In this document: positions 1 through 54,329 of the stretch, one piece after another
Numbering within the stretch: position 1 is the first letter of the stretch
How the letters are laid out: each line of letters opens with the position of its first letter
Assembly (NCBI GenBank): GCA_026993805.1
Contig: JALWSA010000039.1
Coordinates: 1-54,329, forward strand
DNA length: 54,329 nucleotides
Source of the DNA: Thermotogaceae bacterium
GTDB lineage: Bacteria; Thermotogota; Thermotogae; Thermotogales; Thermotogaceae
Direction: 5' to 3'
Program-made: the position numbers and the translations under genes
The notes under the pieces: generated by a model
Databases searched by the model: none
The model's input: only the letters and a program-made list of their open reading frames with translations
Told to the model about the DNA's origin: nothing

Positions 1-1105
1 TCTCAACGAGCCCTGCTCTTTCGTAAAACTGCGCTATCCTTGAGGATAGATAAGCCGGATAGCCTTCTTCTGCGGGAATCTCTTCGAGCCTTCCCGAAAG
101 TTCCCTTAAAGCTTCCGCCCACCTTGAAGTCGAATCGGCCATTATGGCCACATGATACCCCATATCCCTGAAGTACTCGGCTATCGTTATTCCGGTGTAG
201 ATGCTCGCTTCTCTCGCAGAAACAGGCATGTTCGAAGTGTTGGCGATCAGTATCGTTCTGTCCATGAGCGGCCTGCCGGTTCTCGGGTCCTTCAACTCTG
301 GGAACTCCTTCAAAACTTCCGTCATCTCGTTTCCTCTTTCACCGCATCCTATGTAGACTATGACATCGGCGTCCGCCCACTTCGCGAGCTGGTGCTGTAG
401 CATCGTCTTCCCGGTACCAAAACCACCGGGTATCGCTGCCGTTCCGCCCTTCGCAATCGGGAAGAATGTGTCTATAACTCTCTGGCCGGTTATGAGCGGA
501 ATCTCAGAAGGTTTTCTCCTTTTAACAGGCCTTGGAACCCTGACCGGCCAGACCTGATACATCCCAAGAGTCCTTCCATCTTCAAAAACGAGAAGGACAT
601 CGTCTATCGTGTACTCGCTCTTGGTGTTGACTTCCTTCACCTTCCCGCTAACATCTGGCGGAACCAGAAGTTTATGGACTATCCCGCGCTCCTGAACCTG
701 TGCGTAGACTTCCCCGGGCCTTACCTGGTCTCCTACCTTTTTTAGAATCTCGACTTGCCACCTCGCATCCTTGGGAAGCGGGAAAGCATCTATTCCGCGC
801 TCTATGAACGGTCCTTTCGAAAGCTCTTCAACGGCCTTTAGCGGCCTTTGTATTCCATCGTAGATATTTCCTATCATTCCCGGTCCCAGGATAACGGAGA
901 GCGGCCTTCCGCTCCCTTCAACGGGCTCGCCTATCTTAAGACCGGAAGTCTCTTCGTACACCTGGATGGTGGCGTTATCGCCATTAAGCCCTATTACTTC
1001 ACCAACGATCTTCTTCTCACCAACTCTGACCATTTCGTTCATCAAAAAGCTTCCGCCCTTGGCGACAACAACGGGACCGTTTATCTTGACGACCTTGGCC
1101 TTCAT
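1..1105 (-). CDS. atpA: V-type ATP synthase catalytic subunit A (C-terminal part cut by window edge)
   Basis: This is the nucleotide-hydrolysing or ATP-making subunit of a V/A-type rotary ATPase, in the cytoplasmic A3B3 head. About 368 N-terminal residues are visible, out of roughly 580-600 usual for the family, and the frame is open to the left edge. The N-terminal beta-barrel begins [11 protein letters not shown] and is followed by the family's long insertion. The Walker A loop GGFGTGKT lies near residues 227-234, with GERGNEM and [13 protein letters not shown] after it; this form of the P-loop separates V-type A subunits from F-type beta subunits. The ATG overlaps the atpE stop as ATGA, so translation is probably coupled. 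Subunits B and D are expected beyond the left edge. Confidence 0.95.
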
Positions 1106-1671
1106 CTCATCTCACCAACCTTTTTCTCCACCACATCGTAAATTTCTTTCTCAAGACTTCTTATGAAATCTCCGAGCGAAACTACCACCCTTAGCCTGCT
1201 TTTCTTTCCCTTCAAAACAAAGCCGTCTTCTATGCTTTCATCGACGAGTATCTTTCCCTTGTACATCTCCTGCAAGATCTGACGGTCTTTCTCCGAGCAA
1301 ACGAGATCGAACTCTTCGTCCATCTCTCTCGATGCCTGCTCGTACATCTTTCGCAAAACCTTCTTTCGGAGCTCTTCGTCCTGCTTTAGCACTTCCACCA
1401 TGGCATCCTTTAGCATCTTCACCATGCGCCCCTTTATCTCAAGCTTTGCCCTTCTCAGCAGCTCCTGTTGCTCAAGCTCATACTTTCTCTGAAGCTCCTG
1501 TTTCCTTTTCTCTTCAAACTCCATGAGTGCTTTCATCTTTTCTTCGTATTCTCTTTTCAGCTCGCTCAGCCTTTGCTCGTGCTCTTCCTTCAAAATCGCG
1601 TGAAGGTCTGTCTTTTCCCTTTCTTTGGCTTTCTCTATTATCTGAAAAAGTCTTTCAACCTTCTCTTCCAT
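1102..1671 (-). CDS. atpE: V-type ATP synthase subunit E (peripheral stalk)
   Basis: A 189-residue protein with a long, highly charged coiled coil in the first 110 residues or so (many E, K and R in heptad-like spacing) and a compact C-terminal domain. This is the build of subunit E, which pairs with the G/H subunit to make the peripheral stalks holding the A3B3 head still. The C-terminal part contains [11 protein letters not shown] and ends in EKKVGEMR. It sits between subunits F and A, its stop overlaps the atpA start by 4 bases, and its start lies 17 bases inside atpF. Sequence identity is weak in this family, so the call rests on build and operon position. Confidence 0.88.
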
Positions 1672-1978
1672 CTATCTTCACCCCGATCGCTTCTTCCACA
1701 TACCTCGTTATGAAGTTCTTATCGCCCTTCCAGCCATGTCTGTCCGGAATGACGAAGAGAAGCGGCAGCCCCTTGCTCAGCTTTATTCTCTGGACTTCTT
1801 CCGGAATTAGCTCTGCGATCTTTTGAGTAACAAGGAGTATCCCAACGGAAGAGTCCTTCAACACTCCTTCAAGGACTTTAAGGACTTCTTCCCTTTCGTG
1901 AACCACGACACCCTTTATCCCGGCGAGTCTCAACCCTATCTGGGTGTCGATGTTATCGCTTATAAGGAAGAATCTCAT
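1655..1978 (-). CDS. atpF: V-type ATP synthase subunit F (central stalk)
   Basis: A 107-residue protein of the usual size for subunit F, a small Rossmann-like protein of the central rotor stalk. It begins MRFFLISDNIDTQIGLRLAGIKG, close to the family pattern of an early beta strand, a short D-rich loop and an LAGI helix. The middle holds ILLVTQKIAELIP, matching the conserved 'ILLIT..ia..i' segment. It follows the proteolipid gene directly and overlaps atpE by 17 bases. Confidence 0.9.
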   Translation of the reverse strand: MRFFLISDNIDTQIGLRLAGIKGVVVHEREEVLKVLEGVLKDSSVGILLVTQKIAELIPEEVQRIKLSKGLPLLFVIPDRHGWKGDKNFITRYVEEAIGVKIDGREG

Positions 1979-2389
1979 TCAGACCCTCCCGAATATCATT
2001 ATCGATATGACGAGCCCGTATATCGCGACCCCTTCGGCCAGTCCGACGAATATGAGAGACCTTCCGAGCATTCTCGGATCTTCGCTTATCGCTCCTATAG
2101 CCGCAGAACCCGTAAGCCCAACGGCTATTCCGGCACCTAAAGCCGCAAGACCCGTTGAAAGCGCAACGCCTATCATCGCGTTTCCGTTCACTTGCTTCTC
2201 ACCGTCCGCGGTCTGAGCGAAAAGAGCAGCAGGTGAAAGGATCATGCCTATCATAAGAAGAAGGGCGCTAAAGGTCACCACTTTTTTGAAAACTTCGAGT
2301 GCGTCTTTTCTCGTTGAATTTCTGTATTTGACTGCGAATATGAACGGGAGTGCCACCGCCACAAACGCTACCGCCGCTCCTATCATCAT
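1979..2389 (-). CDS. atpK: V-type ATP synthase subunit K (rotor-ring proteolipid) with N-terminal extension
   Basis: The membrane rotor-ring subunit that carries the coupling ion. The last 70 residues or so form one helical hairpin: a Gly/Ala-rich first helix, the loop AISEDPRMLGRS, and a second helix with the ion-carrying Glu in GLAEGVAIYG. Ahead of it are about 65 extra residues with two hydrophobic stretches separated by a basic loop; the second (LLLMIGMILSPAALFA) resembles a signal sequence, as in the pre-proteolipids of some A/V-type enzymes. I see no Gln in helix 1, and a Gly replaces the Ser or Thr that often follows the Glu in Na+-binding rings, so H+ coupling seems somewhat more likely. 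That last point is inference. It overlaps atpI by 4 bases. Confidence 0.92.
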   Translation of the reverse strand: MMIGAAVAFVAVALPFIFAVKYRNSTRKDALEVFKKVVTFSALLLMIGMILSPAALFAQTADGEKQVNGNAMIGVALSTGLAALGAGIAVGLTGSAAIGAISEDPRMLGRSLIFVGLAEGVAIYGLVISIMIFGRV

Positions 2390-4233
2390 TTCACCTCCCA
2401 GTTGTATGTTACCGGCTTGAATTCTCTCCCATCTCCGGAATAAAACTTACTGAAGAACTCGTAGAACTCAAGCCTGATCGCCTGTATGAAGACGACCAGA
2501 CCTTCAAGGAATATCAAAAGCAAGTTTCCCAGAAGGAGCGCCATGAACTTTCCAAACGGGCTCGATGACATCTTCGCCATCGTGTAAAAAGCGATGAAAA
2601 GCCCGGCGTGATTCATAGCAAAAGCGCCAAGCCTGATGAAAGAAAGGGTGTTGGAAAAGAACGCTATGAGCTTGTCGAATGTCTCGAAAACTCCAAGGAC
2701 AATCCTTTCTCCAAGACTTCCTTCACCGAATATCACTTCGTAAAGGAACATCATGAAAATGAAGCCAAGCGAAAGGAATATCAAAGCCGGGAACGGAAAG
2801 AGCGGCTTTCCGTAGGTCATGTCCCAGAAAATGTCGGTAATAACGGTCAGATAAAGCCCGAGCCCAGAAATGCCGTTTGGATCGAATATGACCTGCTTTG
2901 CTTCAGATCTCTTTATCCTGTTTATGAGATTCAAAACCATTCCGAAAACGATCAAAAACGCTCCTATGATGATCGACAATCCCAAGAACAAAAAGATGCT
3001 CTCCATAGGCCTTGCAAAGAGCGGCTTTAATACATCAAAACCAAAGACGCTCCCGTACAAAAACCCGAAGATGGCAGAAGATATCCCAGCAAGGCTCATT
3101 ATGTACCAGAGATCAGACTTCGTTTTGCGAAAGAGAAGATATGCAAGGAGAGAGATCACAAGCCCATGTCCCACATCTCCGAACATCATCCCGTAAAAGA
3201 AAAGGAACAAAAACGAGATTATCGGCGTAGGGTCTATCTCGTCGCTCCTTGGAATCCCGTACATCTTCGTGAGCATCTCAAACGGTCTTATGAACTTCGG
3301 ATTTCTCAAAAGCGTAGGAGCAGGTCCTTTCATTTTGACATCTTCAAAAAGAAGTATATCCCCCGACTCTTCGAGATTTCGCAGCATCTTTAAACCCTTT
3401 GGGGTGACCCAGCCCTTTAAAACGACAAACTCTTGTGTGTGGCCTATCTTTCTCATGAAATCGTAAACATGCTTTAAAACGAATATCTCGCTGTAGTATT
3501 CCTTGAGAAACCTTGCGTTCTCGTAAAAGAGCTCCCTTTTCCGCAGCTCAAGCTCTTTCTTTCTGTATTCCAAAACTTTGAGTCTGTCGTTTAGAAACGC
3601 AAGCCTGTCGGCGGGATAGTCCATGACATTTGGAAGCTCAAGGACTTCGGCAGACGCGCTTTTGAAGACTTCCGTGACCTTATCCTCAATGGAAGGTGGA
3701 TAAAGTGAGAGAAAGAAAAGTGCCTGATCCGTCGATAGAGTCTGAAAGACGCACACGGGAAGATTTTCAAAAGAAGCAAGGAGCCTTGGATAGTAATCAG
3801 GATGGATCTTGCAAAGCCTTGCCTTTAAAAATCTCATTTTGTGAAGCTCCTCGAGTCTTATCTTGAGATTTGCAAGCGGGGCTATGGCTTCTGATTCTCT
3901 TTCTATCTGCGCTATTTCGCTTTCTATCTCCTGCTCTTCGCGGTCTATCTCTTTCATCTTCTCCAGAATAGACTTTGAAAAACTATCGACGCTCTCTCTG
4001 TCAAGGACGAAGGGAAGTTCCAGGGAATAAGGATCCACTTTTGGAAATTCACCGGCAGCGCTGTAGAGCTCTTTCATCACATTTAAGAGCTCATCGTAGG
4101 GGTTTTCATCGTATCTGCGAAATCCTTCGAGCTCTTCTACTTCGAAGCTCTCACTATCAAGGATTATCTTCGCAAGTCTTTCAGCTTCAGAGCGCGGAGC
4201 GACTATTCCCACAGCCCAGAGCTTTTCATGCAT
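2386..4233 (-). CDS. atpI: V-type ATP synthase subunit I (membrane stator)
   Basis: A 615-residue homologue of subunit a/I, which forms the ion half-channels next to the rotor ring. The first 320 residues or so are soluble and rich in coiled coil, including a stretch of E/K heptads near 90-120. From about residue 325 there is a string of membrane helices beginning PIISFLFLFFYGMMFGDVGHG, a family hallmark. The later SNTLSFIRLGAFAMNHAGL carries the conserved Arg expected to face the ring Glu. The C-terminus RLEFYEFFSKFYSGDGREF is also diagnostic. Full length, and overlapping its neighbours by 4 and 8 bases. Confidence 0.95.
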   Translation of the reverse strand: MHEKLWAVGIVAPRSEAERLAKIILDSESFEVEELEGFRRYDENPYDELLNVMKELYSAAGEFPKVDPYSLELPFVLDRESVDSFSKSILEKMKEIDREEQEIESEIAQIERESEAIAPLANLKIRLEELHKMRFLKARLCKIHPDYYPRLLASFENLPVCVFQTLSTDQALFFLSLYPPSIEDKVTEVFKSASAEVLELPNVMDYPADRLAFLNDRLKVLEYRKKELELRKRELFYENARFLKEYYSEIFVLKHVYDFMRKIGHTQEFVVLKGWVTPKGLKMLRNLEESGDILLFEDVKMKGPAPTLLRNPKFIRPFEMLTKMYGIPRSDEIDPTPIISFLFLFFYGMMFGDVGHGLVISLLAYLLFRKTKSDLWYIMSLAGISSAIFGFLYGSVFGFDVLKPLFARPMESIFLFLGLSIIIGAFLIVFGMVLNLINRIKRSEAKQVIFDPNGISGLGLYLTVITDIFWDMTYGKPLFPFPALIFLSLGFIFMMFLYEVIFGEGSLGERIVLGVFETFDKLIAFFSNTLSFIRLGAFAMNHAGLFIAFYTMAKMSSSPFGKFMALLLGNLLLIFLEGLVVFIQAIRLEFYEFFSKFYSGDGREFKPVTYNWEVK

Positions 4234-5239
4234 TTATACCACCCCTAATGAAATACCGCTCCGCTTCTTCCACATCCAGTTTGTATCGAACCGTCTCTAT
4301 GGCAGTTACCAGATCCTTTATCTCGTATTCAAGGACATGGATGTAGCCCGCGAGCATAGCAAATCCATCCCCACTCGATCTTAGGAGCTTTTTCGCCTGT
4401 CTGTAAAGGTACTTTTCCATCGCGCGCTCAAGCAGATATTCGCTCCTTCCTTCACGGGCGGTTGCAAAAACCCCGCGGTAGGGAGTCCTGTCCATCAAGT
4501 TCAAAAAGTCTTCCTGCGAGTTTGCTTCTGAGAGCTTCGAGAGAACATCTCTTCTAAGATGAAGTCCCAAGGGAATTATCATGTTGAGTGAAGTTTCGGG
4601 AGAGAGCTTGAAGAGTATTCTGCTTCTGAAAATCCAGAGCGCGTTCATAAGGTCTATTTGCTTTTTCAAAAACAGAAGGACCGCCTTCGAGCCGACCCTT
4701 CTCAAGAGCTTGTGAAGTTTTGTGAAATACCAAAAGTCAAGCGCATTTTCCATCTGATTCAAGTATCCCGTCTCTTTGTAGTGAAAGAGAGCTGAAGATA
4801 GATGGTTGTAGTATTCCCTGCCCTTCAAAGCCGAAACGAATTCTTCGACGCTACTTGCCTTTATGTCCTTGAAAGGATCTCCGCAGGGAAAGAACCTTTC
4901 TTCTGCGCTCTCACCAACATGAAGGAGACGCAGAATCTTCTTGAGAGTCTCTATCTCGCACCTGAGAAGGATGTGCTCTGCGACCTTCTTTTCAGGATAT
5001 GTCAGAAACTTCTTGAGATTTTCTATCTCAGAGAAAAACCTTCTGTATAGAGACGCTTCGAGCTCCCTTCTGTGTACATCGTCAGATTTGGGTATAAAAA
5101 GAGAGTAGGCTTCCTTTTCCCTTAAAAAGGAAGCTATTTCGTTGACATTTCCCTTTGAAACTATCTGCGCGAAATCTTCCCTGGTGAGAAACCTTTTAGA
5201 AAGCGCTCCTATTTTCCCGACTAAAGCCGTGTATTTCAA
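4226..5239 (-). CDS. atpC: V-type ATP synthase subunit C (rotor-ring adaptor, d-like)
   Basis: A 337-residue, almost entirely helical protein of the subunit C / eukaryotic d family, which links the central stalk to the membrane ring. It begins MKYTALVGKIGALSKRFLT and has the family's repeated three-helix bundles, such as EIETLKKILRLL and DLMNALWIFRSR. The C-terminal LEYEIKDLVTAIETVRYKLD matches the conserved end with an E-x-x-N/D-L helix. It lies between the stalk gene G/H and subunit I, overlapping both by a few bases. Confidence 0.9.
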   Translation of the reverse strand: MKYTALVGKIGALSKRFLTREDFAQIVSKGNVNEIASFLREKEAYSLFIPKSDDVHRRELEASLYRRFFSEIENLKKFLTYPEKKVAEHILLRCEIETLKKILRLLHVGESAEERFFPCGDPFKDIKASSVEEFVSALKGREYYNHLSSALFHYKETGYLNQMENALDFWYFTKLHKLLRRVGSKAVLLFLKKQIDLMNALWIFRSRILFKLSPETSLNMIIPLGLHLRRDVLSKLSEANSQEDFLNLMDRTPYRGVFATAREGRSEYLLERAMEKYLYRQAKKLLRSSGDGFAMLAGYIHVLEYEIKDLVTAIETVRYKLDVEEAERYFIRGGINA

Positions 5240-5550
5240 CCTATCGCCTTCTTGAGTATCTCTCCTGCCAATTTCGTAGATTCACCTTTGAAGCTTTCCA
5301 AAAGACGCTTTTTATCTTCTTCCAATTTCTTTCTAAAGTCTTCAAGCTCGCTCTTGTACCTTCTCTCAAGCTCTGCAAGAGAAGATTTTACCTTACTTTC
5401 AAGCTCCTGGAGCTTTTCTTCGAGCTTTCTTTTCTCTCCATCGTATTCCATTTTGAACTTTGCTTTAAGGCCTTTCTCAAATTTCTTTACTTCTTCTCTT
5501 GCCTTTCCTTCGGTTTCAACTATTTTCTTCACGATTTCTTCGAAATCCAA
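5236..5550 (-). CDS. V-type ATPase peripheral-stalk subunit G/H-like coiled coil
   Basis: A 104-residue protein that is almost wholly a charged coiled coil (MDFEEIVKKIVETEGKAREE at the start, then repeated K/E heptads). Its size, composition and place at the head of the ATPase genes match subunit G/H (NtpF-like), the partner of subunit E in the peripheral stalk. The start is a TTG with a GGGGTGATG site a few bases upstream; the only nearby ATG is in another frame. It begins 6 bases after the pckA stop and overlaps subunit C by 4 bases. Coiled coils of this kind cannot be assigned by sequence alone, so context carries most of the weight. Confidence 0.78.
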   Translation of the reverse strand: MDFEEIVKKIVETEGKAREEVKKFEKGLKAKFKMEYDGEKRKLEEKLQELESKVKSSLAELERRYKSELEDFRKKLEEDKKRLLESFKGESTKLAGEILKKAIG

Positions 5551-5556
5551 ATTTCA

Positions 5557-7212
5557 TCACCCCACGGAAAGTTTCCCCTTCCTTACAACCGTTAGCATAT
5601 CTTTCAAAGCTTCCGTAGCTTCTTCTGGCAGAGCATCCACACCACCGCGCTCTTCTTTTCTGCTCTCGACATATTCTAAGCGCATCTCAAAAGACCTTTC
5701 AAGTGCTTTCCCGTACTCTTCGTCCGACAGATCCGCTTTGAACGAATCTATCTCCATTATCTGGATGGCTCCTACAAAATCACGGAAATTCGCTTTCCCA
5801 TCAACTATACTCTCGACTATCGAAAGCGTCAACTCCTTTGGAACCTTCTTTCCCATGAAGTGGCCCGTGTTTATCACATAACACTCAACGCCCTTTTCGA
5901 AGAGCTCCTTGAATTTCTCGTAGTCATCTTTCAAAGGCCATGTCCTGAAGGGATTCGCATAGGGCTCAATGACTAACTTTGTGGTGTCAACACCCGCTTC
6001 GGCGGATGTTCTCTTCGTTGCCAGTGTTGCTCCCATGACCGATGCAAGAACGGGATCTTTTATCCTTATCACAGGTGGTATGGCGGGATCTTTCATTATC
6101 CAGAAAATCGCGTTTATCGGCTCGTCTATCTTGTCAATCCTGTTTGGCGACCAGAGCCTTGACTTTATCGCCCTTCCGTTGCCGTTCCTAATGTCTTCCA
6201 TAACCGGGACTATTTTTCCATCAGGTGTCATGGTTACTCCACAGTTCTGTATGGTTATAAGGTATTTGTTGTCGGGGGAAGCGGCGGAGTAGTCTGCTGT
6301 TTTGTCGAAGTACTGCGGTTCAAGGGCTATGGAAGAGCCGTCTGACATGTTTATGATGAACGCATCATCGTGAAGGATCGTTATGTCGTACTTTCCGCCG
6401 TGTTTTGCATGAGTCAGGGTGCTCTTCCCTGAGCCCGAGAGCCCAAAGAAAGCGGCAACGAACTTCTTCCCATCTTTTGTCTTGAATCTCTTCAACCCGC
6501 CATGACACGCTACAAAACCATTTCTGTTGGCAGTGCCCCAACCAAGAGTCAAAGTTCCCTTTTTGAATTCCCCGAAGTATCTCATCCCCAGTATTGCTCC
6601 GGCGTTGTGAATCGGATCAAAGATGGCAAGCCCCATTGGAAAATCGGGGTGTTTCCAGTCAGGGTCAGAGAATATGAAGATGTCCCCTTCGTTATAAACC
6701 TTAGAACGCTCGTACATTTCAAGGTACTCGGGGGTTTCGTGCTGGAAATTCAAGAGCCAGTTGTAAAGGAGATTCTCATGACCTTCAGGAATCAAAATGT
6801 GGTTTCTAACCATGAAGTCTTCGTGAAGGCCTGTGAAAGATATAGCGTGGTACATCTTCCTGTAGCGAGAATTAAATATAGCCTCTCTCACAAGGGATGT
6901 GTAGAACTCCGAATCTATACCTGGATCTCCTATTATCCTTCTTCCCGGAGCGTACCTTCCAGTCACGGCTCCATCGTTGAAAAGAAGGATCTTCGTTCCC
7001 CTGTCAAGATCGAGCTTTTCGGGTTTGTAGACTTCCCAATCAAGAACGATAGTTCCAGGAGAAGACTTGGCGAGCTTGTAGGCTTCTCTTCTGCTCGTTA
7101 CAAGCTCCACATTGTTCCTGTAAAATGCGGTTTCCACAGTGACCCTGAATCTTGAAAACAGAGAATTTCTGGGAGATATCTCCTCAAGCTTAAAACTCCC
7201 GATAGAAGCCAT
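5557..7212 (-). CDS. pckA: Phosphoenolpyruvate carboxykinase (ATP)
   Basis: A cytoplasmic enzyme interconverting oxaloacetate plus ATP with PEP, CO2 and ADP. In a fermentative anaerobe it may serve gluconeogenesis or ATP-yielding PEP carboxylation. It is about 551 residues, usual for the ATP-dependent family. The kinase-1a loop GLSGSGKST lies about 265 residues in, and ILHDDAF is the kinase-2 metal site. RTSAEAGVDTT and INTGHFMG follow, the region of the family's adenine-binding motifs. I chose the ATG 9 bases after AAGGAGG; a GTG further upstream abuts that ribosome site directly and is unlikely to be used. The stop lies 6 bases before the first ATPase gene, so the two may be cotranscribed. 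Confidence 0.95.
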   Translation of the reverse strand: MASIGSFKLEEISPRNSLFSRFRVTVETAFYRNNVELVTSRREAYKLAKSSPGTIVLDWEVYKPEKLDLDRGTKILLFNDGAVTGRYAPGRRIIGDPGIDSEFYTSLVREAIFNSRYRKMYHAISFTGLHEDFMVRNHILIPEGHENLLYNWLLNFQHETPEYLEMYERSKVYNEGDIFIFSDPDWKHPDFPMGLAIFDPIHNAGAILGMRYFGEFKKGTLTLGWGTANRNGFVACHGGLKRFKTKDGKKFVAAFFGLSGSGKSTLTHAKHGGKYDITILHDDAFIINMSDGSSIALEPQYFDKTADYSAASPDNKYLITIQNCGVTMTPDGKIVPVMEDIRNGNGRAIKSRLWSPNRIDKIDEPINAIFWIMKDPAIPPVIRIKDPVLASVMGATLATKRTSAEAGVDTTKLVIEPYANPFRTWPLKDDYEKFKELFEKGVECYVINTGHFMGKKVPKELTLSIVESIVDGKANFRDFVGAIQIMEIDSFKADLSDEEYGKALERSFEMRLEYVESRKEERGGVDALPEEATEALKDMLTVVRKGKLSVG

Positions 7213-7250
7213 GACGGCCACCCTCCTTTTATCATCTTGTTGACGCTAAG

Positions 7251-7280
7251 ATTTTATCTCCCAAGACCTTTGTTTTTGAA
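7251..7280 (-). promoter_or_regulatory. Candidate promoter for pckA (weak)
   Basis: Reading the minus strand, TTCAAA and TAAAAT are 18 bases apart, about 40-65 bases upstream of the pckA ATG and just after the terminator of the superoxide reductase gene. Both boxes differ from consensus, so this is a best guess for the intergenic space. Confidence 0.3.
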
Positions 7281-7290
7281 ATAATTTAAC

Positions 7291-7322
7291 GAAGAAAAGG
7301 GCCCCGTTTGGGGCCCCTTTAA
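7291..7322 (-). terminator. Rho-independent terminator after the superoxide reductase gene
   Basis: On the minus strand GGGGCCCC, a short AAAC loop and GGGGCCC form a 7-pair GC stem, followed by TTTTCTTC. It starts about 15 bases past the superoxide reductase stop and separates the oxidative-stress pair from pckA. Confidence 0.85.
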
Positions 7323-7336
7323 GGTATTACGGCCTA

Positions 7337-7717
7337 TCACTTCTTCTCCCAGAGACCGTGAATGTTACAGTACTCTCTTGCCCAGACCTCTTTCCCTTCA
7401 GGAACTTCGAACTCCGCCATTGGTTCATCACCGGGTTTGAGATATTTTCTGTAAACCACACCATCGACGATGAGTTCTATGAAGACTATGTAGTGCTCTG
7501 GCTGCATCGGGTGCTTCTGCTCCTTTCCAACCTTGACGACATACTTTCCATCGACTCTTTCAACATACGGGACATGTTTTTCGGTCGTCACATCTGCGGA
7601 CTTTGCCTCAAGGAGTGTCATCGGTTTTCCGTGACAGTAAGGAACTCCTTCTCCATCCTGAAGGACTTCTACCAAGCTCCCACAGGTCTCGCATTTGTAT
7701 ATCTCATATCTCTTCAT
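7337..7717 (-). CDS. dfx: Desulfoferrodoxin / superoxide reductase with an altered N-terminal metal site
   Basis: Reduces superoxide to hydrogen peroxide without releasing oxygen, in the cytoplasm. It is 126 residues with two iron domains. The C-terminal catalytic domain is complete: EKHVPYVE (catalytic Glu-Lys and His 1), KHPM and EHYI (His 2 and 3), and EYCNIHGLW (Cys ligand and His 4). The N-terminal desulforedoxin-like domain has Cys9 and Cys12 in CETC, but the usual adjacent Cys28-Cys29 pair reads Cys28-His29 (PYCHGKPM). So the rubredoxin-like site has three Cys and one His. It follows the peroxiredoxin gene by 14 bases, which fits an enzyme pair that passes peroxide on. The function call is firm; the consequence of His29 is not known to me. 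Confidence 0.94.
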
Positions 7718-7731
7718 TGCTCATCCCCCTT

Positions 7732-8403
7732 TCAAACTTTCTTATGGCAGAGCCACCAATCGAAACATTCGATTTCTCCTTTTTCCTGAGCCTCTTTCCT
7801 TGCTTTAATCTGCTCCTCACTTCCAGCGGGCGGAACTATAACATGATCTCCAACGATCTCGTTGTTCGGCCAGTTGTGTGGTATGGCAACGCCTTTTTCA
7901 TCCGAAAGCTGGAATCCCTTCACCATTCGCAGTATCTCATCGACATTCCTCCCGAGCTCCTGCGGGTAGTAGAGTATCGCCCTTATGATTCCCTTTGGGT
8001 CTACGATGAAGACGGCTCTTACCGTGTTCGTTCCTTTGTTCTCGTGTATCAATCCAAGCTGGGAGCTCACCATACCGACATCATCGGCTATGACGGGGAA
8101 CTGTATCTCGACGGGCTTTCCATCGACCTTGATGTTCTCCTTTATCCACTCTATCCACTTCAGGTGGGAGAAAACCTGGTCTATAGACAAACCTATGAGC
8201 TCGGTATTAAGTTCCTTGAACTTCTCATACCTCAACTGGAAGGCTACGAACTCCGTCGTGCATACTGGTGTGAAATCCGCCGGGTGACTGAAGAGCACAA
8301 ACCATTTCCCTTTGAAGGCATCCGGAAGCACCATCTTACCATGAGTTGTGTTCACTTCAAGCCTTGGAAATTCCTCTCCTATAAGTGGAAACCTCTTTTC
8401 CAT
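7732..8403 (-). CDS. Peroxiredoxin, Prx6-type (thioredoxin peroxidase)
   Basis: Reduces hydrogen peroxide and organic peroxides using an active-site Cys. It is about 223 residues. The peroxidatic Cys sits in [12 protein letters not shown] near residue 48, with the partner Arg expected further on in the family pattern. The long Prx6-type C-terminal arm ends [15 protein letters not shown], whose two Cys match the resolving-Cys pair of archaeal-type peroxiredoxins. I chose the ATG behind AGGGGAGGTG; an upstream in-frame ATG would add residues lacking any family similarity. It is the first gene of an operon with superoxide reductase and has a very strong promoter. Confidence 0.95.
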
Positions 8404-8445
8404 AATAACACCTCCCCTAAGAATTTCTCGTTTAAAATTAATCGT

Positions 8446-8469
8446 CAATTAGATTATACTTATTAATTG
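8446..8469. promoter_or_regulatory. Inverted repeat over the peroxiredoxin -10 box (candidate operator)
   Basis: CAATTA and TAATTG are perfect 6-base arms separated by 12 bases, and the -10 box lies inside the spacer. Its position would suit a repressor of the peroxiredoxin-superoxide reductase operon. The region is AT-rich, so chance is possible, and I do not recognise the motif as a known PerR or Rex box. Confidence 0.35.
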
Positions 8470-8481
8470 CTTAACTGTCAA
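8453..8481 (-). promoter_or_regulatory. Perfect-consensus housekeeping promoter of the peroxiredoxin operon
   Basis: On the minus strand TTGACA and TATAAT are separated by exactly 17 bases, the ideal sigma-70/sigma-A promoter. Predicted transcription starts about 40 bases upstream of the peroxiredoxin ATG. It is the best promoter seen in the window. Confidence 0.85.
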
Positions 8482-8561
8482 GTTGTTTTCGGAGATAACC
8501 TCATGAAAATCCTTTGACAACTCACCGGACGTAGGTCAAAAATCTTTTAGACAAAATCCTG

Positions 8562-8567
8562 TATAAT
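8562..8567 (+). promoter_or_regulatory. TATAAT -10 box upstream of yggT
   Basis: A consensus TATAAT about 22 bases before the TTG start of the YggT gene. No good -35 box lies 16-18 bases upstream, so the promoter is only partly supported. It would give a very short leader and drive the yggT-nadK-lpt-dnaB-tdk-nnr run. Confidence 0.35.
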
Positions 8568-8588
8568 CTTCACCGGAGGTGATCGAAT

Positions 8589-8879
8589 TTGTTCGTGATA
8601 GCAAACTTCTTCAAAGCCCTGGGAATAGTGCTGAGAATATTCATTTATTTCGAGATATTCGTTATCATAATAGACGCCATACTCAGCTGGTTCCCATACT
8701 ACACACCCATGAAGTACTTCTTTTACTCGGCATCTCAACCGGTTCTTCGTCCCTTAAGAAGAATAATACCCCCAATTGGCCCTGTTGACATAACACCTTT
8801 TATTGCCATTTTGATATTGATATTCCTTGATAACTTCTTAGTTCAAACCTTCTTCGATCTGGCGGTGAGGCTCAAATGA
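8589..8879 (+). CDS. YggT family membrane protein
   Basis: A 96-residue protein with two hydrophobic helices (about 5-30 and 68-92) and the family signature YFEIFVIIIDAILSWFP...QPVLRPLRRIIPP between them. YggT proteins are small bacterial and plastid membrane proteins without a settled function, often near cell-division or membrane-homeostasis genes. The start is TTG with GGAGGTGAT 5-6 bases upstream. The stop overlaps the NAD kinase start by 4 bases. Confidence 0.88.
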   Translation: MFVIANFFKALGIVLRIFIYFEIFVIIIDAILSWFPYYTPMKYFFYSASQPVLRPLRRIIPPIGPVDITPFIAILILIFLDNFLVQTFFDLAVRLK

Positions 8880-9655
8880 GGTTTGCCGTATGCTATAAGC
8901 GTTCAAGAGAAGAAAGTGCAAGAAGGGTTAAAAGAGTTTTGGAAGGAGAAGGAGAAGTCGTCTACTTCAAAGCCTCAGATGAATCCCAGAAAATATCCAA
9001 CGTAGACATAATAGTCGTAGTGGGCGGCGATGGAACCGTCATAAGATGCGCTAAGGCTTCAGATGAAGGCATTCCGCTCGTTGGAATAAAAGCTGGAAGG
9101 CTTGGCTTTTTGAGCTCATACACCTTAGACGACATGGAAGAATTCGTTGAAGACCTGAAGACATGGGCTTTCATAAGAGATGAAAGATGGTTCTTGTCGA
9201 TCAAATCAGAGATAGGAGAATTTTTGGCACTAAACGATGTCGTTCTCCAGAAAGACCTTGAAGGAAGGATGCTTGAGATAGAAGTCATAATAAGCGGGGG
9301 TTCGCCGCTATGGTTTTTCGCAGACGGAATAATTGTCTCATCTCCAACTGGCTCGACTGCATACAACCTATCTGCAGGTGGACCTGTAGTCCATCCGGCT
9401 TGCGGCACCCTCCAGCTCACGCCCCTTCTCCCACACTTTCTTTTCAACAGGGGCATCGTTGTTCCAGCATCTTCCGGCGTTAATGTCATACTCGACGATT
9501 ACGCAAACATGCTCGTAGATGGAAAGATTATGGGAAAAGCAAAAAAGGTGCGTGTGGAAAGATCGAGCAAGTCAATAACCATTTTCAGATCCTCAAATTC
9601 TGACTTTTTCAAGGTACTAAAAACGAGAATCGGCTATGGGAGACGCCTTATTTGA
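8876..9655 (+). CDS. nadK: NAD kinase
   Basis: Phosphorylates NAD+ to NADP+ in the cytoplasm. At 259 residues it is usual for a bacterial NAD kinase. The GGDGT nucleotide loop lies near residue 43-47, LNDVV stands in for the NE-motif region, and SPTGSTAYNLSAGGP is the conserved substrate segment. ATG overlaps the yggT stop as ATGA. The only oddity is Asp in place of the more common Glu in the NE motif, which I would treat as a normal variant. Confidence 0.95.
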   Translation: MRFAVCYKRSREESARRVKRVLEGEGEVVYFKASDESQKISNVDIIVVVGGDGTVIRCAKASDEGIPLVGIKAGRLGFLSSYTLDDMEEFVEDLKTWAFIRDERWFLSIKSEIGEFLALNDVVLQKDLEGRMLEIEVIISGGSPLWFFADGIIVSSPTGSTAYNLSAGGPVVHPACGTLQLTPLLPHFLFNRGIVVPASSGVNVILDDYANMLVDGKIMGKAKKVRVERSSKSITIFRSSNSDFFKVLKTRIGYGRRLI

Positions 9656-9670
9656 TCGGGGGGTTCCCTT

Positions 9671-12600
9671 TTGTCAGTTCTGACCAAATACATATTCAAA
9701 AGATCCATAGGTCCATTTTTAATCGGTCTTGGAGGATTTATAGTATTCGTAAGTGTGGAAGTCCTATACCAACTCTCTTACATCATCGTTAGAAACCGTG
9801 TCGGTTTCGATAAGCTCCTTCTGCTGATCTATTACTATCTTCCATACTTCATATCCATGGGAATACCTGTAGGAGTTCTTCTCGCGATTTTCTGGACGGT
9901 ATCCGACCTGTCTGAAAAAAGAGAACTAATGGCATTTCAGGTACACGGAATATCCTTGAAGTACCTTATAGTACCTTTTTTGCTGTTCGCGGGAATTCTA
10001 AGCCTATTTTCGTATTTTCTCAACGACTCCATAGTTCCAAAAAGTCAGGTCAAAATCGACGAGGTGATGGCACGCTATATTTACAAACGCCCACATGTGG
10101 AATCCTATCTCGTGGAAGATGCGGTCGTTAAACACGATAACAAATTCATATATGTACAGCTCTATAACAAAAAGAAAAACAAGATGAAAAATATCCTGAT
10201 AATCGAATACGAACATGGGATTAAGAAGGTAACAACTGCAAACGAAGCCATAAGAGAGGACAAATACTGGTACCTTATCGACGGACGCTTTTATCTTGTA
10301 GATGAAAAGGGCTTCATGAAATTCAACTCGAAATTTCAAAAGATGCGGCTCAGGATGGACAGCGATTTTGGAAGAATGATATCCGCATCATCTCCCAAAA
10401 AAATGAGTCATAAAGAACTCGTAGAAACTATCAAAGCCATAGAAGACAAGAAAAGATCGGCGAGATGGGTTGTTGAGCTCCAGACGAGGTATTCAACATC
10501 TCTCTCTCCAGTGATAATAGTGCTCGTAGGTCTTTCTCTTTCTCTCCTTTTTAACCTCACAAGCAAATCTTGGGGAGTGATAATAACTTTCATAATAGTC
10601 GTTCTATATCAGGGTTCAGGCGCGTGGCTAAGCGCCATGGGAAAAGAGTACATTATACCCCCTGTTTTATCGGCATGGATACCGAACATTTTCTTTGGCA
10701 TATTCGGACTCGTTATATATCTCTTTATAGATACAAAATTTGCCCAAACAGTGAGAGAGATTTTCTGGAGATCGTTCATCATAGTCATATTGTTAATTCC
10801 ATCCATAGCTTTAACTAAGGACTACACGATAACAGCCAGTTCGGTGATTCTGAAAAACGACTTGGTAATCTTCACAGGAAACGTATCCATATCCGAAAAT
10901 GGTACTAATGTGATAACTGCAGCGAGCTGCTCCTATTTCCTGGACAGGGATTACATGATGCTTTACAACGCCCGCTTCATCTCAAAAAGAGAAAACGTTC
11001 CCTTTTTCAAAGCTATTTCCTTCAACGATGCAACACAAGAAGCTTCTATAATGAATGCAACGATAACTCTAAACGACGCGACTGTGACTATTGAATCTGC
11101 AAACTTCATTGTCCACTCAAAGAAAAGCAAGCTCTATTTGATCGAAAGTGGGCAAATTAGCATAAAAAACCATGATGGAGACATCATAAAATTGAAAGGA
11201 CCCCTGACTATTTTGAAAGACTCTTCAGAACTAAAGATAATCGACAGCAACGGGCAAATTAAAATCACATCCAAGAACGGTAACACTATAAAAGGTACTT
11301 ATGCAAAATACGGAAAAAGCACATCTTCTGGCTTCAAAGGGTATATACTGACAAAAATAAAAGATGAGGAAAAGAAACTATACATTTCAGGTCTCCACCT
11401 TACTATAAAAGATTCAAATTTATACACTGTTAAAGGGGGTTACTTAACCACATGCGACATTGAAGATCCACACTACTACATAGCTTTTGAGAGAGCCGAG
11501 GTAGAATCAGAAAAATACCTGGTAGCTCGAAACGTCGTTTTCTTCGTATTAGACACACCTATCTTTTATTTTCCGTTTTTCTATCAATCTCTTGGAAAAA
11601 ACCCCCTTTTTGAATTCTCAATAAAGTTCTTCCAGGATTACACAGGAAGCTCATACACCTTTAATGCTCCATACTCGAAAAATGGCATAGCCTCATTCAC
11701 CATTAAAACAGGGCAGGAAAATACCGAATATTCTCTGAATTTAGAAGACTCGTTTGACGACACGAAATTTTCCTTAAACAAGACCCTTGGTGATTCAGAA
11801 ACGTTCTCGCTAAAACTCTCCACAAAACTCCCTTTCAAAACCTCTATCTCTATAAATCAATCTGAGGAAACCGAACTTTACAATCTAACATCCTCTTACG
11901 ACCTCGGAGTATTTTCATCCAAATTGCAGATTTATAGAAACTATTCAGATGGCAAAGTCTTTTGGATGCTGCCAAGCATTTACATCAAAAGCAAAAGAAA
12001 TTTCTCAATTTTCGATACTTCACTCAAGCTCTCATATTTCACACACAAACAAACCCTTTATTACGATATAGAAAACGGTGGCCTTTTCCAGAATATGGGA
12101 AATAGTCAAGCAGAAGGCAAACTCTCCGTCTCATTATATAAAACACTTTTAAAAGACATTGGTTCCAAATTATCGTTATCTAACGCCTTCTCTTATTATT
12201 TACCCCCACCAAAAGAAGCAGAAGAAAACCAATGGGATAATCACATAACAGGAAAGTTTTATATCTTTTCTTCTTCAATGAACACCGAATTGATCAACTT
12301 ACAGACTTCCGAAATAATCGAGTTCTCGAGATCAGATAACAGTGAAGATACTTGGAGAGAAAATTTTTCTTTTAATCACAGCTCGGAACTCAACTTCACT
12401 CCTTTTAAGCCTTTCACCACAAAACTAACGTATACAAGAAAGAGCTCTTTTTACAGAGATTATTCACAAGCCGATTTCCAGAAATCCGGTGTGGACCATC
12501 ACCTCGATCTAAAGGCATCCTTGACGCTTCCCTTGCTCTTTCTAACCTCAACGCTCGATCTTCAAACCTCATACGACTTCCTAAATGAAGAAAAACCATG

Positions 12601-13276
12601 GGAGTACCCTCTCATAAGCCTTTCTGAAAAAACACAATTTGAAGAGTGGGAACTTGGTGCAACGTTGAGCACAAGGTACTTATACGATGAACAGACCCTC
12701 TTCAAAGAGGTTACAATATCCATGTCGCAGATATATAAACATGGTTCTTTCAAGAACAATATCAAGTTTGTCTATGAACTCGAGGAAGAAAAACCTGTAG
12801 ATGAAATCGTGGACACGTTTTCTACCAAGTATCTTCCCTTGTTTGGATGGCAGTTCAACATATCTGGACTTGGGAAGATAAAGCTTCGAACGGAAAACCC
12901 AAAACTGTATTATTTTAATGTAAAAGGTCACTTTGTAAGAGAAAAAGTTAAAAACGTTTTAAACATAACTTACAACTCCCCTGTTGACTCCGATGAATCA
13001 TATTTCACAATGGGGTTTCTATCGAAAGGAGGGGATCCGAGTTTTTCCTTAAACATAAGTTTGAAATCTGAGGGCAATATCATAACAATACCAGATTTCT
13101 CTTTGAGCCTTACAAAAAAATTGCACAAATGGATCCTGACAACTTCGATGTCTTTCTCACTGATAGATAGACTCCGCTTTTCTAAATTCATTCTCGCGTT
13201 CAAATTGGGTGATTTCCCTGACAAATATTTCCAGTACGACGCCATTAACGACTCATTCGATCTGGGTGTGATGTGA
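9671..13276 (+). CDS. Fusion: LptF/LptG-type permease + OstA periplasmic domain + LptD-like outer-membrane barrel
   Basis: A 1201-residue uninterrupted frame. Residues 1-355 are an LptF/LptG (YjgP/YjgQ) permease: helices near 13-35, 48-75 and 97-118, a periplasmic jellyroll about 120-265, then helices near 276-297, 302-323 and 330-353. A basic linker and a seventh helix (about 366-381, SFIIVILLIPSIALT) would return the chain to the periplasm. Residues 384-600 are OstA-like beta repeats (TASSVILKNDLVIFTGNVSI). CDIEDPHYYIAFERAEV and FYFPFFYQSLGKNP match the LptD N-domain/barrel junction. The last 500 residues alternate like amphipathic beta strands. In Proteobacteria these parts are separate proteins moving lipopolysaccharide. 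The start is TTG after a G-rich site; the gene follows nadK by 15 bases. The transported lipid is unknown. Confidence 0.85.
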   Translation: MSVLTKYIFKRSIGPFLIGLGGFIVFVSVEVLYQLSYIIVRNRVGFDKLLLLIYYYLPYFISMGIPVGVLLAIFWTVSDLSEKRELMAFQVHGISLKYLIVPFLLFAGILSLFSYFLNDSIVPKSQVKIDEVMARYIYKRPHVESYLVEDAVVKHDNKFIYVQLYNKKKNKMKNILIIEYEHGIKKVTTANEAIREDKYWYLIDGRFYLVDEKGFMKFNSKFQKMRLRMDSDFGRMISASSPKKMSHKELVETIKAIEDKKRSARWVVELQTRYSTSLSPVIIVLVGLSLSLLFNLTSKSWGVIITFIIVVLYQGSGAWLSAMGKEYIIPPVLSAWIPNIFFGIFGLVIYLFIDTKFAQTVREIFWRSFIIVILLIPSIALTKDYTITASSVILKNDLVIFTGNVSISENGTNVITAASCSYFLDRDYMMLYNARFISKRENVPFFKAISFNDATQEASIMNATITLNDATVTIESANFIVHSKKSKLYLIESGQISIKNHDGDIIKLKGPLTILKDSSELKIIDSNGQIKITSKNGNTIKGTYAKYGKSTSSGFKGYILTKIKDEEKKLYISGLHLTIKDSNLYTVKGGYLTTCDIEDPHYYIAFERAEVESEKYLVARNVVFFVLDTPIFYFPFFYQSLGKNPLFEFSIKFFQDYTGSSYTFNAPYSKNGIASFTIKTGQENTEYSLNLEDSFDDTKFSLNKTLGDSETFSLKLSTKLPFKTSISINQSEETELYNLTSSYDLGVFSSKLQIYRNYSDGKVFWMLPSIYIKSKRNFSIFDTSLKLSYFTHKQTLYYDIENGGLFQNMGNSQAEGKLSVSLYKTLLKDIGSKLSLSNAFSYYLPPPKEAEENQWDNHITGKFYIFSSSMNTELINLQTSEIIEFSRSDNSEDTWRENFSFNHSSELNFTPFKPFTTKLTYTRKSSFYRDYSQADFQKSGVDHHLDLKASLTLPLLFLTSTLDLQTSYDFLNEEKPWEYPLISLSEKTQFEEWELGATLSTRYLYDEQTLFKEVTISMSQIYKHGSFKNNIKFVYELEEEKPVDEIVDTFSTKYLPLFGWQFNISGLGKIKLRTENPKLYYFNVKGHFVREKVKNVLNITYNSPVDSDESYFTMGFLSKGGDPSFSLNISLKSEGNIITIPDFSLSLTKKLHKWILTTSMSFSLIDRLRFSKFILAFKLGDFPDKYFQYDAINDSFDLGVM

Positions 13277-13285
13277 GGTGATAGG

Positions 13286-16764
<3,479 letters not shown>

Positions 16765-16767
16765 GCC

Positions 16768-17991
16768 TTATCCAACAATCTCATCGAAAATTCTCAAGTA
16801 CCTCAAAAGGTGGGATGTTATCAGAAACTCCCGCCTTACTTTTTCTTTTCCGTTTTCCCCCATTCTCCTTCTCTTTTTTTCATCGTTCAAGAGCTCCAAC
16901 ACGGCCTGCGCGAGCTCTTCAACATCCCATCTCAGATAACCCGAAACACCGTCTTCAACCTGGATCTTCACCCCACCGGCAGGTCTTGCCACGACGGGAT
17001 TTCCCTTCCAGAGCATCTCAGAAATCACCAATCCAAAACCCTCTTTAGTCGCCGTGTGAAGACCAACTTTCGACATTCTCTGGATGGCGTTGACTTCCAA
17101 AGAACCAACACCGATGAGGTTCGTGAGAAACTTTATGTCATCATCCACTCCCGCATACCTTAAAACCTTCTCGTAAAAAACCCAGCCTTCAGGATCATCA
17201 TGCGCCATAGCCGAAACCACGGCAAGCTGCACATCCCTTTGCTCTTTCACTTTCCTGTAAACATCTATCGCAGAGAACAAATCTTTCCATGGATCGAATC
17301 TCGCTACAACAGTTATCAAACCTTTGTTTGAATCCATCCCATATTGCTTTGCTACCCCGTCGATTTCTTCCCTTTTCAGTTCTCTGTTCTTGTCGCTCAA
17401 AGGATCTATGCTCGGCGGGAATGGAACGCTCCTTTCCTTGAAATCTTCAGGGAAGTATTCTTCGAGATGAAAGAGAAGCTTTTCATAAGGTTGCAAAAAC
17501 TCTTTGAATCTATTCCAAAAAACCTTATTTGGGGAAGAAAGGTCTATATGGCATCTCCAAACGAGCTTGCAGCCACATTTCGCAAAAAGTGGTATCATGG
17601 CAGGCTGCGGATCGTGAATTACTACAACATCGTAGTCTTCTCCTAACAATTTGGCGTTTTCCCTGCTCACCTTCTCGTAAAGATTCAATTCCTCTTTAGA
17701 GAGATCTCCTTCTGAACCTTGGAGCATGTTGTGTATTTTCTTTGTGACATTGAAAAATTCCGGTGGTGCTTCCATAACAGCCCACTCAACTTCCAGTCCC
17801 ACAGATCTCATGAGCGGAACAAGGGCATACAAAAGCTCCGCAACCCCGCCTCCGAAGGCAGTTGCATTCACGTGCAAAACCTTCAACCCTCTGAGTTTCT
17901 CACCGAGTTTCTTTATTTCATTAAGCTCTTCCGCATTGGCAATAGACTCATACATTTTGAGATCTCGTTTTTCAAAGTCTTCTACTCTCAC
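16768..17991 (-). CDS. treT: Trehalose glycosyltransferring synthase (TreT)
   Basis: A GT4-family transferase of 407 residues that makes trehalose from a nucleotide-glucose and glucose and can run in reverse to use imported trehalose. It begins with the TreT-type segment KVLHVNATAFGGGVAELLYAL, continues EFFNVTKKIHNMLQG, and has the GT-B C-terminal half with RFDPWKD and the acceptor/donor motif KEGFGLVISEMLWKG. The GTG start overlaps the stop of the ROK regulator (GTGA). Its place after a ROK regulator and sugar ABC genes supports trehalose as substrate. A related glycosyltransferase of the same family making another glucoside is the alternative. Confidence 0.85.
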   Translation of the reverse strand: MRVEDFEKRDLKMYESIANAEELNEIKKLGEKLRGLKVLHVNATAFGGGVAELLYALVPLMRSVGLEVEWAVMEAPPEFFNVTKKIHNMLQGSEGDLSKEELNLYEKVSRENAKLLGEDYDVVVIHDPQPAMIPLFAKCGCKLVWRCHIDLSSPNKVFWNRFKEFLQPYEKLLFHLEEYFPEDFKERSVPFPPSIDPLSDKNRELKREEIDGVAKQYGMDSNKGLITVVARFDPWKDLFSAIDVYRKVKEQRDVQLAVVSAMAHDDPEGWVFYEKVLRYAGVDDDIKFLTNLIGVGSLEVNAIQRMSKVGLHTATKEGFGLVISEMLWKGNPVVARPAGGVKIQVEDGVSGYLRWDVEELAQAVLELLNDEKKRRRMGENGKEKVRREFLITSHLLRYLRIFDEIVG

Positions 17992-19100
17992 ACTTTCACC
18001 TCTTCTCTGAGAAATTCAACTGCTGCCTTGAACGCCGCTCCCTTTTCGAATGCATCATCCTCTCCTCTGAAATGAAATCTAACCTTTTCAACTCCTTGTC
18101 TTTTGAAATTCAACTTGACCCGCTCTTCAACCTCGTTGACCATCCACCCCGCTATTCCTTCGCCATAAAAGCTAACCTTCTCAGGTTGAAATAAAACCAC
18201 AAGGTTCCCTATGACCATGGAGAGCATATCCAGCGATTTATCGTAAATCTTCCTAACCTTTTCTGGTTCTTTCTTAGATAGTTCCCAGAGTTTCAATAGC
18301 TTATCCTCATACCTTTCGTGCTCGTATTCTACGAACTCTGTTATCGTGAAATCGCCGTGAGTAAAAGCTTTAAGATTCGCATAATCTGAAGCAACTGTTT
18401 CAAGACATCCCCTCTGTCCGCAATAACACATTTCCCCACTTCTATCCACTACAATGTGCCCGATGGGAAGCACCCTATTCTTTCCAGATTCACACCAGCA
18501 AGCACCTATCCCCAGACCGTAATTGACTATCAAGAACCTATCTCCACCGTATTTGAAACTCTCGTGCACTGAAAGAGCCTGAACATCACTCATTATCGAA
18601 ACCGTTCCACTGAAATTTTTTTTAAGAATCTCCTTTAAATCCAAGCCATTTATGTTCAACATGGGAGAATCAACTACTACACCATTTTCAACGTTTCCAG
18701 ATACCGATATACCTATAGCCGCTACCTTTTTCGTTACAAGCTCTTCTAATATCCTCTCAAGAAGCATCGTGTAACCAGATATATTTCTCATACCGTGGAA
18801 TACCTTCTCCTCTGTCCTCTTTATCTCTTTTAATGTTGCATCCATCAAAACCCCAATAACGGCCTCTCTACCTATTTTCACTCCTACTATCTTCCATGCT
18901 TTAGGAGAAAGCCTTACTATCTCAGAAGGCCTACCTCTACCTTTTCTCTCGCTCAAGACATCTATCTTTCCTTCTTGCCTTAGATCCCGTATAGCGTAGC
19001 TCAATGTGGACTTAGCCACGCCAAAGCTTTCCACTATTTCTTTCCTTCTAACCACACCTTTTCTGAGCAATTCCAGTAGGATTCGCCTTTTAAGAGTCAC
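17988..19100 (-). CDS. ROK-family transcriptional regulator (TreR-like)
   Basis: A repressor with an N-terminal winged HTH (residues about 1-65, with FGVAKSTLSYAIRDLRQEG as recognition region) and a ROK sugar-binding domain. The ROK zinc motif is present: GHIV then CYCGQRGCLE near two thirds of the chain. It probably senses the sugar imported by its neighbours and controls this operon. Thermotogales are known to regulate treT with a ROK protein, hence the TreR-like label. The GTG I chose lies 6 bases after GAGGG; an ATG 6 bases further up abuts that site. It follows the second permease by a few bases and overlaps treT by 4. Confidence 0.88.
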   Translation of the reverse strand: MTLKRRILLELLRKGVVRRKEIVESFGVAKSTLSYAIRDLRQEGKIDVLSERKGRGRPSEIVRLSPKAWKIVGVKIGREAVIGVLMDATLKEIKRTEEKVFHGMRNISGYTMLLERILEELVTKKVAAIGISVSGNVENGVVVDSPMLNINGLDLKEILKKNFSGTVSIMSDVQALSVHESFKYGGDRFLIVNYGLGIGACWCESGKNRVLPIGHIVVDRSGEMCYCGQRGCLETVASDYANLKAFTHGDFTITEFVEYEHERYEDKLLKLWELSKKEPEKVRKIYDKSLDMLSMVIGNLVVLFQPEKVSFYGEGIAGWMVNEVEERVKLNFKRQGVEKVRFHFRGEDDAFEKGAAFKAAVEFLREEVKV

Positions 19101-19109
19101 CGCCATCCC

Positions 19110-19931
19110 TCACTTCATCGACCAACCAATCATACCCCTGATATAGTACTTCTGAAGCAGCAGATAAACCAAGATCGGAACCATCATCACCATGATGGCA
19201 GCGGCAGAAAGGACTCCCCAATCAACGTGGTAGACCCCTCTCATGAGAGGTATTCTCTGCGTTGCCAAGAACCTTTCAGGAGTGTAAATGGTTATCAACT
19301 CTAAGAAGAAACTGCTCCAAACCCAAGTGAATTGAAGAGCCGCTGCAGAACCAATGGCCGGGAGCGAGAGCGGAAATGCAATCTTGAAGAATATTTTGAA
19401 ATCACTCGCACCATCTATCCTGGCAGCCTCTTCTATCTGAGGGGGAAGGGTGGTGAAGAAATTCCTCATGAAAAAAGTTATCCATGGCGTTCCCCAGGCT
19501 GTGTGGAGCAAGATCAACCCGATGTAAGAATCCAAAAGATTCATCTTGAGAAGCATTTCATAAAGAGGTATAGCAACCATTTGGAGCGGCAAAGCAAGGG
19601 TTATGACCACTACAATGTAGACAAGTTTCTTGAGCGGAAACCTATACCTTGCAAGGTAGTACCCTGCCATCGTCGCTATGACCAAAGGAAGAACTGTCGC
19701 GGAAGTTGCCACTATTAGAGAATTCGGTATACCACGTGAAAGAGGAGCAGTCGGGTGATTCCACGCCTGGTAAAAGTTATTGAAGCTCGGATGAAACGAA
19801 GAGAAATCCCACCAGCCGTTTAAAAGCTCGTCCATCGGACGTATTGCCGTCATAAAGACTCCCATGAAAGGCACAAGCCAAACCAGACCAAAGATCCATC
19901 CTATTATGTTCACAACCAGTTTTTTACTCAT
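19110..19931 (-). CDS. Sugar ABC transporter permease, MalG-type
   Basis: The second inner-membrane channel subunit of a carbohydrate ABC importer, 273 residues with six predicted helices. The EAA loop that docks the ATPase reads EEAARIDGASDFKIFFKIAFPL. The C-terminus KYYIRGMIGWSMK follows the family pattern '...F..G...GA.KG'. It overlaps the MalF-type permease by 4 bases and precedes the ROK regulator closely. No ATPase gene lies in this cluster, so a shared MsmK/MalK-type ATPase elsewhere is expected. Confidence 0.92.
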   Translation of the reverse strand: MSKKLVVNIIGWIFGLVWLVPFMGVFMTAIRPMDELLNGWWDFSSFHPSFNNFYQAWNHPTAPLSRGIPNSLIVATSATVLPLVIATMAGYYLARYRFPLKKLVYIVVVITLALPLQMVAIPLYEMLLKMNLLDSYIGLILLHTAWGTPWITFFMRNFFTTLPPQIEEAARIDGASDFKIFFKIAFPLSLPAIGSAAALQFTWVWSSFFLELITIYTPERFLATQRIPLMRGVYHVDWGVLSAAAIMVMMVPILVYLLLQKYYIRGMIGWSMK

Positions 19932-20806
19932 TTTTCCTCACCTACCGATCTTATAAGCGGAATCGCTGCTATCATCGTGAAAACAGTCAGAAGAACGGCT
20001 ACAACCGCAGCCTTTCCATAATCGAATTCGATGAAGGCATAATTGTACATCTGGATCGCCAGGACATTCGAAGCACCTCCAGGTCCTCCCTGAGTTGCAA
20101 CATAAACTATATCGAATATCTTGAGATCCCAAAGGAGCGTCATTGTTGCAACGACAACGGTTATAGGTTTTAGAAGCGGCACAGTTATCTTGAAAAACTG
20201 CACAAAAGGACCCGCCCCATCTATTGCGGCTGCTTCATAGAAATCCTTTGGAATAGTCTCAAGCCCTGCAGAATAAAGCGTCATGCTGAAACCCGTCCAG
20301 AGCCAAACTGACCCAAGAATCAAAGAGAAAAGAGCTGTCTCCGGATGTGCAGTCCACGTTTTGACTTGCAAACCAAAAAGTCTTAAAAACGCATTGACCA
20401 CACCAACATTGGCATCGAACATGAAATTTATCATTACTCCTCCAACTATCATCGGCATAACCATTCCAAAGAAAACAAATGTCTTGAGAAGATTCCCTCC
20501 CCAAGTCTTCCTGAGAATAACCGCCAGAATAAGCCCCATGATTATCGTCAACGGGAGATGCAGAGCAATCCAAATGGCGTTGTGCAATAAAGTGCCCAGG
20601 GGGAATTCCCCCCGGGCAATACCTTCCTTGTTTATCGTATCCCTGCTGCTCAAAACTTTTACATAGTTCTTCAAAGTCAAATGCCCATCTTCATCGAAAA
20701 AGCTGAGCAAGATCGTTCTCAGTGACGGATACACAACAAAAGTCCCTATCAATATCAATGCAGGAAGCATAAAGAATAAAAAGTGCGAAAGCTTCGACCT
20801 TCTCAT
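19928..20806 (-). CDS. Sugar ABC transporter permease, MalF-type
   Basis: The first channel subunit of the same importer, 292 residues with six helices. Its EAA loop reads YEAAAIDGAGPFVQFFKITVPLL. The first helix starts FLFFMLPALILIGTFVVYPS, characteristic of MalF/UgpA-type permeases. It lies 9 bases after the binding-protein stop and overlaps the MalG-type gene by 4 bases. With the neighbouring TreT, trehalose or a related alpha-glucoside is the likely cargo, which is inference from context. Confidence 0.92.
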   Translation of the reverse strand: MRRSKLSHFLFFMLPALILIGTFVVYPSLRTILLSFFDEDGHLTLKNYVKVLSSRDTINKEGIARGEFPLGTLLHNAIWIALHLPLTIIMGLILAVILRKTWGGNLLKTFVFFGMVMPMIVGGVMINFMFDANVGVVNAFLRLFGLQVKTWTAHPETALFSLILGSVWLWTGFSMTLYSAGLETIPKDFYEAAAIDGAGPFVQFFKITVPLLKPITVVVATMTLLWDLKIFDIVYVATQGGPGGASNVLAIQMYNYAFIEFDYGKAAVVAVLLTVFTMIAAIPLIRSVGEEK

Positions 20807-20815
20807 AGAACCTCC

Positions 20816-21979
20816 TCACTTGGGCATTTTCTCGTCAAGGACTTCGAGCACTTCATCGAGCCTGTCGGGATTCACCCAAAGGAGCTTCAGTTGATCCCAG
20901 AAAGTCTTCTGGAAGACCCCACCAACGGTATCGTCAAGGTCTGGCATAGCTTCCATACCCTGGAGAATCTTCGCTACTTCTCTATCGACCACCGGATAAT
21001 CACTCAAAGAAACCTTCTTGTAAGTCGCAATGTGTCCGCCTTGTTTGACCTGAATAACTTGCCCCTCCGTTGCAAGGAATTTTATGAGCTTCTTCGCTTC
21101 TTCTATGTGCTTCGAATACTTAGGAATGAACGCATAATCGGCGGCGAAAACCACGCCCTTTGCGCCGGGAAGCGCAAATACACCAAGATCTTCGGGATCA
21201 TCGACCATTCCGGTTATCCAGCTTCCCATGAAGTACAGAGCGTATTCTCCATTCCACCATTGCTTCAATGCCATTGTCCATTCCGTTGGTTCTCCAAAAT
21301 AGCCTGCTTTCAATAGCTCAACGAGTTTACCCATAGCATACCTAACGGTGTTGCTCTCCCATTTCAAATTACCTTCGATCAGGTCTCTATCGACCCACGG
21401 ACCACCGAAGGTTATAAGAAAGTGCTCCGTCACATCGGAGAGCGGCCATCCAACTCCGTCACCACTCGCTATGGGAGCTTTCAATCCGGGAATCTTCTTT
21501 ATCTCTTCAAGCAGAGCTTTAAACTCATACCATGTCCTTGGCACCTGCAAACCGTGCTTTTTGAAGAAAGACTTCCTGTACCAAAAACCGGGTTTCACTT
21601 TACCGGTATAGACGATTCCGTATATCTTCCCATTCACCTTAACAGCATCCAAAGCTCCTGGAATGAAATCATTCTCGTCTATGAGACCTGTGAGATCCAC
21701 TACATTTCCCTTCTTAGCTTGATCCTGAATGAACCATCCCCACATGAAGATGACATCAGCCATGGCTCTCTTAGCCTTGAACTGGGCGGGAAGTGTCTTC
21801 AAAAGGTCGCTTCCCCTGTAAACCTTGTATTCAACTTCTATGCCGTACTTTTCTTCAAAGGCTTTTAAAACTGGCATGAACTTCTCTTGCTCAGCACCCG
21901 CCCAAGGTCCTATGACAACGAGCTTTGAAAAGCTCAAAACAGCAACAAGTAGTAAAGCAACAAAAGCCAGCTTCTTCAT
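20816..21979 (-). CDS. Sugar ABC transporter substrate-binding protein
   Basis: The periplasmic receptor of the importer, about 387 residues. It starts with a classical signal peptide, MKKLAFVALLLVAVLSFS, ending just before KLVVIGPWAG. There is no lipobox Cys, so it may be free in the space under the toga. The body has the solute-binding-family-1 pattern (FEEKYGIEVEYKVYRGSD, ADVIFMWGWFIQD, ALYFMGSWI). I chose the ATG behind AGGTGG; an upstream GTG reading would put 11 polar residues in front of the signal. It is the first gene of the trehalose operon. Confidence 0.93.
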   Translation of the reverse strand: MKKLAFVALLLVAVLSFSKLVVIGPWAGAEQEKFMPVLKAFEEKYGIEVEYKVYRGSDLLKTLPAQFKAKRAMADVIFMWGWFIQDQAKKGNVVDLTGLIDENDFIPGALDAVKVNGKIYGIVYTGKVKPGFWYRKSFFKKHGLQVPRTWYEFKALLEEIKKIPGLKAPIASGDGVGWPLSDVTEHFLITFGGPWVDRDLIEGNLKWESNTVRYAMGKLVELLKAGYFGEPTEWTMALKQWWNGEYALYFMGSWITGMVDDPEDLGVFALPGAKGVVFAADYAFIPKYSKHIEEAKKLIKFLATEGQVIQVKQGGHIATYKKVSLSDYPVVDREVAKILQGMEAMPDLDDTVGGVFQKTFWDQLKLLWVNPDRLDEVLEVLDEKMPK

Positions 21980-22001
21980 AAGGCCCACCTCCCCATGAAT
22001 T

Positions 22002-22018
22002 TGTTCAACCACTGAACA
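22002..22018. promoter_or_regulatory. Candidate operator 1 of the trehalose operon
   Basis: TGTTCA and TGAACA are perfect 6-base arms around a 5-base spacer. The site lies between the proposed -10 box and the ribosome site of the binding-protein gene, where a bound repressor would block early transcription. The neighbouring ROK regulator is the natural candidate. Confidence 0.45.
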
Positions 22019-22024
22019 TAATCT

Positions 22025-22054
22025 ATATTACGACATCGAAATATACAGGGGCAA
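22025..22054 (-). promoter_or_regulatory. Candidate promoter of the trehalose operon
   Basis: On the minus strand TTGCCC and TAATAT are 18 bases apart, ending about 45 bases upstream of the binding-protein ATG. The fit is moderate; the two flanking inverted repeats support its position. Confidence 0.4.
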
Positions 22055-22059
22055 GAATC

Positions 22060-22079
22060 AACTTGTGTTATAACAAGTT
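22060..22079. promoter_or_regulatory. Candidate operator 2 of the trehalose operon
   Basis: AACTTGT and ACAAGTT are perfect 7-base arms around GTTATA. The centre also contains the palindrome GTTATAAC. It lies just upstream of the proposed -35 box, a common place for a second repressor site or an activator site. Confidence 0.45.
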
Positions 22080-22160
22080 ATTCAATGCAGAATAAAGAAG
22101 AAACGACACGCTATTGAAAGATTATTGAATGAAAATAGGCAAGATATGGTTTCTTCAAGA

Positions 22161-23612
22161 TTATTCTCCATTTTCAAGCATATCCACCACGATTTTTTGG
22201 ACGACCTTAGGATCGGCCTTTCCCTTAGTCGCTCTCATTACCTGACCAATGAAATAACCCATTACACCTTTTTTGCCGCTTCTGTACTGCTCGACAGCCT
22301 TTGGATTTTCCTTCATTGCCTTTTCGATAACCTGCCTTATAAGGTTTTCGTCCGTTACGACTTCAAGCCCTTTTTCTTTAACTATCTGGGACGGACTCTT
22401 TCCAGTCTCGAAAACTTGCCTGAAAACATCTTTTGCAATGTTCGTGGTTATCTTTCCAGAATCGATCAGATCGAAGAGATCTTTGAAGTACTCGGGTTTT
22501 ACCTTTACATCCTTTACGCTATCGATTCCAGACTCGTTCATGTAGCGAAGGAGCTGCGTCATGATCCAGTTGCTTGCTTCTTTTGGTTTTTTGGTAATGC
22601 TAACGACTTCTTCGTAGTAATCTGCAAGATCGCGATCTGCAGTCAGAACGCCAGCATCGTACTCCGGAATTCCGTATTCTTTAACAAACCGTTCTTTTTT
22701 CTTATCTGGAAGTTCTGGAAGAGATTCCTTTATCTTTTCTATTCTCTCCTTTGAGATAACAAGCGGCGGAAGGTCAGGCTCCGGGAAATACCTGTAATCG
22801 CTCTCTTCTTCTTTTGATCTCATCGAAATCGTCTTTTTGTCTCTCATGCTCCAGCCCCTTGTCTCCTGCGGAATTTCTTCGCCCTTTTCCATCGCTTCAA
22901 CGATTCTGCCAAACTCATATTCGAGCGCCTTCTCCACGAGCTTGAATGAGTTTATGTTTTTCACTTCAACGCGGTTTGATCTCCCTCCTGTCTCTTCGTC
23001 AACGACCGAAATGTTCGCATCGCATCTAAGTGCTCCCTTTTCCATGTCTCCACTACTGACGCCAATGTACCTTACGATGCTCCTGAGCTTCTCGAGAAAG
23101 AGCCTCGCTTCTTTCGGAGAAGATATATCGGGCTCTGTGACTATCTCGATCAAGGGAACACCTGATCTGTTGTAGTCAACGAAGCTGCCCTTCTCCAACG
23201 AATCTTCCGCGTGTATCATTTTCCCGGCATCTTCCTCCATGTGGAGCCTTCTGAGCCTTATCCTCTTCTTGGTTCCATCGACATCTATCTCAACCCAGCC
23301 ATTCGTAGCCAAAGGATAAAAGTATTGGGTTATTTGATAACCCTTTGGAAGATCTGGATAGAAATAGTTCTTCCTATCAAAACGAGAATATTCATGGACC
23401 TCGAAATTGAGAGCAAGAGCCGCTTTAACGGCGTACTCCACTGCTTGTTCGTTTAGAACAGGAAGAACTCCTGGCTGGCCAGTGCAAACGGGACAAATAT
23501 TCGTGTTAGGAGGCGAATCAAAAACGTCCGCAGAGCAGCTGCAAAAGAGTTTGGTTTTTGTAGAAAGCTGAACGTGTATTTCAAGGCCTATGACGCTTCT
23601 GTATCTGCCCAC
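22161..23612 (-). CDS. gatB: Asp-tRNA(Asn)/Glu-tRNA(Gln) amidotransferase subunit B
   Basis: Part of the GatCAB complex that turns Glu-tRNA(Gln) or Asp-tRNA(Asn) into the correct amide form. It is 483 residues, full length. It begins [23 protein letters not shown], and a zinc-site Cys set continues in [19 protein letters not shown] and SLVDYNRSG-like [20 protein letters not shown] are the conserved kinase-centre segments. The C-terminal YqeY-like tail is present ([19 protein letters not shown]). The GTG start follows GGAGGAGGT. gatA and gatC are not adjacent. No terminator is visible downstream. Confidence 0.96.
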
Positions 23613-23668
23613 TGTATCTACCTCCTCCGTGGGAATTCTACCATTGTTTTTGAAAAATCAGCTGATCG

Positions 23669-23696
23669 AAAAAAGCCCCCTGCATGCGCAGGGGGC
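23669..23696 (-). terminator. Rho-independent terminator after the 5'-nucleotidase gene
   Basis: On the minus strand GCCCCCTGC and GCAGGGGGC pair around GCAT, giving a 9-pair stem followed by TTTTTT. It lies about 30 bases past the stop of the 5'-nucleotidase and before gatB. Confidence 0.9.
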
Positions 23697-23724
23697 CGCA
23701 ATATTGAGGTTTCGTCCTTCAAAA

Positions 23725-25281
23725 TCACTCGGTCTTCTGATACCTTGGAGAGTCATCATAGGCTTCTATCTTTCCACCGAGAGCTTCCTGAATGTACTCG
23801 ATTATGGCCTGAGCCAGAGTGAATCCAGTGTCGTAACCCTTGGAAGCCCATTCTTTTAACATAGAGTAGCCATCTCCACCACCGGCCAAGTAGCTGTTAG
23901 TCGCGAAGATGTAAACCTTATCCGGATCGAGCGGCTTTCCGTTTATCTTCACATCGACAACTTTTCCGTTCTCGATCTTAACCGTCATTCCAGAGATCTG
24001 TGGCCATGCACCCTTTCCAGCAGGTATCGTGGCGGTGTACTCAAGAACTTTCATTATCTCGCTACCCTTGAGCTTCATTACATAGATTGTATTTCCAAAC
24101 GGATGCACGGTGAGTATATCTCTTATAGTTATGTTTCCAGGTTTTATGGACGCCCTTATACCGCCTCCGTTTGTGAGAGCAACATCGGCTTTCGCTTTCC
24201 ACCTTATGGCATCTGCCACCAAATTACCAAGATTCGTGCTCCTACTCCTAATGTTCTGTCTCTCACCATCAAGGAGTATTTTCGTTACACCCACAACGGT
24301 ATCAAGCCTTCTTCCGCCGAGCACCTTGAAACCTTGGAGCGCCTTCTCGACATCAGGATCAGGCTTTATCTCTTTCCAGACGTACTCGTAAATGCTCTTT
24401 CCGGATTTGTCCTTGCCTTTGTAAACCTTCAAGTTTATCGGAAGCGCTTTCCAGGAAACGAGTTTCACCTTTCCGTTTTCAACGTCAAGGTCAAGCCTTC
24501 CGAGCCACTTTCCGTAATATCCAGCCTGAACGAGTATGATTCCGTTGATATTCTTCATCTCTTTATGATGAGAATGTCCATCGACTATCACATCTACACC
24601 GTGCACCTTTTCAGCCAAGCTCTCACTGGTGTTGTAGTTCCCTTTCGGCTGGCCATATCCAAGGTGGGCCAATACTACGATGACATCTACCTTGTCCCTG
24701 AGCTCATCGACGTATTTTTGAACCGCCTTCGCAGCATCTATGAACTTCAGATCTTCAATGTAAATAGGTTCAAGTATCTTAGTCTCCTCTGTGGTAACAC
24801 CAATGATCGCAACTTTTAGATCACCGAAATCTTTGATTATATAGGGTGTGGCAAAAAGCTTGCCCGTATCTTTGTAGACTATGTTTGCGCTGAGCATTGG
24901 AAAGTTTGCGAGCTTCATCTGAAGCTCAAGAACATCACGCGGCTTGTCAAACTCGTGGTTTCCAAGAGTCATTGCATCAAGGTCCATCATGTTGAGAGCT
25001 GTTATGTCAGGAACTGCCATTAACAGGTCGGATTCCGGAACACCTGTGTTGACATCTCCAGCGTGCAGGAAAAGCACGTGCCCTCCCTCTTGCTGAACTT
25101 CTTTCCTGATCTCATCCACGAGAGTGGCTATCGCCGCAAAACCGCCTATACCTGGATTTCTCCATTCATTGAAAGCCCAGGCATGACCGTGAGTGTCGTT
25201 TATATGGAGTATGGTAAGCCTTACAGAAAGCGCAAAAACCACAAGGAGCATCACAAGAATCAAAACAACAAATCTTTTCAT
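23725..25281 (-). CDS. Secreted 5'-nucleotidase / bifunctional metallophosphatase (UshA-like)
   Basis: A periplasmic enzyme that removes phosphate from nucleotides or related phosphoesters, 518 residues. A signal peptide occupies about residues 1-20 (MKRFVVLILVMLLVVFALSV). The N-terminal metallophosphatase domain has TILHINDTHGHAW, HAGDVNTGVPESD, TLGNHEFDKP and DGHSHH, giving the two-metal site. The C-terminal nucleotidase domain has NGGGIRASIKPGNIT and FATNSYLAGGGDGY, which bind the base. The exact substrate cannot be told from sequence. It is the last gene after uvrC and the GAF-like protein, 31 bases from its neighbour, and is followed by a strong terminator. Confidence 0.92.
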   Translation of the reverse strand: MKRFVVLILVMLLVVFALSVRLTILHINDTHGHAWAFNEWRNPGIGGFAAIATLVDEIRKEVQQEGGHVLFLHAGDVNTGVPESDLLMAVPDITALNMMDLDAMTLGNHEFDKPRDVLELQMKLANFPMLSANIVYKDTGKLFATPYIIKDFGDLKVAIIGVTTEETKILEPIYIEDLKFIDAAKAVQKYVDELRDKVDVIVVLAHLGYGQPKGNYNTSESLAEKVHGVDVIVDGHSHHKEMKNINGIILVQAGYYGKWLGRLDLDVENGKVKLVSWKALPINLKVYKGKDKSGKSIYEYVWKEIKPDPDVEKALQGFKVLGGRRLDTVVGVTKILLDGERQNIRSRSTNLGNLVADAIRWKAKADVALTNGGGIRASIKPGNITIRDILTVHPFGNTIYVMKLKGSEIMKVLEYTATIPAGKGAWPQISGMTVKIENGKVVDVKINGKPLDPDKVYIFATNSYLAGGGDGYSMLKEWASKGYDTGFTLAQAIIEYIQEALGGKIEAYDDSPRYQKTE

Positions 25282-25312
25282 CTTTCCACCCTCCCTCCTT
25301 TAACGTATATTC

Positions 25313-27058
25313 TCAAATTCTCTCGTATTCGACTCCAAGCTTTTCCAACGCTTTTTCATCATCAGTCACAAGAAAAACCCCCTCATTAGTCACCAAGCCG
25401 ATGCCAATACTTTTCAGCTTATCTATATCCACATATTCTTTAATGCGATAGAACCTCAATTTTTCAACATTCATCCCCTCCAGCATCGCCTTCTCCCGCA
25501 AAAACCTCATCATGGCATCTTCTGAATCGATAATTCTCTCCTCTGGAAGGAGAAGGTACATCTTGGAGAGAAGCGTCATGCTGCCCTTGGATAAGGTTCG
25601 AAGCACGGATGACTCCTCATCAGTAAAAGGCTCTTCTTTGTAATAAGAAATTCCGCCCTGCACACCTTCCAACTCTGCCACAAGAACCTCCTTCGCTTCT
25701 TCTCCATAAAAAACACTCATTCCACCGATTTCCACTCTCATACCCTTAACACCGTAATTTTCTCTAACATATTCGAACATGAGCTCATAAACTTCTCCGG
25801 GCTTTTTCTTGTACTGGAGTTCTCTAACGAAGTCCTCGATCGACATTATCATATTAACCAAAGCTCTTATCTTCCTTTCCCTCTCGTACAATCTGTCTTG
25901 GAAAGATATGTTTTTGAAGGCTTCCTCAAGAATCTGTAACACTATTTCTATATAAAGATCCTTGAATTCCTCGAGAAAATCTCTCTCTGTTAAAGGATGT
26001 CCAAGAAGAAGTACATGGCTTTCATCGTTGGCTTTTATCTCATACCTTCTCCATGCATCAACGGAATCCAAATCATCTACGACGTCCGGAAGATCCACAC
26101 GTTTGACTTGTGCCATTCTGAGAAGATGATACTTTTCTGCTTTCTTATATAATGCCACCCACTGAAGCTGAAGCATTTCCCTTATCATATCTACAACGTA
26201 ACTTATGAATATCTCAAAATTGTGGATTGAGAGCACACTCTTAGAAAACTCTCCAAGGCTTTCTATTATGAACCTTGTCTCACTCAAAAGTTTACTGAGT
26301 TCTGCCACTTTCTCTGATGTTTCCAAATACTCTCTTGATCGTGTGAGTATTCTCACGAGTGTTCCCAAAAGAGACCGCTCTTCAGGAGCAAAGGGTTTCT
26401 CCCTTTTTAAGAAAAGCAGATATTTATTTTCCAATCCCTCTTTAACGGGTATGATAACGCCTCCGTCCACTCCAAACCTCTTCGAATCCAGAACACCCTG
26501 GTATTTCGTAGCATCCACAAGCTCTCCGGCTCCTATATTCTCAGGGAAATCCTCCCTGCCTATATTAACGAAAAGCTCATAAGTACCATTTCTCAGGCTA
26601 TAAAGCGCGACCGATGTAACAAAAAGCTCGCTTAAAGCATCCGCAGCCATTGAAAGTATGATTTCTACAGGAATAGGCTCAAGAAGAGAGGAAACAACAC
26701 TGTCCAATCCTTCCAATTGATAAATATGCCTCGTTATTCTCGATTCAAGACTTTCTATACTCTTTATCCTTTCGGATATCTCCTCAATCTTCCTTATCTC
26801 CTCGAAGTTTTCAGGCACAGATTTTAAAAGATAGTAGACACTCTGAGCCACTTTGTATAGCTCGTATCCAGGAAATTCTTCCTTGAGTTCCTTTTCGTCG
26901 GTGTAAACTGCCCTGCTCGGAACAACGCCTGCCGATTCAACGACAACGAGCCTTCCATGTTCATCTCTTTGGAGAATCACAACATCCCCTATCTTCTCTG
27001 CAAGAAGCGTTTCAACGACGGGCGTACCGAGATTTAGCAATATCTCCTTCCAATCCAT
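25313..27058 (-). CDS. Uncharacterised protein with three GAF-like modules and no output domain
   Basis: A soluble protein of about 581 residues. I see three repeats of a GAF-like pattern, each a helix, a sheet, then a bulk-polar loop and closing helix: about 135-245 (VEIILSMAADALSEL...), 280-400 (FEIFISYVVDMIREM...) and 425-520 (VYELMFEYVRENYGV...). Regularly charged helices lie between them. GAF domains bind small ligands or cofactors, but no kinase, cyclase or DNA-binding part is attached, so a sensor or scaffold role is only an inference. The chosen ATG has a GGGGGG site 8 bases upstream; an earlier ATG overlapping the uvrC stop lacks such a site. The family was not recognised. Confidence 0.7.
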   Translation of the reverse strand: MDWKEILLNLGTPVVETLLAEKIGDVVILQRDEHGRLVVVESAGVVPSRAVYTDEKELKEEFPGYELYKVAQSVYYLLKSVPENFEEIRKIEEISERIKSIESLESRITRHIYQLEGLDSVVSSLLEPIPVEIILSMAADALSELFVTSVALYSLRNGTYELFVNIGREDFPENIGAGELVDATKYQGVLDSKRFGVDGGVIIPVKEGLENKYLLFLKREKPFAPEERSLLGTLVRILTRSREYLETSEKVAELSKLLSETRFIIESLGEFSKSVLSIHNFEIFISYVVDMIREMLQLQWVALYKKAEKYHLLRMAQVKRVDLPDVVDDLDSVDAWRRYEIKANDESHVLLLGHPLTERDFLEEFKDLYIEIVLQILEEAFKNISFQDRLYERERKIRALVNMIMSIEDFVRELQYKKKPGEVYELMFEYVRENYGVKGMRVEIGGMSVFYGEEAKEVLVAELEGVQGGISYYKEEPFTDEESSVLRTLSKGSMTLLSKMYLLLPEERIIDSEDAMMRFLREKAMLEGMNVEKLRFYRIKEYVDIDKLKSIGIGLVTNEGVFLVTDDEKALEKLGVEYERI

Positions 27059-27087
27059 CCACTTATCCCCCCAAAACCCATTATATC

Positions 27088-28770
27088 TCATATCTCTCCT
27101 ATCTCGTCCTTTATCCTCTTAGCTATGCTCCGGCTTCCAACAACAGCTGCTATCTCATCCTCGCTGGCTTTCATCAAATCCTCCATAGAAGCGAATCTCT
27201 CCAAAATTTTCCTTCTCCTCACAGGACCAACACCTTTTATACTCTGAAGAAATGACCTCAACGACTCTTTTCTCCTTATCCTTCTGTTCCCTTCAATGGC
27301 AAATCTGTGGGCCTCATCCCTCACAGCCACAAGCGCTCTCACCACAGGGCTATCGAGCGGCAGCTTATACTCCCCATCCGCTCTAACGACCCTCTCCTCC
27401 GACTTTGCCAAGCCGAGAACAACTGTCTCTCTCTCCTTACCGATCTTCTTCAAACCATGAATAGCAGCTTTAACCTGCCCAATGCCACCGTCCACGAACA
27501 AGACATCGGGAAGAGGGTGCTTTTTGTAACGTCTCATCACAACTTCCTTTATCGCTCTGTAATCATCTGGCTTGGACAAGTTGATTCTATATCTCCTGTA
27601 TTCGTCTTTCTGAGGAAGACCGTCGACAAAAACGACAAGCGACGCGACCGTTCCTTTTCCTCTCAGATGGGAAATATCTATACCCTCTATCCTCTTTGGC
27701 ACTTCTTTAAGACCCGCGAACTCTGCCAGGCGCTTCAACTGCTCTCTCCTCAATCCTTTCATCCTGAGCTCCACTTCCAAGTTCTCAAGAGCCATGTTGA
27801 GTATATAAGATTCATCCTCGTCCCGAGGTTTGACTACAACGACGTCTGCAGCCGTTTCGAACTCCTCAGTTGATACTACCCTCTCAGGGGGATCCGATAC
27901 TCTTATGTAAAAATGTTCTACAAAGTCCTTAAGATCTGCCCCATCCATTTCATAAACAAGCTTACCCAAAAGATAGCCTCCTCTTATACGGAGCACAACG
28001 AACAAGCCATCCTCCCCAACAACGACATCGAAATTCCGGCTTTCTTTCAATTCAACACCTTGCCGCTGGAGCATCTTCTCCATCCTCAAAAGTACATCCC
28101 TGTACCTTGCTGCATTCTCGAAATCAAGCATCCTCGCATGGTGTTCCATCTTTTGCTTGATGGCGTTTATCACCTTTTCTACATTCCCCTTTAAAAAGTC
28201 TCTCAACTGGTCGAGAATCCTCTCGTATTCTTTTTCACTGACGTTGCCCGGTATACAAGGTCCCACACATCTTCCTATGTAATAGTCCATGCAAGGACGC
28301 TTTATCCTCTCAAGCTTCTTTTTACAAGTTCTGAACTTCAAAAGAGTTTGGAGAATATCCAAAAGCTCTCGCACGAACTTCACACTCGTAAAGGGCCCGT
28401 ATATTTCCTTACCATCTTTCTTCCTCCTGACAATTTCGACATATGGAAATGAACCCCCGGAGATGCTCACATAAGGGTAGACTTCTGTTCCTTTCAACAA
28501 GGTGTTGTACTTGGGTTTCAGGTTGTAAACCATATTTGCCTCAAGAAGAAGGGCTTCTTTCTCAGTCGGCGTTTGAATAAAGGAAACTTCATCGGCTTCG
28601 TGTATTATAAAGAGAGATTTTCCATATCTAACAGCTGCATGTTGAAGAAGCCTTTTTTTCAGATTCTTTGCTTTTCCTATATAAACTGGGACGCCGTCTC
28701 TCTTGAAAATGTAAACACCTGGTGTTTCTGGAAAATTTCGTATCACCTTTTGGAATTCCTCGAGTTCCAT
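27088..28770 (-). CDS. uvrC: Excinuclease ABC subunit C
   Basis: The nuclease of nucleotide excision repair, which cuts on both sides of DNA lesions bound by UvrB. It is about 560 residues. The GIY-YIG domain is at residues 10-90 (GVYIFKRDGVPVYIGKAKNLKKRL). A Cys cluster (C-K-K ... PCMDYYIGRCVGPC) and a UVR motif near 200 follow. The RNase H-like domain has ISHLRGKGTVASLVVFVDGLP and VDGGIGQVKAA, and the tail is a helix-hairpin-helix pair (GVGPVRRRKILERF). I chose ATG after GGGTGATT; an upstream TTG has no ribosome site. Confidence 0.96.
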   Translation of the reverse strand: MELEEFQKVIRNFPETPGVYIFKRDGVPVYIGKAKNLKKRLLQHAAVRYGKSLFIIHEADEVSFIQTPTEKEALLLEANMVYNLKPKYNTLLKGTEVYPYVSISGGSFPYVEIVRRKKDGKEIYGPFTSVKFVRELLDILQTLLKFRTCKKKLERIKRPCMDYYIGRCVGPCIPGNVSEKEYERILDQLRDFLKGNVEKVINAIKQKMEHHARMLDFENAARYRDVLLRMEKMLQRQGVELKESRNFDVVVGEDGLFVVLRIRGGYLLGKLVYEMDGADLKDFVEHFYIRVSDPPERVVSTEEFETAADVVVVKPRDEDESYILNMALENLEVELRMKGLRREQLKRLAEFAGLKEVPKRIEGIDISHLRGKGTVASLVVFVDGLPQKDEYRRYRINLSKPDDYRAIKEVVMRRYKKHPLPDVLFVDGGIGQVKAAIHGLKKIGKERETVVLGLAKSEERVVRADGEYKLPLDSPVVRALVAVRDEAHRFAIEGNRRIRRKESLRSFLQSIKGVGPVRRRKILERFASMEDLMKASEDEIAAVVGSRSIAKRIKDEIGEI

Positions 28771-28829
28771 GCAATCACCCAATGTTTATTGTATTATATT
28801 CAACGAGTACAAGCATTGGGGGAAAGAGG

Positions 28830-30392
28830 ATGAAGAAATCGAACATTTTTATACTGAGCGCTCTTATTTTGCTCTTGATCTCGGCATGTTCCCTGCCAAG
28901 TTACGAGTTAAATATACTCGTTGAAATAAACCCCTCACAAGGGGTAAAGGTTGGGGATGATGTAGAAATAAGAGTGAGCGTCAACTTCGGGCTCCAAAAA
29001 TTCAAAGGGTGGGTGTATGTAAACGGGAACGCTATAGCCAACGGTGAAGAGTTCAAAGGTACACTTGTAAAAACGTGGAAACCCTCACAGCCTGGAAACT
29101 ACGAAATTTACGCGAAAGTCTCCAATGGTTTCCAGGACTTTACAAGCAAGAAGGTCAAGATGAGGGTCTTCGATAACACCGCCCCTAACATTTTGGAGCT
29201 CCTTCCTGTACCAAACTATACCTTTGAAGAATCACATGGATACTTGGTTCCCGCTGGTAGAAACGTATTTTTAGTGCTGGAAGTAGAAGACCCTGAAGCT
29301 ACATACCTATCGCTCGATTGGGATTTAGACGAAGGAAAAACTCATAACGTGACTTTAACAAAGAACAAAGCCGCAATAGAGCTCGGCACTCTTGCTCTCG
29401 GAGATCATACTGTGTCTGTGGTGGTTAAAAATCCCGACGGGTTGATAACCACTGGCTATGTCCATCTTAGCGTTGTAAATGACACAAATCCTCCCACAGC
29501 GTTAATAACTGTCGAATCAACATACTCGGAACATGGCGGACTCATTTATCTAACCATAGACGACGATACACAAGTTTCTTCATACAGGTATGGAATCGAC
29601 GATGAGTTAACAACAGTTGTAGGAGAACCAGCGCTGACGAGTTTCGGGATAGAACTGGGAAGCGATAGAGAAGCTGGATCTCATAAAGTAGATTTATACG
29701 TGGAAGACCGCGTTGGAAGGTTCATGTACGCAAGGGCATTCGCAAATGTCGTTACAGAAGAAAGCAGCTATTCCCTGCTTATATCCATAACACCGAGCAA
29801 GTGGATTTACGATGCGAATGATTCCATAAAGGTCACCCTTACCCCCCTCAATCCACCTACTTCCGTCCAGTATAGAATCTACATGGACGGCACGCTTCTT
29901 CCGGCTGCGACTGAGTATACTTGGAGTAATCCCACACCTGGAGTCCATACTATAATGGGTGAAATGCGGCTCGTCGAAGAAGAAAAATCAATCTATGCAG
30001 CTACAACTGTGATAATAAAAGACACTACACCGCCCAAACTTGAGAAATTCTCAATAAAATACGGCACAAACGAATATACCTCGCTTTTCCAAGCCTTTAA
30101 CGTTCCAGCCACAGAGGTAACCTTTGAACTTCACTTTAAAGACGATAATTCCAGAATTTTGACACATGGAAAACCCGTTCTCATCTTTATCGATGAAACA
30201 ACTAACGAAATGATACCGGCGCTTCTTGAACTTGAAAGCGTTTCGAACAACAATAAAGAAGTCACATACAAAACTTCTTTCGACTTTTCGGACTATGAAG
30301 GGAAGAGTTTAAAAGTACGGGTATATGGCATAGAAGACACCTTTGCGAACACATTCGAAGAGGAAGGAAAGGTAACAATAAACCAAGAATGA
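28830..30392 (+). CDS. Lipoprotein with repeated Ig-like domains, function unknown
   Basis: About 520 residues. It has a lipoprotein signal, MKKSNIFILSALILLLISAC, with the lipobox Cys at about residue 20, so it should be lipid-anchored and exposed to the periplasm. The body is all-beta. Linkers DNTAPN, NDTNPPTAL and KDTTPPKLEKF mark boundaries of at least four Ig-like or FN3-like modules of about 100-130 residues. Such modules are usually structural or binding domains; I see no enzyme motif. The ATG follows GGGGAAAGAGG. It is divergent from uvrC. A TATTAT box lies about 35 bases upstream, without a clear -35. Confidence 0.75.
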   Translation: MKKSNIFILSALILLLISACSLPSYELNILVEINPSQGVKVGDDVEIRVSVNFGLQKFKGWVYVNGNAIANGEEFKGTLVKTWKPSQPGNYEIYAKVSNGFQDFTSKKVKMRVFDNTAPNILELLPVPNYTFEESHGYLVPAGRNVFLVLEVEDPEATYLSLDWDLDEGKTHNVTLTKNKAAIELGTLALGDHTVSVVVKNPDGLITTGYVHLSVVNDTNPPTALITVESTYSEHGGLIYLTIDDDTQVSSYRYGIDDELTTVVGEPALTSFGIELGSDREAGSHKVDLYVEDRVGRFMYARAFANVVTEESSYSLLISITPSKWIYDANDSIKVTLTPLNPPTSVQYRIYMDGTLLPAATEYTWSNPTPGVHTIMGEMRLVEEEKSIYAATTVIIKDTTPPKLEKFSIKYGTNEYTSLFQAFNVPATEVTFELHFKDDNSRILTHGKPVLIFIDETTNEMIPALLELESVSNNNKEVTYKTSFDFSDYEGKSLKVRVYGIEDTFANTFEEEGKVTINQE

Positions 30393-30404
30393 TCTATTTA
30401 GCTT

Positions 30405-30432
30405 TTGAAATCCCCGCGTTCTTCCTTATAAT
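30405..30432 (+). promoter_or_regulatory. Promoter of the phosphate-permease operon
   Basis: TTGAAA and TATAAT with a 16-base spacer, placed between the lipoprotein stop and the permease. Predicted leader is about 40 bases. No hairpin separates the lipoprotein from this promoter. Confidence 0.65.
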
Positions 30433-30480
30433 ATAGCCATATTATTTTCTAAAACATTCCCTTTCATGGAGGGACGATGT

Positions 30481-31401
30481 ATGATTTTGTACCTCATACC
30501 TTCCCTTCTCCTGGGATGGGGATTGGGAAGAAACGATTCTGCAAACATTTTTGGACCTCCTGTAGCAAATGGGATAGTAGGCTACAAGTGGGCCATCTTA
30601 ACTGCAGCAGTTTTTGTGATACTCGGAGCCATAATAGGGGGAGCTGCGGGGCTTCAGACGATTGGATCGCTCTCATCTGGAACGGCTTTTGAATCTTCTA
30701 TATCAATACTGGGTGGTGCAATTTCGGTCATAACCATGACTTATTTTGGGCTCCCGGTATCAACATCTCAAGCCGTTGTGGGCGGAATAGTAGGCGTTGG
30801 AATCCTGAAAGGACATGTTAATTGGTTTGTACTTGCAAAGATCGTAATATGCTGGATAACCACTCCTCTCGGAGCTATGGTGATCGGTTTCGTCATATAT
30901 AAACTCACGGCTCCTTGGTTCTCAAGAATAAGGTCAATAAGGCTTCAGGATAAATTAATAACGATTGCAGCCTGGCTGGCTGGAGCCTACGGAGCTTACG
31001 CGCTCGGAGCCAACAACGTCGCAAATGTTACTGGTGCACTTGTTGGAAAACTTCTATCAGTTCAGGAAGCGGCTCTTATTGGAGGACTCAGCATCGCGAT
31101 AGGAGCCTTAACTTTCAGCAAACGCGTTATGCTCACGGTTGGAAAGAGGATAATCGAACTCGATCATTTCTCTTCTCTGATATCCATATTCGCGGAGTCC
31201 ATAACCGTATGGATTTACTCAATCATTGGGGTACCAGTATCCACATCGCAAGCAGTTGTGGGTGGAGTTTTGGGTGCAGGCTTGGCAAGAGGTACCAGCC
31301 TTGCAAACCGGGGAATGCTGTATAGAATACTCTTTGGTTGGATAGGTACACCCGTCATCGCCGGGTTGATTTCACAAGGTCTATATCTTCTCTTCAAATG
31401 A
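30481..31401 (+). CDS. Inorganic phosphate transporter, PiT family
   Basis: An inner-membrane carrier of about 306 residues taking up phosphate (or metal-phosphate) with H+ or Na+. The two family signatures are present: GRNDSANIFGPPVANGIV near the start and ALGANNVANVTGALVG in the second half. Each half also has the repeated G-x-PVSTSQA motif (GLPVSTSQAVVGG and GVPVSTSQAVVGG), showing the internal duplication. The ATG follows GGAGGG by 7 bases; an ATG 15 bases earlier overlaps that site and is unlikely. It is followed by a PhoU-like partner gene. Confidence 0.93.
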   Translation: MILYLIPSLLLGWGLGRNDSANIFGPPVANGIVGYKWAILTAAVFVILGAIIGGAAGLQTIGSLSSGTAFESSISILGGAISVITMTYFGLPVSTSQAVVGGIVGVGILKGHVNWFVLAKIVICWITTPLGAMVIGFVIYKLTAPWFSRIRSIRLQDKLITIAAWLAGAYGAYALGANNVANVTGALVGKLLSVQEAALIGGLSIAIGALTFSKRVMLTVGKRIIELDHFSSLISIFAESITVWIYSIIGVPVSTSQAVVGGVLGAGLARGTSLANRGMLYRILFGWIGTPVIAGLISQGLYLLFK

Positions 31402-31420
31402 AAAAGGGGGGGTGAACTCC

Positions 31421-32065
31421 TTGATTTTCATTGGTAAAAAGGAAGAAATGATAATTAAGAAATTCAAACAGCATTTAGAAACCGTCGGAAAAACCTTAGA
31501 CGGATTCGAAGAATTCATCAGGGCATACCTCGATGGAAACTGCGAAGAAGCTGATAGATGCTCAGAAAAAGTGATGAATTTGGAGAGCGAGGCTGACGCC
31601 TTGAGAAGAGAGACAGAAACGCTTATGTACTCTGGGGCATTTCTTCCAAATTTCAGAGGAGACTTGCTGGGATTAATCGAGGCTGTCGATAGAATAGCAG
31701 ACAGGGCGGAAACTGTGGTTAGAATCATCAGTCTTCAGCTTCCCAGCATCCTATTACAAATAAAAGAAGAAATGAAAAAACAGGTGAAACTCTCAGTGGA
31801 AACGTTTAAAGAACTCAAAGCCGCCATAGAATACATGTTCGAAGATATGGACAAAGCGGGTTCTTACATAAAGAGAACCGAAGAAAAAGAGCACGAGGAA
31901 GATAACATCGAATGGGACATGATGAAAAAACTCTTCTCTTTAGATATAGATAGAGCGCAAAAGTTGGAGATAAAAGAAATCATATCGCTCATAGGAGACG
32001 TTGCTGACCTCGCTGAGGACGCTTCCGACAGAGTCGAAATAATCATCCTAAAGAGGAGGGTATAA
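31421..32065 (+). CDS. PhoU-like / DUF47 family protein, partner of the PiT carrier
   Basis: An all-helical protein of about 214 residues of the DUF47 (TIGR00153) family, related to PhoU. The conserved E-S-E-A-D segment reads NLESEADALRRETE, and the second half repeats it as LIGDVADLAEDASDR. These genes are almost always next to PiT carriers and are thought to regulate them. I favour the TTG after GGGGGGGTGA; a GTG 9 bases earlier lies within that site. It lies 19 bases after the carrier. Confidence 0.88.
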   Translation: MIFIGKKEEMIIKKFKQHLETVGKTLDGFEEFIRAYLDGNCEEADRCSEKVMNLESEADALRRETETLMYSGAFLPNFRGDLLGLIEAVDRIADRAETVVRIISLQLPSILLQIKEEMKKQVKLSVETFKELKAAIEYMFEDMDKAGSYIKRTEEKEHEEDNIEWDMMKKLFSLDIDRAQKLEIKEIISLIGDVADLAEDASDRVEIIILKRRV

Positions 32066-32068
32066 GTC

Positions 32069-32815
32069 TTGGGAAAAATTGGAGAAAGCTTCGAAAAACT
32101 CGTAAAAGTGATGGAAACATTGCGTGCACCTGGTGGATGCGATTGGGACAGAGCCCAGACCCATGAAACATTGAAACCTTATCTAATAGAAGAAGCCTAT
32201 GAGCTTCTGGATGCTATAGACCGAGCTGATGATAGAGAAATGATGGAAGAACTGGGAGATGTGCTGCTTCAAGTGGTATTCCATGCTCAAATAGCGAAGG
32301 AAAGAGGAGCTTTTGACATAAAAGACGTCGTAGACTTTCTAACCGAGAAACTCATAAGAAGGCATCCGCACGTTTTCAAAGATAGGGGAAAGTACTCATA
32401 TAAACAATGGGAAGAGATAAAAGCAAAAGAGAAAGGAAAGAAAAAGAGAAGTTCAATTGGTGACGTCAACAAAGCCCTCCCTGCCCTTTCCTTCGCGAGA
32501 AGAATTCAGGAAAACGCTTCAGCAGTCGGCTTTGATTGGGAAGATGCGAGTGGGGTCTTGGAAAAAATAACGGAAGAACTCAAGGAGTTCCGAGAAAACC
32601 CATCTGAAGAAGAGTTCGGAGACATTCTCTTTTCCATAGTTAACCTATCGAGATTTCTGGGAATAGACCCGGAAAGAGCTTTGAGAAAGGCAACGGAGAA
32701 ATTCATAAACAGGTTTGAAAAGATGGAACAGCTTTTGGAATCAGAAGGGAAAAAGTTAGAGGATCTTAGTTTAGATGAAATGGAGCTCTATTGGCAAAAA
32801 GCAAAAAAAGCTTGA
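32069..32815 (+). CDS. mazG: Nucleoside triphosphate pyrophosphohydrolase MazG
   Basis: Hydrolyses (d)NTPs to monophosphates and pyrophosphate, cleaning damaged or excess nucleotides. It is 248 residues with two MazG domains. The first has EEAYELLDAID then EELGDVLLQVVFHAQ, the full metal motif E-E-x-x-E...E-x-x-D. The second has ITEELKEF and EEFGDILFSIVN. The TTG start follows GAGGAGGG by 8 bases. It lies 3 bases after the DUF47 gene. Confidence 0.94.
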   Translation: MGKIGESFEKLVKVMETLRAPGGCDWDRAQTHETLKPYLIEEAYELLDAIDRADDREMMEELGDVLLQVVFHAQIAKERGAFDIKDVVDFLTEKLIRRHPHVFKDRGKYSYKQWEEIKAKEKGKKKRSSIGDVNKALPALSFARRIQENASAVGFDWEDASGVLEKITEELKEFRENPSEEEFGDILFSIVNLSRFLGIDPERALRKATEKFINRFEKMEQLLESEGKKLEDLSLDEMELYWQKAKKA

Positions 32816-32828
32816 GGAGGTGCTTTTA

Positions 32829-33842
32829 ATGAAGAAGTCGCTTTTTCTGATTTTCTCCATATTCATCGTGATTCTATCTTTCGCTCAGATAGAAACCGAT
32901 ACATCCAGTCCTGTGGCAATCGTGAACGGCGAGGTTATAACATCGGATTTCCTGAATGTAATGGCCGACCTGAAGAGAATCCTCACATCTGTGTATACCA
33001 TAGATGAAAAATTCTTCAACGCTCTAACCGAAACTCCAGAAGGATTGGCATTTCTTCAGAAATATCGCCTCATAGTGCTCAACGAACTTATCGACCAGCT
33101 TCTCACCCAGCAAATAGCAAAAGAAGAGGGACTATTCCCAGGTGAATCGGAGGTCCAAAGCCACGTATCTCAACAGATCTCAACCGCACTGAACAAGCTC
33201 GGCGTTAAAGAAGAAGAATTCGAGAAATACCTTGCAACCTTCGGTATGACCTTGGATGATCTCAAGAGAAAATTTGCATGGCTTTATATAACTAACAAAT
33301 GCTTGGATGCCATGAAAGAAAAAGTAACGCGAGGTATTACGGTCTCCGAAAAAGAGATAGAGGACTATTATAAAGAGCATTACCTATCGCAAGAGGGTAC
33401 TCTTGAAAAGGAAATCTCACTTATAGTGACAAACACTGGTGCTGAAGCAAAGGAAGCTTTAAGCCTCATCCTTTCTGGCAAAAAATTTGAAGACGTTGCA
33501 GCACAGCTTTCGATGGATAAAGAAACGGCTAAAAATGGCGGAAAACTCGGAAAACTCAACAAAGAGAAGATATACGATCTATTCGGGGATGAAGTCGGCT
33601 CAAAAATCTGGAAAGCCTCAGAAAACGCGATTTTGGGCCCGTATAAAGTTGGAATAAAATGGGTGATTGTGAAAGTCGGAAAAATAGGAAAAAGTCAACC
33701 GCCGGCTCTCAACGATATAAAAGATGAAATAGAAAAGATGCTCTTGGAAAAGAAAAAGGAACAGTATTGGAAGCAATGGTGGGAAAAACGTCTTGAGGAT
33801 TATAGAAAACGAAGCAATATAAAAATTCTCCTGGGGGGATGA
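32829..33842 (+). CDS. Secreted peptidyl-prolyl isomerase, SurA/PrsA type
   Basis: A periplasmic chaperone-foldase of about 337 residues. The signal peptide is MKKSLFLIFSIFIVILSFA, without a lipobox. Residues 28-150 form a SurA_N-like helical chaperone arm (IVNGEVITSDFL then long helices). A parvulin domain follows at about 190-285, with EISLIVTNTGAEAKEAL, GGKLGKLNKE and GPYKVGIKWVIVKV. The chain ends in a basic coiled coil. I chose the ATG behind GAGGAGGTG that gives an intact signal peptide. In Gram-negative-type cells SurA helps outer-membrane proteins fold, which may matter for the LptD-like protein in this window, though they are far apart. Confidence 0.88.
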   Translation: MKKSLFLIFSIFIVILSFAQIETDTSSPVAIVNGEVITSDFLNVMADLKRILTSVYTIDEKFFNALTETPEGLAFLQKYRLIVLNELIDQLLTQQIAKEEGLFPGESEVQSHVSQQISTALNKLGVKEEEFEKYLATFGMTLDDLKRKFAWLYITNKCLDAMKEKVTRGITVSEKEIEDYYKEHYLSQEGTLEKEISLIVTNTGAEAKEALSLILSGKKFEDVAAQLSMDKETAKNGGKLGKLNKEKIYDLFGDEVGSKIWKASENAILGPYKVGIKWVIVKVGKIGKSQPPALNDIKDEIEKMLLEKKKEQYWKQWWEKRLEDYRKRSNIKILLGG

Positions 33843-33846
33843 AAAC

Positions 33847-35109
33847 ATGACGATAGACAAAGTGGTGGAGAAATACGTTCCAAAAAGAAAGCAGAATGCA
33901 TTTCTATACCTGAGTTTTCCCGCTTGGATCATCGTCTCCTACGGAGTCCTCTTAGGAGCTTTTACAACTTCAAATGTTATCAAAGATCTTGGGATGAGTG
34001 GTACTATGGCCGCTGCTTTTCTTAAGAGTAGTGTGTTTATTGGAATGCTCTTTGGCGCCTTCCTTTCCGGTTTCATTTCTGACTTTTTTGGCAGAAAACT
34101 TGCCATTAACATCTACTTGCTCTTTGCAACACTTTTTACTTTTCTCGGAGGCTTTACGTCGGATGTCAAACTCTTCTTAACATTCAGGATCCTCGCAGGC
34201 TTTGGATATGGCGGATTGATGCCCTCGGTCAATACATACCTGAGCGAAACCATCTCGATAAAGATTAGGGGAAGGTACCTCGTTCTCCTCGAAGCCATGT
34301 GGGCAATAGGAAGCATTTTGGTAGGGATCGTACACATAACGCTTGGCAAACTAACCTGGAGATGGGATTACTGGATGATGGGACTGGGATTTCTTCTGTT
34401 CATAGCATACCTTTTAATTCCAGAAAGTCCCAGGTTCGCTTTCTTAAAAGGCGGAAAAGAAGAACTCGAAAAAGTCCTTAAGACCAAAATAAAGGAAGAT
34501 GTTGAGATACTCAAGAAATCGAAAATACCTATATCCGATATACTCAAAAAGCCCTATCTTGCACGTACACTCGTAATATGGCTCACCTGGTTTTCGCTCA
34601 GCATAATATACTACGGAATATTCCTGTGGCTTCCCAAGATCTTCTCGTCCAAAGGAGTTGTTCAAGGCTCTATTTGGCTGACCTTCCTCATGATGGTCTT
34701 TCAACTTCCTGGCTATCTATTAGCCGCTTATCTCATCGAAAAAACTGGTAGGGTGAAATCACTAAGTCTCTTCCTTCTTGGAACGGCTGTTACGTCTTTC
34801 GGATTCGCTATAGTTGCAAACCAGGCGGTTTACATAACCATGGCATTTCTCACCAGCGTGTTCTGCCTCGGCGCTTGGGGCATAGTATATGCTTACACCC
34901 CTGAACTCTACCCCACAGCGTTCAGAACTACAGGAAACGGTGCTGCAGGAACTATAACGAGAATCGGCGGAATAATAGCACCTTACATTATTCCTCTATT
35001 CAAAGGAAACATATTCGCTTCTTTGATCTTCTTCGCTTCTCTCTCTCTCATATCTGGCATAGCCATACTCAGCTTGAATCTCGAAACAAAGGGGAGTGAA
35101 ATAAGCTGA
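33847..35109 (+). CDS. Major facilitator superfamily transporter (metabolite:H+ symporter-like)
   Basis: A 420-residue inner-membrane carrier with 12 predicted helices in two halves. Motif A between helices 2 and 3 reads GFISDFFGRKLAI, and YLIPESPRFAFLKGGKEE after helix 6 is typical of the sugar/aromatic-acid/niacin-type branch. The second half has AYTPELYPTAFRTTGNGAAG, the usual motif at helix 10-11. The substrate cannot be told from sequence. It begins 4 bases after the PPIase stop and ends in a TGA that overlaps the next gene's proposed start. Confidence 0.88.
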   Translation: MTIDKVVEKYVPKRKQNAFLYLSFPAWIIVSYGVLLGAFTTSNVIKDLGMSGTMAAAFLKSSVFIGMLFGAFLSGFISDFFGRKLAINIYLLFATLFTFLGGFTSDVKLFLTFRILAGFGYGGLMPSVNTYLSETISIKIRGRYLVLLEAMWAIGSILVGIVHITLGKLTWRWDYWMMGLGFLLFIAYLLIPESPRFAFLKGGKEELEKVLKTKIKEDVEILKKSKIPISDILKKPYLARTLVIWLTWFSLSIIYYGIFLWLPKIFSSKGVVQGSIWLTFLMMVFQLPGYLLAAYLIEKTGRVKSLSLFLLGTAVTSFGFAIVANQAVYITMAFLTSVFCLGAWGIVYAYTPELYPTAFRTTGNGAAGTITRIGGIIAPYIIPLFKGNIFASLIFFASLSLISGIAILSLNLETKGSEIS

Positions 35110-35765
35110 AAGGAGTTGACCTGGTAGTAGAAGGAACCGTGGGATCTGGGAAAACCACCCTGATAGAAAGAATATCCAAAAATCTAAAACTCAAACCCTT
35201 CTTTGAATTATCCGATCCCATGATTGAAGGGATGCTTTCGCATTTCTATAAAGATCGAAAAAGATGGGCCTTTACACTCCAAATACTATTTCTAACCGCA
35301 AGATATGAGCAAATAAAGATTGCTACTGAGATCGAAAAGGCCGTTCTGGATCGTTCCATCTTCGGCGACATAATATTCGCAAAAATGCTCCATCACACAG
35401 GAGACATGAAAGATCACGAACTCGCCGTTTACAAACGTCTGTACAACTCTCTGATTGAAAACGTATCACCACCCAAACTGATGATATACATAAAAATCTC
35501 TACGGACCTTGCCATAGAGAGGATTAAAAAAAGAGCCAGAGATTACGAACTCATCGTTGAGAGGGAGTACTGGGAAAGGCTAAACTCAGAATACGAGGAA
35601 TATTTTTCTCGCTACACCCTTTCCCCTCTTTTGGTAATAAACGCCGATAGGTTCGACTGGGTGGCCAATGAAAACGACGAAAAGACTATCATGAAAAGGA
35701 TACACGAAATCCTCGAAATGGTTAGAAATAGAGGAGCAGACCGACACGCCATCTTCGAGATATGA
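35106..35765 (+). CDS. Deoxynucleoside kinase (dAK/dGK-like), probable CTG start
   Basis: Phosphorylates deoxynucleosides for dNTP salvage. The P-loop is EGTVGSGKTTL; DRSIFGD is the DRS motif and ERIKKRARDYE the Arg-rich lid. There is no ATG, GTG or TTG in the frame before the P-loop: the first, a GTG at 35139, would cut it. The best start is CTG overlapping the MFS stop as CTGA, the same coupling as the ATGA overlaps elsewhere here, with GGGGAG 9 bases upstream. It gives LKGVDLVVEGTVGSGK, about 219 residues. A second CTG 15 bases on, behind AAAGGAG, is the alternative. Substrate choice is uncertain. Confidence 0.82.
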   Translation: MKGVDLVVEGTVGSGKTTLIERISKNLKLKPFFELSDPMIEGMLSHFYKDRKRWAFTLQILFLTARYEQIKIATEIEKAVLDRSIFGDIIFAKMLHHTGDMKDHELAVYKRLYNSLIENVSPPKLMIYIKISTDLAIERIKKRARDYELIVEREYWERLNSEYEEYFSRYTLSPLLVINADRFDWVANENDEKTIMKRIHEILEMVRNRGADRHAIFEI

Positions 35766-35795
35766 TACCTTAACCTTCGCTTAAAAGGAGAAAAG

Positions 35796-35801
35796 TATAA
35801 T
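35796..35801 (+). promoter_or_regulatory. TATAAT -10 box upstream of ruvC
   Basis: A consensus TATAAT about 30 bases upstream of the ruvC start, in the 66-base gap after the deoxynucleoside kinase. No good -35 box is visible at 16-18 bases. Confidence 0.3.
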
Positions 35802-35831
35802 TCATAAATGGCTCCCTGGAGGTGCATGTAT

Positions 35832-36338
35832 TTGAGAATCATAGGAATTGATCCCGGTTACGGGATTTTAGGTTATGGTGTATTGGAAAAAAACGGTTCG
35901 AAGATAGATGTACTGGGTTATGGTGTCATTGAAACGGCCAAAAAAACCCCTCTTCAAAAGAGAGTTAAAAAGCTATACGACGAACTTACAAGTATTCTCA
36001 ATAAATTCAAACCGGATATAGCCGCTATCGAAAAGATTTTCTTCACTAAAAGTGTAACAACAGCTCTGGAAGTTGGTCATGCAAGAGGAATTGTCCTCCT
36101 TGCTTTAGAGGAATTTGGAATCAAAGCAATGGAGTTTCCTCCTCAAATGGTGAAAATGGCCGTGACAGGTTATGGAAGATCCACAAAAAGACAGATACAG
36201 ATTATGGTTAAAAAACTTCTCAATCTAACTGATATTCCAAAACCAGACGACGCAGCTGATGCCTTGGCTATAGCTTGGTGCGGCCTGCTTAATCTACGAG
36301 GTGAGGCAAGTGAAACTGAAGATAAACGAATCTATTAA
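35832..36338 (+). CDS. ruvC: Holliday junction endonuclease RuvC
   Basis: Cuts Holliday junctions at the end of homologous recombination. It is about 168 residues. Catalytic acids are visible: Asp in IIGIDPGYG at the N-terminus, Glu in AIEKIFF near 66, and the Asp pair in KPDDAADALAIAWC near the end. I chose TTG, 8 bases after GGAGGT, giving LRIIGIDPG as in the family; an ATG two codons earlier lies only 2 bases from the ribosome site. The end overlaps polC by about 29 bases. ruvA and ruvB are not adjacent. Confidence 0.94.
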   Translation: MRIIGIDPGYGILGYGVLEKNGSKIDVLGYGVIETAKKTPLQKRVKKLYDELTSILNKFKPDIAAIEKIFFTKSVTTALEVGHARGIVLLALEEFGIKAMEFPPQMVKMAVTGYGRSTKRQIQIMVKKLLNLTDIPKPDDAADALAIAWCGLLNLRGEASETEDKRIY

Positions 36339-39300
36339 AAAACTGGGTGAAAAACTGGGGCTAAAACTTCAGGGTGATGCGCTGATCGAAGAGGTCCTAC
36401 TTTCTGAGGAGGACGAAACGCTTTATATAAATCTCTCCGGGGATTTACTTTCCGACACCACCGAACTGATTGAAAAGCTTGAAAACCTGTTAGGAGTAAG
36501 AGTCGTTATCGGTGGAAATAATTTCCATTCCTATACACTCATAGACTTTCTGAAAGAAAAGATAAACAACGGGATAAGGGTATCGATGCAGATGGAAAGC
36601 TCTGGCAAGTCACTAATAATAAAAGTGCCCGGTGAATTTGCAAAAGAACGAATAAAAGCCAAACTCCTGAGTATGAGAAAAGAAATTCTCGAAAAATTCG
36701 GAAAAGTCCCTAAAATCCATCTCGTTATAGACGAGGAATTCTTCAAGAAGTTGGAAGAAAATGCCAAAAAAACCATACCTCCAACTGTGATTTTGAAAAA
36801 CACCGAATCAAGAATGAAGGTAAAAGTTGAAAACTCTGAATCGATATTCGGAAAACCCCCACGAAAAAACATTCACTATCCTTCCAAACTCCCTCCCCTC
36901 AAAAGTGAGGTTTCAATAGCAGGTAAAATATTCAAAATTGAAGAAAGAAGAAAGAGTGCTTTGGTTTACATAACGGATAAAATAGATTCCATCATCGTGA
37001 GAATCGGAGAACGCTCTGTTTCAGAAGCCCTCGAAAAACTCAAGGTGGGCGATTACATAATAGCAACCGGGATATTAGATTCCGATCCCTCTATGGACGG
37101 GGAGCCTGTTCTATTCGCCAAAGGAATCTCCAAAGGAGAATCAAATGAAAGAATGGACAACTCTGAAGAAAAGAGAGTAGAGCTCCATGCTCATTCCAAG
37201 TACAGCGACTTAGATGCCGTACTCGATATAGAGGAATACCTTGATAGAGTCTCGAAATGGGGTCATAAAGCCGCTGCACTAACAGATCATGGAAACGTTC
37301 AGGGAATAATAGAATTCTACAAAACAGCCAAAGAAAAAGGTGTTAAGCCCATCTTTGGAATGGAAGGTTACATGGTCAATGACGTTGAACTCATATATCA
37401 TGGGGAAATGGATGGAAAATTGAATGAAATCTCCTACGTTGTTCTGGATATGGAAACCACAGGACTCGATGTGGAACGTTCAGAAATAATGGAAATAGGA
37501 GCAATAAAAATAGAAGAGGGAAGAGAAGTCGATCAGTTTCACGCGATGATAAAGCCAAAGAAGGGAATAAGCAAAGCAAGTAAAAGAATAACAGGAATAA
37601 CCGATGAAATGCTTGAAAACGAGCCACCAATTGAAGAAGTCCTTCCAAAATTTCTGGAATTTCTTGGCGATAGTGTGATAGTTGCTCACAACGCAAACTT
37701 TGATTACAGATTTCTCAGGTACTGGACGATTAAAACCTGCGGCAAAAATCTGAACAATCCATACATAGACACCCTCTCACTCGCACGAGCTCTTTTGACC
37801 ATGTCGAGCTACTCCTTGGACAAAGTCGCTTCCAAATTAAAAATAGGAGCTTTCACCCACCACAGAGCTATGGAAGATACAAGGGTAACATCCCGCATAT
37901 TCCTGAGATTTCTCGAAATGTTAAAAAATATAGGAATCGAAAGGCTATCCGAGCTAAATAAACTCCGAGAGGACATTGATGTTAAATCCATAAAGCCAAA
38001 TCATGTAACTATTCTCGTAAAAAACAAAGAAGGGCTTAAGAATCTTTATAAACTCGTTACGCTCTCACACACCCAGTACTTTCACAAAGCTCCCAAGATT
38101 CCAAAGAGTGGGATAAACAACCTCAGGGATGGCCTGATAATAGGAAGCGGATGCATGAAGGGTGAAGTGGTCGAAGCCGTTCTGGACGGTGCAAACGAAT
38201 CAGAAATTGAAGAAATAATGAAGTTTTACGATTTCATAGAGATTATGCCACTCGATGTGTACAAACCATCCCTGCGGGAAAGGATGAAAGAAGTTTACAG
38301 GAAGATCTATACCCTTGCGAAGAGATTTGACATACCTGTCGTCATGACAGGAGACGTACATTACCTCGATCCAGAGGACAAAAAAATCCGTATGGCGCTT
38401 CTTGCCCCACAAAAAGAAAACGAATCCGGAGAATCCGAACTCTATCTCAGAACAACAGAAGAGATGATTAAAGCGGCAATGGAAATTTTTGAAGATAAAA
38501 ACATCGCCAAAGAGGTCGTAATAAAAAATAGCAACAAAATAGCAGATATGATCGAGGAAGTCCAGCCATTAGAAGGGAAACTCCACCCACCGGAAATTCC
38601 AGGTGCTGACAACATCGTCAAAGATCTTTCATACAAAAGAGCCAAAGAATTATACGGAGATCCCCTACCTGAACTCATCGAGAAACGACTTGAAAAAGAG
38701 CTTAATGCGATCATAAATCACGGGTACGCCGTTTTGTATCTCATAGCTAAGAAGATAGTAGACAAAGCCAAAGAAGATGGATACGTCGTGGGATCAAGAG
38801 GATCCGTTGGTTCATCTTTGGTGGCACATCTCCTTGGAATTACAGAGGTCAATCCACTCCCGCCACACTATGTATGTCCCAAATGCCATTATGTGGAATT
38901 CGTAGAAGGCTATGGCAGCGGATACGATCTGCCTGAAAAGAACTGTCCAAAATGTGGCACAAAACTCCTCAAAAATGGCCAGGACATTCCTTTCGAGGTC
39001 TTTATGGGCTTCGAGGGTGAGAAAGTACCTGATATAGATCTGAACTTTTCTGGAGAGTATCAGGACAGGGCTCATAGGTTCGTAGAGGAGCTCTTTGGAA
39101 AAGACCACGTTTACAGAGCTGGAACGATAAACACCATTGCTGAAAGAAGTGCAAGGGGCTACGTTAGAGGTCTTGAAGAAAAACTGGGAATAAAGTTTAG
39201 AAGGGCGGAGTTTGAACGATTGGTGATGGGGGTTAGTGGCGTCAAAAGAACAACCGGCCAACATCCCGGAGGACTCATGATAATACCAAAGCACATGGAT

Positions 39301-40446
39301 GTTCATGACTTTACACCAGTCCAATATCCGGCAAACGATAAAAAATCTGGTGTTTTGACCACTCACTTCGCATACGAACATATACACGACGACATAGTGA
39401 AACTGGACGCGCTCGGTCACGATGATCCCACGTTCATCAGGTACCTCAAAGACACTACTGATATAGATCCAATGGAAATACCAATGGACGATCCTCAGAC
39501 TCTGGCTATCTTCTCATCCACCGAACCTCTTGGAGTGGATCCCCAAGAACTCGGTACTGACGTTGGAACACTCGGGATACCGGAATTCGGAACCAAATTC
39601 GTTCGCGGAATGCTAAGAGAAACCCGCCCAAAATCTTTTGCAGAACTTGTAAGAATATCAGGGCTTTCTCACGGAACGGATGTCTGGGTAAACAATGCGA
39701 GAGACTGGATAGAAAAGGGTGTCGCAAAGCTTTCAGAGGTTATTTCGTGTAGAGATGACATAATGAATTTCCTGATAGCACATGGAATGGATCCTTTAAA
39801 GGCCTTTAAAATCATGGAAAAAGTTAGAAAAGGTAAGGGCCTCTCAGATGAAGACGTGGATGAGATGAAGAAACTCAAGGTGCCAGAGTGGTTCATAGAA
39901 TCTTGTAAAAAGATAAAATACCTCTTTCCCAAAGCTCACGCTGTAGCATATGTGAGCATGGCTTTTAGAATAGCCTACTTCAAGGTCCATTATCCAATAG
40001 CATTCTACTCTGCGTATTTTTCAATAAAAGGCGGCGAGCTCAATTTGGATGCCGTTTTGGGAGGTAAGGAGAGAATAAAACTAAGGCTTGCACAACTTGC
40101 CAGTATGAGTGAAAAGGATGTACAGGAGAAGAGTGAAGAAACTACACTGGAGATCGCACTCGAGATGCTCCTTCGTGGATTCAAATTTTTGCCGCCTGAT
40201 ATAGAAAAATCGGACGCCACCAGATTTCTAATTGAAGGAAACGGTTTGAGAATACCATTCAACAGACTCCCGGGTCTTGGAACAAACGTGGCTCTCTCTA
40301 TTGTTCAAGCAAGAAACGAAAAGCCCTTCTCTTCTATAGAAGACTTAATGAAAAGAACAAAAGTGAACAGATCACACGTCGAGGTCATGAAAAAATACGG
40401 GGCTTTAAAAGATCTACCTGACACCGATCAGTTCACATTGTTTTAA
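36310..40446 (+). CDS. polC: DNA polymerase III alpha subunit, PolC type
   Basis: The replicative polymerase of the Gram-positive type with built-in proofreading, about 1378 residues. In order: an N-terminal domain, an OB fold (about 200-280), the first PHP part (VELHAHSKYSDLDAVLDIEEYLD), an inserted DEDD exonuclease (YVVLDMETTGLDVERSEIMEIG near 380; HNANFDYRFL; HHRAMEDT), the rest of PHP, and the polymerase core. A four-Cys zinc site (CPKC ... CPKC) precedes PDIDLNFSGEYQ, the catalytic Asp pair in the palm. The helix-hairpin-helix (RLPGLGTNVALSIVQAR) is near the end. The GTG I chose has GAGGTG 6 bases upstream. It ends 3 bases from the convergent ZIP gene. Confidence 0.97.
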   Translation: MKLKINESIKKLGEKLGLKLQGDALIEEVLLSEEDETLYINLSGDLLSDTTELIEKLENLLGVRVVIGGNNFHSYTLIDFLKEKINNGIRVSMQMESSGKSLIIKVPGEFAKERIKAKLLSMRKEILEKFGKVPKIHLVIDEEFFKKLEENAKKTIPPTVILKNTESRMKVKVENSESIFGKPPRKNIHYPSKLPPLKSEVSIAGKIFKIEERRKSALVYITDKIDSIIVRIGERSVSEALEKLKVGDYIIATGILDSDPSMDGEPVLFAKGISKGESNERMDNSEEKRVELHAHSKYSDLDAVLDIEEYLDRVSKWGHKAAALTDHGNVQGIIEFYKTAKEKGVKPIFGMEGYMVNDVELIYHGEMDGKLNEISYVVLDMETTGLDVERSEIMEIGAIKIEEGREVDQFHAMIKPKKGISKASKRITGITDEMLENEPPIEEVLPKFLEFLGDSVIVAHNANFDYRFLRYWTIKTCGKNLNNPYIDTLSLARALLTMSSYSLDKVASKLKIGAFTHHRAMEDTRVTSRIFLRFLEMLKNIGIERLSELNKLREDIDVKSIKPNHVTILVKNKEGLKNLYKLVTLSHTQYFHKAPKIPKSGINNLRDGLIIGSGCMKGEVVEAVLDGANESEIEEIMKFYDFIEIMPLDVYKPSLRERMKEVYRKIYTLAKRFDIPVVMTGDVHYLDPEDKKIRMALLAPQKENESGESELYLRTTEEMIKAAMEIFEDKNIAKEVVIKNSNKIADMIEEVQPLEGKLHPPEIPGADNIVKDLSYKRAKELYGDPLPELIEKRLEKELNAIINHGYAVLYLIAKKIVDKAKEDGYVVGSRGSVGSSLVAHLLGITEVNPLPPHYVCPKCHYVEFVEGYGSGYDLPEKNCPKCGTKLLKNGQDIPFEVFMGFEGEKVPDIDLNFSGEYQDRAHRFVEELFGKDHVYRAGTINTIAERSARGYVRGLEEKLGIKFRRAEFERLVMGVSGVKRTTGQHPGGLMIIPKHMDVHDFTPVQYPANDKKSGVLTTHFAYEHIHDDIVKLDALGHDDPTFIRYLKDTTDIDPMEIPMDDPQTLAIFSSTEPLGVDPQELGTDVGTLGIPEFGTKFVRGMLRETRPKSFAELVRISGLSHGTDVWVNNARDWIEKGVAKLSEVISCRDDIMNFLIAHGMDPLKAFKIMEKVRKGKGLSDEDVDEMKKLKVPEWFIESCKKIKYLFPKAHAVAYVSMAFRIAYFKVHYPIAFYSAYFSIKGGELNLDAVLGGKERIKLRLAQLASMSEKDVQEKSEETTLEIALEMLLRGFKFLPPDIEKSDATRFLIEGNGLRIPFNRLPGLGTNVALSIVQARNEKPFSSIEDLMKRTKVNRSHVEVMKKYGALKDLPDTDQFTLF

Positions 40447-40449
40447 ACC

Positions 40450-41244
40450 TCATCCCAGCGCCACATCCAAAAACATCATCGTGGCAAATCCCGTTAAAAA
40501 TCCCAAAGTGGAAATGTCAGAATTACCGTGACTCTGAGATTCTGGTATTACCTCCTCGACTACCACGTAAATCATTGCTCCCGCGGCAAACGCTAAAGCG
40601 AACGGCAGGAAGTACAATGCTCTTATAACCATAGCAACTCCGATCATGGCAGCCAAAGGTTCCACCACACCTGAAAGCTGCCCATACCAAAAACTCTTTA
40701 ACATGGAAAGGCCCTCTCTTCTCAAAGGCATTGAGACAGCCAGTCCTTCGGGAAAATTCTGAATTCCTATTCCAAGCGCCAAAGCAACTGCACCTGAAAG
40801 GCTCAAAGATATCCCCTTAGATATCTCCGCACCAACACTTCCAAAAGCCACTCCCACAGCCAATCCCTCGGGAATATTATGAAGAGTTATTGCCAAAACG
40901 AGCAGGGTCGTTTTCTTCCACCTGGTTCTTACTCCTTCAGGAACGTTTTCATAAAGGTGCAGGTGAGGGATGATGGTATCGAGAAGCTTCAAAAAACCTC
41001 CTCCAACGAGAAAGCCAATAACAGGGGGGAGCCAAGTACTAAAGCCCAGCTTTTCAGATATCTCTATGGAAGGTTTAAGAAGGGAGAAATAGCTTGCAGC
41101 TGTCATGATACCCCCAGCGAACCCGAGCATGGAATCGAGAAACTTGCGAGGAGGATTTTTATGCAAAAAAACAACAGCAGCTCCTGCGGCAGTCATTCCC
41201 CAAGTGAAAAATGTCCATTTCAAAGCTTGCAGGTAATAATTCAT
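40450..41244 (-). CDS. ZIP family metal transporter
   Basis: A 264-residue inner-membrane protein with eight predicted helices, importing Zn2+ or another divalent metal. The two metal-binding helices read LAITLHNIPEGLAVGVAFG and GIGIQNFPEGLAVSMPL; the second has Gln-Asn in place of His-Asn, a GufA-like variant. The C-terminus holds GFATMMFLDVALG. A His-containing loop between helices 3 and 4 (IIPHLHLYENV) may also bind metal. The macrodomain gene lies 9 bases upstream. Confidence 0.92.
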   Translation of the reverse strand: MNYYLQALKWTFFTWGMTAAGAAVVFLHKNPPRKFLDSMLGFAGGIMTAASYFSLLKPSIEISEKLGFSTWLPPVIGFLVGGGFLKLLDTIIPHLHLYENVPEGVRTRWKKTTLLVLAITLHNIPEGLAVGVAFGSVGAEISKGISLSLSGAVALALGIGIQNFPEGLAVSMPLRREGLSMLKSFWYGQLSGVVEPLAAMIGVAMVIRALYFLPFALAFAAGAMIYVVVEEVIPESQSHGNSDISTLGFLTGFATMMFLDVALG

Positions 41245-41253
41245 AAAATCACC

Positions 41254-41826
41254 TCAAACGCCAAAAACTTCCTTAGCAGCTCTAACGAAATGCTCTGACA
41301 TCTTATCATCGATATTAACTATCCTCACAAGCTTTAGTGTGGTATCGTGATGATCTTCAAAGAACTTTTCTATGGCTTTGAGAATTATTCTCGTCCCTCT
41401 CTCTTTCGGAAACCGGAAGATCCCCATGCTTATTGCCGGCATTGAAATACTCTCAAGCTTCAGCTCATGAGCCCTGAGAAGAGCATTATACACTGCCTTT
41501 TCCAAAAGCTCGTCTTCGCCAGAATTTCCTCCTCTCCAAACAGGTCCCACTGTGTGGATAACATATTTTGCCTTTAGTCTTCCCGCCCCTGTAACAGCAG
41601 CTTCACCCGTTGGAACAGGTCCGTTCTTTCTAACGTATTCGTCGGATTCCCGCTGTATCTCATATCCACCTGCTCTAACTATAGCCGCCGCCACACCTCC
41701 TCCGTGCGCAAGATGGCTGTTAGCAGCGTTTACAACTGCATCTGTCTCTTCCTTTGTTATATCCCCGGTAACTATCTGTATCTCTCTGTCATCATGAAGG
41801 AGAATTATCTTCCTCACATCTTGCAT
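41254..41826 (-). CDS. Macrodomain protein (ADP-ribose / O-acetyl-ADP-ribose binding)
   Basis: A 190-residue protein made of one macrodomain, which binds or removes ADP-ribose groups. Conserved elements are IVTGDITKEETDAVVNAANSHL, HGGGVAAAI in the ligand loop, and IHTVGPVWRGG followed by SISMPAISMGIFRFP in the phosphate loop. The Asn-Ala-Ala-Asn and GGGVA loops suggest an active MacroD-like hydrolase, an inference from family. It lies 4 bases after the alpha/beta hydrolase stop, with ATG behind GGAGGTGAG. Confidence 0.93.
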   Translation of the reverse strand: MQDVRKIILLHDDREIQIVTGDITKEETDAVVNAANSHLAHGGGVAAAIVRAGGYEIQRESDEYVRKNGPVPTGEAAVTGAGRLKAKYVIHTVGPVWRGGNSGEDELLEKAVYNALLRAHELKLESISMPAISMGIFRFPKERGTRIILKAIEKFFEDHHDTTLKLVRIVNIDDKMSEHFVRAAKEVFGV

Positions 41827-41830
41827 ATTC

Positions 41831-42604
41831 TCACCTCCTGAGATACCTCCTTATAAAACCGAAAACCTTATCATAGAATCTATCTGAAAACTCCGGATCC
41901 TCAAAGAGTTCATGATAGGCTCCCGGATACTCAGCCAATTCTTTATCCTTGGAAGAAACTCTTTCTATAAACCTCTTAGCACCCTCAGGAGGAGTAACTC
42001 CGTCCGCAGTTCCTATTATTACAAGCGTGGGGATAGTCACTCTGTCTGCCAACTCGATTGCCCTCTCAGACTCCACAAAGAAATCTCTTGCCAAAGCAAC
42101 GGATATTTTTCTGTGTACCAAAGGATCATTCACGTAATTCTCAACCGTCTTGGGATTCCTCGACAGTTTTGATGGATCTATACGATTATCCATGGGCAAA
42201 AATGGAACTACAGTTGCCAAGAACTTTGCAAGCCTGACCAAACCCGGTGTGACTTTCTTTTTATCATAAGAGAAACCTGGTGACGAGAGAATAAGCATAG
42301 AAGCTCTACCGCCCTCTTCGACATATCTCGCAGCGATTAAACCTCCCAGGCTATGTCCAAATATTATCGGAGGTTTTGGAAGAGACTGAGCGAGTTCGTC
42401 CACAATTTTCAAGACCCTTTTCAAGGGTGCATGACCTCTTATCCCAGAACTCCTGCCATGGCCAGGCAAATCAAAAGTCAAAACGGAGAGCTTTTCCATT
42501 ATAGCCCTTTCGATAAACGGCCAGTACCGTCCGCTGTGTTCGCCAAGACCATGTATGAGAAGAATATGGTCTTCATAAGCCCCCTCATGTCTTTTGTAAA
42601 CCAT
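41831..42604 (-). CDS. Alpha/beta hydrolase, monoacylglycerol lipase-like
   Basis: A soluble serine hydrolase of about 257 residues. The oxyanion segment is LLIHGLGEHSGRYW, the nucleophile is in IFGHSLGGLIA, the acid in IGTADGVTPPEGA, and the His in PGAYHELFEDPE, giving a full catalytic triad. The pattern is that of bacterial monoglyceride lipases (Hydrolase_4), but the ester it cleaves is unproven. I chose ATG after GGGGGGTTATT; an upstream in-frame ATG lies within the end of fliP. It follows fliP by 14 bases. Confidence 0.9.
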   Translation of the reverse strand: MVYKRHEGAYEDHILLIHGLGEHSGRYWPFIERAIMEKLSVLTFDLPGHGRSSGIRGHAPLKRVLKIVDELAQSLPKPPIIFGHSLGGLIAARYVEEGGRASMLILSSPGFSYDKKKVTPGLVRLAKFLATVVPFLPMDNRIDPSKLSRNPKTVENYVNDPLVHRKISVALARDFFVESERAIELADRVTIPTLVIIGTADGVTPPEGAKRFIERVSSKDKELAEYPGAYHELFEDPEFSDRFYDKVFGFIRRYLRR

Positions 42605-42618
42605 AATAACCCCCCTTT

Positions 42619-43374
42619 TCAATGAGCAAAACTCTTTATTAACCCACCCACAACGAGATCCCAACCATTTACCATAACAAACAAGAGGACCTTAAATGGA
42701 AGAGAGACGAATATCGGAGGAATCATTATCATACCCATGGAAAGCAATATCGAGGCAACTATCATATCCACAACTATGAAGGGAATATACAGAAGAACTC
42801 CCATCTTGAAAGCAACCTCAAGCTCCCCCAAAATGAACGCCGGGATCAAAACGCTGTTGGGAGCACTTTCAACATCCTTAACTTCCATTCCAACGGCATT
42901 TGCCAACATAACAACGTTGTCTTCATTATGATGATTCTTAAGCTCTCCTATCATAAACGCTCTTTCCCTGTCCATGACTCTTTTAAACATCTCCTCGTAT
43001 CCAATCTTCCCATCCATGTAAGGAACTATCGCATTGTTCCACATATCAGAAAAAACGGGCTGCATAATCAGAAATGTGAGAAAAAGCGCCAATCCGATGA
43101 GAACCTGTGTAGGAGGGGTCATCCTCGTCCCAAGCCCGTTTCTCAAAAACGAAAAGACAACGACTATTCGTGTAAAGGATGTAAAAAGGATCAATATGCT
43201 CGGAGCAAGGGTTAGAACTGTTAATAAGAGAAGAATCTCCAAAGTGACTACTAACCCTCTGGGACTTCCTGGCTCTCCAACGTTTATATTTATACTCGGA
43301 AGGGGAGGAACTCTTTGAGCAAAAGAACTAAAGGTCAATACAATAATAAAAAGAAAGAGGAGGAATTTTCTCAT
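42619..43374 (-). CDS. fliP: Flagellar export-gate protein FliP
   Basis: A membrane component of the flagellar type III export gate, 251 residues. A signal peptide-like start (MRKFLLFLFIIVLTFSSFAQ) is typical of FliP. SFTRIVVVFSFLRNGLG and PPTQVLIGLALFLTFLIMQPV are hallmark segments, as is VAFKMGVLLYIPFIVVDMIVAS near the C-terminus. It lies 3 bases after fliO and is the last flagellar gene of the run; fliQ and fliR are not here. Confidence 0.96.
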   Translation of the reverse strand: MRKFLLFLFIIVLTFSSFAQRVPPLPSININVGEPGSPRGLVVTLEILLLLTVLTLAPSILILFTSFTRIVVVFSFLRNGLGTRMTPPTQVLIGLALFLTFLIMQPVFSDMWNNAIVPYMDGKIGYEEMFKRVMDRERAFMIGELKNHHNEDNVVMLANAVGMEVKDVESAPNSVLIPAFILGELEVAFKMGVLLYIPFIVVDMIVASILLSMGMIMIPPIFVSLPFKVLLFVMVNGWDLVVGGLIKSFAH

Positions 43375-43377
43375 GTA

Positions 43378-43708
43378 TCATTTCCTCCCAAGCCGCTTGA
43401 AAAATATATTTCGAAAATCCGGTTTTGTAGCCTCTTGAGTCATGACTTTGCCAGCTTCTATATCATCTAACTTCTTGAGTATAGTCCCACCACTTTGCGA
43501 TACCAATATGAAATAATAATCATCCATCAGACGCACAAGAAGTATCGATGAGTTTTTATCTATATATCTCCTCTCTAAGATAGCAATATTCTTACCCGGC
43601 AGCTTTTTAGAAAATCTACCGCTTATCACCAAGTTCACTATCCACAGAATAACAACGAGCGCTGCTATAGAAAGGATGAATTGGAGTATTACACCCCAGA
43701 TGAGTCAT
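43378..43708 (-). CDS. fliO: Flagellar biosynthesis protein FliO, with a probable one-base frameshift near the start
   Basis: A small membrane protein that helps FliP assemble. The clear coding part holds a membrane helix (VILQFILSIAALVVILWIV) followed by a basic, soluble FliO domain (GKNIAILERRYIDKNSSILLV, SQSGGTILKKL). The helix frame has no ATG, GTG or TTG before a GTG at 43638, which would delete the helix. An ATG at 43708 with GGAGG just upstream and overlapping the cheY stop is in another frame. Removing one G from the GGGG run at 43694-43697 joins them, giving MTHLGVILQFIL. So this is either a sequence error, slippage, or a non-standard start within the helix frame. The position between cheY and fliP supports FliO. 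Confidence 0.78.
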
Positions 43709-44076
43709 CATCCCTCCTCGGCCAACTTCTTTATAGCCTCTATAACTCTGGCAGGCTGGAAAGGCTTAACTATGAAATCCCTTGCACCAGCTTGTATAGC
43801 TTCTATAACCATGGCCTGCTGCCCCATGGCACTGACCATTATTATCTTAGCATCGGGGTTTATCTTTTTTATCTCCTTCACAGCTTCTATACCGTTCATT
43901 TCCGGCATAGTTATATCCATGGTTACTATATCTGGCTGGAGCTCCTTGTACTTCTCAACAGCCTCTTTTCCGTTGGCGGCTTCTCCAACAACTTCAAATC
44001 CCGCTTTGGTTATAATGTCCTTAAGAAGCATCCTCATGAAAGCTGCGTCATCGACTATAAGAACCTTTTTACTCAT
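43708..44076 (-). CDS. cheY: Chemotaxis response regulator CheY
   Basis: A single receiver domain of 122 residues that carries the CheA signal to the flagellar motor. The acid pair is in LIVDDAAFMR, the phospho-acceptor Asp near 54 in IVTMDITMPEMNG, the switch residue in VSAMGQQ, and Lys in VKPFQPARV. There is no output domain. It lies 14 bases after cheW and is followed by fliO. Confidence 0.96.
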   Translation of the reverse strand: MSKKVLIVDDAAFMRMLLKDIITKAGFEVVGEAANGKEAVEKYKELQPDIVTMDITMPEMNGIEAVKEIKKINPDAKIIMVSAMGQQAMVIEAIQAGARDFIVKPFQPARVIEAIKKLAEEG

Positions 44077-44090
44077 CCTTCGTACCCCCT

Positions 44091-44543
44091 TTACTCTTCT
44101 CCCGCTATTTCATCTATTATCTTAGCAACGTCCAAATAAACCACCAGTCTATCACCTTTCTTTATCAATCCCTTGGACTTTTCACCATATTTTTCGAGTG
44201 AACCCATGCTTTCAACTTCCTGGGTGGATGTCCTGAGCACACCTTTGACACTTTCCACCAGAAAGCCCGCCTCTATCTCGTTGTATTTTATAACTACTAT
44301 GCTTTCATACTTTGACTCATCTACATCCGTTCCCAAGACATATGCCAAATCTATTATGGGTACTATCCTTCCTCTTAGATTTATAATACCCTTTATCATT
44401 GGCTTAGACTTTGGAACAGGTGTTATGTCCGTCTTATCTATGACTATCTCAACATAGTCAACATCGAAAGCCATCTCTTGATCTCCAACTACAAAACTCA
44501 AAACTTCGAATTCTCTCACAAGTTCCTTTTCACTTATCTCCAT
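44091..44543 (-). CDS. cheW: Chemotaxis coupling protein CheW
   Basis: A 150-residue adaptor linking chemoreceptors to CheA. It shows the SH3-like double barrel pattern: LSFVVGDQEMAFDVDYVEIV, PMIKGIINLRGRIVPIIDL (the most conserved CheW motif), and VVIKYNEIEAGFLVESVKGV. It lies 9 bases after cheA. Confidence 0.95.
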   Translation of the reverse strand: MEISEKELVREFEVLSFVVGDQEMAFDVDYVEIVIDKTDITPVPKSKPMIKGIINLRGRIVPIIDLAYVLGTDVDESKYESIVVIKYNEIEAGFLVESVKGVLRTSTQEVESMGSLEKYGEKSKGLIKKGDRLVVYLDVAKIIDEIAGEE

Positions 44544-44552
44544 GCTCTCACC

Positions 44553-46592
44553 TCACACCATCAAATTCGCTACATCCAAGATCAATGCGATGCTTCCGTC
44601 TCCAAGAACAGCACCACCGCTGAATTCCTTCACATCCGCAAAGAGTTTACCCAAGCTCTTTATCACTATATCATCTTGACCTATGAGGGTATCTACAACT
44701 ATACCATATTTCTTGTTTCCCATTCTTATTATCACAACGTTCATAGAATCTTCGACATCTTCATGCGGGAGCTGTAAAACCTCCCAGAGTTTTATTATAG
44801 GTATCACCTCTTGCCTAATAACAACTACTTCCTGATCCTGCACCACTTGTATATCTTCCTTGGTTATCTTCAAAGTACTGTCTATCGTTGCGATTGGAAT
44901 GGCATAAACGAAATCATTAACCTTAACAAGGAGCGCTTGGATTATCGCGAGAGTCAAAGGCAGTCTTATCGTAACTTTCGTTCCCTTATCTTTCTGAGAC
45001 TCTATGCTCACATTTCCATTGAGACTTTCAACAACGTTCTTCACAACATCCATTCCAACTCCTCTTCCAGAAACCTCTGTTACCTCCTCTTTCGTTGAGA
45101 ATCCTGGGAGGAATATCAACTCAAATATCTTTTCATCAGGCAATGTTGCGGCTTTCGCTTCGTCTATCAAACCTCTTTCTACCGCTCTTCTCGTTATCTT
45201 CTCTCTATCCAATCCCCTACCATCATCCGAAACTTCTATAACAACATTGTTACCCTCATGGCGAGCAGAAAGGACGATCGTTCCAACCGGCGGCTTTCCT
45301 TTTGCAACCCTCTCCTCTTTGGGCTCTATACCATGATCGATCGCATTCCTCAAAAGGTGAAGCAGCGGATCGCCTATCTCTTCCACAAATGTCCTATCGA
45401 GCTCCGTCTCTTCTCCTTCAACAACGAAGTTCACTTCTTTTTTCATTTGCTTTGCTAAGTCTCTGACCATTCTCGGGAACCTGTTGAAGACATAGGCAAT
45501 AGGAACCATCCTTATCTTCATCACTATGTTTTGAAGATCGAGCGTTATTCTCGAAAGCTGAGCAAGCGATTCATCAACTTCCTTTATGTTGTATTTCTTC
45601 AAAGTCTCAACAATTCTACTCCTCGCTATAACGAGCTCTCCCATGAGATTCATCAACGTGTCCAATTTTTCTATATCAACCCTAACAGTTTGCGTTATCT
45701 TTTTCTTCCTTCTATCGACCTTCTTAGACGCTGTGACTTTCTCAATTTCGGGCTTTTCTTCTATCTTCTCTTTTTTCACCTCTTTACCCGCCTGGAACTT
45801 CTCCGGTTCAAACTCTTTAACCACAACTTTATCTATATCCGCTATAGAAGTAATGTCTTTCGAAAGCTCCTCAGCACTTTCCTTTATAACGACTATCATA
45901 TCCACATCGAGATCGAATTTTTCATCTTCTATATCTTCGACGGGTGGGTTAGTCCTCAGAATTTCGCCGCCTTTATCCTCAATCTTATGGAATACCAGAT
46001 ACATTCTCGCCGCTTTCAGCTGTGTGCCTTCTTTCAAACTGACTTTCACATAATACGGATTGAATCCTTTTTCCTTCGCCTCATTGATAACGTGCAAAAG
46101 ATCATCGGTAATCTCAATGGGTATTTCCTCTGCTTCGCCTTTACTTTCAGGCACCGTTTTCTCTTCCGCCTTCGCCTTCCCCGCCGGTTCACTCAAATCC
46201 ACTTTGCCCTCAAGCATCTCTTCAAACTCCGAAATAAGCCCTTTGACATCTATATCTTCCAACTCGTCCGTTCCATTTTCAACTATGTTGTTCAACATAT
46301 GCTCTATCACATCCGCACCTTTGAAGAGTCTGTCCACTATGTCCTCTGTTAAAAGCATCCTACCGTTCCTTATTTCATCGAGCAAATTCTCCATTCTATG
46401 GCAGAGGGTCATCATGGTGTTGAACTCCATTGTACCTGCCATTCCTTTGAGGGTATGAAGTATTCTGAAAAGCTCGTTGATGGCTTCCATATCCTCCATG
46501 TTCTGCTCTATACGGAGGAGAACATCGTTCATCTGTTGTATGGCTTCCCTCGTTTCATCTATGAATACTCCCAAGTATTCATCTTTCATCAT
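44553..46592 (-). CDS. cheA: Chemotaxis histidine kinase CheA
   Basis: The central kinase of chemotaxis, 679 residues with all five domains. P1 has the phospho-His in [15 protein letters not shown] near 47. P2 lies about 150-260 with an acidic linker. The P3 dimer helices follow [21 protein letters not shown]4 has the N box [11 protein letters not shown], the G1 box DDGRGLD, and [21 protein letters not shown]5 is CheW-like ([27 protein letters not shown]). It overlaps cinA by 14 bases and leads cheW-cheY-fliO-fliP. Confidence 0.97.
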
Positions 46593-47823
46593 CTTCCATC
46601 CCTCCCATCAAGCTCCTTCTAAGGATGTCAAGAGCTGTCATAACACTTTTAGCCCTTATAACATTTCTTTCTCCTCTAAAGTTATGCTTCCTAACCTCAA
46701 TTTTTTCTTTTCGATTTATCAATCCTATATAAACTGTACCGACGGGTTTTTCAGCTGTTCCACCTTCGGGACCAGCTATGCCCGAAACCGCTATTCCCCA
46801 ATCGGTATTGAACTTTTCGAGAAGACCTTTTAGCATCTCTTCAACACATCTCTCACTTACAGCCCCGTACTTTTCAAGCGTGGCCTTCGAAACTCCCAAT
46901 TCGGAGATTTTCACTTCGTTATCATAGGCTATTATACCACCTTTGAAAACCCTTGACGCACCTGGAACATTGACCAATCTACCCGAAAGAAGGCCACCCG
47001 TGCACGATTCGGCAACCGCTACTGACTCTCCTCTTTCACTCAAAAGCCGTACTACCCTTTCCTCCATGCTTTCATCATCTTCCGCGTATATGTCCATGGA
47101 ATACTTCGAAGATCTTATTTTCATAAGAATTTCATTCAACGCTTCTTTAAGACTCTCGGGAACCGTGAATCTTATCTTTATTCCCTCGACATAATCAGCT
47201 TGAGTAGCCACAGAGATCCTTGGGTCCGAATAAATCATATGCTTTAAATCATCTTCAAGAACCGACTCTCTTACTCCATAAAACTTCAAAGTCTTCGTGT
47301 AAATCGGTTCATCAACTTCAAGAAAGGCTTTCGCTTTTTCAAAAACGTCCATCATCTCCCGAGGAGGCCCTGGCATTATCACTATTTTCTTTCCATCTTG
47401 TTCAATAAACTGTCCCGGAGCACTACCAACATCATTCTCAAGAGGCAAGGCACCATCGATCAACATCGCCTCTTTTTTAATGCCATCGACTACCTTCCCT
47501 GCAAAATCCCTCACCTTTTTAGCAACTCTTTCATACAACCCCTCATCAAAAACCAAAGGCCTTCCCAACGCCCTGGAAACAGCTTCACGCGTCAGGTCAT
47601 CTTTAGTCGGTCCTAATCCCCCCGTTACGAGCAGAACATTGACATCTCTCAAACAGAACTTCACAGCTTCCACTATATCTTCGATCTTATCCCCAACTGA
47701 CACGATACACTTCACCGCATATCCAAGCTTTTTCATCTCGGCAGAAAGCCAAGAAGAATTTCTATCGAATATAACCCCTTCGACTATTTCACTTCCGATC
47801 GTCAAAATCGAAGCAGTTTTCAT
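46579..47823 (-). CDS. cinA: CinA: nicotinamide-nucleotide amidase / ADP-ribose pyrophosphatase-type
   Basis: A two-domain protein of 414 residues in NMN recycling and competence-linked gene sets. Residues 1-170 are a MoaB-like domain ([41 protein letters not shown]), which in CinA cleaves ADP-ribose. Residues 255-410 are the amidase ([56 protein letters not shown]), with the catalytic Ser in AESCTGG. Both domains look intact. It is upstream of cheA and overlaps it, so the two are probably cotranscribed. Divergent from flaG. Confidence 0.95.
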
Positions 47824-47881
47824 AATATTTCACCTCATGCCAGGAATTTACTGCGATTTTTATTTTATCATGAATGCTATT

Positions 47882-47908
47882 TAAAGGAACTCAAGAAAAT
47901 GACGATAA
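47882..47908 (+). promoter_or_regulatory. Sigma-28 (FliA-type) flagellar promoter of flaG-fliD
   Basis: TAAA, exactly 15 bases, then GACGATAA. The known flagellar sigma-28 consensus is TAAA-N15-GCCGATAA, so only one of 12 positions differs. It lies about 40 bases before the flaG start, upstream of two late flagellar genes, which is the expected class. Confidence 0.8.
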
Positions 47909-47948
47909 ATTATAAAGAGGAGTTGTAAACCACAAGGAGGTGGGCCAG

Positions 47949-48314
47949 ATGAGGATTGATCCTTCAACGAGGGTTGCAAATGAAGATATCCCCAAAAACG
48001 TACCCGCTCCTATCTCGAGAGGTTCTGCAACCCCTGTTGGGGAGGAAAGAGCTCCCAACAATGACAAAGATTTGGGTCTTCCAAAAAAACCAGAAGAGCT
48101 GGTTAAAACCTTTGAGAACAAGTTAAAAAGGCTCAAGAAAATCTTCAAAACGGAATTAGAATTTTCTGTAGACAAAGATACAAATATCATCGTTGTTAAG
48201 ATAAAAGACACCGAAACTGGCGAGATTATACGTCAAATTCCTCCAGATGTGGTTGTCAAGCTCGCCAAAGCCATAGACGAATTCTTTGGACTCTTATTTG
48301 ACGAAAGGGTGTGA
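47949..48314 (+). CDS. flaG: Flagellar protein FlaG
   Basis: A small late flagellar protein of about 121 residues, thought to affect filament length. The first 55 residues are Pro- and polar-rich and probably disordered. The C-terminal FlaG domain has LEFSVDKDTNIIVVKIKDTETGEIIRQIPP, the family core. I chose the ATG 6-7 bases after AAGGAGGTG; an earlier in-frame GTG lies within that site. The stop lies 5 bases before the fliD ATG. Confidence 0.92.
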   Translation: MRIDPSTRVANEDIPKNVPAPISRGSATPVGEERAPNNDKDLGLPKKPEELVKTFENKLKRLKKIFKTELEFSVDKDTNIIVVKIKDTETGEIIRQIPPDVVVKLAKAIDEFFGLLFDERV

Positions 48315-48319
48315 TAGGT

Positions 48320-50191
48320 ATGAGTGATTTCATCAGCTCGATTGCCAATTCGATCAATTACAAGTACACATCTAATTTGGGATGGTTCCAGTTTGGTGGA
48401 ATATCATCGGGGCTGGATACAGCATCTATTATAGAAAAAATCTTGGAGTTCGAAGGAAGACCTCTGCAAAACCTCAACTTAAAGTACGAGAAACTCAAGC
48501 TCCAGAGAAAAGCCTTCGAAGAAATAGACAGCAAATTGGAAGAACTAAGGGACCTGATATTTGAACTTCGCTTAAAATCAAACGTAATGTTGAAAAGCGC
48601 CACATCTTCCAATGAATCGCTGCTAACCGCGAGCGCATCTTCCAGCGCAATAAATGGCACTTTCTATGTAAAAGTTCTCTCGCTTTCAACTTCTTCCATA
48701 CTCCAAGGATATGAAATAAAAGATGAGAACTTCAGCACATCAAAGACATATGGAGAGCTCACGTATTACACCACTCCTGAGGACTCCCAGATAAAAATAT
48801 ACGTTTACGATACGAGCGATCCTCAGAATCATTCAGAAACAGAATTGACCATAAGCACTGGAGATACCATCGAAGACATTTTGAATAACATACAGCAAGC
48901 TATCGCGGGAGTTGCTCCCAACGCCGAAGTAAGCATCGATTCTTCCGGGAAGCTCGTAATCGACACCAAAGATTCCACAAAAGTGGTAAGCATTACTCAG
49001 CTCTCGGGTAACTTCTTGACGGTTTTCCATTTAGACGAAGCCCCCGCTTCAGGAAGCAGGATAGAAGGCAGTGCACCTATATGGGCTTTGAGTACCTCTC
49101 AAACCTTGGAATACATCGGAAACATGGAAGGATTAACCCTCAACGACACAGGTACTATCGTAATAAATGGTGTTTCAATTTCGTTGAATAAAACCGATAC
49201 CCTTGCTGACGTGATCTCAAAAATCAACTCCTCTGATGCCAACGTTTACGCGTATTTCGATTACCACACCAACACTTTAACACTCACACGAAAAGACACG
49301 GGCAATCAACCCATAGACGTCCAAGAAGGAGACGGAGGAAACTTCGGAAAAGTTCTTGGTCTCGTCTCTAACAATTCGGATTATCCAATCTTCACGCCTG
49401 GCCACGGCGCTCATGTGCAGATAAGTTACGATGGTGTGAACTTCACGGATGTATACTCCAACAGCAATCAAGTTGAATACCAGGGTGTCACGCTGAATCT
49501 CAAAAACGCTGATCCAAATCAAACTGTAATTGTAAGCGTTTCAACAGACACTGAAGGCATCAAGAACAAGATAAAGGAATTCGTTGACAAATGGAACGAA
49601 GTGCTTGGATACATCTATTCAAAATTGAATGAAGAACCCGTTAAGGACAAAGATTGGAACGAAATGAGCGACGAAGAAAAGATGAAGGGGATTCTAAGAA
49701 ATGACCAATATCTGCGTGGTTTATTTGAAAGAATCAAAGAGTACATGATCGATTCCTTCAACGCTTCAGGAGAGATTCATCACCTGTTCGAAATAGGAGT
49801 ATCCTCAGGTGACGTTGGCGGCGGTTATGAAAACATGATGAAAGGTCACTTGGAAATCGATGAGGAAAAACTTGACGAAGTTATAAACAACAATTTCGAT
49901 GAGTTGTGGGAATTTCTCGGCGGAGCAGATGACGCCTTCTTTGAGAGATTGCACGACTTCCTATGGGATGTTACGAAATTCGGCGGTGAAATCGATTCAG
50001 TTGCCGGCATCAACGGTAGGCTGTACAGAGAGCAGCGTTATCTGGCAGATCAAATCGCTGATTGGGTCAGGAGATTGCAAAAACGAGAAGAAGAGCTCTG
50101 GCAAAAATTCTCTTACATGGAACAGGTGATTTCCAGGTTCCAAGCCCAAAGTGCCTGGCTGGCCCAGTTCACAGCCGCGCGGCAAAAGTAA
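48320..50191 (+). CDS. fliD: Flagellar hook-associated protein 2 (filament cap) FliD
   Basis: The cap protein at the tip of the flagellar filament that folds flagellin into place, about 623 residues. It begins with FQFGGISSGLDTASIIEKILEFEGRPLQ, the FliD signature. Coiled coil follows (YEKLKLQRKAFEEIDSKLEEL), then variable beta-rich D2/D3 domains. The C-terminal part again forms a coiled coil (EEELWQKFSYMEQVISRFQAQSAWLAQ). The ATG is preceded by AAGGGTGTGATAGG. It is in the sigma-28 operon with flaG and ends before a strong terminator. Confidence 0.96.
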   Translation: MSDFISSIANSINYKYTSNLGWFQFGGISSGLDTASIIEKILEFEGRPLQNLNLKYEKLKLQRKAFEEIDSKLEELRDLIFELRLKSNVMLKSATSSNESLLTASASSSAINGTFYVKVLSLSTSSILQGYEIKDENFSTSKTYGELTYYTTPEDSQIKIYVYDTSDPQNHSETELTISTGDTIEDILNNIQQAIAGVAPNAEVSIDSSGKLVIDTKDSTKVVSITQLSGNFLTVFHLDEAPASGSRIEGSAPIWALSTSQTLEYIGNMEGLTLNDTGTIVINGVSISLNKTDTLADVISKINSSDANVYAYFDYHTNTLTLTRKDTGNQPIDVQEGDGGNFGKVLGLVSNNSDYPIFTPGHGAHVQISYDGVNFTDVYSNSNQVEYQGVTLNLKNADPNQTVIVSVSTDTEGIKNKIKEFVDKWNEVLGYIYSKLNEEPVKDKDWNEMSDEEKMKGILRNDQYLRGLFERIKEYMIDSFNASGEIHHLFEIGVSSGDVGGGYENMMKGHLEIDEEKLDEVINNNFDELWEFLGGADDAFFERLHDFLWDVTKFGGEIDSVAGINGRLYREQRYLADQIADWVRRLQKREEELWQKFSYMEQVISRFQAQSAWLAQFTAARQK

Positions 50192-50220
50192 TGTGCACAG
50201 CTTCCTATCTTGCATAAAAC

Positions 50221-50252
50221 AAAAAGGGGGCGAAAGCCCCCTTTCAATTTTT
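50221..50252 (+). terminator. Bidirectional Rho-independent terminator between fliD and nfnB
   Basis: AAAGGGGGC and GCCCCCTTT pair around a GAAA tetraloop. A T-run follows on the plus strand, and an A-run precedes it, giving T's on the minus strand. It can end fliD and the convergent nfnB transcript. Confidence 0.92.
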
Positions 50253-50267
50253 TTCTAAGATCCCATC

Positions 50268-52522
<2,255 letters not shown>

Positions 52523-53390
52523 TTTCTTCCCTCCCTTTGAATAATTTCGCCACTCTCCTCGCCATACTCCTTATCCTCTTTATGTATTCCTGTCTCTGGG
52601 TAACAGATATGGCATTTCTCGCATCCAAGAGGTTGAAAACGTGTGATGCCTTTATCACTTGCTCGTAAGCTGGAAGATAGAGTCCCAGATCCGAAAGCCT
52701 CTCAAATTCCCTATAATGATCCTCGAAGTGTCGAAACAGCATTTCCACATCCGCTTGTTCGAAGTTGTAAATGGACTGTTGCCTCTCGTTTTCCAAAAAG
52801 ATTTCCCCGTACTTCACACTCTCGTTCCATCTCACATCGAATACGCTATCCACACCCTGTAAAAACATGGCGATTCTTTCCAAACCATAGGTTATCTCGA
52901 GTGGTATCTCTTCCAGCTGTATACCCCCGATTTGCTGGAAGTAAGTGAATTGGGTTATTTCCATTCCATCGAGCCAGACTTCCCATCCCACCCCCCATGC
53001 ACCAAGAGTCGGTGACTGCCAGTTGTCCTCGACAAAACGTATATCGTGCTCCCTCGGATCTATGCCCAACTCCTCCAAAGACTTCAGATACAGCTCTTGT
53101 GCATTCCCTGGGGAGGGTTTCATTATCACCTGAAACTGGAAATACCTCTGCATTCTATTGGGATTCTCGCCATAGCGGCCATCTGTGGGACGCCGCGAAG
53201 GCTGGACAAACGCCACCTTCCATTCACCCGAGCGAAGACAGCCGAAGAAAGTGGAAGGATGGAAAGTCCCGGCACCCATTTCCATATCGTAAGGCTGGTC
53301 TACAAAGCATCCTTGTGAAGCCCAGAACTTCTGCAGAGTGAATATCAGATCTTGAAGATACACCATATCCCTCCTCCACTCAAAGGCTAT

Positions 53391-53418
53391 CCTATAAAAT
53401 AGAGCGCTTTAAAGTCAA
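53391..53418 (-). promoter_or_regulatory. Candidate promoter of glyQ-nfnA-nfnB
   Basis: On the minus strand TTGACT and TATAGG are 16 bases apart, ending 25 bases upstream of the glyQ ATG. The -35 box overlaps the last codons of the small HTH gene. The -35 is good and the -10 fair. Confidence 0.42.
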
Positions 53419-53780
53419 ATTTTCTTCCTTCTGAATATCTTCCAGAACCACCCGACTTTGTGATTTTTTTCTGTTAATTTTTCCACCATTTCCTTTACCT
53501 CCTTCAGCTCCTCTTCCAATACATCAAGTCTCCTCAAAATCTCACTTCCCAAATCTTCCGATAGCTCACCCCTCATCTTTCTAACAGCACCCTCACTCGT
53601 GTATCCAGCTCTTACAAGTGTCAGAAATTCGCTGAGAACCCTTTCCGCTTCCTCATCTAACATGAAACCAACAGGGCCCTCTTTTAATCTCAAAAGTCCT
53701 TTCTCGTTAAGAAAAAGAAGGTACTTTCTCGTCGTCGAATACGGAAGCCCCAACTTCTTTGCCAGACCTCTCAAAGTCAC
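53415..53780 (-). CDS. Small HTH protein with coiled-coil C-terminus
   Basis: A 121-residue protein. Residues 1-35 are a helix-turn-helix (LRGLAKKLGLPYSTTRKYLLFLNEKG) of winged-helix type. The middle has helices resembling a MerR-like 'EGAVRKM' segment, and residues 80-105 are a coiled coil (ILRRLDVLEEELKEVKEMVEKL). It ends in a very basic patch (WKIFRRKKI). This is the build of small DNA-binding proteins near recombinases, but I do not recognise the family. The GTG start lies a few bases after GAGGTGATC and about 11 bases past the recombinase stop, so they form a two-gene unit. Confidence 0.62.
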   Translation of the reverse strand: MTLRGLAKKLGLPYSTTRKYLLFLNEKGLLRLKEGPVGFMLDEEAERVLSEFLTLVRAGYTSEGAVRKMRGELSEDLGSEILRRLDVLEEELKEVKEMVEKLTEKNHKVGWFWKIFRRKKI

Positions 53781-53791
53781 CTCAGATCACC

Positions 53792-54329
53792 TCATATTAT
53801 CTTCGGAATCTTTTCCGCTTCTCCCAACAGTTTAAGATAAACCGACGTTGTCGCTATAGATTCATGACCAAGCACCATTTGTATTCTGTTCAACGGCATT
53901 CCCCTTTCCATGAGCGCTATAGCAAAGGTATGCCTCAAGCTATGCGGGGTTAAATTCTTCTCTATGCCTGCTTTCTTCAAATACTCCTTCATTTTTCTTT
54001 GAATGGTACGGGCACTAACTATCCTCTCAAAAACCCCCGCCTTTCTTGCTTCCTCCACCACTTCCCTATTTATCTGAACGACTCTCTCTTTGTTCCCTTT
54101 TCCCTTGATCCTAATCCTTGCATAATCACCGAGAACATAAACATCAGACTCTTTTAGCGCTAAAAATTCGGATATTCTCATCCCAGTGTTCACCAAAAGC
54201 CGGAAGATCGATTTGTAAAAAGGATCATCTATGACAACGAACAATTTCTTGTGCTCATCAGGCGCCATGTAATGCGGCCGCGCCTTATGAAGAGGCGGCT
54301 CCGCTTCCTTCCCAAATCTCTTTTCTGAA
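53792..54329 (-). CDS. Tyrosine recombinase, XerC/XerD-like (N-terminal part cut by window edge)
   Basis: A site-specific recombinase. The frame is open to the right edge, so the first annotated-looking ATG (MAPDEHKK) is internal: upstream residues ending in KARPHYMAPDEH fit the linker before the catalytic domain. The whole catalytic domain is visible: Arg in NTGMRISEFLAL, Lys in KGKGNKERVV, His-x-x-Arg in LTPHSLRHTFA, the second His in LGHESIATT, and the Tyr in SVYLKLL. It may be the chromosome-dimer-resolving recombinase of this lineage or an integrase of a mobile element; the missing N-terminal core-binding domain would help decide. Confidence 0.9.
   Translation of the reverse strand, partial: SEKRFGKEAEPPLHKARPHYMAPDEHKKLFVVIDDPFYKSIFRLLVNTGMRISEFLALKESDVYVLGDYARIRIKGKGNKERVVQINREVVEEARKAGVFERIVSARTIQRKMKEYLKKAGIEKNLTPHSLRHTFAIALMERGMPLNRIQMVLGHESIATTSVYLKLLGEAEKIPKII

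Follow-up and report, generated by a model that had tools for sequence, protein, structure and literature searches.

How a permease of the inner membrane and a barrel of the outer membrane come to be encoded by one gene, and whether the product works as one chain or as two, is the question raised by a locus in the window, by which we mean the whole stretch of 54,329 nucleotides that was analysed (contig JALWSA010000039.1 of the Thermotogaceae assembly GCA_026993805.1). Between the genes for NAD kinase and DnaB lies a single plus-strand frame (9671-13276) whose 1201 codons run without an internal stop, just as the original prediction had read them. It opens with a TTG codon at 9671, with a G-rich Shine-Dalgarno-like stretch about 8 bases upstream, and closes with a stop codon at 13274-13276. 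The encoded protein consists, in order, of a complete LptF/G permease, a short hydrophobic helix (helix 7) and an LptD-type protein made up of an OstA domain, a TTC...FYFPFFY motif and a beta-barrel (Table 1). The existence of the fusion in one frame is certain. From the sequence of the joint we consider it probable that the gene product is a polyprotein which signal peptidase I would cut into LptF/G and LptD, the two serving the export of a lipid other than LPS.

Table 1. Features of the LptF/G-LptD fusion gene, in positions of the window.
Feature	Position	Strand	Basis or remark
Whole LptF/G-LptD fusion, 1201 aa, TTG start	9671..13276	+	
LptF/G permease domain, residues 6-350, six TM helices and periplasmic beta domain	9686..10720	+	PF03739, genome search, full-chain model, fold search
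Conserved post-TM6 stretch with basic end (IDTKFAQTVREIFWR), putative n-region of internal signal peptide	10727..10771	+	Alignment
Helix 7, putative h-region of internal signal peptide (SFIIVILLIPSIALT), residues 368-382	10772..10816	+	Candidate cut after A380 (PSIA↓LT) or T382 (ALT↓KD)
LptD N-terminal (OstA) domain, residues 383-592	10817..11446	+	Relatives' profile against LptA/LptD structures; PF03968 in 18/33 relatives; copy in the window weak
LptD signature TTC....PHY...TPIFYFPFFYQSL, residues 593-641	11447..11593	+	C595, Y602, P630 and P635 invariant in the alignment of relatives; weak PRK04423 match
LptD-type C-terminal beta-barrel, residues 642-1201	11594..13273	+	AlphaFold models, fold searches; no PF04453 match

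The family assignments of the two parts are firm. The Pfam model LptF_LptG (PF03739) matches residues 6-350 with E=1.8e-71 and 241.5 bits (cut-off 27.9), and an AlphaFold model of the full chain, a check that the original prediction had proposed, shows six TM helices with a beta-jellyroll domain between TM3 and TM4, in keeping with the full six-helix permease claimed there. The best solved match of this model is LptG (6mit_G, TM-score 0.67 on target); its first third matches LptG and the remainder matches LptD. The topology expected earlier, in which LptF/G ends in the cytoplasm and a seventh helix puts the rest of the chain in the periplasm, is likewise supported. A genome search found one LptF/G copy in the window's genome; the distinct LptF and LptG partners of the Proteobacterial form are absent from it and from nearly all relatives, two separate copies being present only in the Thermotogota genome G005.

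The C-terminal part has no Pfam match by itself, and the window protein taken alone has no Pfam LptD match; the earlier view that it resembles OstA and LptD is upheld by the profile of its relatives, the TTC motif and structural comparison. A profile built from 33 relatives matches LptA (2.9e-6) and the solved LptD 7omm (9.1e-6), the latter match spanning the OstA domain into the TTC...PxFYxP motif, and PF03968 (OstA/LptD_N), which Pfam misses in the window sequence, is recovered in relatives. The NCBIfam LptD model PRK04423 matches weakly in the window (E=0.025) and at 3.5e-9 in relatives, some of which are matched by NCBIfam LptD models at values down to 5.5e-11. For a separate AlphaFold model of this part (mean pLDDT 79.9, pTM 0.52), LptD takes each of the first 15 places among solved structures, with E-values of 3.9e-14 to 3.4e-10 and TM-scores of only 0.27-0.40, the low scores indicating that closure of the barrel is poorly modelled. 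A search for separate LptD with the Pfam barrel model PF04453 gave no Thermotogota genome above the cut-off; since the fold search returns LptD as best matches, this reflects a limit of the Pfam model rather than of the fold. Along with the TTC cysteine, most Thermotogota have another that lies 46-56 residues before the C-terminus and is absent in the window; such a pair would suit a disulphide like that of an exported LptD. The fusions L034, L035, L036, L037 and L038 are about 1430-1470 aa long, the stretch that follows the TTC motif being longer by about 300 residues, which would correspond to an enlarged barrel or to insertion of a domain.

The fusion is widespread. Our survey covered two phyla, Thermotogota (103 genomes) and Bipolaricaulota; contigs scanned with a single protein as query gave no match, and the same scan with an alignment as query found the Bipolaricaulota fusions. 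An LptF/G match is present in 100 of the 103 Thermotogota genomes and lies in 89 of these within an open frame of at least 900 aa, so that the search across the phylum suggested by the original prediction gave the same fusion in nearly all genomes; in Bipolaricaulota such a frame is present in 76 of the 91 genomes that have an LptF/G match. Among the remaining 11 Thermotogota are one true split (G005), three genomes with an internal stop or frameshift, and seven of which most or all have the frame cut by a contig end (checked in G097 and G001). The shorter Bipolaricaulota frames include contig ends, gaps or an apparent frameshift in the several that were checked, and true splits in G155 and G156. 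The LptD signature was found in all 66 long frames aligned, one of which (L135) ends early at its contig end. An assembly error or a chance frame is rejected as the source of the fusion, since about 165 genomes from the two phyla share the long frame, single-contig genomes included. The copy in Thermotoga maritima is presumably TM1735, going by gene order. The three interrupted Thermotogota fusions, L081:2599-6048 (G044), L051:5404-8696 (G093) and one on G041:C9 (seen only as three LptF/G matches), represent sequencing errors or real breaks; a few genes from the frameshifted copy in G093 lies an apparent SLH-domain OmpA-like (toga spacer) protein (L051:12145-13374).

What becomes of the chain depends on helix 7, which directly follows the basic stretch VREIFWR and lies within a few residues of where it had been placed (366-381, after a basic linker). 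Its mean pairwise identity in the alignment is 0.20, compared with 0.34-0.51 for TM1-6, and such fast divergence points to the behaviour of a signal peptide and not of a packed helix. With the first OstA strand as anchor, the position three residues ahead of the strand was occupied by a small residue (A/G/S/P) in the signal peptides of 15/15 LptA-like proteins that are encoded separately, and in 31/38 fusions; F or Y preceded that residue in 12/15 and 21/38, respectively. The joints of Bipolaricaulota carry A-x-A-type sites (AWA↓QE, GFA↓QE, AHA↓QD, VCA↓DE, SFA↓AP), and a possible cleavage site with A or G at -1, judged by eye, is present in 28 of 28 sequences from that phylum. The window's best candidate sites, A380↓L381 and T382↓K383, are among the weaker joints. 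By a generic -3/-1 score, helix 7 could not be told apart from the ends of ordinary TM helices, and a classifier trained on the N-termini of the fetched loci was useless, its positive set being contaminated with cytoplasmic proteins; hence the argument for a signal peptide rests on position, divergence and the genomes in which the gene is split. A long Pro/Thr-rich linker follows helix 7 in the fusion of G006 (L069:3407-7201), unlike in other Thermotogota.

The split genomes are informative as to both the joint and its history. In G005, LptF and LptG both stop short of helix 7, and LptD is a separate frame of 849 aa with the N-terminus MVIKKFKKNQIFHILILIILLIPLMAFTQDEN, the signal peptide of which (ILLIPLMAFTQD) resembles ILLIPSIALTKD of the window. 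This sole truly split Thermotogota genome also encodes an enlarged LptA-like protein, a 603-aa exported protein with several OstA-like repeats (L077:6294-8105). In G155 and G156 the LptFG and LptD frames are adjacent and overlap, and LptD has its own hydrophobic N-terminus; the gene order is OstA-LptB-LptFG-LptD at L188:118-4999 (G155) and LptB-LptFG-LptD, again with LptFG and LptD overlapping, at L189:1791-6682. Such overlapping frames are likely the state that preceded fusion, which would have arisen by loss of a stop. A tree built from the LptF/G part places the G005 pair within the fused Thermotogota next to G006 (99/97), which makes its split a secondary event, accompanied by the presence of two permease copies, and places G155 and G156 outside the fused groups. 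The root of this tree is unsure because of long branches and a distant outgroup; a single origin of the fusion before Thermotogota and Bipolaricaulota parted appears likely. Helix 7 itself is most likely the retained signal peptide of LptD, now internal.

The genes that a divided product would need are at hand. LptB (TIGR04406 above cut-off) is encoded in 98, signal peptidase I in 96 and Omp85/BamA in 88 of the 103 Thermotogota genomes, that of the window included in each case, and separate LptA/LptC-like genes were found in most genomes with PF03968 and PF06835. The search for LptB and for LptA or LptC that had been proposed thus yielded, in the window's own genome, LptB and a 341-aa LptA-like frame with a signal peptide, its Pfam match being weak (E=0.008). 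The signal peptidase I of this genome (G000:C28:3427-4293) gives a two-piece match with an insertion of about 80 residues, as in many Thermotogota. Among the lipid A genes the search covered LpxC, the key gene for ordinary LPS, which was found in 0/103 Thermotogota and 0/8 Bipolaricaulota; this agrees with the expectation that Thermotogota make no classical lipid A and indicates that the cargo is probably not LPS.

We propose that the LptF/G part would insert in the inner membrane and that helix 7 would then re-engage the Sec machinery and send the rest of the chain to the periplasm, signal peptidase I cutting right after the helix. The released LptD would be folded into the outer membrane by BamA, and LptF/G, the sole copy in the genome, would homodimerise and join the separately encoded LptB. 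The stretch between helix 7 and the TTC motif measures 119-226 residues across the fusions (210 in the window) and folds as LptD's own N-terminal domain, a spacer of the MlaD type, long enough to span the periplasm, being absent; the bridge across the periplasm must hence come from other proteins, for which the separate LptA/LptC-like proteins are the candidates. The cargo would probably be an amphipathic glycolipid or some lipid other than LPS; a glycolipid has been proposed for Borrelia and, by extension, for Thermotoga (PMC10353723). The original prediction had favoured gate, bridge and barrel as one covalent bridge, and this is not supported, given that the OstA part is LptD's own N-domain, that LptA/LptC-like proteins are separate and that helix 7 is signal-peptide-like. 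Its own alternative, an internal signal sequence with a cut after it, is favoured by the joint and by the split genomes, the cut being predicted.

A chain that stays whole, anchored in the inner membrane by seven helices and with its LptD domain in the outer membrane where the two membranes come close, is unlikely. It would account for a fusion that has stayed in frame across two phyla, in about 165 genomes, and is rarely split; if the products are always cut apart, only stoichiometry, coupled synthesis or a difficulty in splitting the gene again would explain this near-universal retention, which tells against the polyprotein. A homodimeric LptFG would then carry two barrels, and the Veillonella MlaD (PMC10665443) is a precedent for a single chain linking inner and outer membranes. 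The shortness of the periplasmic part, the signal-peptide features of the joint, the free LptD of the split genomes and the flexible, low-confidence joint in the full-chain model (residues 373-383) speak against it, however, as do the long periplasmic coiled-coil spacers of Thermotoga, which would imply a wide gap between the membranes (PMC9388160). A never-cut, covalent pump-to-barrel machine by which both phyla would export a non-LPS lipid at membrane contact points, with two barrels per homodimeric pump, is improbable.

Partial processing, in which some chains are cut and others stay whole to give free LptD as well as a tethered form, would fit the varying quality of the joint, with some Thermotogota, the window included, lacking a strong -1/-3 pair. 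Cleavage by signal peptidase I is usually rapid and complete, however, and we regard this reading as very improbable. That the fusion is an assembly error, or its C-terminal part an unrelated outer-membrane barrel, has a negligible chance of being right: Pfam finds no LptD in the window protein alone and PF04453 stays below its cut-off in all Thermotogota genomes, but the same frame occurs in single-contig genomes, the profile matches LptD, all the best structural matches are LptD and the TTC motif is invariant.

LptD occurs throughout Thermotogota, and also in Bipolaricaulota, concealed as the last part of the LptF/G gene. The fusion provides an ancient shared marker of envelope biogenesis for two phyla whose outer membrane is detached at the cell poles (PMC10665443), and it offers an LPS-free Lpt machine that can be put to the test. 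An outer-membrane gene survey of 2022 reported Thermotogae to be without nearly all the genes studied except bamA, and lptD to be confined to typical LPS diderms (PMC8871954); surveys may have missed LptD owing to the below-cut-off PF04453 scores of every Thermotogota genome. We found no published description of an LptF/G-LptD fusion in the open-access literature that was searched.

Several known systems are comparable in part. Borrelia burgdorferi likewise has an Lpt machine in a diderm without LPS, with a glycolipid as proposed cargo, but its Lpt genes are separate, and a fusion goes unmentioned in the passages of PMC10353723 that were consulted; the paper refers to Putker 2015 for the Lpt orthologues of Thermotoga maritima. 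The Lpt cluster of diderm Firmicutes shares a single LptF/G homologue, LptB and OstA proteins with the present system, whereas no LptD and no fusion were found there (PMC5007114). The transenvelope MlaD of Veillonella parvula also combines an inner-membrane segment with an outer-membrane barrel in one chain; it differs in being an MCE protein for lipid trafficking, in its long helical spacer and in its unrelated domains, and no internal signal-peptide joint is described in the sections of PMC10665443 available.

The Proteobacterial Lpt system (LptB2FG-C-A-DE) has the same LptF/G permease, LptB, OstA-fold bridge proteins and LptD with TTC...PxFYxP motif and barrel, whereas here LptF/G and LptD share one frame, a single LptF/G is expected to form a homodimer, LpxC is absent, so that the cargo is probably not LPS, and the Pfam LptD barrel model is unmatched. 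A parallel for the joint is the FbcH cytochrome b/c1 precursor of Bradyrhizobium, in which an internal signal peptide, cut by signal peptidase, joins a polytopic membrane protein to an exported one; the internal signal peptide between two domains is the shared feature, deduced in our case from sequence alone. FbcH belongs to a respiratory complex and both of its products remain at the inner membrane, none going to the outer membrane, whereas the fusion described here may give a bacterial polyprotein with a role in two membranes.
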